Translations under genes and position numbers: made by a program
Notes under the pieces: generated by a model
What the model saw: the letters and a program-made list of their open reading frames with translations, nothing else
The model's database searches: none
Told to the model about the DNA's origin: nothing
DNA from: Xiphydria camelus
Taxonomy: Eukaryota; Arthropoda; Insecta; Hymenoptera; Xiphydriidae
DNA: 64,000 nucleotides
Assembly (NCBI GenBank): GCA_963678675.1
Contig: OY783193.1
Span: 14,764,208-14,828,207 of the forward strand
Direction of reading: 5' to 3'
Shown: one piece after another, positions 1-64,000 of the stretch
Layout of the letters: every line of letters begins with the position of its first letter
Numbering within the stretch: position 1 is the first letter of the stretch

Positions 1-778
1 TCAAATAGTACGATTTCTTCCTTTTTAATTCAAGCGGGGGTAGTTTTCATATGCTTATCCGGCTATACCCTTTAACATTTCGGTAATCTAAATGCGGTAT
101 ATGCTAACTGCTTAGGTAAAAAGCGGTATGTGCACCGACGGTTATTGTAGATACCAATGTTCGACTGTGTATGATGCAATACCGCGTTTCACGTTTCAAC
201 GGCTCAGAAATTGAAGGATGACGAAAAATTTGCGAAATGACAGTACGTTATCTCCCGCAATCGATGTCGTAATTGTTGATGGATTTTTTTTAATTCGTCG
301 TATTAAAGATGTGCCAAAGTCGTTCGGCAATATTTCAAAGAAAATTCTACAAATTCTATACAGTTCTGATACTCCACGTGTACATATAGTTTTTCATCGG
401 TATTCTCTGCCTTCAGTCAAAGATTACGAGCGTTCGTTGCGAGGAGGTTTCGAAACTGATTACGAGTACGTCATCTATGTGGTGGTCCAAAACAAGCTAG
501 ACCAACTGACTTTTCGAAAGAACTTCGAAATGATAAATTCAAAGATTTAGTCGTTTTTCTGATTTCACCCTATCAAACTCGAGAAGTAGGTACCTCTATT
601 GGTAACAAAAATCTCTTTATCTATATATATAAAATAAAGTCGGGTTAGTTACACAATTTTTAACTAAAAAACGGCTGAACAGATTTTTATGACTTTTGAC
701 TCTTGGACTTGTCTCCGCGATAAATAGCAGAATATATAGATTCGTTTCAATAAAGCAAATGCCTTGCTGTAAAGAGAA
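1..778. repeat. Outer left arm of a long inverted duplication (P1)
   Basis: Positions 1-778 are an inverted match of the right arm, from 8946 down to about 8010, with scattered substitutions. The match resumes at 6927 after the CR-1 insertion. The right arm continues the similarity to the window edge, so the left arm probably extends beyond position 1. It carries a PIN-like gene fragment, described separately. Confidence 0.85.
218..550 (+). pseudogene. PIN-like nuclease family, N-terminal fragment (left arm copy)
   Basis: The frame contains DVVIVDGFFLIRRIKDVP, then HIVFHRYSLPSVKDYERS and LRGG. From memory this resembles the N-terminal half of a large transposon-associated invertebrate family that has an acidic VxVDG-type strand, a VVFDxYxxxSIKxxERxxRG stretch, and later an HALTGCD motif, read here as a PIN/FEN-like nuclease fold. 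Only about 110 residues remain and no C-terminal half follows. The same fragment lies inverted at 8360-8713. The first ATG is a formal start only; the true exon boundary is unknown. Family identity is a recollection of motifs, not a search result. Confidence 0.5.
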
Positions 779-2282
779 CCCCCACAAAAACATATTCTCT
801 GTAAAAAAAAGGCGCCATGTTCATTCAGTGCCAACAAAAATTGATACCTACGTAAAATACTCTCCAAAAAAGATTTGAAATCAATTAAGATCGCCATGTT
901 CAAGATTTATGTATAAAAAGTAAAAGGCATCATTTGAACGGAAAATTATTGTAAATCAAGTTACTAAAAAATTCGACTAAACAATTTATAAAAAAATTTT
1001 CATAAAAAAGAACTTGCCGCGTTTAAGTTTTCATCATTAAGTTTTAAGTTTTTAATAAATTCTTTAGTCGAATTTTTTAGTAACTTGATTTACAATAATT
1101 TTCCTTTCAAATGATGCCTTTTACTTTTTATACATAAATCTTGAACATGGCGATCTTAATTGATTTCAAATCTTTTTTGGAGGATATTTTACGTAGGTAT
1201 CAATTTTTGTTAGCACTGAATGAACATGCCGCCTTTTTTTTTACAGAGAATCGGTTTTTGTGGGGGGATTTCATTACTTTTTGGAATTTATTCATGAGGA
1301 GAATACGTACATGTAGAAGAATAGCTTTCTATTACCACAAAATTAAAGTCTCACATTTTATACCGATACGAGCCAATAACCACTTACTTACTTTTGATTT
1401 ATTCTCGTGATATTTTGAAAGGGATTTATAGACTAGAGAGCCCTTATATTTTTCACTTTGCCTTAGTATTTTGGAGAAATAAAACATATACCGCTTTCGA
1501 ATTTACAGGCCATCGAATTTTTCTTATATTTTGGTCGTCTACAGAAACCCCACAAAAACAGATGCTCTGTAAAAAAAGGCGGCATGTTCATTCAGTGCCA
1601 ACAAAAATTGATACCTATGTAAAATACTCTCCAAAAAAGATTTGAAATCAATTAAGATCGCCATGTTCAAGAGTTATATATAAAAAGTAAAAGGCATAAT
1701 TTTTGAAAGGAAAATTATTGTAAATCAAGTTACTAAAAAATTCGACTAAAGAATTTATAAACAAATTTTAATAAAAAAGAACTTGCCGCGTTTAAGTTTT
1801 CATCTTTTGTCCATTATACCGAATAATTGTTAGTGCTTGGACGGTGCTAGAGTAATTCATAAATTGCACTGCCGAAGTCAAATTCAGAGAAATTCAGAAG
1901 GCCCCCGCCTGATTGGTTTCCCGTGCGACATTCGGTATACTGGTGGTATCATATAAGTGTATGAATTTATTTAAAATCATAAGTGCATAAACATCGAGTA
2001 TAATTCTGTCTGAATTTTTTATTTTGAAGGAAAAAAACGCGGCAAGTTCTTTTTTATTAAAATTTGTTTATAAATTCTTTAGTCGAATTTTTTAGTAACT
2101 TGATTTACAATAATTTTCCTTTCAAATGATGCCTTTTACTTTTTATATATAACTCTTGAACATGGCGATCTTAATTGATTTCAAATCTTTTTTGGAGAGT
2201 ATTTTACGTATAGGTATCAATTTTTGTTGGCACTGAATGAACATGCCGCCTTTTTTTACAGAGAATCTATTTTTGTGGGAGG
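779..2282. repeat. Tandemly duplicated C palindromes
   Basis: Two copies of the C fold-back block are joined by a Cf segment. Each arm runs from CCCCACAAAAACAG through a GGCGGCATGTTCATTC stretch to an AACTTGCCGCG stretch, and the other arm is its reverse complement. The first copy has a short centre. The second (1546-2282) keeps the full centre, which reads GGTATACTGGTGGTATCATA. Confidence 0.8.
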
Positions 2283-3641
2283 ATTTCATTACTTTTTGGA
2301 ATTTATTCATGAGGAGAATACGTACATGTAGAAGAATAGCTTTCTATTACCACAAAATTAAAGTCTCACATTTTATACCGATACGAGCCAATTAATTATA
2401 ACCACTTACTTACTTTTGATTTATTCTCGTGACATGTTGAAAGGGATTTATAGACTAGAGGGAGCCCTTATATTTTTCACTTTGCCTTAGTATTTTGGAG
2501 AAATAAAACATACCGCTTTCGAATTTACAGGCCATCGGATTTTTCTTATATTTTGGTCGTCTACAGAAATCCATGAAGACGTTTTACCTTCAACTCTCTC
2601 TAAGTATACACTTCCAATGACCATGACGAATTGTTTCATCACATGTAAAGATACCACTTATCACAGTATATATGTTGTCACATATATTAACTCGAGACGT
2701 TGGGATAGTTTTAAGAAATCCTTTTGCATGCACCGCTGAAATTTCGCCCCCTTACTCGTAAATAAATTTAATTTAATTATTACCACATCATTTACAGCTT
2801 CGATGCTGACCTTACGACTCATTTTCGTTTCAATTATTCCTGCTTTAAATAACTTTCACTTCTTTCAAAGTATTTACCTTGTACAAACTGTTCATCGTAG
2901 GGGGCAGCGATCAATGATTGTGACTAATCGTAGACAAATTGTTCCTGCGATGATTTTCCAGTTGCAAAGCATACACTAGCAAGTCAGCTTACAGCATCCG
3001 ATGTTTAGTATCAACTTTACCTCTTTTGGAACACCCATCACCTGAGCATAATCACGATTACGTTAATGTTAATCGCAGAATAGACCGTGAGCTCGGGCAC
3101 ATTATCGCAGTAGTAGTTCAGTACACCGAATTGCTTTTTAGTTTTAATAGACGAACTTGTCTACGACGAGTCGCTATTATCGATCGCTGCCACCTACCAC
3201 GAACAGTTCAAAAAAGGTTATTAGCTTGAAAGAAGTAAAAGTTATTTAACGCTGGAATAGTTGAAAGGAGAAACGCGTATTGCAATTAATGCACCGTGGG
3301 ATATAGGCGCTCGGTGACAAGTCTGACATTCACCAATATCCATCGAGTCATCTTTTTGTGGACAGGACACGAGCTAGATCCTCTTCGGTTGCACCTGTAC
3401 GCGATGACAAGTCAGAAAATCATGAGTCTTCATGAAAATCTTCTTACCTACTCGTTCTGCAGTAATACTTAATGAAATAAAAGTGAGGTACATGTACACT
3501 TCACGTTTGACAGGTCGGTATATAAATTCGAACTTGAGATAGTATAATACGAAAGAGGAAATATATATCGATAAAGAAAAAATAATAATAAAGTAGTTAC
3601 TACATTACTGTAATCCAATTCCATTGTATCCCTTATTTTTC

Positions 3642-3732
3642 TGCCGCGACTGATTGTTGATAGTGAATAAAAATTAAATTTATTAGCTGATCCATCCACT
3701 ATCAACAATCAAAGTCGTGGCAGAAAAATAAA
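3642..3732. repeat. X-block central hairpin
   Basis: A hairpin of about 90 bp whose arms read CTGCCRCGACT and AGTCGTGGCAG around TTGATWGTTGATAGTG-type sequence. It is the symmetry centre of the X palindrome. Related centres lie near 5255-5345, 24240-24335, 35320-35410, 60485-60580 and 61728-61820. Confidence 0.75.
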
Positions 3733-4189
3733 GGATACAATAGAATTGGATTACAATAATGTAGTAACTACTTTATTATTATTTTTTCTTTATCGATATA
3801 TTTCCTCTTTCGTATTATACTATCAGAGAAGTTCCAATTTATATACCGACCTGTCAAGCGTGAAATGTACATGTACCTCACTTTTATTTCATCTCTTCTT
3901 CGCCTCTGGTATAATCATTTACATCCCACAAAGCACGTTTTTGCAAGTAACTTTTCTGTAACATTCCTGCGATATTTTGCAATATTCGTGAATACTACCG
4001 TATATGTTAGAAATATATATTTCTTATTAAATTCGCGAATGTTGCAAAATATCATAGAAACATTTCGGAATCATTACATCGAAAGATTTCCTCGATAAGA
4101 TTGTACTTATCAGAGCTGAATTATATGGGGTTTTTATAATTATTTTAGGAAGTCCCAGAAGAATACAGATGCAGCATAATATAGATCTG

Positions 4190-4420
4190 TGCTAGAAAGA
4201 ATAAGGAATAACCTTCGACGAGCATTCGGGCTGTGGCAACAGAGGTTAGAATCAGCAGATCATGGCAGGGAGGATATTGAAGGATGAACGCACGTCCATG
4301 CACTCGAGGCAGCAGATCTAACCCACCGAATAAACTAATGCAGCTGGTTCTTGGAACAACAAGTGGACGATCCCTCGTTCAAAAGAAACCCCCTCGGGTT
4401 CGCACATGATTTGGAGTCCT
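4190..4420 (+). pseudogene. Tc1/mariner-type transposase remnant
   Basis: The sequence is homologous to the better-preserved helix-turn-helix fragment at 53470. It runs from an LERIRNN-like start through CATGCACTCGAGGCAGCAG to a DDPSF-equivalent stretch. Small indels break the frame. Inverted counterparts of the same stretch lie at about 4905-5045 (minus) and 5560-5700 (plus), within one palindrome. Non-functional. Confidence 0.6.
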
Positions 4421-4439
4421 TCTGGGTGGAATTCAATAG

Positions 4440-4915
4440 CTGTACGTTTATTTCTGTAACAAATTATAAATAACACAATTATATTCAGTATTTCACTATT
4501 TAAAATATACCCAACTTACTCTACTTAGAAATTAAGAAACTATATTAATCTGAGTTAACTAATTCTATAGATAATAATGACAGAATTATTAAAAGTGATA
4601 TATTTCATCTTTCGTATTATACTATCACACACAAGTTCAAATTTATATACCGACCTGTTAAAAGTGAAGTGTAGATATACCTCACTTCTATTTCATCTCT
4701 TCTTTGCCTCTAGTGTAACGATAGATTCGGTATATAAATTGGAACTTGTGTGATAGTATAATACGAAAGATGAAATATATAATTTTTAATAATTCTGTCA
4801 TTAGAATTGGTTAACTCAGATTAATATAGTTTCTTAATTTCTACGTTGAGTAAGTTCGGTATATTTTAAATAGTGAAACTGCAAATGATTATGTTATTTA
4901 CAATTTGTTACAGAT
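4440..4915. repeat. X-derived palindrome
   Basis: Arms 4440-4660 and 4725-4915 are inverted copies of each other and share ATTAATCTGAGTTAAC-type sequence and a stretch related to TATACCGACCTG. The flanks read TTTCTGTAACAAATT on the left and AATTTGTTACAGA on the right. Confidence 0.75.
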
Positions 4916-5725
4916 CGTATGCGAACCCGAGGGGATTTCTTTCGAACAAGGGATCATCCACTTGTTGCTTCAAGAACCAGTTGCATTAGTTCATTCGGCG
5001 AGCTGGATCTGCTGTCTCGAGTGCATGGACGTGTGCCACTTTAAATGGATATTTTGTAATTTCCATTGTTACATCAGAGGCGAAGAAGAGATGAAATAGA
5101 AGTGAGGTACATGTACACTTCACGTTTGATAGGTTGGTATATAAATTGGAACTTCTGATAGTATAATACGAAAGAGGAAATATATCGATAAAGAAAAAAT
5201 AATAATAAAGTAGTTACTACATTATTGTAATCAAATTCTATTGTGTATCCTTTATTTTTCTGCCGCAACTTTGATTGTTGATAGTAGATGGATCAACCAA
5301 TAAATTTGATTTTTCTTCACTATCAACGATCAAAGTCGTGGCAGAAAAGTAAGGGATAGATACAATGGAATTAGATTACAATAATGTAGTAACTACTTTA
5401 TTATTATTTTTCCTTTATCGATATATTTCTTCTTTCGTATTATACTATCAGAAGTTCCAATTTATATACCAACCTATCAAACGTGAAATGTACATGTACC
5501 TCACTTCTATTTCATCTCTTCTTCGCCTCTGATGTAACGATGGAAATTACAAAATATCCATTTAAAGTGGCACACGTCCATGCACTCGAGACAGTAGATC
5601 CAGCTCGCCAAATGAACTAATGCAACTGGTTCTTGGAACAACAAGTGGATGATCCTTCGTTCGAAAGAAACCCCCTCGGGTTCGCATACGATCTGTAACA
5701 AATTGTAAATAACAATCATATGGGG
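4880..5725. repeat. Large X palindrome carrying transposase remnants in both arms
   Basis: Arms of about 400 bp are centred near 5300. Each arm ends at a truncated transposase stretch (CATGCACTCGAG, then GATCATCCACTTGTTG or its complement) and includes GTGAGGTACATGTACAC. Because the transposase sequence is in both arms, the whole element was duplicated in inverted form, not just its ends. Confidence 0.8.
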
Positions 5726-6054
5726 TTTTTATAATTACTTTAGGAAGTCCCAGAAGAAAGCAGGTGCAGTAAAATATCGATGCTGTGCTACAAAGAATAA
5801 GGAATAACCCTCGAACCCTAATCGGTATCAGTGATTCCTCATTGCCTGTCGTTACAACGGAGACAAGGAACAGATGAAATAGAAGTGAGGTACAGGTACA
5901 CTTCAGGTTTGACAGGTCGGTGTGTAAATTGGAACTTGTAATAGTACGAAAGAGGAAATATATCGATAGAGAAAAAATAATGATAAAGTAATTACTTGAT
6001 TGTTGTGATCCAATTCCATTGCATCTCCTATTTTTCTCCCACGGCTTTGATTGT

Positions 6055-6926
6055 GACAGAGAAGAAAAGCCATAAATTCGTCTCGTGCTCGCATGACGCT
6101 GAAACAAAAAATAGAATTATCACAAAGATAATTGTCCTTCCATCGAAAGTGAGGTTAAAGCTGTCAGATGGCAATTAAACTTATCTGATGGTGGTTCTTC
6201 TGAGATACTGTCGTCTCCTTTCCTGCTCTTTATGCACAGGCAACCAGAGAAACACAGCACTGCATCCGTTCACTATCTCGATTATCGAAAAAAAAACAAA
6301 CGATTATAAACTATCCATCACATTCATCACTATTGAGATTCATAACTCCGATTACACTGAATTTTTACAGTTTATTAACAAGCGCGTCCGAGGATCGAAA
6401 TAAGCGCGAGGTTAATCGTTTCGCGAATGGAAATATTTTATTAACTTTAAAAATACCCAACATTTAAGGAATATATTCTCTCGCACACTCTCACATACAT
6501 TTGATGGCGTATGCGTGTAGCCGTATCTGTGTACATATTTCCGATCATGGCCGACTATCGCCGAAGGTAGGCGGAATTTTTGTGAGATTTTGACATATAT
6601 ATATCGCCCGAGAAATCGGATTCTCGACTTTTAGGCGCAAGGGGCGTGGCTTCGCGTTGCTAAGGAAAAATCTCTGTTAATATGTAACTTATAACATTTA
6701 TTCTGGTCTCTATCAATAGAGAATAGTCAATTTATTTGGCGTAACTAAGCATAGTTTTGGTTATAACCGTATATTTGTTGAGAAAATTCGATGTAAAAAT
6801 TGAGGGGTGCAGGGGGCAGACATTTGTGGTGTAAAGAGACACGGGTGCTCGCGACATCAGCGCTGTCGTGTCTGAGTGCGAAACTACTTGAACGAACATG
6901 CCGCGAGACACTGCCGTGTCTCTTGA
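6055..6926 (-). repeat. D block, terminal part of CR-1
   Basis: The outer end forms a hairpin (GAGACAC / GTGTCTC) four bases from the boundary, followed inward by GAATGAACATGCCGCGAG, an ACAGCGCTGT-type palindrome and a long AT-rich body. Other D copies lie at 22493-23400, 33385-34260, 54420-54983 plus 56349-56689, and 58679-59545. Partial copies lie at 20340-20530, 51465-51760 and 52830-53086. Confidence 0.75.
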
Positions 6927-7995
6927 TTAAATTAGTTTAAATAGGTATAATTAAAATACATTTCGTTTTTAAGTTAGCACAACATTTATTGATTCTGAGG
7001 CGGTACGAAGTTCGCCGGGTCAGCTAGAGTTAAGTATATAAAATAGTTTTTCGGATCTTCGATCGACTCAAAACTCCGTCCCCCAACAATCGCCTACTAT
7101 ACCAGCCAGCGCGACGACGCCGCCGCCGCCGCTCCCCTTCTCTTCCCTCTTTCAATCCCCTCCATCACCTTTCCTCCCCCCTGAACTGACAGAAAATTTT
7201 TAACATCGATGAAAGTTCAGCACGACAAGCCTGGACTGCAGATCAACCGCCACACACGCACAGTTTTCTGACAGTTTCGACGGACTGCAGGCGAACTGTA
7301 CGTGTATGGTGAAATTTGGACTGAAGGCGGGATCGCTCACAGTTCGGGACTGCAGCATCAATTTTCTCGTTTTTACTGTTCCTGCAGATTCCGCTTTTTA
7401 ATTGTAGATGGCACTGTAGCAGCACCGCTAATCTTTTCGCACATCGGAAATAAAACATATCGAGTACCAAACCGCCCGAATGCCATAGAGGCACCGCTCG
7501 AGTGGAAGCATCAACCGCCCGGGCACCATAGCGGTGCCCGTGGAATAAGAGCGTCGAACGAGCGTGGAGTGCAACTGACAGACAATTTGTCATATCAATA
7601 AAATTTTAGCATGACAGGCCAGGACTGCAGATCAACCGCCACACACGCACAGTTTTCTGACAGTTTCGACGGACTGCAGGCGACGGACTGCAGTTCAGGC
7701 CTGTCGTGCTGAACTTTCATCGATGTTAAAAATTTTCTGTCAGTTCAGGGGGGAGGAAAGGTGATGGAGGGGGCGGAAAGAGGGAAGGGAAGGGGAGCGG
7801 CGGCGGCAGCGTCGTCGCGCTGGCTGGTAGGCGATTGGTGGGGGACAGAGTTTTGAGTCGATCGTCGATCCGAAAAACTATTTTATATACTTAACTAGCT
7901 GACCCGGCGAACTTCGTACCGCCTCAGAATCAATAAATGTTGTGTTAACTTAAAAACGAAATGTATTTTAATTATATTTAAACTAATTTAATTCA
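6927..7995. repeat. Inner palindrome of P1 with a GGACTGCAG-rich loop
   Basis: Arms 6927-7240 and 7680-7995 are inverted copies. Each contains GGTACGAAGTTCGCCGGG (or its complement) followed by TCAGCTAG, which looks like a Helitron 3-prime end (short hairpin then CTAG). The loop 7240-7680 has two direct copies of a segment of about 63 bp (7229-7292 and 7621-7684) and six GGACTGCAG motifs. No gene is supported in it. Confidence 0.75.
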
Positions 7996-8035
7996 CCTTA
8001 CAACAAGGCATTTGCTTTATTGAGACGAACCTACA

Positions 8036-8195
8036 GACTGTCCCTTTTAATACACGCCAGCGTAGCGGGTTGCATATCGGTTATCCGCCTTGCGCCAGAC
8101 ACAGGCGCCACAGGCGCATGGCCCCTGCAGCGGATCGGAGGCGTCAACCGATATGCAACCCGCCACGCTGGCGTGTATAGCGGGGGACAGTTTGT
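8036..8195. mobile_element. Palindromic MITE, family B
   Basis: Arms read ACACGCCAGCGTAGCGGG and its complement, followed inward by TTGCATATCGGTTA. It interrupts the right P1 arm where the left arm is continuous, so it is a later insertion. Relatives lie at 51165-51290 and 57123-57409. Confidence 0.75.
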
Positions 8196-8946
8196 ATATA
8201 TTCTGCTATTCATCGCGGAGACAAATCCAAGAGTCAAAAGTCATAAAAATCTGTCCAGCCATTCTTTAGTTATAAATTGTATAACTAACCCGACTTTATT
8301 TTATATATACAGATAAAGAGATTTTTGTTACCAATAAAGGTACCTACTTCTCGAGTTTGCTAGGGTGAAATCAGAAAAACGACCAAATCTTCTTTGAATT
8401 TATCATTTCGAAGTTCTTTCGAAAAGTCAGTTGGTCTAGCTTGTTTTGGACCACAGATGACGTACTCGTAATCAGTTTCGAAACCTCCTCGCAACGAACG
8501 CTCGTAATCTTTGACTGAAGGCAGAGAATACTGATGAAAAACTATATGTACATGTGGAGCATCAGAACTGTATAGAATTTGTAGAATTTTCTTTGAAATA
8601 TTGCCGAACGACTTTGGCACATCTTTAATACGACGAATTAAAAAAAATCCATCAACAATTACGACATCGATTGCGGGAGGTAACGTACTGCCATTTCGCA
8701 AATTTTTCGTCATCCTTCAATTTCTGAGCCGTTGAAACGTGAAACGCGGTATTGCATCATACACAGTTAAACAGTGGTATCTACAATAACCGTCGGTGCA
8801 TATACCCCTTTTTACCCCTAAGCAGTTAGCATATACCGCATTTAGATTATCGAAATGTTAAAGGGTATAGCCGGATAAGCATATGAAAACTACCCCCGCT
8901 TGAATTTCTCGCTTGAATTAAAAAGGAAGAAATCGTACTATTTGAA
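8196..8946. repeat. Outer right arm of inverted duplication P1
   Basis: Reverse complement of 1-745 with scattered substitutions. It contains the inverted copy of the PIN-like fragment and a tract starting GGTACCTACTTCTCGAG shared by both arms. Confidence 0.85.
8360..8713 (-). pseudogene. PIN-like nuclease family, N-terminal fragment (right arm copy)
   Basis: Inverted partner of the fragment at 218-550, with the same DVVIVDGFFLIRRIKDVP and SVKDYERSLRGG stretches and a few substitutions. This copy stays open slightly further at the C-terminal side. Both arms keep the frame open, so the fragment was open when the inverted duplication formed, or the duplication is young. No downstream catalytic half is present. 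Confidence 0.5.
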
Positions 8947-9183
8947 TTCCCACTTCTTAATTTGATAAGAAATACAACAACCGCTTGAACCACTGATCGA
9001 TTACACAGGTTTACAAAAGAAAAAAGTGTGAGTGCCGTTGTACTCACGGAGGATGTGTAAACATCTTACAATTATCTGCGGTCCGATTTTAATTGGGGAA
9101 TATGACGTCGTAGTTCGACATAAAGAAGTTAAATTTTTTCTATAATAAAATATTTATTATTATTATATTAGATTTATAACTTA

Positions 9184-10457
9184 TTAGCAGCCCGTCCCGG
9201 CTTCGCACGAATAGATTGTGGATTGAATTTGTCCGTCCACCATTGTTTAAATACATTTTTAATACAAAACTTTTAGTATTTTTCCCGGGCTACGCAATGG
9301 TCATATTGAATTTGACCTTGACCATGGCCTTCAATGTTATATCAAGGTCAAATTAATTTTTTTTCACGTTCAAATGTGTCCTTGACCATCTTTTTCATGT
9401 TACCTTTATTGTCAGCGGAGGTCAAATTTAGGTCAAGTATAGTTCGACTTTTTAAACACTCTGTATAAGATTTACTAACTCAGAAACCTTCGCGGATAAG
9501 CGTCCAACTGTTCCCCAAATTCTCATCGCAATCGGATGAACGGTTTAGGAAGGCATAATAATCATCCGTACCGGTACTTTTTGAACACCCTGTATAAGAT
9601 TTACTAACTCAGAAACCTTCGCGGGCATGCGTCCAACCATTTCCCAACTTTTCATCGCAATCGGATGAACGGTTTAGGAAGGCATAATAATCATCAGTAC
9701 TGGTACTTTTTGAACACCTTTTATAAGATTTACTAACTCAGAAACCTTCGCGGGCATGCGTCCAACCATTCCCCAAAGTTTCATCGCAATCGGATGAACG
9801 GTTTAGGAAGGCATAATAATCATCCGTACCGGTACTTTTTGAACACCCTGTATAAGATTTACTAACTCAGAAACCTTCGCGGGCATGCGTCCAACCATTC
9901 CCCAACTTTTCATCGCAATCGGATGAACGGTTTAGGAAGGCATAATAATCATCAGTACCGGTACTTTTTGAACACCTTTTATAAGATTTACTAACTCAGA
10001 AACCTTCGCGCGCATGCGTCCAACCATTCCCCAAAGTTTCATCGCAATAGGATGAACGGTTTAGGAAGGCATAATAATCATCCGTACCGGTACTTTTTGA
10101 ACACCCTGTATAAGATTTACTAACTCAGAAACCTTCGCGGGCGTGCGTCCAACCATTCCCCAACTTTTCATCGCAATCGGATGAACGGTTTAGGAAGGCA
10201 TAATAATCATCCGTACCGGTACTTTTTGAACACCCTGTATAAGATTTACTAACTCAGAAACCTTCGCGGGCATGCGTCCAACCATTCCCCAAAGTTTCAT
10301 CGCAATCGGATGAACGGTTTAGGAAGGCATTTGATATTACCTTAACGGTCACGGTCAAGGTCAAATCCAATACGACCACTGGGTAGCCAAGGGAAAATCC
10401 TTAGTTTTGTATGAAACATTTTTCTCTAAAATGTTTTCCCGTTGAGATAATCCAGCT
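9184..10457 (-). mobile_element. Non-autonomous Helitron, 5-prime truncated
   Basis: Read on the minus strand, the 3-prime end is GTGCGAAGCCGGGACGGG, then CTGCTAA, with T as the next base. This fits the Helitron pattern of a short hairpin, CTRR and insertion before T. The interior is mostly a 129-bp tandem array. The 5-prime side ends near 10457 without the TC start seen in the copy at 47254. There is no Rep/helicase coding. Confidence 0.65.
9460..10330 (-). repeat. 129-bp tandem repeat, about seven units
   Basis: The string AGGCATAATAATCAT recurs at 9551, 9680, 9809, 9938, 10067 and 10196, exactly 129 bp apart; a seventh unit begins at 10325 and runs into the flanking sequence. Units differ at a few positions, for example CCAACTTTTC versus CCAAAGTTTC in an alternating pattern. 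It belongs to the Helitron; the copy at 47254 has the same units inverted relative to this one. Confidence 0.9.
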
Positions 10458-10584
10458 TGCGCGAATAGTATGCGCAGTAGCGCCACACACACACTGACGC
10501 AGTCACATCTACATGACTTACGTCTGACGCTCAATTTCCTAGGAAGGTCGTACCGCAGAGCCATAGCATAGATGTTTACACATC

Positions 10585-11160
10585 AAAAAAAGTCCGGACT
10601 ATTTGACCGGACCATGGTATTCCGAGGTATTTTTGCATCCTGAATCCGATCCCGAGGTCATCTGAGCCACATCACGTCAGAAAACGAGATTTCGAAATAA
10701 ATAAATAAGGAAATGGGACTGCCCTGAGCAGCACCCAGAGCATGACTCCAAGGTTCTAAGGCCATTAGGGTCAGTGCTGGGTCCACTGTCAATATGTCAC
10801 AGTGAACGGATCGCCGGAATTGGATGCCTTGACAGGGAGATCGTAATCCGCGAGATACAACGATCATGGCAACATTTTAACCACTGGGGTGGTTCTGTGA
10901 TAGTCCCGGTCGAGATTTAGGACTCCATTCCAATGTTTGGAAGGTATTCAAGACCTAAACAGCTACCCTCTCCAACTCAACAGGTCGCTTGAGAAATTGT
11001 CCCGGGTCCAGTTAAAAAAAATGGTCATTTTAACCTCTAAATGACCTTGAAATCTCGTTTTCCTGACATGATGGGACTCAGATGACCTCGGGATCGGATT
11101 CAGGACGGAAAGATACCTCGGAATACCATGGTCCAGTCAAATAGTCCGGACTTTTTTTTT
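10585..11160. mobile_element. MITE with AAAAAAAGTCCGGACT ends
   Basis: The terminal inverted repeats are about 110 bp: AAAGTCCGGACTATTTGAC, then ACCATGGTATTCCGAGGTA, at both ends. The interior of about 350 bp has no supported gene. Superfamily is not assigned. Confidence 0.8.
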
Positions 11161-11277
11161 GTAAACCTGTGTTATCATTATCGCGCATAGAAGGAAGCAT
11201 ATTTCGTATTTCATTTATATTTTTATATGAGAAACCAGTCAGTAATTTCACTTGATCTTCAGGATAAGAGAGAGAAA

Positions 11278-11668
11278 TTACTTATATATTATTCCTATAA
11301 GTAAAGAATCGCGGCCTCCAGCAAGATTATCTAACAATTTTTGTAGATCAGAAGTTTCTACAAAACTTGAATTAAAAATCACTTTTAAAAGGCACAGATC
11401 GTCTTCGTAGAACTTTTGTTTGATCAAATGATTTTTGCAGCATCGATTTCCAATAGGAATAAATACTGTTTTTTTAATATATGCTTGCTTTCGAGCTTCA
11501 AAAGGAATGACAGTTATGTTGTTCGTTGATCCGCAAACACCGCAATACTTATGCGTAGAAACAACTCTTGGCAATAATAATTCGATACGTTCGGATTGAA
11601 TCTCTTCATTTCCACGATGTAAATTAAATTCATAATCAGGATCATTTGTACATTGGCATTCTTTTACC
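11278..11668 (-). pseudogene. Transposon-protein N-terminal exon, possibly ISL2EU-type
   Basis: An open exon whose acceptor side is near 11668 (TTTTAG just upstream on the minus strand). It has ECQC, then YCGVCGS, EARKQAYIKKTVFIPIG and NRCCKNHL: two cysteine pairs and a CC-x2-H group suggesting a small zinc-binding domain. From memory this pattern begins ISL2EU-like and related DDE transposon proteins. It ends at a stop at 11278 after only about 130 codons. I see no DDE domain nearby, so it is a fragment or captured exon. Confidence 0.45.
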
Positions 11669-12089
11669 TAAAAACGTTGCCGGTTTCTCGTATGTCGATA
11701 ACTTAACAACATAATTATAAGGAACAAAATAAGCTTCCCTTTTCTCACAACCATGTTAAATATTAGACATAAGGGGTATAGATGCAAAACCCGCCAAGTT
11801 CATTTTTGTCAAATTTGAGGTAGATACTGGAATTTGTTCTTCATAAGTACGTTCATAAGGTCGAACCTAATTTAGGTGCAAATTTCATCTTAAACCGTTA
11901 ATAATAATATAAGCTAGAAAATACGCTTGCCAATGCAAGGCAATGGCCGTCTGCACCAGTTTTGGACGTTTCCTGTGAATTGCTATAAATGTGACTTGGC
12001 GGGTTTGGCATCTATACCCCTCATATATTTCTTCTTCCAAACACAATTGATCGAACTGAACTGACTCATGACCTGTGCGTGTATGGCGA
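11669..12089. other. No gene seen
   Basis: AT-rich sequence without a supported coding region or recognisable repeat end. The phrase GATGCAAAACCCGCCAAG near 11781 recurs approximately inverted near 11997, suggesting another decayed palindrome. Confidence 0.4.
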
Positions 12090-12230
12090 ATCATCCGGCG
12101 GCCTGCAGTCCCTGGACTGTCCGACGACGGCCTGCAGTCCGCAGAATTGTACGTGTGTGATCAATGACAGTTCGGGACTGCAGATCAGAACTGTCAGTCC
12201 ACGGACTGCAGTCCGCTTGTACGTGGATGG
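12090..12230. repeat. GGACTGCAG motif cluster
   Basis: Four CTGCAG-centred copies, one a full GGACTGCAGTCC palindrome, within 140 bp. The same motif fills the P1 loop at 7229-7700, including the adjoining CAGTTCGGGACTGCAG phrase, so the two regions share a repeat family. Confidence 0.6.
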
Positions 12231-12307
12231 GCACCATTACGTGGACCCAAAAAGGGAACGCACGCAGTGACTTTATACTGCTACCTGCCGACCCGCCCAC
12301 CAACCCG

Positions 12308-12456
12308 CCTAGTGGTGTCGGTTTTTGTTTTCATACCCTACCGGGACTAGAACATGCGGTCTTTAGGACGAGCTGCTTCGAAACTGGGAATGCTTTCGCG
12401 CTCTACCAATTGAGCCACCAACTCTTCATTTCGTGTCGGTCGACTCCAGTCATATA
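12308..12456 (-). other. tRNA-derived sequence, left arm of inverted pair
   Basis: The minus strand reads TGGCTCAATTGGTAGAGCGC, a near-canonical pol III A box and D-arm, and downstream GTTCTAGTCC, a degenerate B box. It is the inverted partner of 13042-13166 with the MITE 12457-13041 between them. No complete cloverleaf could be built because the 5-prime acceptor strand is missing. A tRNA-headed SINE or tRNA pseudogene is likely. Confidence 0.55.
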
Positions 12457-13041
12457 CAGGGTGTCCCGGAAAATGTGGGAAATCTCCCGGATTCAAATAG
12501 AGCATGAAAAAATAAGATGACAAGTTCCTATAAATTTTTTTCCTACAGGCCCTCCCTACGAAAATATAAAGATACGGTAAATGTATTATATACGACGAGA
12601 AATGATATGGTCTTATCGTTTATTATTATTTTTCTCGAAAACGGTCCACTTTATCGACAATAAAGAAGAGTAGCTTTTTTTAGTGTAAGGTTCAAGCTAC
12701 CTGATTTTTATTGTTTTAAGTCTTATCACACAGGGTGTTAAAAATTTAGGCATTAAGTTGTAAAACTTAGTCCGCCACTGACAAATTAAACAAGCTAATA
12801 ATGTGTCAATGACATTATTTCAAGCGGTCCTTAGTAGTGTCTAACACATGTTCAAATTTTATAAAATTCTATTAAGTACTTTGAAAGTTATTCAAGAAAA
12901 ACAGATTTCCAGCGGCGTCCTTCAGGGACAAATATTTTCGTAGGGAGGGCCTGTAGGAAAAAATTTATAGGAACTTGTCATCTTATTTTTTCATGCTCTA
13001 TTTGAATCCGGAAGATTTCCCACATTTTCCGGGACACCCTG
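12457..13041. mobile_element. Tc1/mariner-type MITE, CAGGGTGTCCC ends
   Basis: Terminal inverted repeats CAGGGTGTCCCGGAAAATG extend well inward, and the element is flanked by TA on both sides. The 585-bp interior has no intact gene. Ends and TA target fit a Tc1/mariner-type non-autonomous element. Confidence 0.85.
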
Positions 13042-13166
13042 TATATGACTGGAGTCGACCGACACGAATTGAAGAGTTGTTGGCTCAATTAGTAGAGTGC
13101 AAAAGCATTCCGAGTTTCGAAGCAGCTCATCCTAAAGACCGCAGGTTCGAGTCCCGGTAGGGTATG
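13042..13166 (+). other. tRNA-derived sequence, right arm of inverted pair
   Basis: The A box TGGCTCAATTAGTAGAGTGC is at 13081-13100 and the perfect B box GGTTCGAGTCC at 13144-13154. The spacing suits a pol III internal promoter. A standard tRNA fold is not supported because no matching 5-prime acceptor strand precedes the A box. Confidence 0.6.
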
Positions 13167-13594
13167 GAAAAACTAAAGGTACGTTTATATCGGGATATAA
13201 AATGTTGGCAACATGTTGGCAACACGTTTATGGCTGTTGGCAACATCGCTGTTGGTAAAGGTAAGTCTATACCGGGATATAAAAATGTTGGCAATACGAT
13301 AATCCGGTGTTGGCAACACGATAATCCGGTGTTGTCAACATGTATCCCGCCGACTTGCAACTCGCCGACGGATACTCGGCAACAGCCAGTATCCCGAATG
13401 TAGGTACAAACCGGGATACAAAATGTTGGCAACATGTTGGCAACACGAGTATCCCGTCGACTAGCGACAATTTAATTGCTACTCGTAAACTGCGGGCGGC
13501 ATGACATCAAAGAAAGCTGTTGCCTGTGTTGCTTGTATCCGAGTTTCCCATTTAAAATGGGAAGCATTGGAAACATCGCTCTCTTTGGACTAGA

Positions 13595-13680
13595 ACCTAC
13601 CTACCTACCTATATATACGTACCTACCTAGCTACCTACCTACCTACCTACCTACCTACCTACCTACCTACCTACCTACAT
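13595..13680. repeat. (CTAC)n microsatellite
   Basis: Runs of ACCTACCTACCT interrupted by a TATATACGT segment. The inverted arm carries a matching GGTA/GGCA array at 15460-15520, so the microsatellite predates the inverted duplication. Confidence 0.9.
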
Positions 13681-14446
13681 ACGATAATGTTCCGTCGCAC
13701 GAGGGACAGAATTTCAGAAGGTCGATTAAAACCTTTTAATAGTATCGATCATAAATAACATGTATTTCTTGCATAAATTTTTCATTGAATGCCACATTAT
13801 ATGGGCCGCACAGTGTTCACATGGCAGATCGGACGGCGTATCGTATTTCTCATTTTACAAAGCAGTACTCTCTCACTACAAGTGTATGTTCTTTCTAGAT
13901 TAAAAAGAAAGGCACGTAATTATTTCTCTCGGCAGAGGCACTCTCCCGATGCGTGATTTGGCGCATACGGCTGCCAAGTGGCATGTGCGAATACCAAGCC
14001 ACGTTCAGGCTTCTGTCGGTAAATTTGAGCCGCGTCAAAGGAGCTTCGAAATATAGCGGTATCTATTACCGCGGGCACTGCAGAAAATGACTCATTCTGA
14101 CCTGTCCCATATCGCCCGCCTCGCCGGAGGTATGTTTCGGCGAATCTAGGCTACCTGAAGGGTTAATTGCCGGACGAGTCGTAATGAACCCCTTACCAAA
14201 ATACCCATTGTAATAGATACCGCTATACTTTGAATATTAAATCAGCTTTGTAAAGGGAAGAAATGAATTCAATACATGACTGATGCAGTTGATGGCCAAT
14301 TAGGGAACACTTAATGACAAGTAACTCCGCCATTAAATTGTCACCATAGCTTGTCCCGTTTTGTAAAAACTGTCGCTGCCTCCACCTTCTTTTTCGCTTC
14401 TGGGAGGCTATTATGATGAAAGCAGCACTAACACCAGCAGCAATGG

Positions 14447-14862
14447 ACGGTTCTATTTTTTAACATCAACACTCCGTTTCGTTTGAACGCTCAACTGGTT
14501 CTGACCGCATGTATCCGGATACAAGTCGATGTATCCAACGGTATGTTGCCAACAGCGACATCGTGTTGGCAACACTCAATGTTGATGTTGCCAACAGCGA
14601 TGTTGATGTTGCCAACAGCGATGTTGCCAACAGCCATAAACGTGTTGCCAACATGTTGCCAACATTTTGTATCCTGGTCTAAACGTACCTTTACATCAAC
14701 ATCGCTGTTGGCAACATCAACATTGAGTGTTGCCAACAAGATGTCGCTGTTGGCAACATACTGTTGGATACATCGACTTGTATCCGGATACATGCGGTCA
14801 GAACCAGTTGAGCGTCCAAACGAAATAGAGTGTTGACATTTAAAAATGGAACCGTCAACAAA
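14447..14862. repeat. Central TGTTGSCAACA palindrome
   Basis: Arms of about 200 bp. Both start at GACGGTTC, pass TTCGTTTGRACGCTCAACTGG and ATGTATCCGGATACAAGTCG, and then reach ten exact 11-mer motifs arranged in both orientations around an AACGTGTTGCCAACATG core. Confidence 0.85.
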
Positions 14863-15520
14863 GTTTTTCTATATTTCTCAATACAGCCTGAACCACCATA
14901 TAAATACTGCGACGCAAAACTATAAATAATTGATCCGACGAATTCAGTAAAAAATGCCCACTTATGCACGACTGCCGTCAATTTTTCGCTGCCTTTCTTT
15001 TCAATCTAGAAAGAACATACACATGTGATGAGAGAGAGTACTCTTTTGTAAACTGAGAAATGCGATACGCTGTCCGATTTGCCATGTGAACACTGTGCGG
15101 CCCGTATAATGTGGCATTCAATGCAAAATTTATGCAAGAAATATAGAGAGTAGTGTGCACCGTTTAGAAATAAATCAATTACAGAACGTTTTTCTAAGTA
15201 TCATCATAAAAATTCGTGTAACGTACTTTTATATTTAATCTTCCCTTTTAAATCTACATTAACATTACCGCTTAAAATCTTTCTTCGAATCATGTGTTCT
15301 TTCCCTCCTCCGTTTCTCCAGCGTGCGGGATCCCTATACGATCCCCACAAACCGCTTCGCCGATGACGCGATTAATCATAGTCGGTGAGTTATTTATGAT
15401 CGATACTATTAAGAGGTTTGAATCGACTTTCTGAAATTCTGTCCCTCGTGCGACGGAACAGGTAGGCAGGCAGGCAGGCAGCTATGTAGGTAGGTAGGTG
15501 GGTAGGTAGGTAGGTAGATA

Positions 15521-15733
15521 CACCCTGCGACTCGGATTCTGTCGCTGGCGACTTTTTTTAAATGTTATTTTTAAATGTACTAATCAATGAACAATTAATT
15601 CTCATGCCCTCATTAGCTATGGTGGTGTCTACTCTCGTCAAAGAAAGCATGATGATTGATTAATCATTGGTTAGTACGTTTAAAAATAACATTTTAAAAA
15701 AGTCATCAGTGACAGAATCCGAGTCGCAGGGTG
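15521..15733. mobile_element. TA-target MITE, CACCCTGCGACTCGG ends
   Basis: A 213-bp palindromic element with terminal repeats CACCCTGCGACTCGGATTC, flanked by TA, inserted into the GGTA microsatellite. A related end (GGATTCTGTCGCTGGTGAC) reappears at about 63872 near the window edge. Confidence 0.85.
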
Positions 15734-16351
15734 TAGGTAGGTAAATAAATTAGCGAAAGGAAACGTCACTAGTCTCATTCAACGTCTTTCGTCGACGGCA
15801 CCGTCCAGACAGGGCAATATTTCCGATGTTTACAATTTCCAATGGGAAACTCGGATACAAGCAAGAGGCAACAGCTTTCTTTGATGTCATGCCGCCCGCA
15901 GTTTACGAGTAGCAATTAAATTGTCGCTAGTCGACGGGATACTCGTGTTGCCAACATATTGCCAACATTTTGTATCCCGGTTTGTACCTACATTCGGAAT
16001 ACTGGCTGTTGCCAAATATCCGTCGGCGTGTTGCTAGTCGACGGGATACATGTTGACAACACCGGATTATTGTGTTGCCAACTTGTTGCCAACATTTTTG
16101 TATCTCGGTATAGACTTACCTCTTTAAACCTCGAATTCGGGAAATAACTCGACCTTGTAGGTGCTAAGCAGGGCCTAATTTCAATGTAATTTAAAACCGG
16201 GTTTCATCCTTTACCTCCTACATGAGGTAGGATGTTTAGGGCCAACTCAGGTTCAATTTTACGACTCGGGTACATTCGAGACATCGAGCGGTGCAATTCG
16301 GCATTTGCCCACAACAAATATTCATGTTTTTAGATTTAGTATGTAATTTGT

Positions 16352-16669
16352 ATGGGTAAATATCATATAATGGGACAATTAGAAAGGAAACAATTAAGGA
16401 AAAAAATATTTGTAAATTGTGAAAGGGCATTTCAATACACCGTTAGGAGTGGACGCGCCAAGCAAGGGCGATTCACGATGCCAGGTGGAAGCGGGCAGTT
16501 TCCCCTTAATGACGGCAAGGCAACGGGGCTTTCCGACGAAGGCCCAGGACAAAGGAGTAAGCACGACTCGTGCTCCTCCAGGCAATCGAAGGAAGCCATT
16601 CGATCGATAACCAGCGTGCATATCGGATCGTGATCCGAGAGTCTCTTCGAGGATTGCTTCAGGAGTCAT
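16352..16669. other. GC-richer open segment of unknown nature
   Basis: Several frames stay open here, including about 93 codons on plus (16352-16633) and about 91 on minus (16394-16669). Composition differs from the AT-rich neighbours and no inverted partner was found. The minus frame has a proline- and glycine-containing, protein-like composition (LPGGARVV, WAFVGKPRC). It could be a captured exon or a non-coding RNA gene. I cannot name it. Confidence 0.3.
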
Positions 16670-16748
16670 CGTGCAGCCACATAGAGTCTACTGCGCCTGC
16701 GTCGAATATAGCTTACAATTGACATTTTCTGTATAATATACCTCCCCC

Positions 16749-17537
16749 CCCCTTCAAAACATCGACGATGTATGATAGCACGAATTAATAAAATAGCTCC
16801 CTTTCCAAAGTAATCATGTAACAACTTACGAATCACCAAAGATAATGAAAAAATTATGATAAAATAGTTATTTTCGTTATTAGGGCGTGAAGCGCTGTTT
16901 CTAACGAGTGTGAAGTTTGCCGCACGAGCGAAGCGAGTACGGCAATCACACTCGTTAGAACGGCGCGAAACAACCGAATAACGAATTCTATTTTTTGTCA
17001 CTAAGTGTCAAATACGAGGTTGACGATTTCACGCACTGCACAGGTTATTTCACGCACTGCGCAACTTTTCACGAATTGGTGTGTGAAAGATGATTTCACA
17101 TGCGTCGAGGACGCCCATGAAACCGAGTATTTGACACTGAGTGACAAAAAAGTAATGAAATCATTACCGCCAAATTAATGTTGTCAAGGTATGTTGCCTT
17201 AATGAGAGAAATAGTACATAATTCCATACAATGGTTAACTGAGGATATATTTTCAGTTTCAGTGGAACTCTTGGTTTTTTTCCCCTCTATATTATTTTTA
17301 GTCTCTGTAGCAAAGTTTACCATTGTATGGAATTATGTACTATTTCTCTCATTAACGCAACATACCTTGACAACACACTTGCTTTCATTAATTTGGCGGT
17401 AATGATTTCATTACTTTTTTATCATAATTTTTTCATTATCTTTGGTGATTCGTAAGTTGTTACATGATTACTTTGGAAAGGGAGCTATTTTATTAATTCG
17501 TGCTATCATACATCGTCGATGTTTTGAAGGGGAGGGG
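16749..17537. mobile_element. Palindromic DNA element with internal insertion
   Basis: Outer arms read CTTCAAAACATCGACGATG and TAGCACGAATTAATAAAATA in both orientations, bounded by a C-run and a G-run. The left arm is interrupted at about 16862-17146 relative to the continuous right arm. An inner palindrome around 17180-17400 carries CATACAATGGTTAAC-type sequence. Confidence 0.75.
16862..17146. mobile_element. Nested insertion: GAGCGAAGCGAG hairpin plus GTCACTNAGTGTC element
   Basis: One part (16873-16985) is a palindrome with TTCGTTATT ends, TAACGAGTGTGA arms and a GAGCGAAGCGAG centre. The second (about 16991-17150) has ends TTTTTTGTCACTAAGTGTC and GACACTGAGTGACAAAAAA. Together they split the left arm of the surrounding element. 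Confidence 0.65.
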
Positions 17538-17712
17538 GGGGGGGGGGGGATTTCATTTCTTTTTTCGTTAATTTTCTTTCGTGCTTTTTGTCAGATAAAT
17601 ATGAAACATTTTTTTAAATGATAGAATGTGGTCAGTTATTATTATCGCCGAGTTCGGTTGTGTATTGAACTGAAGCGTGATATGAAGCTTATTAATATTA
17701 TACATTTATTGT

Positions 17713-17889
17713 ATGGTTTGTTATCTACTTACTTTAGTGGATAGAAAAAAAATACGCAACTGTACGCATCTGAAGCTCAAGACCGACTGCCTTTCCGGCG
17801 AAATTCCGTACACCGTGAGACAAAGGTTCGACGAGGTACCGACTATGTACCTCGGGGTACGGAACGCTGCGATAAAGCTGGCAACCGTA
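17713..17889 (+). other. Possible exon fragment cut by a MITE
   Basis: An open frame continues to the MITE at 17890. Its last 45 codons are more protein-like than the surroundings (CLSGEIPYTVRQRF, then EVPTMYLGVRNAAIKLA). With the MITE and one TA removed, the frame runs a few codons further to a stop, and a CTCAG|GTAAGG donor-like site follows 3-prime. I do not recognise it. It may be a piece of a host or transposon exon. Confidence 0.25.
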
Positions 17890-18105
17890 AGGGCCTTTGC
17901 ACACGACGTTTTTTAAACTAGCTGACGACGCGCCTTTTTGATGAGCGCGTTCGCTGCGCGTCATCAGCGCGTATTAGCAGGTTGTATTAGCAAGGATCGT
18001 GTGTAAAAGTCACAACTTACCGACTGCCTTGCGTTTGCTGAGCGTCCTAATCGCGTATAACGCGCGTCGTCAGCTAGTTTAAAAAACGTCGTGTGCAAAG
18101 GCCCT
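17890..18105. mobile_element. TA-target MITE, AGGGCCTTTGCACACGACG ends
   Basis: A 216-bp palindrome with terminal repeats AGGGCCTTTGCACACGACG and flanking TA on each side. The arms continue through TTTTTTAAACTAGCTGACG. Confidence 0.85.
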
Positions 18106-18146
18106 TAGTTGTGACGTAGGCAGGGTTCTCAGGTAAGGAGACCCCT

Positions 18147-18309
18147 GGGGCCCCTTTCTCTAACTCACTCGCAAGAGAAATGTATACGTTTCTTAGCGAG
18201 TAGACCAATCAGGACCCCCTCTACAACGGAATACTTGATCCTGATTGGTCTATTGGCTTAGATGTGTATACGCAACTTTTCGAGTGAGTTAGAGAAAGGG
18301 GCCCCTGAT
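18147..18309. mobile_element. E-family palindromic MITE
   Basis: Arms GGGGCCCCTTTCTC, then TAACTCACTCG, surround CCAATCAGGA and TCCTGATTGG. Related E copies sit inside CR-2 (26670-26880), CR-3 (41180-41400) and CR-5 (61975-62165). Confidence 0.75.
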
Positions 18310-18637
18310 CGCTTTATCGCGTAGTTTCCGACAAGGCGGAGAAAAGAGCGGCGTGGCGCGTCACTACACATTCATTGTTTTCAGCCGACGTATCGCGTGT
18401 TAACAGTTTGAAAACAATTGAACATCAAATTTTGCACCTAGAGCGCACTCAATGATAAACGGAAAATCGGTAGAAATGTTTTCATCCTAGATGACTGATT
18501 AAAAAATTATGAATTATAAATAAAATCATCAACATGTAATGATTTTATAATTAATGTTTCGATAATATTTACATTTCCCCCAGAACAATTCGTTCGTGAA
18601 AGAAGTCATAAAAATCGTAAATAAACAAACTATGCGG

Positions 18638-18747
18638 TTTATTCACCGTTTCAGTAATTTTAACGAATCGGTGCAAACCGGCTATTATGTTCATAACATA
18701 GCATTCGATTTGCACCGATTTGTTAAAATTATGGAAACAGTGAATAG
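18638..18747. repeat. Small palindrome, TATTCACCGTTTC ends
   Basis: The arms read TATTCACYGTTTC, then AATTTTAACRAATCGGTGCA, in both orientations around a short centre. The size of about 110 bp and the TA at the ends suggest a miniature Tc1/mariner-type derivative. Confidence 0.65.
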
Positions 18748-18839
18748 GGGAGCCGGTGCCTGTACCGCCCAGCGTACCATTCCGCCCACCCCCATTTCTC
18801 GCTATTTTTGATTAATATGAATGATTTGATGCTTTCTTC

Positions 18840-19130
18840 GTAAATTAGTGTACCCCAGTATTGATTTTATAAAGTCATTGTTGACTGTTAATTAATTTTA
18901 ATTGAGTAAAATATGCAACCAAAATTTCCCCCTCTTAACATAAAAAATTTGAGACTCCTAACTGAAGCTTTTTCATATACTTTTTTTATTATAAATTTAC
19001 TACCAATATTGAATTACAAACAATTAGAGTTTTAAGAATAGCTTAGAATTTTGATAGATTTTTTATTCAGTTATAAATAATATTAAAGACACTTTTATTA
19101 ACGGTACGTCCATGTGTCCTGTACCGCCCA
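18840..19130. other. No gene seen
   Basis: AT-rich sequence between palindromic elements. No coding frame or repeat end is supported. Confidence 0.4.
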
Positions 19131-19149
19131 GTAGAAGTTGTAAGTACCG

Positions 19150-19245
19150 ACCAGTCTGTCTTACCGACATACCAGCCTGTCTTACCGACATACCAGCATG
19201 TCTTACCGATATAACCTGTTTGTAGCTTACCGACATAACCTCTTT
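19150..19245. repeat. Short tandem array of TTACCGACATACC units
   Basis: The 21-bp unit GTCTTACCGACATACCAGCC recurs about four times with growing divergence to the right (TTACCGATATAACC, TTACCGACATAACC). TACCGACA-type words also occur in the adjacent CCGTATG-ended MITEs. Confidence 0.7.
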
Positions 19246-19296
19246 GTAGCGCGGAGACTGGGCACGTGCTGTAGCGCGGACCCTATCCAAACTCTA

Positions 19297-19671
19297 CCGT
19301 ATGTATCATGCCAAATTAAACAAGCAGATATACCGACACTGCCGAAACTTTACCGACGGTCATGAATTTTATAGTTAGAGATGGCTTGAGAAGAGTGCGC
19401 TGTGTGTGCTGCGTGAGAGCGAAAAGTGTCAAACGTCTGATTTCCCGATAGCTGTCAATTCGGAAAATCGAAGTATTGAATAATAGACGAAACACTTCGA
19501 TCTCTTGAATTAACAGCTATCGGGAAATCAGACGTTTGACACTTTTCGCTCTCACGCAGCACACACAGCGCACTCTTCTCAAGCCAACTCTAACTATAAA
19601 ATTCTTGACCGTCGGTAAAGTTTCGGCAGTGTCGGTATATCTGCTTGTTTAATTTGGCATGATACATACGG
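19297..19671. mobile_element. TA-target palindromic MITE, CCGTATG ends
   Basis: A 375-bp palindrome flanked by TA, ends CCGTATGTATCATGCC. Arms include AGATATACCGACACTGCC, AACTTTACCGACGGTC and GACGTTTGACAC or its complement. The same end family appears at 19960-20299 and as the host of the Transib at 35574. Confidence 0.85.
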
Positions 19672-19959
19672 TAAGCGGTCTACCTAGGCTAGGCCGCTCG
19701 GTGGGCGGTACAGCCAGCATTGGAGCCTAGACCGCTCACTTGCTTCGATTAATTTATTTTCCATTTTTCGAATGTTTTTTGTACTAATTTTAAGTAATAA
19801 ATGGAGTACTCATGAAGACAAAACTCTAAGGTATGTCGACAAAATGATTTTTCCTGCCTTAAAGTCACTGAAATTTTAACAGTCATTTTTGTCTTAGGTG
19901 GGCGGTATTCCCCCCGCCTCCCCTAAACTGCACAGTGTTTACGGGCTGTAAGCCAACTG

Positions 19960-20299
19960 CCGTATGTCCCACTCTATACGGGCCAGTTTGAAGTTACCTT
20001 CGGGGAGGCTTGGTCGGTACTTGAGTGATTTAATACCGGTAGAAGTCGAGTCGATAGTTAGAGTTGGTGTCAATTCGGGAGATCGAAGCGTCTAACCACG
20101 AAATTATGAATTTGTGAATAATGGTGAATAATTTCCATTCCATTTAAATCCATAATTTCGAGGTTAGACGCTTCGATCTCCCGAATTGACACCAACTCTA
20201 ACTATCGACTCGACTTCTACCGGTATTAAATCACTCAAGTACCGACCAAGCCTCCCCGAAGGTAACTTCAAATTGGCCCGTACAGAGTGGGACATACGG
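19960..20299. mobile_element. Palindromic MITE, CCGTATGTCCC ends
   Basis: A 340-bp palindrome with ends CCGTATGTCCCACTCT, flanked by TG on both sides rather than TA. Arms pass GGTAACTTCAAATTGGCCC and ACTCGACTTCTACCGG. The centre contains TTCGAGGTTAGACGCTTCG, which also occurs inside CR copies near 25840 and 41140. Confidence 0.8.
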
Positions 20300-20339
20300 T
20301 GTAACTACCGACTCGATCTCTACCGGTATAAATGAAAAA

Positions 20340-20530
20340 TTTATTCTGGTCTTTATCAATCTATCATTAGAGAATAATCAATCAATATATCATTAGAGAA
20401 TAATCAATTTATATGGTGTAACTAAGCATAATTTTGGTTATAACCATACATATATTTATTGAGAAAATTCGATGCAAAAATTGAGGGGTGGAGGGGGCAG
20501 ACATAAAGATACACGGGTTCTCGCTGCTCG
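20340..20530 (-). repeat. Partial D block
   Basis: Contains GGTTATAACCATACATATA, ATTGAGAAAATTCGATG and a GAGGGGTGGAGGGGGCAGAC stretch as in D copies. The outer terminal hairpin is not intact. An internal duplication of ATCATTAGAGAATAATCAAT is seen. Confidence 0.7.
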
Positions 20531-22492
20531 CTTTACGTCGAGATGAACGAACATACCTACTACACGCTCACTGTATTGGTGTACGAAGCAGTACAGAGCG
20601 TTCTTTAAAGCCTTGTACGGACAGCGCGTTCTAGTGTGCGAGCCTTCATACACACGTACATGATGTCCCGACCCGAGCAGAACCGCACAGTTACAGGGAC
20701 CTTGAAATTTACCGTCGGCTGGGCTTTGTACAAATACCGACTGGTCACGGGTCGTCGCCGCAAAGGGAAGTGTACGTGAGTATGAAGGCCGGACGGTGGC
20801 GACGCCAGCAGAACCAGTAGCGAAAGCACGAAATGCCAAAACCAAAATCTCGTATTGACTACTGAACGCAAAGGCGTTCCAATTCCTGTAGAGATACTCT
20901 CGGTCGGAGGGTCGGTCGGACGGTCGGACGGTTTTATTAATTCGATAATCTCGACCGAGATTATTGATGGATTGTATACGCCTAAATTTAATAATGACAA
21001 CTTGGCTGCGCACAATATTTTAAATTGTGGGTTTTATATATAATTAATATGTGTGAGAAGCGATTACCGAACTGACGATTTTGACATTCAATTAACCGCT
21101 ACTATTACAGAAAAATAAATACGGCCTAACAAATTTTAGGTTATGTTCAGCAACATGTGCACGACATAACCTTACTATTATCGTGCTCATTAAATATCGT
21201 TAACATAAAAATAAATCGATTACCGAACTGACGGTCAATTAAGGTACGAATCATATTTTTCTTGTCTGATGATGTAAAATGATAATAATTCATATATTTA
21301 AGATGACTTACCTTCAGTACTTATTTTCGACAAAGAGAACACGACTAAAATGACATCAAACTGGAATTACGAGGTTATTAAGATAGGTGACGCCACTATT
21401 TCTCTCGATTACAGAAATGACGTAAATATTCGGGGACAAAGTTCATACTACTATAACATTTCGGTTTTCAAAGATGCTACCTGTATTAAGTAACGTAATG
21501 AATAACCATGCCTAACTGTACTAGAAAATATAATTTTCATTTTCTAAAGTGATTTGAAACTCATGTGGAGGAACCAAAGATTCTAGCAATTTGAATTGGG
21601 GACGATTACTGAACTGACGAAATGCTTACGAAGTTATTAAAAAAATGAAAGTACCACTCAATGGCATATTTTTCAGTGTAAACTTAATAGCAGTAATATA
21701 TTTAATGTTTGCAGGGTTAGTTTTCCACAAAACTTATTTTTTAAAAAAATGTTAGCCAAGGACAGTAATGGTCCCATTATGTGATATTTACCCGTATACG
21801 TATTCGATCTAACACAAAAAAGAATATGTCCGAAGAAATAATTATTCGCAAAGTTATAAGTGCGCTTTTCTCTACAAGATTATGACGTTATCGAAAAGCT
21901 CTTATATACCAAGCGATAAGTATGAGAGAGATAATTTTACAAGACGATGACGTAGCTGTATTTTAAAATATTTTTTTCATGCTTAAATGAGGCCGAAAAT
22001 GAAAAATGAAAAAATACGCGACAAATATTTTGTCCAAATATTTCGAATTTGAAATAAAAAAATGAGTGAGAAAACCAAATTTTCCAAATGTTTCAATCAG
22101 TTTAAAATATGAAAGAGGAATGAATTAACGAATCCTATTCACGAGATTTTCGAAGATCAGTGTTAATACCGAGGAATTAACTTCCGTAACTATTTATATA
22201 GGCGGCGAATAATTAACGTTCTCCCAAAAGGCACTCAATTTAATCAGAAGAATCCGAATAAACGGAAAGGGACGAAGCTTCTAAGTGGAAAAGAAAATTG
22301 AAAGAGAGAGGGGGTAGAACTTAACGACCTTTCGCGTACTTACGTTACCCAGCTACGGTCAGTCCAATTTGACTTCGTCCGACGATCCTACGAGTGAAGT
22401 TTGATTTATTCATTTTCCGACTCGAATCCCGCACGACGAAGGAAATGCTCGCTAAGAGCGTTGCGAGTGCCACGTGAGAGTCACTCGCCTGA
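20531..22492. other. Intergenic, one GC-richer patch, no supported gene
   Basis: Positions 20540-20930 are GC-richer with overlapping open frames on the minus strand, including a short GGTCGGTCGGAC array that would encode arginine/proline/serine repeats. This looks like chance openness. The rest (21050-22330) is AT-rich. The segment 21800-22090 is a diverged copy of the sequence flanking the element at 43363-46066. Confidence 0.4.
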
Positions 22493-23424
22493 TCAAGAGA
22501 CACGGTAGTGTCTCGCGGCATGTTCATTCAAGTCGTCAGAACGACGCCGCCAGCGCTGTCGCCGCGAGCACCCGTGTATCTTTATAGGAAAAATGTCTGC
22601 CCCCTTCACCCCTCAATTTTAACATCGAATTTTCTCAATAAATATACGGTTATAACCAAAACTATGCTTAGTTACGCCATATAAATCGACTATTCTCTAT
22701 CGATAGAGACCAGAGTAAATGTTGTAAGTTACATATTAACAGAGATTTTTCCTTAGCAACGCGAAGCCACGCCCCTCGCCCCTCAAAAGTCGCGAATCCG
22801 ATTTCTCGGGCGATATATATATGTAAAAATGTCACAAAAATTCCGCCTGTCTTCGGCGGTATTCGGCCATGGTCGGAAATGTGTACACAGATGCGGCCAT
22901 ACGCATATGCCATCAAAAATGTATGTGAGAGTGTGTGAGAGAATATATTCCTTGAATGTTTAGTTGCTTTTCAAAATTAATAAAATATTTCCATTCGCGA
23001 AACGATTTCCCTCGCATTTTTTTGATCCTCGGACGCGCTTGTTAATAAAAAGTAAAAATTCAGTGTAATCGGAGTAGTGAATCTCAATAGTGGTGAATGT
23101 GACAGACGCTCTGACAGCTCGCTATTATCAAATCGTTTGGATTTTTTTTTAATAATCAAGATAGTGCACGGAAGCAGTGTCATTTTTCTCTGGTTGCTGG
23201 TGCATGAAGAGCAGGAAAGGAGACATCTGTATCTCGGAAGAAGTGGCATCAGATAAGTTACTTCCTAACTGACTGTCTTAACCTCATTTTAATCCCTTAT
23301 ACAGAACAAATATCTTTGTGGTTATTCTATTTTTTGTTTTCAGCGCCATATGAGAACGGGACGGATTGATGGAAATTTGATTTTTCTTCGCAGTCAAAAA
23401 TCAACCTAGGTAGAAAAGAATTCT

Positions 23425-24120
23425 CTAGAATTGCGGTACAATGATACGGTATGAATATCAGGTTCTACCGACATGACATGCTTCGACAAGGTCTGTATCA
23501 ACTTTAGCGGTATATTAAGGGCACTGCACTAATCCTGTGGCACATTTTTCTATCTAGGAAAGCATATTATTATGGTAGTACAGCTGTACAGCGTTCCGAT
23601 AATATACCGTCTTCCCGTACTGACAGTATACATGCATTTTTTACCTCCAATATGCCGGAATTAAAAATCTCTAGAACTCTGCGGTACAATGCCACGGTAG
23701 GAATATCAGGTTCTACCGACATGACATGCTTCGACAAGGTCTGTATCAACTTTAGCGGTATATTGGGGGCACTGCACTAATCCTGTGGCACATTTTTCTA
23801 TCTGGGAAAGTATATTATTATGGTAGTACAGCTGTACAGCGTTCCGATAATATATAATTGGAACTTTTGATAATACGAAAGGGAGAGAATATATCGATAA
23901 AGAAAAGATAATAAAATAATTACTTCATTATTGTAATCCAATTCTATCGTATCTCCTACTTTTCTACCACGGCTTTCCCAGATAGAAAAATGTGCCACAG
24001 GATTAGTGCAGTACCCCCAATTTAATGCTAAAGTTGATACAGACCTTGTCGAAGCATGTCATGTGTCGGTAGAATTTGATATTCCTACCGTGGCATTGTA
24101 CCGCAGAGTTCTAGAGATTT
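23425..24120. repeat. G block: direct duplication followed by an inverted copy
   Basis: A unit of about 245 bp (TCTCTAGAA, GCGGTACAATG, TTCTACCGACATGACATGC, CACTGCACTAATCCTGTGG) occurs twice in direct orientation. A third partial copy is inverted after an X fragment. It is related to the larger palindrome at 51770-52790. Confidence 0.75.
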
Positions 24121-24892
24121 TTAATTCCGGCATATATTAGAGGTTAGTATAATACGAAAAAGGAAATATATCGACAAAGAGAAAATAATAACAAAGTAGT
24201 TACTCCATTATTGTAATCCAATTCCATCGTATTCATTATTTTTCTGCCACGACTTTGATTGTTGATAGTGGATGGATCAACCAATAAATTTGATTTTTCT
24301 TCACTATCAGCAATTAAAGTCGTGGCAGAAAAATAAGTAATACAATGTTATTGGATTACAATAATGGAGTAACTACTCTTTATTATTATTTTTTCTTTAT
24401 CGATACATTTCCTCTTTTGTATTATACTATCACACAAGTTCCAATTTATATACCGACCTGTTAAACGTGAAGTGTACGTGTACCTCACTTCTATTTCATC
24501 TCTTCTTCGCCCCTAGTGTAACGATGGAAATTACAAAATATCATAACTTTTCTGTATGTAACAACATATACCGAATGTCCTCTGGCAAAAACTCCTGATT
24601 TTGGATTTCCCTGACATTTGGCTGGAAGTGGTTGGCTCGGTGCTTTAAGAGTTGGCTTCGGGAGAGTGCGCTGCGGTCTTACGAGCTGAGCGAAAAGTGT
24701 CAAAAGTCTGATCTCCCGGTACCTGTCAATTCGGGAGATCGAAATCGTTAATTTGTAAATAATGATTACTAATATGTAGAAGTGGTAAGAAATAATCATT
24801 CGGGTTTCTTCGATGATGTTCCCCAAGTGTTTAAAAACCGGTGTCCGATTTTTGCCAATAACTGTTGCTTCAACTTCCAGTGATATTATTAA

Positions 24893-25712
24893 GTATTACT
24901 GCAGAACGAGTAGGTTAGAAGATTTTCATGAAGACTCATGATTTTCTGATATGTCATCTCGTACAGGTGCAACTGAAGCGGATCTAGCTCGTGTCCTGTC
25001 CGTAAAAAGATGACTCGATGGACATTGGAGAATGTCAGACTTGTCACCGAGCGCCTATTACCCACGGTAGATTAATTGCAATACGCGCTTCTCGTTTCAA
25101 CTATTCGAGCGTTAAATAACTTTTACTTCTTTCCAGCTAATAACCTTTTATAAACTGTTCGTGGTAGGAGGCAGCGATCAATAATAGCGACTCGTCGTAG
25201 ACAAGTGTGCCGAACTACTACTGCGATAATGTGCCCAAGCTCACGGTCTATTTTGCGATTAACGTTAACATAATCGTGATTATGCTCGGGTGATGGGTAT
25301 TCCAAAAGTTGATACTAAACATCGGACGCTGTAAGCTGACTTGCTAGTGTATGCTTCGCAACTGGAACATCATCGCAGGAATAATTTGTCTACGATTAGT
25401 CACAATCATTGATTGCTGCCCCCTACGATCAACAATTCGTACAAGGTAACTACTTTGAAAGAAGTGAAAGTTATTTAAAGCAGGAATAGTTGAAATGAAA
25501 AGCGCATATTGCAATGACAATACCGTGGGTGAAAGGCGCTCGGTGATAAGTTCGACAATGTCTGATGTCGATCGACTCATTTTCTTCAGGATAGGACAGA
25601 AGTTACATCCTCCTTGTTTGCACCTTATGAAAGGGGACATGCAAGAAAACCGTCAAAAACTTCATGAAAATCTTGTAACCTACTCGTTCTGCAGTAATTA
25701 CTTACTTAATCG
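24893..25712. repeat. Y palindrome in CR-2
   Basis: Arms start at TATTACTGCAGAACGAGTAGG and pass TTTTCATGAAGACTCATGA, GTGTCCTGTCCGTAAAAAG and AGTTATTTAA in both orientations, meeting near 25300. Other Y copies: about 2780-3480, 40115-40975, 49575-50275 and 60742-61553. Fragments of open frame in the arms contain many stops between copies and are not credited as genes. Confidence 0.75.
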
Positions 25713-26071
25713 CTGGAAGTTGAAGCCACAGTTATGGACACCGATTTTTAAACACTTGGGGAAACTCATCGAAGAAACCCGAATGATTATTTATCACTTC
25801 TACACATTATTCAGTATTATTTACAAATTAACAATTTCGAGGTTAGAGACTTCGATCTCCCAAATGAGGATGGCTGGGCAAAACTGAAGCAGATTGCGCC
25901 ACCGAGCCAAACACCCGCGGGCAAATTTAAACGGTTATAATATATTATTAATGCTGCACTAATGTGACTAATGTGACTGGTAAAAAAATTGTAAAAATGA
26001 ATTACAAAATAAAAATTCAAATACAATCCCCATATGTACTATAAATATACATATTTAATTAAATCAGAAAT

Positions 26072-26147
26072 GTTCATAAATTGGCTGACAGTACTGCATT
26101 CCCATACTTCGGAATGGGAATACAGTACTGTCAGCCAATTTATGAAC
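26072..26147. repeat. Near-perfect 34-bp-stem hairpin
   Basis: GTTCATAAATTGGCTGACAG, then TACTG, one mismatch and ATTCCCAT, pair with the downstream arm around an ACTTCGG-type loop. There is only one mismatch in the stem. The geometry resembles a small-RNA precursor or a very young miniature fold-back element. Confidence 0.8.
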
Positions 26148-26480
26148 ACGCTCTAAATAATTTTCATTTTTACCTGCATCACCGCTAAAAGTTATTAATT
26201 GATCAGAAGTAAAATGAACTTCGCATAATCCTTTTCTCTATGTTGAGATGCATATTTTAAGAAATCGAGCCACTTTTGACGAATATCTTTCGATTTTTTT
26301 ACAGAAGGAACCATGAACCTTGATTTATTTTTACAACTCGGTACTGCACACGAAAAAACCATTTTATATAACATTTTTTATTTCAATTTCACTACATATA
26401 GATTCATAAATTAAGGTTATATTTTCATTCTTTACTCCTGCAATGCCTACTATGAAGTAGGCTGCCATATTGATATATCG

Positions 26481-26568
26481 ATACCATCGATACCTTACTT
26501 TGAAAATTTCGTAAGTGCAATTTTTGTCAAAAATTGCACTTCGAGGTTTTCAAAGCAAGGTATCGATA
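26481..26568. repeat. Hairpin, ATCGATACCTT arms
   Basis: ATCGATACCTTACTTTGAAAA, then AGTGCAATTTTTG, pair with CAAAAATTGCACT and TTTTCAAAGCAAGGTATCGAT. A palindrome of about 85 bp with a minimal loop. Confidence 0.75.
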
Positions 26569-27360
26569 TTTCAAATCAGGCGGTCAAAAAGGGTGTTTAG
26601 CTCGGTGGCGCCGAAGTTTACTTCCTCGACCACCAGCCAACCTAATTGACAGCTACCGGCAGATCAGAGCCCCCTTTCTCGAACTCGCTCGTATCTTTGC
26701 GTGCACGCATCTTAGCGAATAGACCAAGCAGGATCAAGTATTCCGTATCAGGGAACGTATACGCATCTTAGCGAGTAGATCAATCAGGACCCCCACCACA
26801 ACGGAATACTTGATCCTGATTGGTCTATTCGCTTAGATTCGTATCCGTAACTTTGCGAGTGACTTGAGAAATTTATTTACGAGTAATGTGGGGCAAAATT
26901 TCAGCGGTGCATGCAAAAGGATTTCTTAAAACTATTCCAACGTCTCGAGTTAATATGTAACAACATATGTACTGTCATAAGTAGTATCTTTACATGTGAT
27001 GAAACAATTCGTCACGGTTATTGGAAGAGTATACTTATTGTTAGAGTTAAAGGTAAAATGTCTACATGGATTTCTGAAGACGACCAAGATATAAGAAAAA
27101 TCCGATGGCCTGTAAATTCGAAAGCGGTATGTTTTATTTCTCCAAAATACTAAAGCAAAGTGAAAAATATAAGGACACACTCTAGTTTATAAATCCCTTT
27201 CAAAATATCACGAGAATAAATCAAAAGTAACGTGGTTATAATTAATTAGCTCGTATCGGTATAAAATGTGAGATTTTAATTTGGTGGTAATAAAAAGCTA
27301 TTCTCCTACATGTAGGTACGTATTCTCCTCATGAATAAATTCCAAAAAGTAATGAAATCC

Positions 27361-28090
27361 CCCTACAAAAACAGATTCTCTGTAAAAAAAGGCGGCATGT
27401 TCATTCAGTGCCAACAAAAATTGATACGTAAAATATTCTTCAAAAAAGATTTGAAATCAATTAAGATCGCCATGTTCAAGATTTATGTATAAAAAGTAAA
27501 AGGCATCATTTGAAATGAAAATTATTGTAACTCGTTACTAAAAAATTCGACTAAAAAAATTTAGGTATAAACAAATTTTCATAAAAAAGAACTTGCCGCG
27601 TTTTTTCCTTCAAAATAAAAAATTTACAGAGAATTACATTCGATATTTATGCACTTATGAGAGATTTTAAATAAATTCATACACTCTTATATGATACCAC
27701 CAGTATACCGAACGTCGCACGAGAAACCGATCAGGCGGGGGCCTTCTGAATTTCTCTGAATTTGACTTCGGCAGGGCAATTTATGAATCACTCTAGCACC
27801 GTCCAAGCACTGCAAATTATTCGGTATAGTGGACAAAATATGAAAACTTAAACGCGGCAAGTTCTTTTTTATGAAAATTTGTTTATACCTAAATTTTTTT
27901 AGTCGAATTTTTTAGTAACGAGTTACAATAATTTTCCTTTCAAATGATGCCTTTTACTTTTTATACATAAATCTTGAACATGGCGATCTTAATTGATTTC
28001 AAATCTTTTTTGGAGAGTATTTTACGTATCAATTTTTGTTGGCACTGAATAAACATGCCGCCTTTTTTTACAGAGAATCTGTTTCTGTGG
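27361..28090. repeat. C palindrome, 3-prime end of CR-2
   Basis: A fold-back block of about 730 bp. Arms share CACAAAAACAGATTCTCTG, AAAGGCGGCATGTTCATTC and GTTACTAAAAAATTCGAC. The centre holds GGTATCATATAAGAGTGTATG-type sequence and CGGTTTCTCGTGCGACG or related. Confidence 0.85.
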
Positions 28091-28969
28091 ATCTAGGATT
28101 ACGGTTAGAGAAGGAGAAGGCAAGGAGGAATCGTGCCAAGAGACGTTGAAACTCTGTACGGAATATACTTCTCCTTACTCTCCTTGTATAAACTGAAATT
28201 TCACGTATACACATATATTGTAAATACCTAAGTATATATAATATACGTGCGTATTAGCTACGTGCAATGTTTTAACGAGTGACGCAACTGCCAGCTGTTG
28301 TTTCATTTGCATTTATTTTCTTGTGCATAATCTTGCTCGGGAACCCGAGCGTCTGCCAATGCGATCGTATGTAAGTATCATAAGAAGAGAGACGAACGAT
28401 CCTGCAGATGAGAAATGGGTTATGATTGCATTTAATCGGAAAGCGGTAGATTTCCGAAAAAATTGGCCAATTCGGATACGTAATAACCGTTTGTCGAAAT
28501 GCGCGATGGGACAGTTTCGATTGAAAATCGAAAATCTCCAGCCGTGCTAAGTTTCACCGGCTCAGGTTCATTGTTCACGAGAATGCGAATGAGAAGATAT
28601 GATGGAAAATCAAAATAATCTCCATCGTCAAAGCCTTCATATTTCTAATGCACAATTTAAAATGGATTTTTATCATGGTTTAATGAAAATCGAGGCACTC
28701 TTCGCCAAAATCAGCCAATTCTGAATCGAAATAATTATTTGCGGGTATACATAAGGAATAAGAAAAAGCTTTGATTTGAAATGGACAGAACCTTTCTCCG
28801 ATCTAAAATAGACCAATTCCAGTACGGAATTTATAATAACATGATGTGAGAACATTCTAACGAGAGAAGAATTCAGTGCATCATTATCAGCAAAATTCAT
28901 CAATTTTGATTGGAAGACTAATCGATCGGAAATCAGGGCTTCAATATTATAATATTTCTTCATCTAAAA
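28091..28969. other. Non-repetitive stretch, no supported gene
   Basis: Short open frames occur (for example 28323-28550) but without domain-like features or splice context I can defend. An AAATTCAGTGCA-type word and repeated AATCGAAA words suggest decayed sequence. This may be single-copy host DNA. Confidence 0.35.
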
Positions 28970-29695
28970 TAACACATATCGTGTGTCTAATGCCAAAAGG
29001 GCGTAAGGGATACTTTTACGCCCTTTTGACATTGCATTTTTTTCTGTTGAATTGAATTATGAAGGTGAAAAACGGCTAAAACTGCCAAAATAAAAAAGTT
29101 AAAAGCAAAAGGGCGTAAGTACTAGCGGATTCGACTATTTCGCACCATCTTTTGCGAAATTTGATATTTTCTAATGCCAGAAGGGCGTATCCGCCAAAGT
29201 AGAAGAATCTCTACTAATTGAGTGGCTGTTAATTAGAATGTAATTTGATCACCCGTGATAAAACAGTTATTAGAATATTAGTAAAATGCCCACCGTCTGT
29301 TGTTAGTGCAAAATAACATTCCTAATGTGAAATATTCACTATATCACGCTACAGTATGCCGTTCTGAACTCTCTCTATAGGTATAGAATTCATTTTCAAT
29401 TTTTATAGACTGCCCTAGCTGTCACGAGTTAATAACATTTTTGGCGAATACGTCCTTTTGGCTTTAGTAAATGTGAAATTTCAATAAAGATAATGCGAAA
29501 AAAGGGCGTATCGCCAACGCATACGCCCTTTTGTGTTTGGTTTCTTTATTTTTTTATTTTGTCATATTTATGCTTATCATTAAATTTGTCGTCGATTTAC
29601 GCCATAAAAAATTATACGTCCTTTTAGCATTTCAATCGACTTTTATCGCGTTTACGCCCTTTCGGCATTAGACACGCGATATCTTTCCTTTATTC
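28970..29695. mobile_element. DNA element with AAAAGGGCGTA iterons
   Basis: Terminal inverted repeats are ATATCG, one variable base, then GTGTCTAATGCC and AAAGGGCGTAA at both ends. The word AAAAGGGCGTA, its complement, or a one-base variant occurs about nine times inside in both orientations. The interior of about 700 bp has no coding region. Superfamily and exact target duplication are not clear because the flanks are themselves palindromic. Confidence 0.75.
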
Positions 29696-30160
29696 GATAC
29701 TTTCTCATCGTCATATATTGTGTCAAATAGTGGAAAGGGCAAAAGATCAGATACTGATAAATTACCGCATTTTTATTTATAAAATTAGGACCATCGATCC
29801 CGAATCTTAAGGGAAAGCAATTCTATCGGAGACTAATTGTGAAAAGGGGCCATTCACAAATTACGTAAACCCAGAACCTGCTGAAATGGACTTTGCCTTA
29901 CACTGGATCATATATGTATATATTTATTTACTGGTATCTTCACCCCGTATATATCTACTGCAATTCTAAAATTAGCAATAGCGCTCCGATTCACGAACGA
30001 TTACAGTTCACGAATGGGTCATAAGAATTTGGTGCCTCGAATTGTACAGTCGCCCCGAATAAGTTCGAGCCCATAGGTACACAGTATCCGTAATTCAGAG
30101 GTGACGCTAATAAATATTGTACATCGTAAACTCGCATTATATGCGCGTGCATACATACCC
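29696..30160. other. No gene seen
   Basis: Single-copy-looking sequence between two DNA elements. No coding frame or repeat structure is supported. Confidence 0.4.
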
Positions 30161-31137
30161 AGGTAACAAACTAACGTGAAATTAACGTCATTTTTTGGTC
30201 AGATCTGGTCATAGACGACGTCAGTAAAAGACGTATAAATAATGTTAAAAGTACATTCGAAAGTCACATCCCACTGACGTCATTTAATGACATCTTTCTA
30301 ACGTTCTTTATGACGTGAAATATGACGTTTAATTTTTGCGATTTTCCAGCTAGCACACTAACGTCGAAATGACGGTTTTTGAAGGTCAGTTCTGACGGCA
30401 CATGACGAAAAATATAACGTGATTGTGGAAACATGACGGTTCTGAAAGGTTAGGGCTGACGTATATCTTTTCATCGTGAGCGGTCACCCATCCAACTACT
30501 CGCACTTTTTGCTGCTTAACTTCGTCGATCAGTCGGTGTCCTCGAGTCCTCATTTGCTGCACACTTCTGTGGTATTAAGTATTACTATTGGTGTTCATAT
30601 GAAGTTTGATGAATAAATGTATGTTGCTTTTCCGGTCAATAAGAAAGAGCTTAAATAAATAAGATTTTATAATTGTATTATTCTTTTCTCAACATTTCTC
30701 TAAATTTATGATTGCATCTTTTGATAAATATTCTTGCATAAACGCAAATTGATATTAATAAATAAATAATTATAGAAATGTTTATAGAAACGACCGCAAT
30801 ATAAAAAATCTTACTTTTATTTATAACAAAAAAATGTACTGGTAAAATGGTACATAGATATAAGAATCGAGAATTAAAGTAGAGCACACTATACAAATAT
30901 TTTTATATTATACGTTATAAAAAAATATAAAAATATTCAATGTATATTGTATAATAAGTATAGTTATTTTAAAATTTTATTATGACGTAAAAATAACGTC
31001 TTTTTAACGTTATATTTAGGGCGTCTTAAAGACGTTTCTTGAATGACGACATTAAAACGTCATTTTTTGGTAGAATGACGTCGCCGACGAAATATGCCCT
31101 AAAAGTGACGTCAAGTCTACGTCAGCTTGCTACCTGG
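30161..31137. mobile_element. DNA element with CCCAGGTA ends and many ACGT motifs
   Basis: Ends read TACCCAGGTARCAARCTRACG in both orientations, with TA on each flank. About 19 ACGT cores, many as TGACGTCA, AACGTC or GACGTT, lie in the two subterminal regions (30178-30480 and 30980-31130). The centre is AT-rich and non-coding. Similar CCCAGGTA-ended elements are common in insects to my recollection, but I do not assign a superfamily. Confidence 0.75.
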
Positions 31138-31896
31138 GTATATGCATACCTACGTATGGGCGCGTCACGAAGCCCCTATAATTATATAAGCGCGAAACAA
31201 GGCGAATTAACAAGTGGGACGTCACACTTTGCGCACAGGCGCGCTGCATATTTAACGGGTGTCGCGTTGCCCGCGGAAAAATAATTAGCAAGAAATCCAA
31301 CCGCGTCGCGTCGCCCAGTTCGATTTTCCAATCCATCATCGCGCGCAAAAAGTCGAGTGGAAAGTTCTGGAGCATATTTCTGGGACGATTGCGGTAGTCG
31401 AGTGGCACGTACAGCAATTAGAGGCTATCCATGAATTACATAAGGTGATTCTGGAGAGTCTCCTTCCCTCCTCCCAAAATATAAAACTCGGTAAGATTTC
31501 TCCCCTTTGCCCCTTCCTTTCCATATAATATTACGTAACAAAATTAAATTTAACAAATTCGATGTAAAAAGGTTTGTGAGCATCTCAGACCAATTTCAAT
31601 TGTTTAAAATGCACGATATCGCTTTAAAAAATCTTGCAGTGTTATTGAAAAACTGCTGTTAATTATTTCTAAACATTTAATTGAAATTAATTCTTTTTCA
31701 ATGTACCTATGTAAGGAATAGAGAGAGAGAGCAAGGATTTATATAGCATTTCTTACGTAAAATTAACCTCCCCCTTCTCTGTCACTCCTTCTGGCCACCT
31801 TACATAAGATATAGGCAGCCCTTAACTTTTTTTCTTTTTACACATTTTTGTCACATTTCAATTAAGCCGTTTTCGCAGAAGTTTAGAGACAGGAAC
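31138..31896. other. Non-repetitive stretch, no supported gene
   Basis: Two opposing short open frames at 31039-31284 and 31130-31417 overlap each other and the previous element, so they are discounted. A short GA run lies near 31721. Confidence 0.35.
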
Positions 31897-32131
31897 TGAA
31901 GGGTTTCTTTCAAAAACAACATTTGTCAAAAACGCCAATCCATGTAGTATTGGTAATAATGCCTACTCTTTCGTTGTATCTAGCCATGTAGTGGTGCCTA
32001 CTCTTTCATTATATTATAACAAAAGAGTATGCACCACTACACGGCTAAATATAACGAAAGAGTAGGCATTATTACCAATACTACAGGGATTGGCATTTTT
32101 GATAAATGTTGTTTTTGAAAGAAACCCTTCA
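31897..32131. mobile_element. Palindromic MITE, family A, copy 1
   Basis: A 235-bp palindrome, ends TGAAGGGTTTCTTTCAAAAA. The arms continue through ACAACATTTGTCAAAAACGCC and TACTCTTTCGTTRTATCTAG. A copy of identical length lies at 48947-49181. Flanks read AC on each side. Confidence 0.85.
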
Positions 32132-33384
32132 ACTTTTTAAAAGTAAAAGGAACCACCTAGCGTAGAAAGTTAGAATTTTCTTTCATAGCGTTTTTTAACG
32201 GAGCGTGGGAGACTACCTTTGGCGATAGTCTTCCAGAGGGGCCGGGAATGATTTTTTCGAATAAGAAAGAAGAAAGGCATTTCCTAAAAGACTGAGGCCA
32301 GCACATAAGTATAGTAGCGTAACCTTTTTTCTCAAGGCACTCTGCTAGTAATGACATAATATATGCTAGAGATCATAGGATCATAACTTTGCGAAATAAG
32401 GGACGAGCATAATTTTGGGAAACGCTTTGCGTGTATTAAATCGGGGTAACTTGCCCTAAAAGTGAAAGTAAAAGTGAAATACCGGTGAACTCTATGCATG
32501 CGCTGAACTGTTAAGAATCCCGAGACGACTTGAGCCTCCTGGAATAAAAAATCAATACCTATCTTTTTTCTAATGTTGGATAAATTTTTTCCGACGTCGT
32601 ATTTCTGTCGATGACTGATGCAGTGGGTATCTTTATGTCGTAGAATAAAAATAGAAATCATTAACTCTACATTTGTTTTCCCTAATTACTACATGAACGG
32701 TGACACTTATTACTAATCACATGGTAGGTGTAGGTACGAGATCTCACGTATCGATGGATCCTAGAAATAGGAAGATAACATTTTACTACATATAAGGATG
32801 AACAGTTTTATCTCTTAATTCAAATCAAACACATCGTAATTGCATGAAATAAATATTAAAACAACATAACTGTTTTTTCGTGGGAAAATCACGTACTTAA
32901 CTCAGCATTTTAAGTAAAAAACTGTGGTATGTCTTTTTTCCTTTTATAAGCTGCATAATTAATATCTCTGTGGGTATTAATAACGTCAACACGTTCCAAT
33001 AAAATATCATATCTCAATTATAAATTTATAAAATGCAGTAACTTTTTTTTTTATAAAACCGATAACATTTAATATCGTATCTCAATCATGTATTTATTTA
33101 TAATTGAGATCAAAATTTAGTAGAGCATAAATAAGTTTCATTATTAATACGATATATCCGTAGAGAAATTAATTACATGATTTGTGAAAGGGAAATAAAC
33201 GTATGAGATGATTATCCTGTTTTAATTTTCGTGGTTTTCAAACAGAAAAAAAAAGTTACAATAATTCAATAATTCACTGGCGCAGTTGTGATAATTTTCA
33301 TTTCAATCAAAGAGGTACAGCTTTCCATCCTGGCAGCACAAAGTGTTAGATTATTATTTCTATAAACCATCAATATGATCATAA
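32132..33384. other. AT-rich stretch, no supported gene
   Basis: Short minus-strand frames (32157-32357, 32332-32661) lack recognisable domains. The region is AT-rich and may be single-copy DNA next to CR-3. Confidence 0.35.
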
Positions 33385-34599
33385 TCAAGAGACACGGTAG
33401 TGTCTCGCGGCATGTTCATTCAAGTAGTTCGTCAGAACGATGACAGCGCTGTCGCCGCGGGCACCCGTGTATCTTTACAGGAAAAATGTCTGTCCCCTTC
33501 ACCCCTCAATTTTTATATCGAATTTTCTCAATAAATATACGGTTTTAACCCAAACCATGCTTAGTTACGCCATATAAATTGACTATTCTCTATTGATATG
33601 GACCAGAATAAATGTTATAAGTTACATATTAACAGAGATTCTTCCTTAGCAACGCGAAGCCACGCCCCTTGCGCCTAAAAGTCGAGAATCCGATTCCTCG
33701 GGCGATATATATATGTCTAAATGTCCGAAAAATTCCGCCTATCTTCGGCGATAGTCGGCCATGATCGGAAATGTCTACACAGATGCGGCCACACGCATAC
33801 GCCATCAAATGTATGTGAGAGTGTGTGAGAGAATATATTCCTTGAATGTTTGGTTATGGTTTTCAAAGTTAAGAAAATATTTCCATTTTCGCGAAACGAT
33901 TTCCCTCGCGTTTATTTCGAACCTCGGACGCGCTTGTTAATAAAAATTAAAAATTCAGTGTAATCGGAGTCGTGAATCTCAATAGTGGTGAATGTGACAG
34001 ACGCTCCGTATAGCTTGATAATCGTTTGTATTTCTTTCGAATATTCGAGATAGTGAACGGATGCAGTGCTGTTTCCTTGGTTGCCTGTGCATGAAGAGCA
34101 GGAAAGGAGACGGCAGTATCGCAGAAGAATTGCCATCAGATAAGTTTAATTGCCGTCTGACAGCTTTAACCTCACTTTCGATGGAAGGACAAATATCTTT
34201 GTGATAATTCTATTTTTTGTTTTCAGCGCCATGCAAGCACGGGACGAATCCAATGCGAGCACGGGACGTACGCAATGGAATTGGATCAAAACAATTAAGT
34301 AATTACTTTATCATTATTTTTTCTCTATCGATACATTTCCTCTTTCGTACTATTACAAGTTCCAATTTACACACCGACCGGTCGAACCTGAAGTGTACAT
34401 GTACCTCACTTCTATTTCATCTGTTCTTCGTCTCCGGTGTAACGACAGTCAATGAGGAATCACTGATACCGATTAGGGTTCGAGGGTTATTCCTTATTCT
34501 TTCTAGCATAGCATCGATATCTTATTGCACCTGTATTCTTCTGGGACTTCCTAAAATAATTATAAAAACCCCATATGATTGTTATTTACAATTTGATAC

Positions 34600-34810
34600 A
34601 GATCGTATGCTAACCCGAGGGGGTTTCTTTCGAACGAGGGATCATCCACTTGTTGTTCCAAGAATCAGTTGCATTAGTTCATTCGGCGAGCTGGATCTGC
34701 TGCCTCGAGTGCATGGACGTGCGTTCATCCTTCAATATCCTCCCTACCATGGTCTTGCTGATTCTAACCTCTGTTGCCACAACCCGAATGCTCGTCGAGG
34801 TTTATTCCTC
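34600..34810 (-). pseudogene. Tc1/mariner-type transposase remnant in CR-3
   Basis: The minus strand carries the same helix-turn-helix to DDPSF segment as 53470-53704 (GTCCATGCACTCGAGG on the complementary side, then GATGATCCCTCGTTCG). The frame is broken by substitutions and indels. The longer plus-strand open frame over 34217-34873 runs antisense to this and is not a gene. Confidence 0.55.
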
Positions 34811-35674
34811 ATTCTTTCTAGCGCAGATCGATATTATGCTGCACCTGTATTCTTCTGGGACTTCCTAAAATAATTATCAAAACCCCATATAATTCAGCCC
34901 TGACAAGTACAATCTTATCGAGCTGTACTTTATCGAGGAGATCTTTCGACGTAATGATTCCGAAACGTTTCTATGATGTATCGCAACATTCGTGAATTTA
35001 TCAAGAAATATATATTTCTAACATACGGTAGTGTTCACGAATATTGTAAAACATCGCAAAAACGTTACAGAAAAGTTACTTTCAAAAACGTGCTTTGTGG
35101 GGTGTAAATGATGATGATATTTTGTAATTTCCATCGTTACACTAGAGGCGAAGAAGAGATGAAATAGAAGTGAGGTACATGTACACTTCACGTTTGACAG
35201 GTCGGTATATAAATTGGAACTTGTGATAGTATAATACGAAAAAGGAAATATATTGATAAAGAAAAAATAATTATAAAGTAGTTACTCCATTATTGTAATC
35301 CAATTCCATTGTATCCCTTATTTTTCTGCCACGACTTTGATTGTTGATAATGGATGGATCAACCAATATAAATTTGATTTTTCTTCACTATCAGCAATTA
35401 AAGTCGTTGCAGAAAAATAAGTGATACAATGTTATTGGATTACAATAATGGAGTAACTATTTTATTATTTTTTTTTCTTTATCGATATATTTCCTATTTT
35501 GTATCATACTATCACAAGTTCCAATTTATACACCGACCTGTCAAACATGAAGTGTACATGTACCTCACTTCTACCGTATGTCTGACGGCAAGCGCAACAA
35601 AACTTCGGCAGTTTTTACCGACGGTGGTCGAAAATTGCATTGGATTTACCTAATGCAAGATTCGACCACCGTCG

Positions 35675-35713
35675 CACAGTGCGGCGAGTCAATGGGAAAT
35701 AGGGAAAAAACTG
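35675..35713 (+). promoter_or_regulatory. Left Transib end, 23-RSS-like
   Basis: Heptamer CACAGTG at 35675-35681. An A-rich nonamer-like GAAAAAACT starts at 35704 after 22 bp, or AAAAAACTG at 35705 after 23 bp. This resembles the longer-spacer antigen-receptor recombination signal. Confidence 0.7.
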
Positions 35714-35972
35714 AAAACTTAACTATAACGAAGTTTTAGTGATACAATTTTGTTGAATTTTCATTTAATTGTACATTGAAATATATATTTCGTCAAAGAA
35801 GTAAAATAATATCACATTGTTTAAACTTTTCAGGTTGCGTTATTAGCAATATGAAACTCAACTAAAAGAATACTTTTTTTGAAGTAAATATTACATTCCT
35901 GCGTAAAATATGTACATACAATTAATTAAAAATTAATTTTTACGAACATTTAGCACTAAATATTCTGAATCA

Positions 35973-37865
35973 TCAATCGCATGAATTTTCACTACAAAGA
36001 AGGTAGCTTTCAATATCATCATCGAATATTCTTGTTCGCCTCCGTACAATTTTCCTGTTCATGGAAATATACGGGTCAGACATCAGCAATAGGTTGTTTA
36101 TTACGTCTTGACAATTATTTAATCTTGAGGACTTTCTAGCGTGATTTAATCTAGTGCGTCGAAAAACTTTGTGCGTAGCTTCGAGAGCCTCCTCAGACAA
36201 TTGTCCAATTGGTATTTCAAAATATTTCATGATGTCAACTGCGTGAAAGAAGAGTTTATACAAAGTACTTGGCATGTAATACCAAGAATAATGTTGTAAA
36301 TACAGGTCTTTGGTTTGACAAAGGAGTAATTTAAATTGTTCCAAATCAACAGCTGAACCACTTGCAATAACACGTAGAATCACAGAGAACTTTTGAATCA
36401 AAGTCTCATTGATTCCAGTAATTTCAGAGCTTAGCTTAGAGTTCGCAAAAAACCTCCGCGCAGTATTACCATCATTTGACGACCCAAACCCTGGTTTCGG
36501 CTGGTCAACATTTAAACCCATTTTTGATTGGAACTCAGATTGAATTCGTTTTTTCTCAGCATGAAATAAAACTTTGTTTTCATATTCTTGAACTCGCCAT
36601 TTTTTAAAACGAAGCCTGTATACAATATGTAAGAGACATTCAAACAACCTTATCCAAAGGTGTAATGTTGATAGTCCAAAACGGTAATTTTCCTCATTTG
36701 GAGACTTCTCATAACATTTAACGGTGTTCATTTCACTAGGTAACGCGCCACATATAAAACATTTTGAGGTAGAGCTTGTTTCTGACAAAATGTTACAAAC
36801 ACTTCCATCAACCATGGTCAAAAGAAATTTGAAGCATACTTTGAGACTATAGCCAGATACACTCTCAGTACAATCTTCAAGGCTTTTTATTTTAGCCTGC
36901 ATAGAAATCTCTTCTTGTTGAACAAGCTCAGGACATTCTTTGTAAAAGACAAACTTAATGGGCCTACAAAATAGAACAGATCCAGGGGTTTCATTATCCC
37001 ACAGACACTCGCCTGAATTTATATCAATTAATCTCAGAGGAACAAAGGCGATTAAAAACAAGTATTCATCCGTATTCTTGGAATTTTCAAATTTTTGTTT
37101 GTAGATACTGTGACTACCACTACCGTCAAAGCCCCATTTACACACCAGTTTACCTCTTGTATCTTTCCCTATTTCTACAGACTCTGATATGCTATGAACA
37201 GTTTTCTTCATAACATCTTGCAAATCAACTTCCCCAGATGTTTTAGTTACAGTTGTTTTCGGCAACACCCCTTTTTTCGTATGTCGAATAGCATACAGAC
37301 TAGGAAAACAGTCCTTGTGTAATGCATTTACTGTACTCCTCAAAACCTCATATTTCCTCTCTGTTAGGTCAAGGTCTAGATACAATGATAAAGCGTCAAC
37401 TGGCGATAAACACTTAGCAACATCAACATTTGACAAGCTTGGTCCGGATAATTCTGCGGCAAAGCTTAGTTCTTCGCGGGATCTTGTTGTGACCAAATCT
37501 TCCACTCTCTGTTTCTTTATTTTCGTGCCGCATTCTTCAAATGGTTTTTTTGGTCTTCCACCTTTGTTCGAAACCGAGGTAGTCGGTGTACTTTTGAAAG
37601 AAGTTATTTTTTCAGGAAGAGTATGCACAGAATTCAGCCAATCCTTGTTTTTCTCTAAAAAAAAGTCACAATTTCTTTTGCACTTTTGCCATCTTCTGTA
37701 GATATTTGAACATGTTGTTTTAACATGGTTTTGTAAATCGTCCTCTTCACTTTCCCCCAAACTCTCTTTCAAATTAAACCTGGATCTTATAAAGGCCGCA
37801 ACAACAGACGATCGGTCGTCCGGGACAGACGACCACGCTTCGAAGAGTTCCCGATTCGTACACAT
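35973..37865 (-). CDS. Transib (RAG1-family) transposase
   Basis: 630 codons without interruption. It would be a nuclear DDE/D-type transposase that nicks and hairpins DNA at CACAGTG ends. Motifs seen: KWGFDGSGS with the first catalytic Asp near residue 247 (compare RAG1 FDGAGD); LLTMVDGSV with the second Asp near 353; SKCFICGA, a CxxC pair at 369/372 as in the RAG1 zinc-binding insertion; and IGQLSEEALEATHKVFRRTR with the catalytic Glu near 559, matching the RAG1 SEGNESGNKLFRR block. The D-D spacing of 106 is close to the RAG1 value; D-E of 206 is shorter. A basic GGRPKK stretch lies at 102-107. The first Met of the open frame is used; an upstream exon cannot be excluded. No RAG2-like partner is seen. 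Alignment is from memory of the family, but the motif order is clear. Confidence 0.92.
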   Translation of the reverse strand: MCTNRELFEAWSSVPDDRSSVVAAFIRSRFNLKESLGESEEDDLQNHVKTTCSNIYRRWQKCKRNCDFFLEKNKDWLNSVHTLPEKITSFKSTPTTSVSNKGGRPKKPFEECGTKIKKQRVEDLVTTRSREELSFAAELSGPSLSNVDVAKCLSPVDALSLYLDLDLTERKYEVLRSTVNALHKDCFPSLYAIRHTKKGVLPKTTVTKTSGEVDLQDVMKKTVHSISESVEIGKDTRGKLVCKWGFDGSGSHSIYKQKFENSKNTDEYLFLIAFVPLRLIDINSGECLWDNETPGSVLFCRPIKFVFYKECPELVQQEEISMQAKIKSLEDCTESVSGYSLKVCFKFLLTMVDGSVCNILSETSSTSKCFICGALPSEMNTVKCYEKSPNEENYRFGLSTLHLWIRLFECLLHIVYRLRFKKWRVQEYENKVLFHAEKKRIQSEFQSKMGLNVDQPKPGFGSSNDGNTARRFFANSKLSSEITGINETLIQKFSVILRVIASGSAVDLEQFKLLLCQTKDLYLQHYSWYYMPSTLYKLFFHAVDIMKYFEIPIGQLSEEALEATHKVFRRTRLNHARKSSRLNNCQDVINNLLLMSDPYISMNRKIVRRRTRIFDDDIESYLLCSENSCD

Positions 37866-39480
37866 TCTCTATAACAGCAATGTTAGGAAACCGTGCGATC
37901 AATGCTAGATCTAAGTGGAGTAGTAAATCTTGAAGACACTCGTTCGTGACACGATTACTTACCAAACCACTGCAAGGCGGATTTGAAGCTCTCGGCTGTT
38001 TTGCTTGAACGTGTGTGTGGTGAAGTAGTTTAAACCTCGCGGTTAATCCAAATGAGTTAACACTGCACTCATTATATTATTGGTAATATATTCGAGTTAA
38101 AGAGATACAGTATTTTGATGATTTAACCGTGTCTTACACTTAGCTGTTTCGAATGCACGATATGAAGACGAACCGTTTAATTACAAGTTAGCGCTTGCAC
38201 TTTGAATACACTGTGTACGGTCAGCGGTGCACTTCGTTTATGCATTAATACGTATTTAGTTGCGGCTTATATACCTTCATCTAACAGTAGTTGAAAAATG
38301 GTGGGTATAGCGTGGGCTGATGCGGTGCGCCCTGATTGGCTAGGAGAGACTGACAATAGAATAAAGGATGACGTTGGTTATTTTTCGCATCCCGTATCTA
38401 GTGGACAAGGGTACCGTTGCTCGCAATTAGCCTTCCTGGAAAAGGTACAACGTTGCGAACTCATTAGCGGCCTAGATTTGCCGAAATATATCGCCTAATG
38501 GATAGATTGACCCCAAGATTAGTCAGGTATTTCGATCGCGATGACACTGAGTGATAAGAATCAATATTTAGAATTCTGACTATCGTCTGTCGGAAGATTA
38601 AGACACTGCTGCGTATGAAAAAGTAGCAGATACTTTCAGCCGTGATGGTATTACCGCATATAGCAATTCGATAAATTATTTTAAAATTTATTTGGACAAT
38701 AAACTTTTCAAAATATCTCGAAACGGTAAGGAATGCGACGGAATAGAAATAATATTGGGGTTTCAAAGGGGGTCGAACTTTAAATTATATTAATTTTACC
38801 GTAGAAAGCGAATTGATAATTTGTTTAAACAATAAACTTATGTACATATCTTGAAAATTATGAGAGATACGAAGAAGCGGGTAAAATTTTAAAACGGTAC
38901 GTAGGAATTCGAATCCGAAGCCGCGATCTTATTACCGAAGTAATAGTACGAACCTCTATTGAGGCACGCGGCAAGGATTAAAAAATGCTGTATATCAAAG
39001 GCTAGCAGGTACTAGCAGCCAAATTTTGCTTAAGCGAATAAAGGCTATTGTACTCTGTACGTTAGAACAAGAATTAGCTCGACACCTCATGACACTCATT
39101 AGATAAACCTTCTGAAAGTCAACAACTTTGACGGAGTTGAAGTAAAATGAGGCCTCATTCAAATAGGCGATTAAAACAATAACAACCAATAAGAGTAACA
39201 AAGAATAGGTCGAAAACATAGTTCTTACTCTAATGAACAAAATCTATGCAAACAAACCGATGATTTTCGGGCGAATTCACATTTTCCAATAAATCGAAAT
39301 CTCCGCGTCGCACACCTCCTCTGTGTGTAACGTAGACTGCTCAAACAAGCTGATATTCAGAGCGGTGTTGCACAGGTGCCAGTGGAATTTTTCGTAAACA
39401 AGCTTTAGTTTCTTGTTTGGGGACTATTTCTTTTGACCTACGTGTGTTTTAGAACCGTTTTTGTACAACTTGATTTTTTG

Positions 39481-39508
39481 GGTTTTTTCCATTGGTCGCC
39501 GCACTGTG
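39481..39508 (-). promoter_or_regulatory. Right Transib end, 12-RSS-like
   Basis: Read inward on the minus strand: heptamer CACAGTG (39502-39508), 12-bp spacer CGGCGACCAATG (39490-39501), nonamer-like GAAAAAACC (39481-39489). The nonamer matches the RSS consensus ACAAAAACC at seven of nine positions. Confidence 0.75.
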
Positions 39509-42500
39509 CGTCGGTAAAAACTGCCGAAGTTTTGTTGCGCTTGCCGTCAGACATACGGTATTTCATCTCTTCTTCGCCTCTGGTGTAACGATGGAAATTA
39601 CAAAATATCATCATTTACACCCCAAAAAGCACGTTTTTGCATGTAACTTTTCTGTAACTTTTCTGCGATATTTTACAATATTTGTGAACACTACCGTATG
39701 TTAGAAATATATATTTCTCAATAAATTCGTGAATGTTGCGAAACATCATAGAAACGTTTCGGAATCATTACGTCGAAATATCTCCTCGATAAGGTACAGC
39801 TCGATAAGATTGTACTTAGCAGGGCTGAATTATATAGGGTTTTTATAATTATTTTAGGAAGTCCCAGAAGAATACAGGTGCAGCAAAATATCGATTCTAT
39901 GCTAGAAAGAATAAGGAATAACCCTCGAACCCTAATCGGTATCAGTGATTCCTCATTGACCGTCCTTACACAAGAGGCGAAGAAAAGATGAAATAGAAGT
40001 GAGGTACATGTACACTTCACGTTTGACAGGTCGGTATATAAATTGAAACATGCGATAGTAGTATAATACGGTGCCCGATTTTTGCCAATAACTGTTGCTT
40101 CAACTTCCAGTGATATTAAGTATTACTGCAAAACGAGTAGGTTAGAAGATTTTCATGAAGACTCATGATTACCTGACATGTCATCTCGTACAGGTGCAAC
40201 CGAAGAGGATCCAGCTCGGGTCCTGTCCGTAAAAAGATGACTCGATAGACATTGGAGAATGTCAGACTTGTCACCGAGTGCCTATTACCCATGGTACATT
40301 AATTGCAATACGCGCTTCTCGTTTCATTCAACTATTCCAGCGTTAAATAACTTTTACTTCTTTCAAGCTAATAACCTTTTATGAACTGTTCGTGGTAGGA
40401 GACAGCGATCGATAATAGCGACTCATCGTAGACAAGTTCGTCTATTAAAACTATAAGGCAATTCGGTGTGCCGAACTACTACTGCGATAATGTGCCCGAG
40501 CTCACGATCTATTCTGCGATTAACGTTAACGTAATCGTGATTATGCTCGGGTGATGGGTGTTCCAAAAGAGGTAAAGGTGATACTAAACATTCGACGCTG
40601 TAAGCTGATTTCCTAGTGTATGCTTTGCAACTGGAACATCATCGCAGGAATAATTTGTCTACGATGAGTCACAATCATTGATCGCTGCCCCCCACGATGA
40701 ACAATTTGTACAAGGTAAATACTTTGGAAGAAGTGAAAGTTATTTAAAGCAGGAATAGTTGAAACGAAAAGCGCATATTGCAATGAAAGTATCATGGGTG
40801 ATAGGCGCTCGGTGACAAGCCTGACATTCTCCGATGTCCATCGAGTCATCTTTTTACGGACAGGATACGAACTAGATCCTCTTCTGTTGCACCTGTACGA
40901 GATGACGTGTCAGAAAATCATGAGTCTTCATGAAAATCTTCTAACCTACTCGTTCTGCTGTAATACTAATATCACTGGAAGTTGAAGCAACAGTTATTGG
41001 CAAAAATCCGACACCGATTTTTAAACACTTGGGGAATCTCATCGAAGAAACCCGAATAATTATTTCTTTTCACTGTTACTCATTTTACAATATCTCTATA
41101 CATTATTCATCATTATTTACAAATTAACGATTTCGAGGTTAGATGCTTCGATCTCCCAAATTGACAGCTGCCGGGAGATCAGGAGCCCCTTTCTCAAACT
41201 CACTCGTATCTTTGCATGCACGCATCTTAGCGAATAGACTAATCAGGATCAAGTATTCCATATCAGGAAACGTATACGCATCTCAGTGAGTAGACAAATC
41301 AGCCCCCCCCCCCCCCCCACCACAACGGAATACTTGATTCTGATTGGTCTATTCGCTAAGATGCGTATACGTGACCTTGCGAGTGACTCGAGAAATTTAT
41401 TTACGAGTAAGGGCAAAATTTCAGCGGTGCATGGAAAAGGATTTCTTAAAACTATTCCAACGTCTTGAGTTAATATGTAACAACATATATACTGTCATAA
41501 GTGGTATCTTTACATGTGATAAAACAATTCGTTACGGTTATTGGAAGAGTATACTTAGAGAGTTAAAGGTAAAATGTCTACATGGATTTCTGTAGACGAC
41601 CAAAGTATAAGAAAAATCCGATGGCCTGTAAATTCGAAAGCGGTTTGTTTAATTTCTCCAAAATACTAAGGCAAAGTGAAAAATATAAGGGCATTCTAGT
41701 TTATAAATCCCTTTCAAAATATCACGAGAATAAATCAAAAGTAACGTGGTTATAATTAATTAGCTCGTATTGGTATAAAATGTGAAACTTTAATTTTGTG
41801 GTAATAAAAAGCTATTCTCATCATGAATGAATTCCAAAAAAAGTAGTGAAATCTCCCCACAAAAACAGATTCTCTGTAAAATAAGGCAGCATGTTCATTC
41901 AGTGCCAACAAAAATTGATACGTAAAATACTCTCCAAAAAAGATTTGAAATCAATTAAGATCGCCATGTTCAAGATTTATATATAAAAAGTAAAAGGCAT
42001 CATTTGAAAGGAAAATTATTGTAAATCAAGTTACTAAAAAATTCGACTAAAAAAGTTATAAAAAAATTTTAATAAAAAAGAACGCCCCGTTTTTTTCCTT
42101 CAAAATAAGAAATTCAGACACAGAATTATACTTGATATTTATGCACTTATGATTTTAAATAAATTCATACACTTATATGATACCACCAGTATACCGAATG
42201 TCGCACGGGAAACCGATCAGGCGAGGGCCTTTTGAATTTCTCTGAATTTGACTTCGGCAGTGCAATTTATGAATCACTCGAGCACCGTCTAAGCACTGCT
42301 AATTATTCGGTATAATGGACAAAATATGAAAACTTAAACGCGGCAAGTTCTTTTTTATTAAAATTTTTCATAACTTCTTTTAGTCGAATTTTTTAATAAC
42401 GATTTACAATTATTTTCCTTTCAAATGATGCCTTTTACTTTTTATATGTAAATCTTGAACATGGCGATCTTAATTGATTTCAAATCTTTTTTGGAGAGTA

Positions 42501-42526
42501 TTTTACGTATCAATTTTTGTTGGCTA

Positions 42527-42776
42527 TGTGGCGAAAAGGATGTGGTCGCCATCTGATCGGCGGAGCGTTTCGTCCCGCAGTCGGCCTGTGGACTCGTCAG
42601 TAAGGCTAGGCCGACTCCTGCCTTAGACGCTCTGTAGTCCTCGGTGAGAGACGGGCAGTTGTGGTCTTATATAGAAACTCGCCCGTTGTTGGACCACTAA
42701 CGAGAAACCGAAAGCCGTGGAGTCGAAGGGTGGTGCCACCTGGCGGCGGGGCGCCGTAGCGCGATGGGTCGCCACA
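42527..42776. mobile_element. Possible solo LTR or TG...CA-ended element
   Basis: A GC-richer 250-bp segment starting TGTGGCGA and ending TCGCCACA, with a TATATA box-like site near 42670. The TG...CA ends and internal promoter-like sequence suggest a solo LTR. No target duplication is seen and the CR-3 C block is truncated at its left border, so a rearranged or unrelated element remains possible. Confidence 0.35.
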
Positions 42777-43362
42777 GATAATTATAATAAAATGACATGG
42801 GAATAAGATCATTCTGAGATCGTGTCATTTTTATCCGAGCAATTGAAAAACGACTTAGGAAATGAAAATGTAACAAAAGAATATGAAAATAACAAAATAT
42901 TTTGACACCAGCGCCGCTTTTTACAAAACCCATAGATATTATATGAAAACAGTTATTATTTTAATTAAAATTTCGAGTACGATCAATGTCCTGCTAGAAC
43001 GAAGCCCGGAAAGAATTATGAGGGTGTGCTCGCTCAGTTTGTCACCGCATATTCGGCAGATTGAAATCGAACAACCTGTTACACAGTCCAGATTAGCACC
43101 ACTCATTGAAATACCCAAAAATGCGTAAATGAAGGGGAAACGACTACACGACAAATTCGATCGCCCAATGATCGCGGATTTGACGCGTATATATCCGCAA
43201 ATAATCATAAAAGGAATTTCGAAGGGGTGCAACATGGTTTGACTTGCAATTCGGTACTTGTAAGTATAAGAAATATTCACATTTTTAAATTCAATTTGTA
43301 ATCTATATTCATATTCAATATCATACAAAAAAGAAAATGACCAAATAAATCATTATTCGTAA
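42777..43362. other. Flank of the 2.7-kb inverted-repeat element, no gene seen
   Basis: AT-rich. Two opposing open frames (42883-43128 and 42939-43328) overlap and lack recognisable domains. The last 30 bp match 21815-21850, which is the same sequence without the insertion. Confidence 0.4.
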
Positions 43363-46066
43363 TAGACTAAGAGCTAGTGACATTTTTCAGTGATTATTTA
43401 GTTAAGGCCTATTTTTTGAGAGAATGTTGTGGGGGGCATGTCTAAGTGCCATCCGTGAGGATTAACCTTGATAGCGGTATGGGAGGCTGGCGGAACGCCC
43501 CCAACTTGTAAAAAATAGTGCACAAAATTATTATTTAGTTAAGGCTGAAATTTTGTTTACTATACATCTGGTAGTCCACAATTATGAATATAAATTGGCG
43601 GATCGATTGGCCGGCATTAAAAAGGTGGCGGATCATCCTAAATATGTCGTGTGAACAATAAAATTTTTATTATTTAGTTAAGGCTCAATTTTTAATATGT
43701 TATTGAGGCAACTGTTTCAAGTGGAAATTTAAATTGGCGGAACAAAATATTGGCATTAACTACCTGGCGGAACGGTTTAAACATCCATTGTGCGCGCCTC
43801 GATTTCGTGTTGTTTGCCGCAGAATTTTTTGTATTAGGAATGCTTCTAATATAGATAATGATTTTGTTTATTTTCTGGAATCTTTTTAGTAATAATAGTA
43901 ATTTAGTTTTTCCCTGGAGTTAATATTTTAGCGCTCATTCAATATTGATGAGCTTCAATATATCAATCAAACATCAGTCTTATGTTAGGACACTCAACAT
44001 TTTATTTGTGATGTCGGAAGTTTTAACAATTTTTAAAACGGATGAATGATATAATTTTTTTTTAGAATACCCTTTTGGCATTTGACCGACGATATAGTGC
44101 TTTATACAAATATAACGAGGTGCGTGAAGTGGAAGAATATTTTTAACAGAAATTTTTTTAAAGCGAACTAATTTCTTAGAGTAGTTATCGACTTACAAAT
44201 ATATGGTAGGTACTTCGTATAAAGACAATTTTAATACCGTCAGTTGTTCGATCATCTAATCATCTTCTGTGTCCGGCCAGTCAGAATCGTCACCTTCGTC
44301 AACAGAATCCAGATCACTAGATGCTCGGGAGCCTACGTCTATAAATTTAAACAAATTGATTAGAAAAATGTAATATTTTTTGTTTATATTTACTGTTAAA
44401 TCTGCATACCTGATTCAATGTCACTGTTGCAATCATTGTTGCTTTTATTGGAATCTTCAACAAGTACATCTCCAAGAAATTCAGGCAATTGATCTCCTTG
44501 AAACCAGACGAATTCATACTTGCCGTCGTTGATGCACCAGCCATGGTTTTCTGGAGATTTGTCCGTTGATTGTTGCAAATTTGCATTTAGCCAGATACTG
44601 GCAATGTACGAGCTCCGCAATAGTTGCTGTTGCACTTCAGTTGAGCATGGTGGCAAGTTTGATGCGTCGGAATTGCGGATGTTTTTTGCAAATGAGTACG
44701 TAGTATCTGCAACTTTATAAGCTTCGTTAAAGAGTACCAAACGAGCTTCATTAACGGTGTCTGCGTTTTTGACACCATACATCCGGCAGATAAATTCTTG
44801 CAAAACAGGAAACACTGCTGAAGTGTCAACATCATCTTTGCCTAGGTCTTCAAATGCCTCTTGATAATTATAGAACGCCTTCAATAACTGATATGATTTA
44901 TTTTTTCCTTTACGGGAAGAGATGTAATCACACCCTGTAAGGGCGTGGAAGCCAGGCAGAGCTCTTGAGAATGTTGAGAAGGTTGAGCTCTTGAGAATGT
45001 GAACAGTGACATTGAATCAGGTATGCAGATTTAACAGTAAATATAAACAAAAAATATTACATTTTTCTAATCAATTTGTTTAAATTTATAGACGTAGGCT
45101 CCCGAGCATCTAGTGATCTGGATTCTGTTGACGAAGGTGACGATTCTGACTGGCCGGACACAGAAGATGATTAGATGATCGAACAACTGACGGTATTAAA
45201 ATTGTCTTTATACGAAGTACCTACCATATATTTGTAAGTCGATAACTACTCTAAGAAATTAGTTCGCTTTAAAAAAATTTCTGTTAAAAATATTCTTCCA
45301 CTTCACGCACCTCGTTATATTTGTATAAAGCACTATATCGTCGGTCAAATGCCAAAAGGGTATTCTAAAAAAAATTATATCATTCATCCGTTTTAAAAAT
45401 TGTTAAAACTTCCGACATCACAAATAAAATGTTGAGTGTCCTAACATAAGACTGATGTTTGATTGATATATTGAAGCTCATCAATATTGAATGAGCGCTA
45501 AAATATTAACTCCAGGGAAAAACTAAATTACTATTATTACTAAAAAGATTCCAGAAAATAAACAAAATCATTATCTATATTAGAAGCATTCCTAATACAA
45601 AAAATTCTGCGGCAAACAACACGAAATCGAGGCGCGCACAATGGATGTTTAAACCGTTCCGCCAGGTAGTTAATGCCAATATTTTGTTCCGCCAATTTAA
45701 ATTTCCACTTGAAACAGTTGCCTCAATAACATATTAAAAATTGAGCCTTAACTAAATAATAAAAATTTTATTGTTCACACGACATATTTAGGATGATCCG
45801 CCACCTTTTTAATGCCGGCCAATCGATCCGCCAATTTATATTCATAATTGTGGACTACCAGATGTATAGTAAACAAAATTTCAGCCTTAACTAAATAATA
45901 ATTTTGTGCACTATTTTTTACAAGTTGGGGGCGTTCCGCCAGCCTCCCATACCGCTATCAAGGTTAATCCTCACGGATGGCACTTAGACATGCCCCCCAC
46001 AACATTCTCTCAAAAAATAGGCCTTAACTAAATAATCACTGAAAAATGTCACTAGCTCTTAGTCTA
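43363..46066. mobile_element. 2.7-kb inverted-repeat DNA element with TAA target duplication
   Basis: Arms of 1064-1065 bp (43363-44427 and 45002-46066) begin TAGACTAAGAGCTAGTGAC. TAA lies immediately outside both ends. The related empty site near 21840-21865 reads ATTATTCGCAAAGTTATAAG, which supports a 3-bp TAA duplication. Each arm has three direct copies of TTATTTAGTTAAGGC about 140 bp apart, followed by GGCGGAWC words. A 3-bp TWA target is typical of PIF/Harbinger, but no such transposase is present. The unique centre carries part of a PIN-like gene. Confidence 0.85.
44256..44959 (-). pseudogene. PIN-like nuclease family, C-terminal fragment in two exons
   Basis: Exon one (44959 down to 44410) starts within LPGFHALTGCDYISSRKGK, the family hallmark, and continues through FICRMYGVKNADTVNEAR, LPPCSTEVQQQLLRSSY and NHGWCINDGKYEFVWFQG. 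A GTATGC donor and TATAG acceptor join it to exon two (44338-44256), adding an acidic tail (DSVDEGDDSDWPDTEDD) to a stop. The splice restores the frame exactly, supporting the model. The 5-prime half is missing: the right inverted arm begins about 40 bp upstream. From memory, HALTGCD proteins are abundant in cnidarians and insects and look like PIN/FEN nucleases; their role is unknown. The exon-two region is duplicated inverted at 45092-45174. Confidence 0.6.
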
Positions 46067-46130
46067 TAAGGCTATAAGTGTGTTTCTCTCTAGAAGATTG
46101 TGACGTCATCGAAAAGCCGGAAAGACGCAT

Positions 46131-46216
46131 ACATCGCTGCCTCAGAATTATAAGCTTCTATGTTACGTGGAACTTCTATAGAACATAGAACCTTATAATT
46201 CTGAGACAGCGATATG
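46131..46216. repeat. Small hairpin, ATCGCTG ends
   Basis: ATCGCTGCCTCAGAATTATAAG pairs with its complement downstream, followed inward by TTCTATGTT and AACATAGAA. It lies within the sequence shared with 21850-22080, where no such hairpin is present, so it is an insertion of about 85 bp. Confidence 0.65.
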
Positions 46217-47253
46217 CCAACGAACAGCTAAGAGAGAGAGAGAGATAGGTAGTCATTAAGACGATGACGTAGTTGCATTTTCAAATATCGTTTTCTATCT
46301 TAAAAGAGGCCGAAAATGATAAATGAAAGAATATAGGGGTAAATAATTTTGTTCAAATTTTCCAAATCGGCGGTAAAATAAATTTGTGAGGAAGCCGAAT
46401 TCTGAGGCCACTTTTTATTACGATATAGATACTATAAAAGATCGTTCCGTTTAAAAATGTAGCTGTAGGGCGTCAATAAGATTTTCGTACCTAATTGGAA
46501 ATTTGGTGTTGAAACCTATCTGTATCTGTAAATTATATGTTAAAATCAACCGATTCATTGAATTAATCTAACATTTTTTGTTATAATTGGCACAAATAAT
46601 GTCAAAATTAACACAAATGATGTTAAATTAACACGAAGAGTCAGTTGATTTTAAAGTGCAAAAGTAAGTGGACCGATTCGAATACAAAATTCCCAACTGT
46701 GGAAGGCCTCGTGAGAAGTTTTCTCAAAGGATAATCTATACCTGCTTGAACTAAAATCTCAATCGCGATTTAAACACCGCTTCAATCAAACATACTAAAG
46801 TGCCTGCTCTATTGATATCGTCGAACAGTCGGATGATTATAGGATCAAACGAATGACGCCGACAGTTCGCTCCAGCTTCGTCCATAGGAAAATCGGAAAA
46901 TACGTAAAACGATATAATGATCCAGGCGGAAAAGTTCTATATATTTTGTATATGTATAATCCGTATGTAGTTTTGGTCATGTATAGATTATATCACGCTC
47001 AAAAGAAGACATGTGCCGTAAACGGAATTCATCTGCGACTAGAGGAAATTCTTTTCAATTCACACACACACACGACACTTATAGAACTCTGCTTGTAGGA
47101 AAACTAAAACCCAAAGAATGTTTTTCTTCTTAATTCAAGAAAAGGCATCTTCTCATAGCCAACACTAACCTAGCTACTTCATTATTTCAATAAGAAACGT
47201 GGATTCACATTGGTTTATTTGGCGTCAAAAATAGATATGTGAAATATAATCTA
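46217..47253. other. No supported gene
   Basis: The first part continues the segment shared with 21900-22090. Around 46540-46660, AAAATCAACYGA and its complement form a small inverted pair. A plus-strand frame at 46853-47098 has no recognisable features. Confidence 0.4.
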
Positions 47254-48446
47254 TCTATATATATAAAAATGAATGTTTGTCTGTCTGTCTGTATGTCTCT
47301 TATGCCTTCCTAAACCGTTCATCCGATTGCGATGAAATTTTGGGAAATGGTTGGACGCATGCCCGCGATGGTTTCTGAGTTGGTAAATCTTATACAGGGT
47401 GTTCAAAAAGTCCCGGTACGGCCGATTATCTCAGCGGGAAAACATTTTAGAGAAAAATGTTTAATACAAAACTTTAAGGATTTTATCTTGGCAATCCATT
47501 GGTCGTATTGGATTTGACCTTGACCGTGACCTTTATGGTAATATCAAATGCCTTCCTAAACCGTTCATTCGATTGCGATGAAACTTTGGGGAATGGTTGG
47601 ACGCATGCCCGCGAAGGTTTCTGAGTTCGTAAATCTTATACAGGGTGTTCAAAAAGTACCGGTACGGATGATTATTATGCCTTCCTAAACCGTTCATCCG
47701 ATTGCGATGAAACTTTGGGGAATGGTTGGACGCATGCCCGCGAAGGTTTCTGAGTTAGTAAATCTTATACAGGGCGTTCAAAAAGTACCAGTACTGATGA
47801 TTATTATGCCTTCCTAAACCGTTCATCCGATTGCGATGAAACTTTGAAGAATGGTTGGACGCATGCCCGCGAAGGTTTCTGAGTTAGTAAATCGTATACA
47901 GGGTGTTCAAAAAGTACCGGTACGGATGATTATTATGCCTTCTTAAACCGTTCATCCGATTGCGATGAAAATTTGGGGAACAGGTGGACACATATCCACG
48001 AAGGTTTCTGAGTTAGTAAATCTTATACAGGGTGTTCAAAAAGTCAAACTATACTTGACCTAAATTTGACCTCCGCTGACAATAAAGGTAACATGAAAAA
48101 AATGGTCAAGGACACATTTGAACGCGAAAAAAAAATAATTTGACCTTGATATAACCTTGAAGGTCATGGTCAAGGTCAAATCCAATATGACCATTGGGTA
48201 GCCCGGGAAAAATACTAAAAGTTTTGTATTAAAAATTTTTCTATAAAATGATTTCCCGCTGAGATATTCAGCCGTACCGGGACTTTTTGAAGGTCAAGTA
48301 CAGTTCGGCTTCATACCATGAAAACTATGGGCCCTATAAAAATTCTTTTTGATAGTAGGGTTTAGGATTTTTCCGTAACTAACAATGTGGTGGACGGACA
48401 AAATCAATCCACAATCTACCCGTGCGAAGCCGGGGCGGGCTGCTAG
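47254..48446 (+). mobile_element. Non-autonomous Helitron with 129-bp repeats
   Basis: Starts TCTATATATATAAAAATG after an A and ends GTGCGAAGCCGGGGCGGGC, then TGCTAG, before a T. TC start, terminal hairpin, CTAG end and A|T insertion without duplication are the Helitron signature. Inside, a CTGTCTGTCTGTC run is followed by a first GTTCATCCGATTGCGATG unit, a non-repeat segment, and about four more tandem units. No Rep/helicase gene is present. A truncated copy lies at 9184-10457. Confidence 0.75.
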
Positions 48447-48946
48447 TATATTATATTCTTAGCCCTGTTTAACAATATGAATCCATAAGTCTCTTTTATT
48501 TACTATAATTTTAGTTTATACGTAGCCGGTATATAGGTGCTCATTCACAGTCGTATACGGAATGTAAAAAAAGGCGGCATGTTCATTCAGTGCCAACAAA
48601 AATTGATACGTAAAATGCTCTCCAAAAAAAGATTTGAAATCAATTAAGATCGTCATGTTCAAGATTTATATATAAAAAGTAAAAGGCATCATTTAAAAGG
48701 AAAATTATTGTAAATCAAGTTACTAAAAAATTCGACTAAAAAGATTTATTAAAAAAATTGAATAAAAAAGAACTTGCCGCATTTAAGTCTTCATAGTTTG
48801 TCCACTATACCGAATAATTGGTAGTGCTTGGACGGTGCTAGAGTGATTCATAACTTGCACTGCCGAAGTCAAATTCAGAAAAATTCAGAAGGCCCCCGCC
48901 TGATCGGTTTCCCGTGCGACATTCGGTATATTGGTGGTATCATATA

Positions 48947-49181
48947 TGAAGAGTTTCTTTCAAAAACAACATTTGTCAAAAACGCCAATCCCTATAGTAT
49001 TGGTAATAATGCCTACTCTTTCGTTGTATCTAGCCGTGTAGTGGTGCATACTCTTTCAATATAATATGATGAAAGAGTAGGCACCACTACACGGCTAGAT
49101 ACAACGAAAGAGTAGGCATTATTACCAATACTACATGGATTGGCGTTTTTGATAAATGTTGTTTTTGAATGAAACCCTTCA
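48947..49181. mobile_element. Palindromic MITE, family A, copy 2
   Basis: 235 bp, the same length as the copy at 31897. Ends are TGAAGAGTTTC and GAAACCCTTCA. It sits in the C centre where other copies read GGTATCATATAAGTG, so the insertion point is exact. The duplicated TA-rich target is 2 or 4 bp and cannot be resolved. Confidence 0.85.
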
Positions 49182-50390
49182 TATAAGTGTATGAATTCAT
49201 TTAAAATCAAAAGTGCATAAACATCGAGTATAATTCTGTCTGAATTTTTTATTTTGAAGGAAAAAAACGGGGCAAGTTCTTTTTTATTAACAATTTTTTA
49301 AATAAATTTTTTAGTCCAATTTTTTAGTAACTTGATTTACAATAATTTTCATTTTAAATGATGCCTTTTATTTTTTATATATAAATCTTGAACTTGGCGA
49401 TCTTAATTGATTTCAAATCTTTTTTGGAGAGTATTTTACGTATCAATTTTTGTTGGCACTGAATGAACATGCCGCCTTTTTTTTTACAGAGAATCTGTTT
49501 TTTGGGGGGGATTTCACTACTTCTTGGAATTTATTCATGAAGAGAATACGTACATGTAGGAGAAATAGCTTTTTATTACTAAGTGTATTATTGCAGAACG
49601 AGTAGGTTAGAAGATTTTCATGAAGATTCACGATTTTCTGACATGTCATCTCGTACAGGTGCAACCGAAGAGGATCTAGCTCATGTCCTGTCCGTAAAAA
49701 GATGACTCGATGGATCGGAGAATGTCACTCTTGTCACCGAGCGCCTTTCACCCATAGTACTTTCATTGCAATATGCGATTTTCGTTTCAACTATTCCTGC
49801 TCTAAGTAACTTTTACTTCTTTCAAAGCATTTACCTCTTGTACGAATTGTTGATCGTAGGGGGCAACGATCAATGATTGTGACTAATCGTAGACAAATTA
49901 TTCCTGCGATGATGTTCCAGTTGCACACCAATTGCCTTTTAGTTTTAATAGACGAACTTGTCTACGACGAGTCTCTATTATCGATCGCTGCCTCCTACCA
50001 CGATCAGTTCATAAAAGGTGATTACCTTGAAAGAAGTAAAAGTTATTTAACACTGGAATAGTTGAATGAAACGAGAAGCGTGTATTGCAATTAATGTACC
50101 GTGGGTAACAGGCGCTCGGTGACAAGCCTGACATTCTCCGATGTCCATCAAGTCATCTTTTTACGGACAGGACACGAGCTAGATCCTCCTCGGTTGCACC
50201 TGTACGAAATGAAATATCAGAAAATCGTGAGTCTTCACGAAAATCTTTTAACCTACTCGTTCTGCAGTAATACTTACCATTAATATACCTGGAAGTTGAA
50301 GCAACAGGATTGCCGTACCTTTGGTCCAATATTGAAAATAAATCTTCTCAAGGCTGAATACGACTTGGGCATGTTTCAGCGTACAATTAG

Positions 50391-50599
50391 CTAGATCCAG
50401 CTCGACGAATGAACTATTCCGACTGGTTTTTCGAACGGCAAGTGGACGATCCCTCGTTCGTCAGAAGATTTTGTTCACAGATGAATCGAAATTCTACAAC
50501 GAAGGATTAGTGAATAATAACAACGCCCACTATTGGTCCGTGAGAAATCCTCACTGGGTAGAAGAAGTCGAAGGCGATGGAGTGGAGGCGATGAACTAA
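50391..50599 (+). pseudogene. Tc1/mariner-type transposase, middle fragment with first catalytic Asp
   Basis: Translation gives LDPARRMNYSDWFFERQ, then DDPSFVRR, and after a one-base deletion near 50468 continues as LFTDESKFYNEGLVNN, then HYWSVRNPHWVEEVEG. LFTDE-x-F with N-x-HYW and NPHW is the start of the DDE domain in a large insect Tc1/mariner-related family; the D of FTDE would be the first metal ligand. The remaining two acidic residues are absent and the frame stops at 50599. Upstream in CR-4 the helix-turn-helix part is missing. Confidence 0.75.
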
Positions 50600-51164
50600 A
50601 AATAAAATAAAATTTAGTATATAAATCGAAACTTGTAGTAGGAAGGCAGAGGGCAAGCACCGATGAGAAAAAAATAGAAATAAAGTATTATAGTTACCCC
50701 GATATTGTAGTTACTCCGATGTTTTTGTTCTTCTCCCACGACTTGGATTCTCCAATATGTAGAAAGATTAATTCCGCTTAGTCCTCAAAGAGTTCGTCCC
50801 GTCCTCATATGCAATGCTGAAAGAAAAAAAGAAGTGACCACAAAGATATGTATTCTTTATAGGTTATCAAAATGAGGTTAAATGAAGTAATTCAGAAATT
50901 AACTTATCTGATTGCATTTCGACTCCTTTTCTGTTATCTATGTTCGATGAATGACTACAGAAAAATAGCACGGCTTCTATTTATTAATAATAAAAACACA
51001 AACAGCTGTCACATTTTTCGGAGCACCCATCACCTACACTAAAAGTTAGCCGATGTTTTTCAAATTGATACGTCTCTTTGGTTTGAGTCCGGGCTATCGG
51101 GGTTTGAGTCCGGGCTAACGAAATTAACATTCAATTATACAGGAATCATCGGTATCTCCTCAGC

Positions 51165-51290
51165 GCCGAGCGATATGCAACCCATTTGCGCTGGCGTGTA
51201 TAGTGCGACTGACCCTGTATGTATGTTGTTACATACAATTTGTCCCTTTCAATACACGCCAGCGTAGCACATTGCATATCGGTTAGCGCC
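51165..51290. repeat. Family B palindromic MITE, variant
   Basis: GATATGCAACCCATTTGCGC and TGGCGTGTAT face ATACACGCCAGCGTAGC and TTGCATATCGGTTAGCGC across a short centre with a GTTGTTACATAC core. Related to 8036-8195 and 57123-57409. Confidence 0.7.
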
Positions 51291-51769
51291 ATCGGATCCA
51301 AGATGGTTCCCTAAAATTCCAATATGGTTCCCTAAAATTTCAAGATGGTTCTCTAAAATTCGGTGACAATACCGACAGCCGGTACTCGAACCAAATAGCA
51401 GAGATTTGAACCAAATAGCAGGGACACGAACCAAATAGACGTTTCAGTCCGAAAAACATCGGTCATATCAATAGTGGTGAATGTGACAGACGCTCTGACA
51501 GCTAGCTATTATCAAATCGTTTGGATTTTTTTTTAATAATCAAGATAGTGCACGGAAACAGTGTCATTTTTCTCTGGTTGCTGGTGCATGAAGAGCAGGA
51601 AAGGAGACATCTGTATCTCGGAAGAAGTGGCATCAGATAAGTTACTTCCTAACTGACTGTTTTAACCTCATTTTCATCCCTTATACAGAACAAATATCTT
51701 TGTGGTTATTCTATTTTTTGTTTTCAGCGCCATACGAGAACGGGGCGGATTGATGGAAATTTGATTTTT

Positions 51770-52790
51770 CTTCGCAGTCAAAAATCAACCTAGGTAGAAA
51801 AGAATTCTCTAGAATTGCGGTACAATGCCACGGTATGAATATCAGGTTCTACCGACATGACATGCTTCGACAAGGTCTGTATCAACTTTAGCGGTATATT
51901 GGGGGCACTGTACTAATACTGTGGCACATTTTTCTATCTGGGAAAGCATATTATTATGGTAGTACAGCTGTACAGCGTTCCGATAATATACCGTCTTCCC
52001 GTACTGACAGTATACATGCATTTTTTACCTCTAATATGCCGGAATTAAAAATCTCTAGAACTCTGCGGTACAATGCCACGGTAGGAATATCAAATTCTAC
52101 CGACATGACATGCTTCGACAAGGTCTGTATCAACTTTAGCATTATATTGGGGGCACTGCACTAATCCTGTGGCATATTTTTCTATCTGGGAAAGCCGTGG
52201 TAGAAAAGTAGGAGATACGATAGAATTGGATTACAATAATGAAGTAATTATTTTATTATCTTTTCTTTATCGATGTATTCTTCCCCTTTCGTATTATCAA
52301 AAGTTCCAATTATATATTATCGGAACGCTGTACAGCTGTACTACCATAATAATATGCTTTCCCAGATAGAAAAATGTGCAACAGGATTAGTGCAGTGCCC
52401 CCAATATACCGCTAAAGTTGATACAGACCTTGTCGAAGCATGTCATGTCGGTAGAACCTGATATTCCTACCGTGGCATTGTACCGCAGAGTTCTAGAGAT
52501 TTTTAATTCCGGCATATTGGAGGTAAAAAATGCATGTATACTGTCAGTACGGGAAGACGGTATATTATCGGAACGCTGTACAGCTGTACTACCATAATAA
52601 TATGCTTTCCCAGATAGAAAAAATGTGCCACAGGATTAGTGCAGTGCCCCCAATATACCGCTAAAGTTGATACAGACCTTGTCGAAGCATGTCATGTCGG
52701 TAGAACCTGATATTCATACCGTGGCATTGTACCGGAATTCTAGAGAATTCTTTTCTACCTAGGTTGATTTTTGACTGCGAAGAAAAATCA
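51770..52790. repeat. G palindrome, about 1 kb
   Basis: Arms of about 400-450 bp around an X fragment near 52200-52310. Each arm holds two diverged copies of the unit TTCTACCGACATGACATGC, CAAGGTCTGTATCAAC, and GTACAGCTGTACAGCG (or its complement). The outer flanks (AATCAACCTAGGTAGAAAAG and GGCGGATTGATGGAA type) are also mirrored. Confidence 0.8.
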
Positions 52791-53469
52791 AATTTCCATT
52801 AATCCGTCCCGTTCTCGTATGGCGCTGAAAACAAAATATAGAATGTAACTTACAACATTTACTCTGGTCTCTATCGATAGAGAATAGTCGTTTTATATGG
52901 CGTAACTAAGCATAGTTTTGGTTATAACCGTATATTTATTGAGAAAATTCGATGTTAAAATTGAGGGGTGAAGGGGGCAGACATTTTTCCTGTAAAGAGA
53001 TACACGGGTGCTCGCGGCGACAGCGCTGATGGCGTCGTTTTGACGACTTGAATGAACATGCCGCGAGATACTACCGTGTCTCTTGATCACAAGTTCCAAT
53101 TTATATAGGTACCGACCTGTCAAACGTGAAGTGTACATGTACCTCACTTCTATTTCAAATCTTCTTCGCTTCTGGTGTAACGATGGAAATTACAAAATAT
53201 CATCATTTACACCCCACAAAGCACGTATTTGCAAGTAACTTTTCTGTAACATTCCTGCGATATTTTACAATATTCGTGAACACTACCGTATATGTTAGAA
53301 ATATTTATTTCTCGATAAAAACGTTTCGGAATCATTACGTCGAAAAGTCTCCTCGATAAGGTATAGCTCGATAAGATTGTACTTGTTCGGGCTGAATTAT
53401 ATGGGGTTTTTATAATTATTTCAGGAAGTCTCAGAAGAATACAGGTGCAGCAAAATATCGATGCTCTCT

Positions 53470-53704
53470 GTGCTAGAAAGAATAAGGAATAACCCTCGAA
53501 CGAATATTCGGGCTATGGCAACAGAGGTTAAAATCAGCAAGTCTACGGTTCGGTGGATATTAAACGATGAATATGTTCATCCCCCCCCCCCCCCCCCCCA
53601 TTTAAAGTGACGTACGTCCATGCACTCGCGACAGCAGATCCAGCTCGCCGAATGCAACTGGTTCTTGGAACAAGTGGATGATCCCTCGTTTGAAAGAAAC
53701 CCCC
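53470..53704 (+). pseudogene. Tc1/mariner-type transposase, helix-turn-helix fragment
   Basis: Translation gives VLERIRNNPRTNIRAMATE, then VKISKSTVRWILNDE: a clear DNA-binding helix-turn-helix of the kind preceding a DDE_3 domain. A poly-C run (53581-53599) interrupts it. Beyond the run a second open piece reads TYVHALATADPARRMQ, and a GATCCCTCGTTTGAAAG tract corresponds to the DDPSF region. It is the best-preserved N-terminal copy in the window. Confidence 0.75.
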
Positions 53705-55210
53705 TCGGGTTGGCATACGATCTGTAACAAATTGTAAATAACACAAACAATCATATGCAACATTTCCCTATTTAAAATATACCGAACTTGCTCAGCGTAG
53801 AAATTAAGAAACTATATTAATCTGAGTTAATCAATTCTATTCTAATAATGACAGTATTATTAAAAATGATATATTTCCTCTTTCGTATTATAATATCACA
53901 AGTTCCAATTTATATACCGACCTGTCAAACGTGAAGTATACATGTACCTCATTTCTATTTCATCTTTTCTTCACCTCTGGTGTAACGATGGTTTGATTTA
54001 CTTTAGCCTTTTCTTCGTTCTTGTAAAGAGTCGCGCATTGGCAGATTGGTAGATAAAAGTCGGATAAGTTCGTATAAGTTTCAGTATTGAAAATGAATAC
54101 GGTTCTGTACAGTTCGAATACATGTTATATTGTTTTCGTCTTAAACCATATAAAGCCGTATTTATTTTAATATGAAGACATTTACGGCCTTATTCAGCAC
54201 CTATCGGTGTCAGTGATTCCTCATTGACCGTCATTACACCGAAGACGAAGAAGAGATGAAATAGAAGTGAGGTACATGTCCACTTCAGGTTTGACAGGTC
54301 GGTGTATAAATTGGAACTTGTGATACGAAAGAGGAAATATATCGATAGAGAAAAATAATGATAAAGTAATTACTTGATTATTGTTATCCAATTCCATTGC
54401 ATCTCCTATTCTGGCACGGCTTGTATAGATGACTGAGAAGAAAAACCATCGAGTCGTCCCGTGCTCGCATGACGCTGAAAATAAAAAATAGAATGAACAC
54501 AAAGATATTTGTCCTTCCATCGAAGGTGAGGTTAAAGCTGTCAGATGGCAATTAAACTTATCTGATGGCAATTCTTCTGAGAGACTGCCGTCTCCTTTCC
54601 TGCTCTTGATGCACAGGCAACTAGGGAGAAATACCACTACATCCGTTCACTATCTCGATATGAAAAAAATGCAAACGATTATCACAAGCTATCACATTCA
54701 CCACTATTGAGATTCACTACTCCGATTACACTGAATTTTTACTTTTTATTAACAAGCGCGTCCGAGGATCGAAATAAACGCGAGGGAAATTGTTTCGCGA
54801 AAATGGAAATATTTTATTGATTAACTTTGAAACAATGACTAAACATTCAAGGAATATATTCTCTCACACACTCTCACATACATTTGATGGCGTATGCGTG
54901 GGGTCGCATCTGTGTACACATTTCCGATCTTGGCCGACTATCGCCGAATAGAGGCGGAAATTGTGTGACATTTTGACCTATACGGAAGCTGCACCTTGAT
55001 TAGTGGCGCCATCGGTAGAGATTCTCTGCATATTCTTGGTATAAACAATTCGTGACATTATCAGGTTATATCAGAGTTTAATAGTGATTTTAAAGTGAAC
55101 CATGCCTAAATCGGAGCGAAACTGTTATGTTACTAATTGCAAAAATGCTGAAAATTCTTGCGAAAACAGTAATATTAAGTTTTACTCATTCCCGGGTAAA
55201 TCCTACGAAA

Positions 55211-55455
55211 TGGGAAGGCGACAGCAGTGGATAAAAGCTGTTAACCGAAAAAAGTAAGTAAGTTTAGTAGTTGTTGAGAACAAAATTATCATTGTGGGAA
55301 GGCGACAGCAGTGGATAAAAGCTGTTAACCGAAAAAAGTAAGTTTAGGTTAGTAGTCGTTGAGAACAAAATTATTATTGTGGGAAGGCGACAGCAGTGGA
55401 TAAAAGCTGTTAACCGAAAAAAGTAAGTTTAGGTTATTAGTCGTTGAGAACTAAA
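55211..55455 (+). repeat. Triple tandem copy of the exon-intron junction
   Basis: GGGAAGGCGACAGCAGTGG, then the exon-one end and GTAAGT donor, recurs at 55212, 55296 and 55380. Each unit of about 84 bp includes the last 14 codons of exon one plus the start of the intron, so there are three potential 5-prime splice sites before one acceptor. Confidence 0.9.
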
Positions 55456-55494
55456 TTATTATCATTGCAATATTTTAGTGAGGATGGTTCTTTA

Positions 55495-55632
55495 TAGATT
55501 CGTTCCAACTAACACGAGAGCTTGTTCTGAACTCGACGGAGTGTTCGTAGTCTGATCTAGCCGTCCCAAAAATCAGACTGCGCACACTCCGTCGAGTTCA
55601 GACCCAGTTCTCGTGTTCGTTGGAACGAACCC
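55495..55632. mobile_element. TA-target MITE inside THAP exon two
   Basis: A 138-bp palindrome with ends TTCGTTCCAAC, then ACACGAGA, and long arms GAACTCGACGGAGTGT. Removing it with one TA rejoins the THAP reading frame between SL and WV, which fixes the insertion point. Confidence 0.85.
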
Positions 55633-56689
55633 TATGGGTACCAACAAAATATTCAAAAATATGTAGTGCACATTTTGTCGGAGGCCAACGAAGTAACATG
55701 CAGTCTCATCCTGCATATATTCCAACTATATTCTCTGCGATACGGTCCCAAATTTCAACAGAAGCGGAGACGCAGGCTATTTCTCGTTTTGAAAGATATA
55801 TGAAAAGGAGCGACCGCACTTCTGAAACTGTTTTCAGCCCTAAAATTACGCAGGTGATACAAGCTGATAATGAAGATGAAGAGGTTGAAAGAATAATCCA
55901 TCCCGTCAGTACAAAAAGTAGTGTTGAAACACAGTGTTGTTTTGACTCTTACGAAACAAATAAAGAATATTTTGTGTTTGAAAGTTCCTTAGATGGAAAT
56001 AACTTTATAAAGGGGGTAAATTTATAGACATTTGTCTTATAACATGTTCAGTTATAAAAAACAGTCCATGGTGTTCTATTTCCTGAACATTTATCACATT
56101 TTTTGCTTCACATAATTTCTCTCCTTTTAGTACTTCTGATGGTCTGTTATATTATTGAAATAAATTTTTTCAAATCCACAGCGAATAACTTTGTCTATTT
56201 TTGGAAACAAATGCACAAAATACTTCAAAAATTACATTACACGAAGAAAACACCGACTTGAAAAAATTTACTAACACGTTTTGTTTATACCAACTATATT
56301 CCAACAGCGATCACTAGGGGGCACTGTTCGCCGGTTCGTGCAGCTTCCCTATATATATTGGCCGAGAAATCGGATTCTCGACTTTTAGTCGCGAGGGGCG
56401 TGGCTTCGCGTTGCTAAGGAAGAATCTCTGTTAATATGTAACTTATAACATTTATTCTGGTCTCTATCAATAGAGAATAGTCGATTTATATGGCGTAACT
56501 AAGCATAGTTTTGATCATAACCGTAAAAATGAACCGTTATTGAGAAAATTCGATGTAAAAATTGAGGGGTGAAGGGGGCAGACATTTTTCCTGTAAAGAT
56601 ACACGGGTGCTCGCGGCGACAGCGCTATCGGCGTCGTTCTGACGAACTACTTGAATGAACATACCGCGAGACACTGCCGTGTCTCTTGA

Positions 56690-57122
56690 TCGCATGGGCT
56701 ATGGTAATGCGAGGATATAGACCAACGCAAGATAGCACTGTCAGCCTAAATACGAGAAGACTACATGTCCGCGACAATTGCAAGCCTACTTGACACAAGC
56801 AGATATTTTCATTCGTTTCAACAAACTGTGAGATACTTCCATCAAATGGAAAAGTCATTCGAGAGAAATGATTTTTTCTTATGTCAAGCAGGCACTGTAC
56901 CATGGAAGAAAATGAATTTTTCTCTTGATGCGAGAATTCTCGCCGACTCTTGCGAGAACCTATCTTTTTATTTGAAGAAGAATTCTTCTCATACCATATA
57001 GAAATCTTATAAATAGAGCCATCCGTTTGCGGAAACATCTTTTTTTTTGAGGTTGATATAATTTCTATATTAACCATATAAGGACTACATACAGATTTTT
57101 GAATGTTTGTATAAGCCATGTA
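56690..57122. other. No supported gene
   Basis: The region next to CR-4 has two opposing open frames. TCTTCTC/GAGAAGA and CATTTTTCTC words are partly mirrored, suggesting another decayed palindrome centred near 56880. Confidence 0.4.
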
Positions 57123-57450
57123 CAGGGTCTTTGGTATACACGCCAGTGGACCGGGTTGCATATCGGTTGCCGCCACCCATCCGCTGCATTTGCCTGTAAT
57201 TCGGTGATAATACCGACAGCCAAGATATAAACCAAATAGACGTATCAGTTTGAGAAACATAGGTCATCTCAATAGTGGTGAAATGAGATGACCAATGTTT
57301 TTCTTGGCTGTCGGTATTACCACCGAATTACAGGAAACCACAGCGGGTCGATTGCGCTAACCGATATGCAACCCCCACTGCACTGGCGTGTATTAAACCA
57401 AATACCCTGTATAGCCCTTATATGGTTAATATAGAAATCATATGAAGATT
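57055..57450. repeat. Outer palindrome around family B MITE
   Basis: TTTCTATATTAACCATATAAGG on the left is mirrored by its complement on the right of the MITE, so the surrounding sequence is itself an inverted repeat into which the MITE inserted near the centre. Confidence 0.7.
57123..57409. mobile_element. Family B MITE, complete, TA target
   Basis: A 287-bp palindrome with ends CAGGGTMTTTGGT, flanked by TA. Arms contain ATACACGCCAGTG and GGGTTGCATATCGGTT. The centre adds a CCGACAGCCAAGA palindrome that also occurs near 51370. Confidence 0.8.
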
Positions 57451-58678
57451 ACAGGGAAATAAAAGGCTAAGTTATTTTTAATCGAAATTGAGATATTGTC
57501 ACCATTTAGTGGCATTTTTATGTATCTTTAAGCTTAATATACCTTCCAGGGCAATAACAGAACAAATCAATAGTTATCCGTTATAAAAGAATACCTATAC
57601 AGGAGAAAAACTAGCTAAGATTCAAAATATAAATCTCTCTAGCACAAAACCATTAAAATTGACTAAGCTCGTTCTTCCCCTGTACTCTTCATATACAAAA
57701 ACACATATTAATTGTATAGGAAATATATGTATGTATGTACTCGTATATGTAGAACTTTTCTGCCAGGGGAGTCTTACAACGCCTTCAATCATCCCGATAA
57801 TCGCTCACGTAACACATATATTTTTACGTCGTGAGAAATATCACCGCGAAAGAGAATGCCGAGAAGCCGAAATGGTTTTCAGGGTAGTCATTCCCGCAAA
57901 GCGTAGTAGACAGCGAGGAGATTCGGCGAGTCACCGATACCGCAACCAGATTAAGGATACTCGTGCCTCCCTCCTTCTCTACCCCACTCCTCCCTTCGCC
58001 CTCGCCTCGGTTATCTTCTCGAAGACATTTTCCATGACGCGAAATCGCTTTCTTCCACGAGATATCGAAACCCGTCGCCAAACCGTAATAAAGAACTTTA
58101 GCGGGAATAAAGATAGCATTCCCGGTGGCAATTGAAGTTAACGAGACTCGAATCGACCAGAAATAAGGGGACGCGGTTGCGCGAGACTTTTTAGGTGAGA
58201 AATGATCGGCTAAATGCTACGTTATACTAAATTACGGAACTTTTCTAATGAAATTATATTGATTAAATTAATGTGTTTGTCAAGCGTTTCTTTTCAATTT
58301 ATCATTCACGCATTTATTACTTTATCTTTCAATAATATAATGGTGAGACTTCGAAATTCATTAAGAAATATGCTAGAAGTTCATTCAGCCTGTAGTTGAC
58401 GTAATATTGATAATTTATGTGGATATGATGAAATTGATATATCTTACACGATACCGACAATAAGTCAAAAAAAGTGTAAAATATAAATTGAAGGGCATAT
58501 GGATATCTCTATTCAAACCATCTATACCCAAGCGACATTTCTACAGTAGTACAAGTTTAAGAGAGGAACTTAACCGCGGTTATTTCCCTACCCGATCTAT
58601 ACTCAACCTTTAATAAATCACCATCTGATGACAAGTCTATCAGGTGGAAATCTCTCCACTGTAATATCTCTATGAAAA
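57410..58678. other. Single-copy-looking stretch, no supported gene
   Basis: A plus-strand frame of 158 codons (57659-58135) lacks an ATG start and recognisable domains, and an overlapping minus frame is also open, so coding is doubtful. The centre (57840-58140) is less AT-rich than its surroundings. It may be a piece of host DNA. Confidence 0.35.
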
Positions 58679-59759
58679 TCAAGAGACACGGTAGTGTCTC
58701 GCGGCATGTTCATTCAAGTTCGTCAGAACGACGCCGACAGCGCTGTCGTAGCGAGCGAGCACCCGTGTATCTTTACAGGAAAAATGTCTGCCCCCCCTTC
58801 ACCCCTCAAATTTTACATAGAATTTTCTCAATAAATATACGGTTATAACCAAAACTATGCTTAGTTACGCCATATAAATCGACTATTCTCTATTGATAGA
58901 GACCAGAATAAATGTTATAAGTTAAATATTAACAGAGATTCGCCCTTAGCAACGCTAAGCCACGCCCCTGCCGCCTGAAAGTCGAGAGAATCCGATTTCT
59001 CGGGCAATATATATATGTCAAAATGTCACTCTAATTCCGCCTATCTTCGGCGATAGTCGGCCATGATCGGAAATGTCTACACAGATGCGGGTACACGCAT
59101 ACGCCATCAAATGTATGTGACAGTGTGTGAGAGAATATATTCCTTGAATGTTTGGTCATGGTTTTCAAAGTGAATAAAATATTTCCATTCGCGTAACGAT
59201 TTCCCTCGCGTTTATTTCGATCCTCGGACGCCCTTGTTAATAAAAAGTGATAATTCAGTGCAATCGGAGTAATGAATCTCAATAGTGGTGAATGTGACAG
59301 ACGCTCCATATAGTTTAATAATCGTTTGTACTTTTTTCGTTTAATCGAGATAATGAACGGATGCAGTGGTATTTTTCTCTAGTTGCCTGTGCATCAAGAG
59401 CAGGAAAGGAGACGGTCTCAGAATAATTCCCATCAGATAAGTTTAATTGCCATCTGACAACTTTAACCTCACTTTCGATGGAAGGACAAATATCTTTGTG
59501 TTCATTCTATTTTTTGTTTTCACCGTCATGCGAGCATGGGGTGAATCGATGGATTCACAAATAAATTTGATGTTTCTTCTCCATCAAAGCCGTGGCAGAA
59601 GAATAGCAGATGCAATTGAATTGGATCACAATAATCAAGTAATTACTTTAACATTAGTTTTTCTCTATTGATATATTTCCTCCTTCGTTCTATATTTTAA
59701 ATAGTGAAATGCTGGATATAATTTTATTGTTTATAATCTGTTACAGAAATAAACGTGCT

Positions 59760-59995
59760 GCTATTCAATTCCACCCAGAAGGACTCCAAATCATGAGCGA
59801 ACCCGAGGGGGTTTCTTTCGAACGAGGGATCGCCCACTTGTTGTTCCAAGAACCAGCTGCATTGGTTCATTCCGCGAGTTAGATTTGCTGCCTCGAGTGC
59901 ATGGACGTGCGTCCATCCTTCAATATCTTCCCTGCCATGGTCTTGCTGATTCTAACCTCTGTTGCCACAGCCCGAATGCTCGTCGAAGGTTATTC
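59760..59995 (-). pseudogene. Tc1/mariner-type transposase remnant in CR-5
   Basis: The minus strand carries the helix-turn-helix to DDPSF segment in a frame-shifted state (CTTCGACGAGCATTCGGGC where 53495 has CGAACGAATATTCGGGC). A one- to two-base shift destroys the helix-turn-helix translation. The 3-prime side also contains the start of the next segment (ATTTGGAGTCCTTCTGGG). Confidence 0.6.
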
Positions 59996-60741
59996 CTTAT
60001 TCTTTCTAGCACAGATCTATATTATGCTGCACCTGTATTCTTCTGAGATTTCCTAAAATAATTATAAAAACCCCATATAATTCAGCCCTGACAAGTACAA
60101 TCTTATCGAGCTGTACCTTATCGAGGAGATCTTTCGATGTAATGATTCCGAAATGTTTCTATGATATTTTACAACATTCGCGAATTTATCGAGAAATATA
60201 TATTTCTAACATACGGTAGTATTCACGAATATTGCAAAATATCGCAGGAATGTTACAGAAAAGTTACTTGCAAAAACGTGCTTTGTGGGGTGTAAATGAT
60301 TATACCAGAGGCGAAGAAGAGATGAAATAAAAGTGAGGTATATGTACACTTCACGTTTGACAGGTTTGTATATAAATTGGTACTTGTGATAGTATAATAC
60401 GAAATAGGAAATATATAAATAAAGAAAAAATAATAATAAAGTAGTTACTCCATTATTGTAATCCAATTCCATTGTATCCCTTATTTTTCTCCCACGACTT
60501 TGATTGTTGATAGTGGATGGATCAGCTAATAAATTTGATTTTTATTCACTATCAACTATCAAAGTTGTGCCAGAAAAAAAAGGGATACAATGGAATTGGA
60601 TGACAGTAATGTAGTAACTACTTTATTATTATTTTTTCTTTATCGATATATTTCCTCTTTCGTATTATACTATCCCAAGTTCGAATTTATATACCGACCT
60701 GTCAAACGTGAAGTGTACATGTACCTCACTTTTATTTCATT

Positions 60742-61553
60742 AAGTATTACTGCAGAACGAGTACGTTAGAAGATTTTCATGAAGACTCACGATTTTCTCT
60801 AATGTCATCTCGTACAGGTGCAACCAAAGAGGACCTAGCTCGTGTCCTGTCCGTAAAAAGATGACTCGATGGACATCGGAGAATGTCCGGCTTGTCACGG
60901 AGCGCCTATAACCCACGGTACATTAATTGCAATACGCGCTTCTCGTTTCATTCAACTATTCCAGTGTTAAATAACTTTTACTTCTTTCAAGGTAATAACC
61001 TTTTATGAACTGTTCGTGGTAAGAGGCAGCGATCGATATTAGCGACTCGTCGTAGACAAATTCGTCTATTAAAACTAAAAGGCAATTCGGCGTACCGAAC
61101 TACTACTGCGATAATGTGCCCGAGCTCACGGTCTTTCTGCGATTAACATTAACATAATCGTGACTATGCTCGGGTGATGGGTGTTCCAAAAGAGGTAAAG
61201 TTGATACTAAACATCGGATGCTGTAAGCTGACTTGCTAGTGTATGCTTTGCAACTGGAACATCATCGCAGGAATAATTTGTCTACGATTAGTCACAATCA
61301 TTGATCGCTGCACCCTACGATGAACAGTTTGTACAAGGTAAATTCTTTGAAAGAAGTGAAAGTTATTTAAAGCAGGAATAATTGAAATGAAAAGCGCATA
61401 TTGCAATAAATGTACCGTGAGTAATAAGCGCTCGGTGACAAGTCTGACATTCTTCGATATCCATCGAGTCATCTTTTTACGGACAGGACACGAGCTAGGT
61501 CCTCTTCGGTTGCACCTGTACGAGATGACATGTCAGAGTCTGCAGTAATATTT
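60742..61553. repeat. Y palindrome in CR-5
   Basis: Arms run from TATTACTGCAGAACGAGT to the mirrored CTGCAGTAATA near 61540, meeting near 61170. The right arm shows a small deletion next to its end (TGTCAGAGTCTGCAG). Confidence 0.75.
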
Positions 61554-62391
61554 AATGAGATAAAAGTGACGTACATGTACACTTCACGTTTGACAGGTCG
61601 GTATATATAATAAATTCGAACTTGTGGGATAGTATAATACGAAAGAGGGACTATATCGATAAAGAAAAAATAATAATAAAGTAGTTACTACATTACTGTA
61701 AACCAATTCCATTGTATCCCTTATTTTTACGCCACGACTTTGATAGTTGATAGTGAATAAAAATCAAATTTATTGGCTGATCCATCCACTATCAACAATC
61801 AAAGTCGTGGCAGAAAAATAAGGAATACAATGGAATTGGATTACAGTAATGGAGTAACTACTTTAAACACTTGGAGAAACTCACCGAAGAAACCCGAATA
61901 ATTATTATCTTATCACTTTTACATTTGATTTCGAGGTTAGATGCTTCTATCTCCCGAATTGACAGCTACGCTGTGATCGGGGGGGCCTTTCTCGTGTCAC
62001 TCGTATCTTTGCGTGCACGCAACTCAGCGAAGAGACCAATCAGGATCAAGTATTCCATTGCGGTGGGGGTCCTGATTGGTCTACTCGCTAAGAAACGTAT
62101 ACGCATCTTAGCGAGTAGACCAATCAGAACCCCCACCACAACGGAATACTTGATCTGCAACAGTTAATAGATGATTTTTATTCGCATTGGCAACGTTTAT
62201 GATGATATTTGCAATAATGTTCTACTCGGACTGAAATGAGTCGTAAGGTCAGCATCGAAGCTGTAAATGATGTGGTAATAATTAAATTAAATTTATTTAC
62301 GAGTACCTAAGGGGGCGAAATTTCAGCGGTGCATGCAAAATGATTTCTTAAAACTATTCCAACGTCTCGAGTTAATATATGTAACAACATA

Positions 62392-62645
62392 TCGTCCCCT
62401 TCCTGCAAAAAGTCACTAACTAACATTTATCATCAACTGACTTAGTAGGTAGTTTCTGCTCTATAATATCGGTATTATATTTCGGTTAATGACTTTTCAT
62501 GATGCGCGCATGCTCACTTCCAACGCATTTAGCACTTACAAGTGAGTTTTACCATTTAAAGATTTAATAAAATTAAGCTACTAGGTCCAGTTAGGTGAAT
62601 TTTACAAAATATGTTAGTTAGTGACTTTTTGCAGGAAGGGGACGA
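62392..62645. mobile_element. TA-target MITE, TCGTCCCCTTCCTGC ends
   Basis: 254 bp, ends TCGTCCCCTTCCTGCAAAA, followed by AGTCACTAACTAACAT in both orientations. The other CR copies read ACAACATATATACTG without it, so the insertion is exact, with TA (or ATAT) duplicated. The interior is unique and not palindromic. Confidence 0.85.
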
Positions 62646-63037
62646 TATATACTGTCATAAGTGGTATCTTTATATGTGATGAAACAATTCGTCATGGTCA
62701 TTGGAAGAGTAGACTTAGAGAGAGTTCAAGGTAAAACGTCTTCATGGATTTCTGTAGACGACCAAAATATAAGAGAAATCCGATGGTCTGTAAATTCGAA
62801 AGCGGTATATGTTTTATTTCTCCAAAATACTAAGGCAAAGTGAAAAATATAAGGGCTCTCTAGTCTATAAATCCTTTTCAAAATATCACGAGAATAAATC
62901 AAAAGTAACGTAGTTATAATTAATTGGCTCGTATCGGTATAAAATGTGAGACTTTAATTTTGTGGTAATAAAAAGCTATTCTTCTACATGTACGTATCTT
63001 TCTCATGAATAAATTACAAAAAGTAGTGAAATCCCCC

Positions 63038-63754
63038 CACAAAAACAGATTCTCTGTAAAAAAAGGCGGCATGTTCATTCAGTGCCAACAAAAATTTATA
63101 CGTAAAATACTCTCCAAAAAAGATTTGAAATCAATTAAGATCGCCATGTTCAAAATTTATGTATTAAAAGTAAAAGGCATCATTTGAAAGGAAAATTATT
63201 GTAAATCAAGTTACTAAAAAATTCGACTAAAAAAATTTATAAAAAATTTTAATAAAAAAGAACTTGCCGCGTTTTTTCCTTCAAAATAAAAAATTCAGAC
63301 AGGATTATACTCGATATTTATGCACTTATGATTTTAAATAAATTCATGCACTTATATGATACCACCAGTATACCGAATGTCGCACGGGAAACCGATCAGG
63401 CGGGGGCCTTCTGAATTTCTCTGAATTTGATTTCGGCAGTGCAATTTATGAATCACTCTAGCACCGTCCAAGCACTACCAATTATTCGGCATAGTGGACA
63501 AAATATGAAAACTTAAACGCGGCAAGTTCTTTTTTATTAAAATTTTTTATAAATTTTTTAGTCGAATTTTTTAGTAACTTGATTTACAATAATTTTCCTT
63601 TCAAATGATGCCTTTTACTTTGAATACATAAATCTTGAACATGGCGATCTTAATTGATTTCAAATCTTTTTTGGAGAGTATTTTACGTATCAATTTTTGT
63701 TGGCACTGAATGAACATGCCGCCTTTTTTTACAGAGAATCTGTTTTTGTGGGGG
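63038..63754. repeat. C palindrome, 3-prime end of CR-5
   Basis: A fold-back block of about 717 bp with CCCACAAAAACAGATTCTC ends. The centre includes ACTTATATGATACCACCAG and AACCGATCAGGCGGGGGCC. Confidence 0.85.
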
Positions 63755-64000
63755 TATGTTACTTACAGGTAGAGATGTCACAGTGGACAGATTTCTTTCT
63801 GGTAGACTGGTTATCAGATTGTGAAATAACCGCGGAGGGTTTCTCTTATAGACTTGTACTCCCGAGGTCATGGATTCTGTCGCTGGTGACTTTTCAAAAT
63901 ATCACATTTAATCATACTGACCAATGAATAATTAATTATCGTGGCTTCATTAGACAAGGCAAAGGCCGCTATAGCTAATGAAGATATGAAATTTTCCTCA
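63755..64000. other. Window edge: part of a CACCCTG-type MITE-like sequence
   Basis: From about 63872 the sequence GGATTCTGTCGCTGGTGAC, then TTTTCAAAATATCAC and CCAATGAATAATTAATT, is similar to the arm and centre of the MITE at 15521-15733. It continues out of the window. Confidence 0.45.

Follow-up and report, generated by a model that had tools for sequence, protein, structure and literature searches.

Transib is the transposon family behind the antibody-gene recombinase, and pairs of recombination signal sequences (RSS) obey a 12/23 rule. Could an insect Transib whose two ends differ from each other help to trace the origin of this rule? The window, i.e. the whole stretch of 64,000 nucleotides of Xiphydria camelus DNA analyzed here (C10:14764208-14828207 of a 357-Mb genome in 38 contigs), contains such an element, and the many near-identical copies of its family offer a natural setting in which ideas on the source of the rule can be tested.

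Anatomy of the element and its insertion site

The element spans positions 35675-39508 (3834 bp) and is flanked by a CGTCG target-site duplication, the left copy at 35670-35674 and the right copy at 39509-39513. CACAGTG heptamers point inward at both ends. At the left end, which is the 3' end relative to the transposase gene, the heptamer (35675-35681, plus strand) is followed by a spacer of 22 bp (35682-35703, plus) and the nonamer-like block GAAAAAACT (35704-35712, plus); when the core AAAAAACT is taken as reference, the distance is 23 bp. At the right, 5' end, the heptamer (39502-39508, minus strand) is separated by only 12 bp (39490-39501, minus) from the nonamer-like block GAAAAAACC (39481-39489, minus). 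Both spacers were read directly and are also reflected in the spacing of the listed family ends. A second A6 run at the right end (39474-39479, minus), at positions 23-28 after the heptamer, gives rise to a rival, symmetric reading that is considered below. The transposase gene (35973-37865, minus) is the sole long gene of the element and encodes 630 aa, including D247, D353 and E562 and a GRP motif at residues 103-105. Direct inspection thus bore out what a sequence-only reading had described, namely the duplication, the inward heptamers, spacers of 12 bp on the right and 22 or 23 bp on the left, and a transposase of 630 codons without a stop. No further ATG-started ORF of at least 140 aa was present within the element, and a Pfam comparison of five further frames (66-167 aa) gave no match at E-values up to 1.

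When the flanks are joined without the element, they form a 150-nt palindrome that is 93% self-complementary and belongs to a repeat present many times in the window. The insertion interrupts one arm of this palindrome (35572-35674, continuing at 39514-39560), which supports the exact element boundaries. Elsewhere in the window, apparently the same 129-bp tandem repeat occurs at 9447-10330 and 47548-48044, about 37 kb apart, the consensus units of the two arrays reading by eye as reverse complements, and short tandem arrays of the motif GATGTTGCCAACAGC lie at 14543-14759.

Copies of the element and their age

With the left 300 bp of the element as genome query, 77 candidates were obtained. Of the 40 that were scored, 23 had 99-100% identity and 17 had 90-92%. 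The 20 scored candidates ranked just below the window copy were fetched whole, and all of them had exactly bp 1 and bp 3834 of the element as termini. Two were full length (L052 and L053), while 18 were internally deleted. CACAGTG is found at both termini in 21 of 21 copies, the window copy included. An exact 5-bp target duplication surrounds the window copy and 19 of the 20 fetched copies (20/21), the flanks of L058 matching in 4 of 5 bases; it has the sequence CGNCG in 19 of the 20 exact cases and TGACG in one. Divergence among the 21 copies, measured across 1430 terminal bp, averages 0.30% and reaches at most 0.91%; 40 changes are private, and two variable columns are shared. Since the changes are mostly private and mean divergence is this low, the variation suggests a star-like burst, and the earlier designation of this copy as recent is well supported.

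Among the fetched full-length copies, L053 is open across 629 codons and L052 carries a stop. Full-length members make up 4 of the 34 window-family copies that were paired by their ends (see below), and the one at C10:9074159 also has a stop. The window element is thus a genuine, young Transib with conserved asymmetric ends, and judged from its sequence it is probably active as well: the open frame, the catalytic triad, the intact ends and the second open full-length copy, L053, are all consistent with the "active-type" element that had been proposed.

The transposase and its relatives

A profile search, suggested earlier as a test of the protein, placed it with Transib (HzTransib, 3.4e-189; RAG1, 3.1e-15). 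Residues D247, D353 and E562 align with D126, D225 and E436 of HzTransib, as numbered in an excerpt of PMC6941560, and across 100 aligned rows each of them is either invariant or conserved to 90% or more. The element thus combines homology to known Transib transposases with the further hallmarks of the superfamily, GC-rich 5-bp duplications and inverted ends that start with CAC and resemble the RSS heptamer. In the predicted fold, the catalytic core superposes on that of HzTransib (see Discussion).

The N-terminal region was also compared with the nonamer-binding domain (NBD) of RAG1. Alignment of the GGRP sequence at residues 102-105 to the NBD was not significant, RAG1 was not among the matches listed by a profile search, and the model of the N-terminus yielded no confident fold match and none to the NBD. 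As the GRP motif is present in 93 of 100 rows, including a HzTransib relative, it does not track end asymmetry among these sequences.

In a 23-row tree, which was rooted at midpoint for drawing only and from which HzTransib itself is absent, the window family and a second family, F2, form one clade (support 100/100), families F5 and F6 another (99/97), and the HzTransib relative P0095 falls into a third. From these positions, asymmetric layouts occur in two deep Transib clades, one of which also contains the symmetric-looking F6.

Spacing of the ends across the family

CACAGTG alone is uninformative, as it occurs about 33,000 times in the genome. A 20-21-base end pattern, run genome-wide, returned 85 matches versus 0 for the reversed pattern used as control; together with the identical termini and the duplications of the copies, this goes beyond chance. 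A free-gap version, which requires the exact block so that altered or block-less ends go undetected, found 93 ends versus 0 for its reversed control; at least one end listed with the 20-21-base pattern is absent from the free-gap listing. The 85 ends listed for the window family comprise 43 with spacing 12, 41 with spacing 22 and one with spacing 21; F2 contributes four ends with spacing 12 and four with spacing 22. Convergent ends form 37 elements (34 of the window family, three of F2), leaving 19 of the 93 free-gap ends unpaired. Comparison with other copies had been named as a check on the asymmetry, and indeed all 37 pattern-found pairs are 12/22, with no 12/12 or 22/22 element among them. 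These 37 pairs are not independent tests, since copies within one family share ancestry. The independent cases are the families, three in number, and two of these belong to one clade and have 13 terminal bases in common.

The left spacer exists in three variants, AAATAGGG (35 ends), AAACAGGG (five) and AAGTAGGG (one), and the spacing of 22 is kept in all of them. The lone end with spacing 21 (C6:16185655-16185689) has a variant spacer and is possibly part of a decayed copy. Five copies of a sister subfamily with about 91% identity (L032-L035 and L037) were read in this orientation, and their left end, block included, shows no change. The right end of the subfamily was assessed in two fetched copies, the bodies of which differ by 7-12%: the last 50 bp are unchanged in L059, and L060 aligns only to bp 3830.

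Ends of other Transib families

The genome is rich in Transib, with at least 89 matches (70 scored of 863 candidates), and holds several families at 37-50% protein identity to the window transposase; in many cases the frame is open over 600-700 codons. Identity is 44% for F2 and 38% for F5. For three of the seven families examined (F1, F8 and F9) no ends were found. The region upstream of the F1 gene (L061, 1-1444) has several long repeats in inverted and direct orientation, with 87-99% similarity, that are also present in L062. F6, a single copy with a CGACA duplication, has its best block offset at 0 and therefore looks symmetric. Counting by hand gave 21 ends for F5, forming ten pairs with one end left over. 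All ten pairs are spaced at exactly 12/23, and 15 bases of block are common to the two ends, so that this family (on C14, C17, C20, C24, C32 and C1) represents the 12/23 layout more cleanly than the window family does. Overall, spacers of 12 bp and 23 ± 1 bp to an A-rich block were found as 12/22 in 37/37 pairs and as 12/23 in 10/10 F5 pairs; the 12-type end has a further A-run, which permits another reading. The 12-type end lies upstream of the transposase gene in all three families.

The block common to both ends differs between families, being GGAAAAAAC in the window family, where it sits at spacers 11 and 21, GGACAAAAAT in F2 and AAAGCGGCCATAAAT in F5. The offset between its positions at the two ends is 10 bp in the window family (rather than 11), 10 bp in F2 and 11 bp in F5. 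At these offsets, block identity scores 9, 10 and 15, respectively, and none of the small offsets listed (0-3) scores above 7, 6 and 5. Composition-keeping shuffles reached these scores at any offset above 2 in 58, 3 and 0 of 2000 cases, so that the shared block of the window family, taken alone, is only moderately unusual. Further A-runs are located in the 12-type ends at positions 23-28 (window family), 23-30 (F2) and 23-27 (F5), close to the positions of the A-runs in the 3' ends (24-29, 26-30 and 26-31); the AT-rich runs of F6 are at 22-32 and 21-30.

The ends were also compared with the RSS nonamer, ACAAAAACC. The 5' and 3' ends match it in 7/9 and 6/9 bases in the window family (203 and 291 of 5000 shuffles do as well), 7/9 and 8/9 in F2 (38 and 5), 6/9 and 5/9 in F5 (247 and 862) and 2/9 and 6/9 in F6 (4878 and 457). 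The proposal that the two ends differ as recombination signals do is supported as to layout and needs amending in detail: the offset in the window family is 10 bp (12/22 or 13/23), and the 12-type end has an A-run at the 22 position, too.

Discussion

The data are best explained by an autonomous, very recently mobile Transib with bipartite 12/22 ends, a view that we hold with good though not full confidence. Each end would consist of the heptamer and an A-rich nonamer-like block, separated by 12 bp at the end upstream of the gene and by 22 bp at the downstream one. In the manner of HzTransib and RAG, the transposase would bind both ends, nick 5' of each heptamer and then close the flanking DNA into hairpins, and the excised element would be inserted through a 5-bp staggered cut at CGNCG-like sites. 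As the core sequence is the same within a family, one protein surface, possibly the GRP region, probably reads both blocks, which are about one helical turn apart.

Three other explanations were weighed. Both ends might really be of a symmetric 22-23 type, the protein reading the A-run at 23-30 and the spacer-12 block of the right end being a dispensable extra A-run. A-runs near 23-30 in each of the three asymmetric families, at the 5' end as well as at the 3' end, and the AT-rich runs of F6 would fit, as would the symmetric ends of most Transib families (PMC8289069, in part). However, block identity favors the 10-11-bp offset in all three families, the spacer-12 block covaries with the 3' block between families, and the run at 23-28 does not agree in detail with the 3' block. 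Block identity counts against symmetry without settling the issue; on balance we regard symmetric ends as unlikely.

It is very improbable that the ends diverged by drift in an ancestor and were simply inherited, the A-runs being AT-rich background with no role in pairing. Among copies this young the ends are invariant anyway, such that their identity proves little alone, the window-family block exceeds shuffles only moderately (58 of 2000), and L060 of the sister subfamily aligns at its right end only to bp 3830. What speaks against drift is the preservation of the left end through the block in five sister copies and of the last 50 bp in L059 despite bodies 7-12% different, the left spacer variants that retain spacing 22, and a layout and orientation repeated in two further families. 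Finally, internal deletions in most copies (18 of 20 fetched) could indicate that the window copy is dead or domesticated rather than active, but its open frame, intact ends and target duplication, together with the open full-length L053 and a family divergence of 0.30%, make this quite improbable.

The autonomous element with bipartite 12/22 ends could go along with a true 12/23-type pairing rule in insect Transibs that lack RAG2, in which one transposase would read an identical block one helical turn apart at the two ends, the short end would always lie upstream, and pairing of unlike ends would be enforced. We consider such a rule possible but doubtful, and any preference for pairing unlike ends is a tentative suggestion. 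If true, the rule would be older than RAG2 and the immune locus, or it would have originated more than once, because asymmetric families fall into two deep clades and a symmetric-looking one into one of these. A hypothesis paper (PMC8355894) suggests that the use of asymmetric 12/23 ends in V(D)J recombination required RAG2 to evolve in vertebrates. A single genome here combines a 12/22 family that is very young and includes open-frame copies, a further two asymmetric families with covarying blocks and a symmetric-looking family, which makes discrimination of 12- and 22-type ends by a single Transib protein directly testable.

Among known systems, the biochemically characterized HzTransib of Helicoverpa zea is close in its protein: the catalytic core (residues 150-626) of the window protein superposes at 1.9 Å, residues 1-149 lying outside the match to the solved chain, and DDE positions, 5-bp target duplications and length (3518 bp in the available part of PMC1852546) are alike. 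It differs in its ends: sections of PMC8289069 describe the ends of HzTransib as symmetric, with little or no similarity to the nonamer, and call those of most Transib families symmetric, too. ProtoRAG, the RAG-like transposon of amphioxus, differs by 27/31 spacers and a RAG1L-RAG2L gene pair (excerpts of PMC8289069 and PMC7204232). Vertebrate RAG1/RAG2 with its 12/23 RSS shares about 18% core identity with the window protein; in two of the three asymmetric Transib families the shift is 10 bp instead of 11, and the window element is a transposon, not a recombinase, in which no second gene was recognized among ORFs and Pfam matches of unspliced frames. In the passages of the literature that were searched, covariation of the block between ends and a fixed orientation of the short end were not found described. 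Asymmetric 12/23 Transibs are in print, with Transib5 of Drosophila melanogaster and Transib2 and N1-N3 of Anopheles gambiae (excerpt of PMC8355894, citing Kapitonov and Jurka 2005). Compared by description only, these resemble the window family in heptamer, A-rich block and spacers of 12 versus about 23, and differ from it in that its offset is 10, not 11. Asymmetric Transibs are thus already known, and the window element adds to them.
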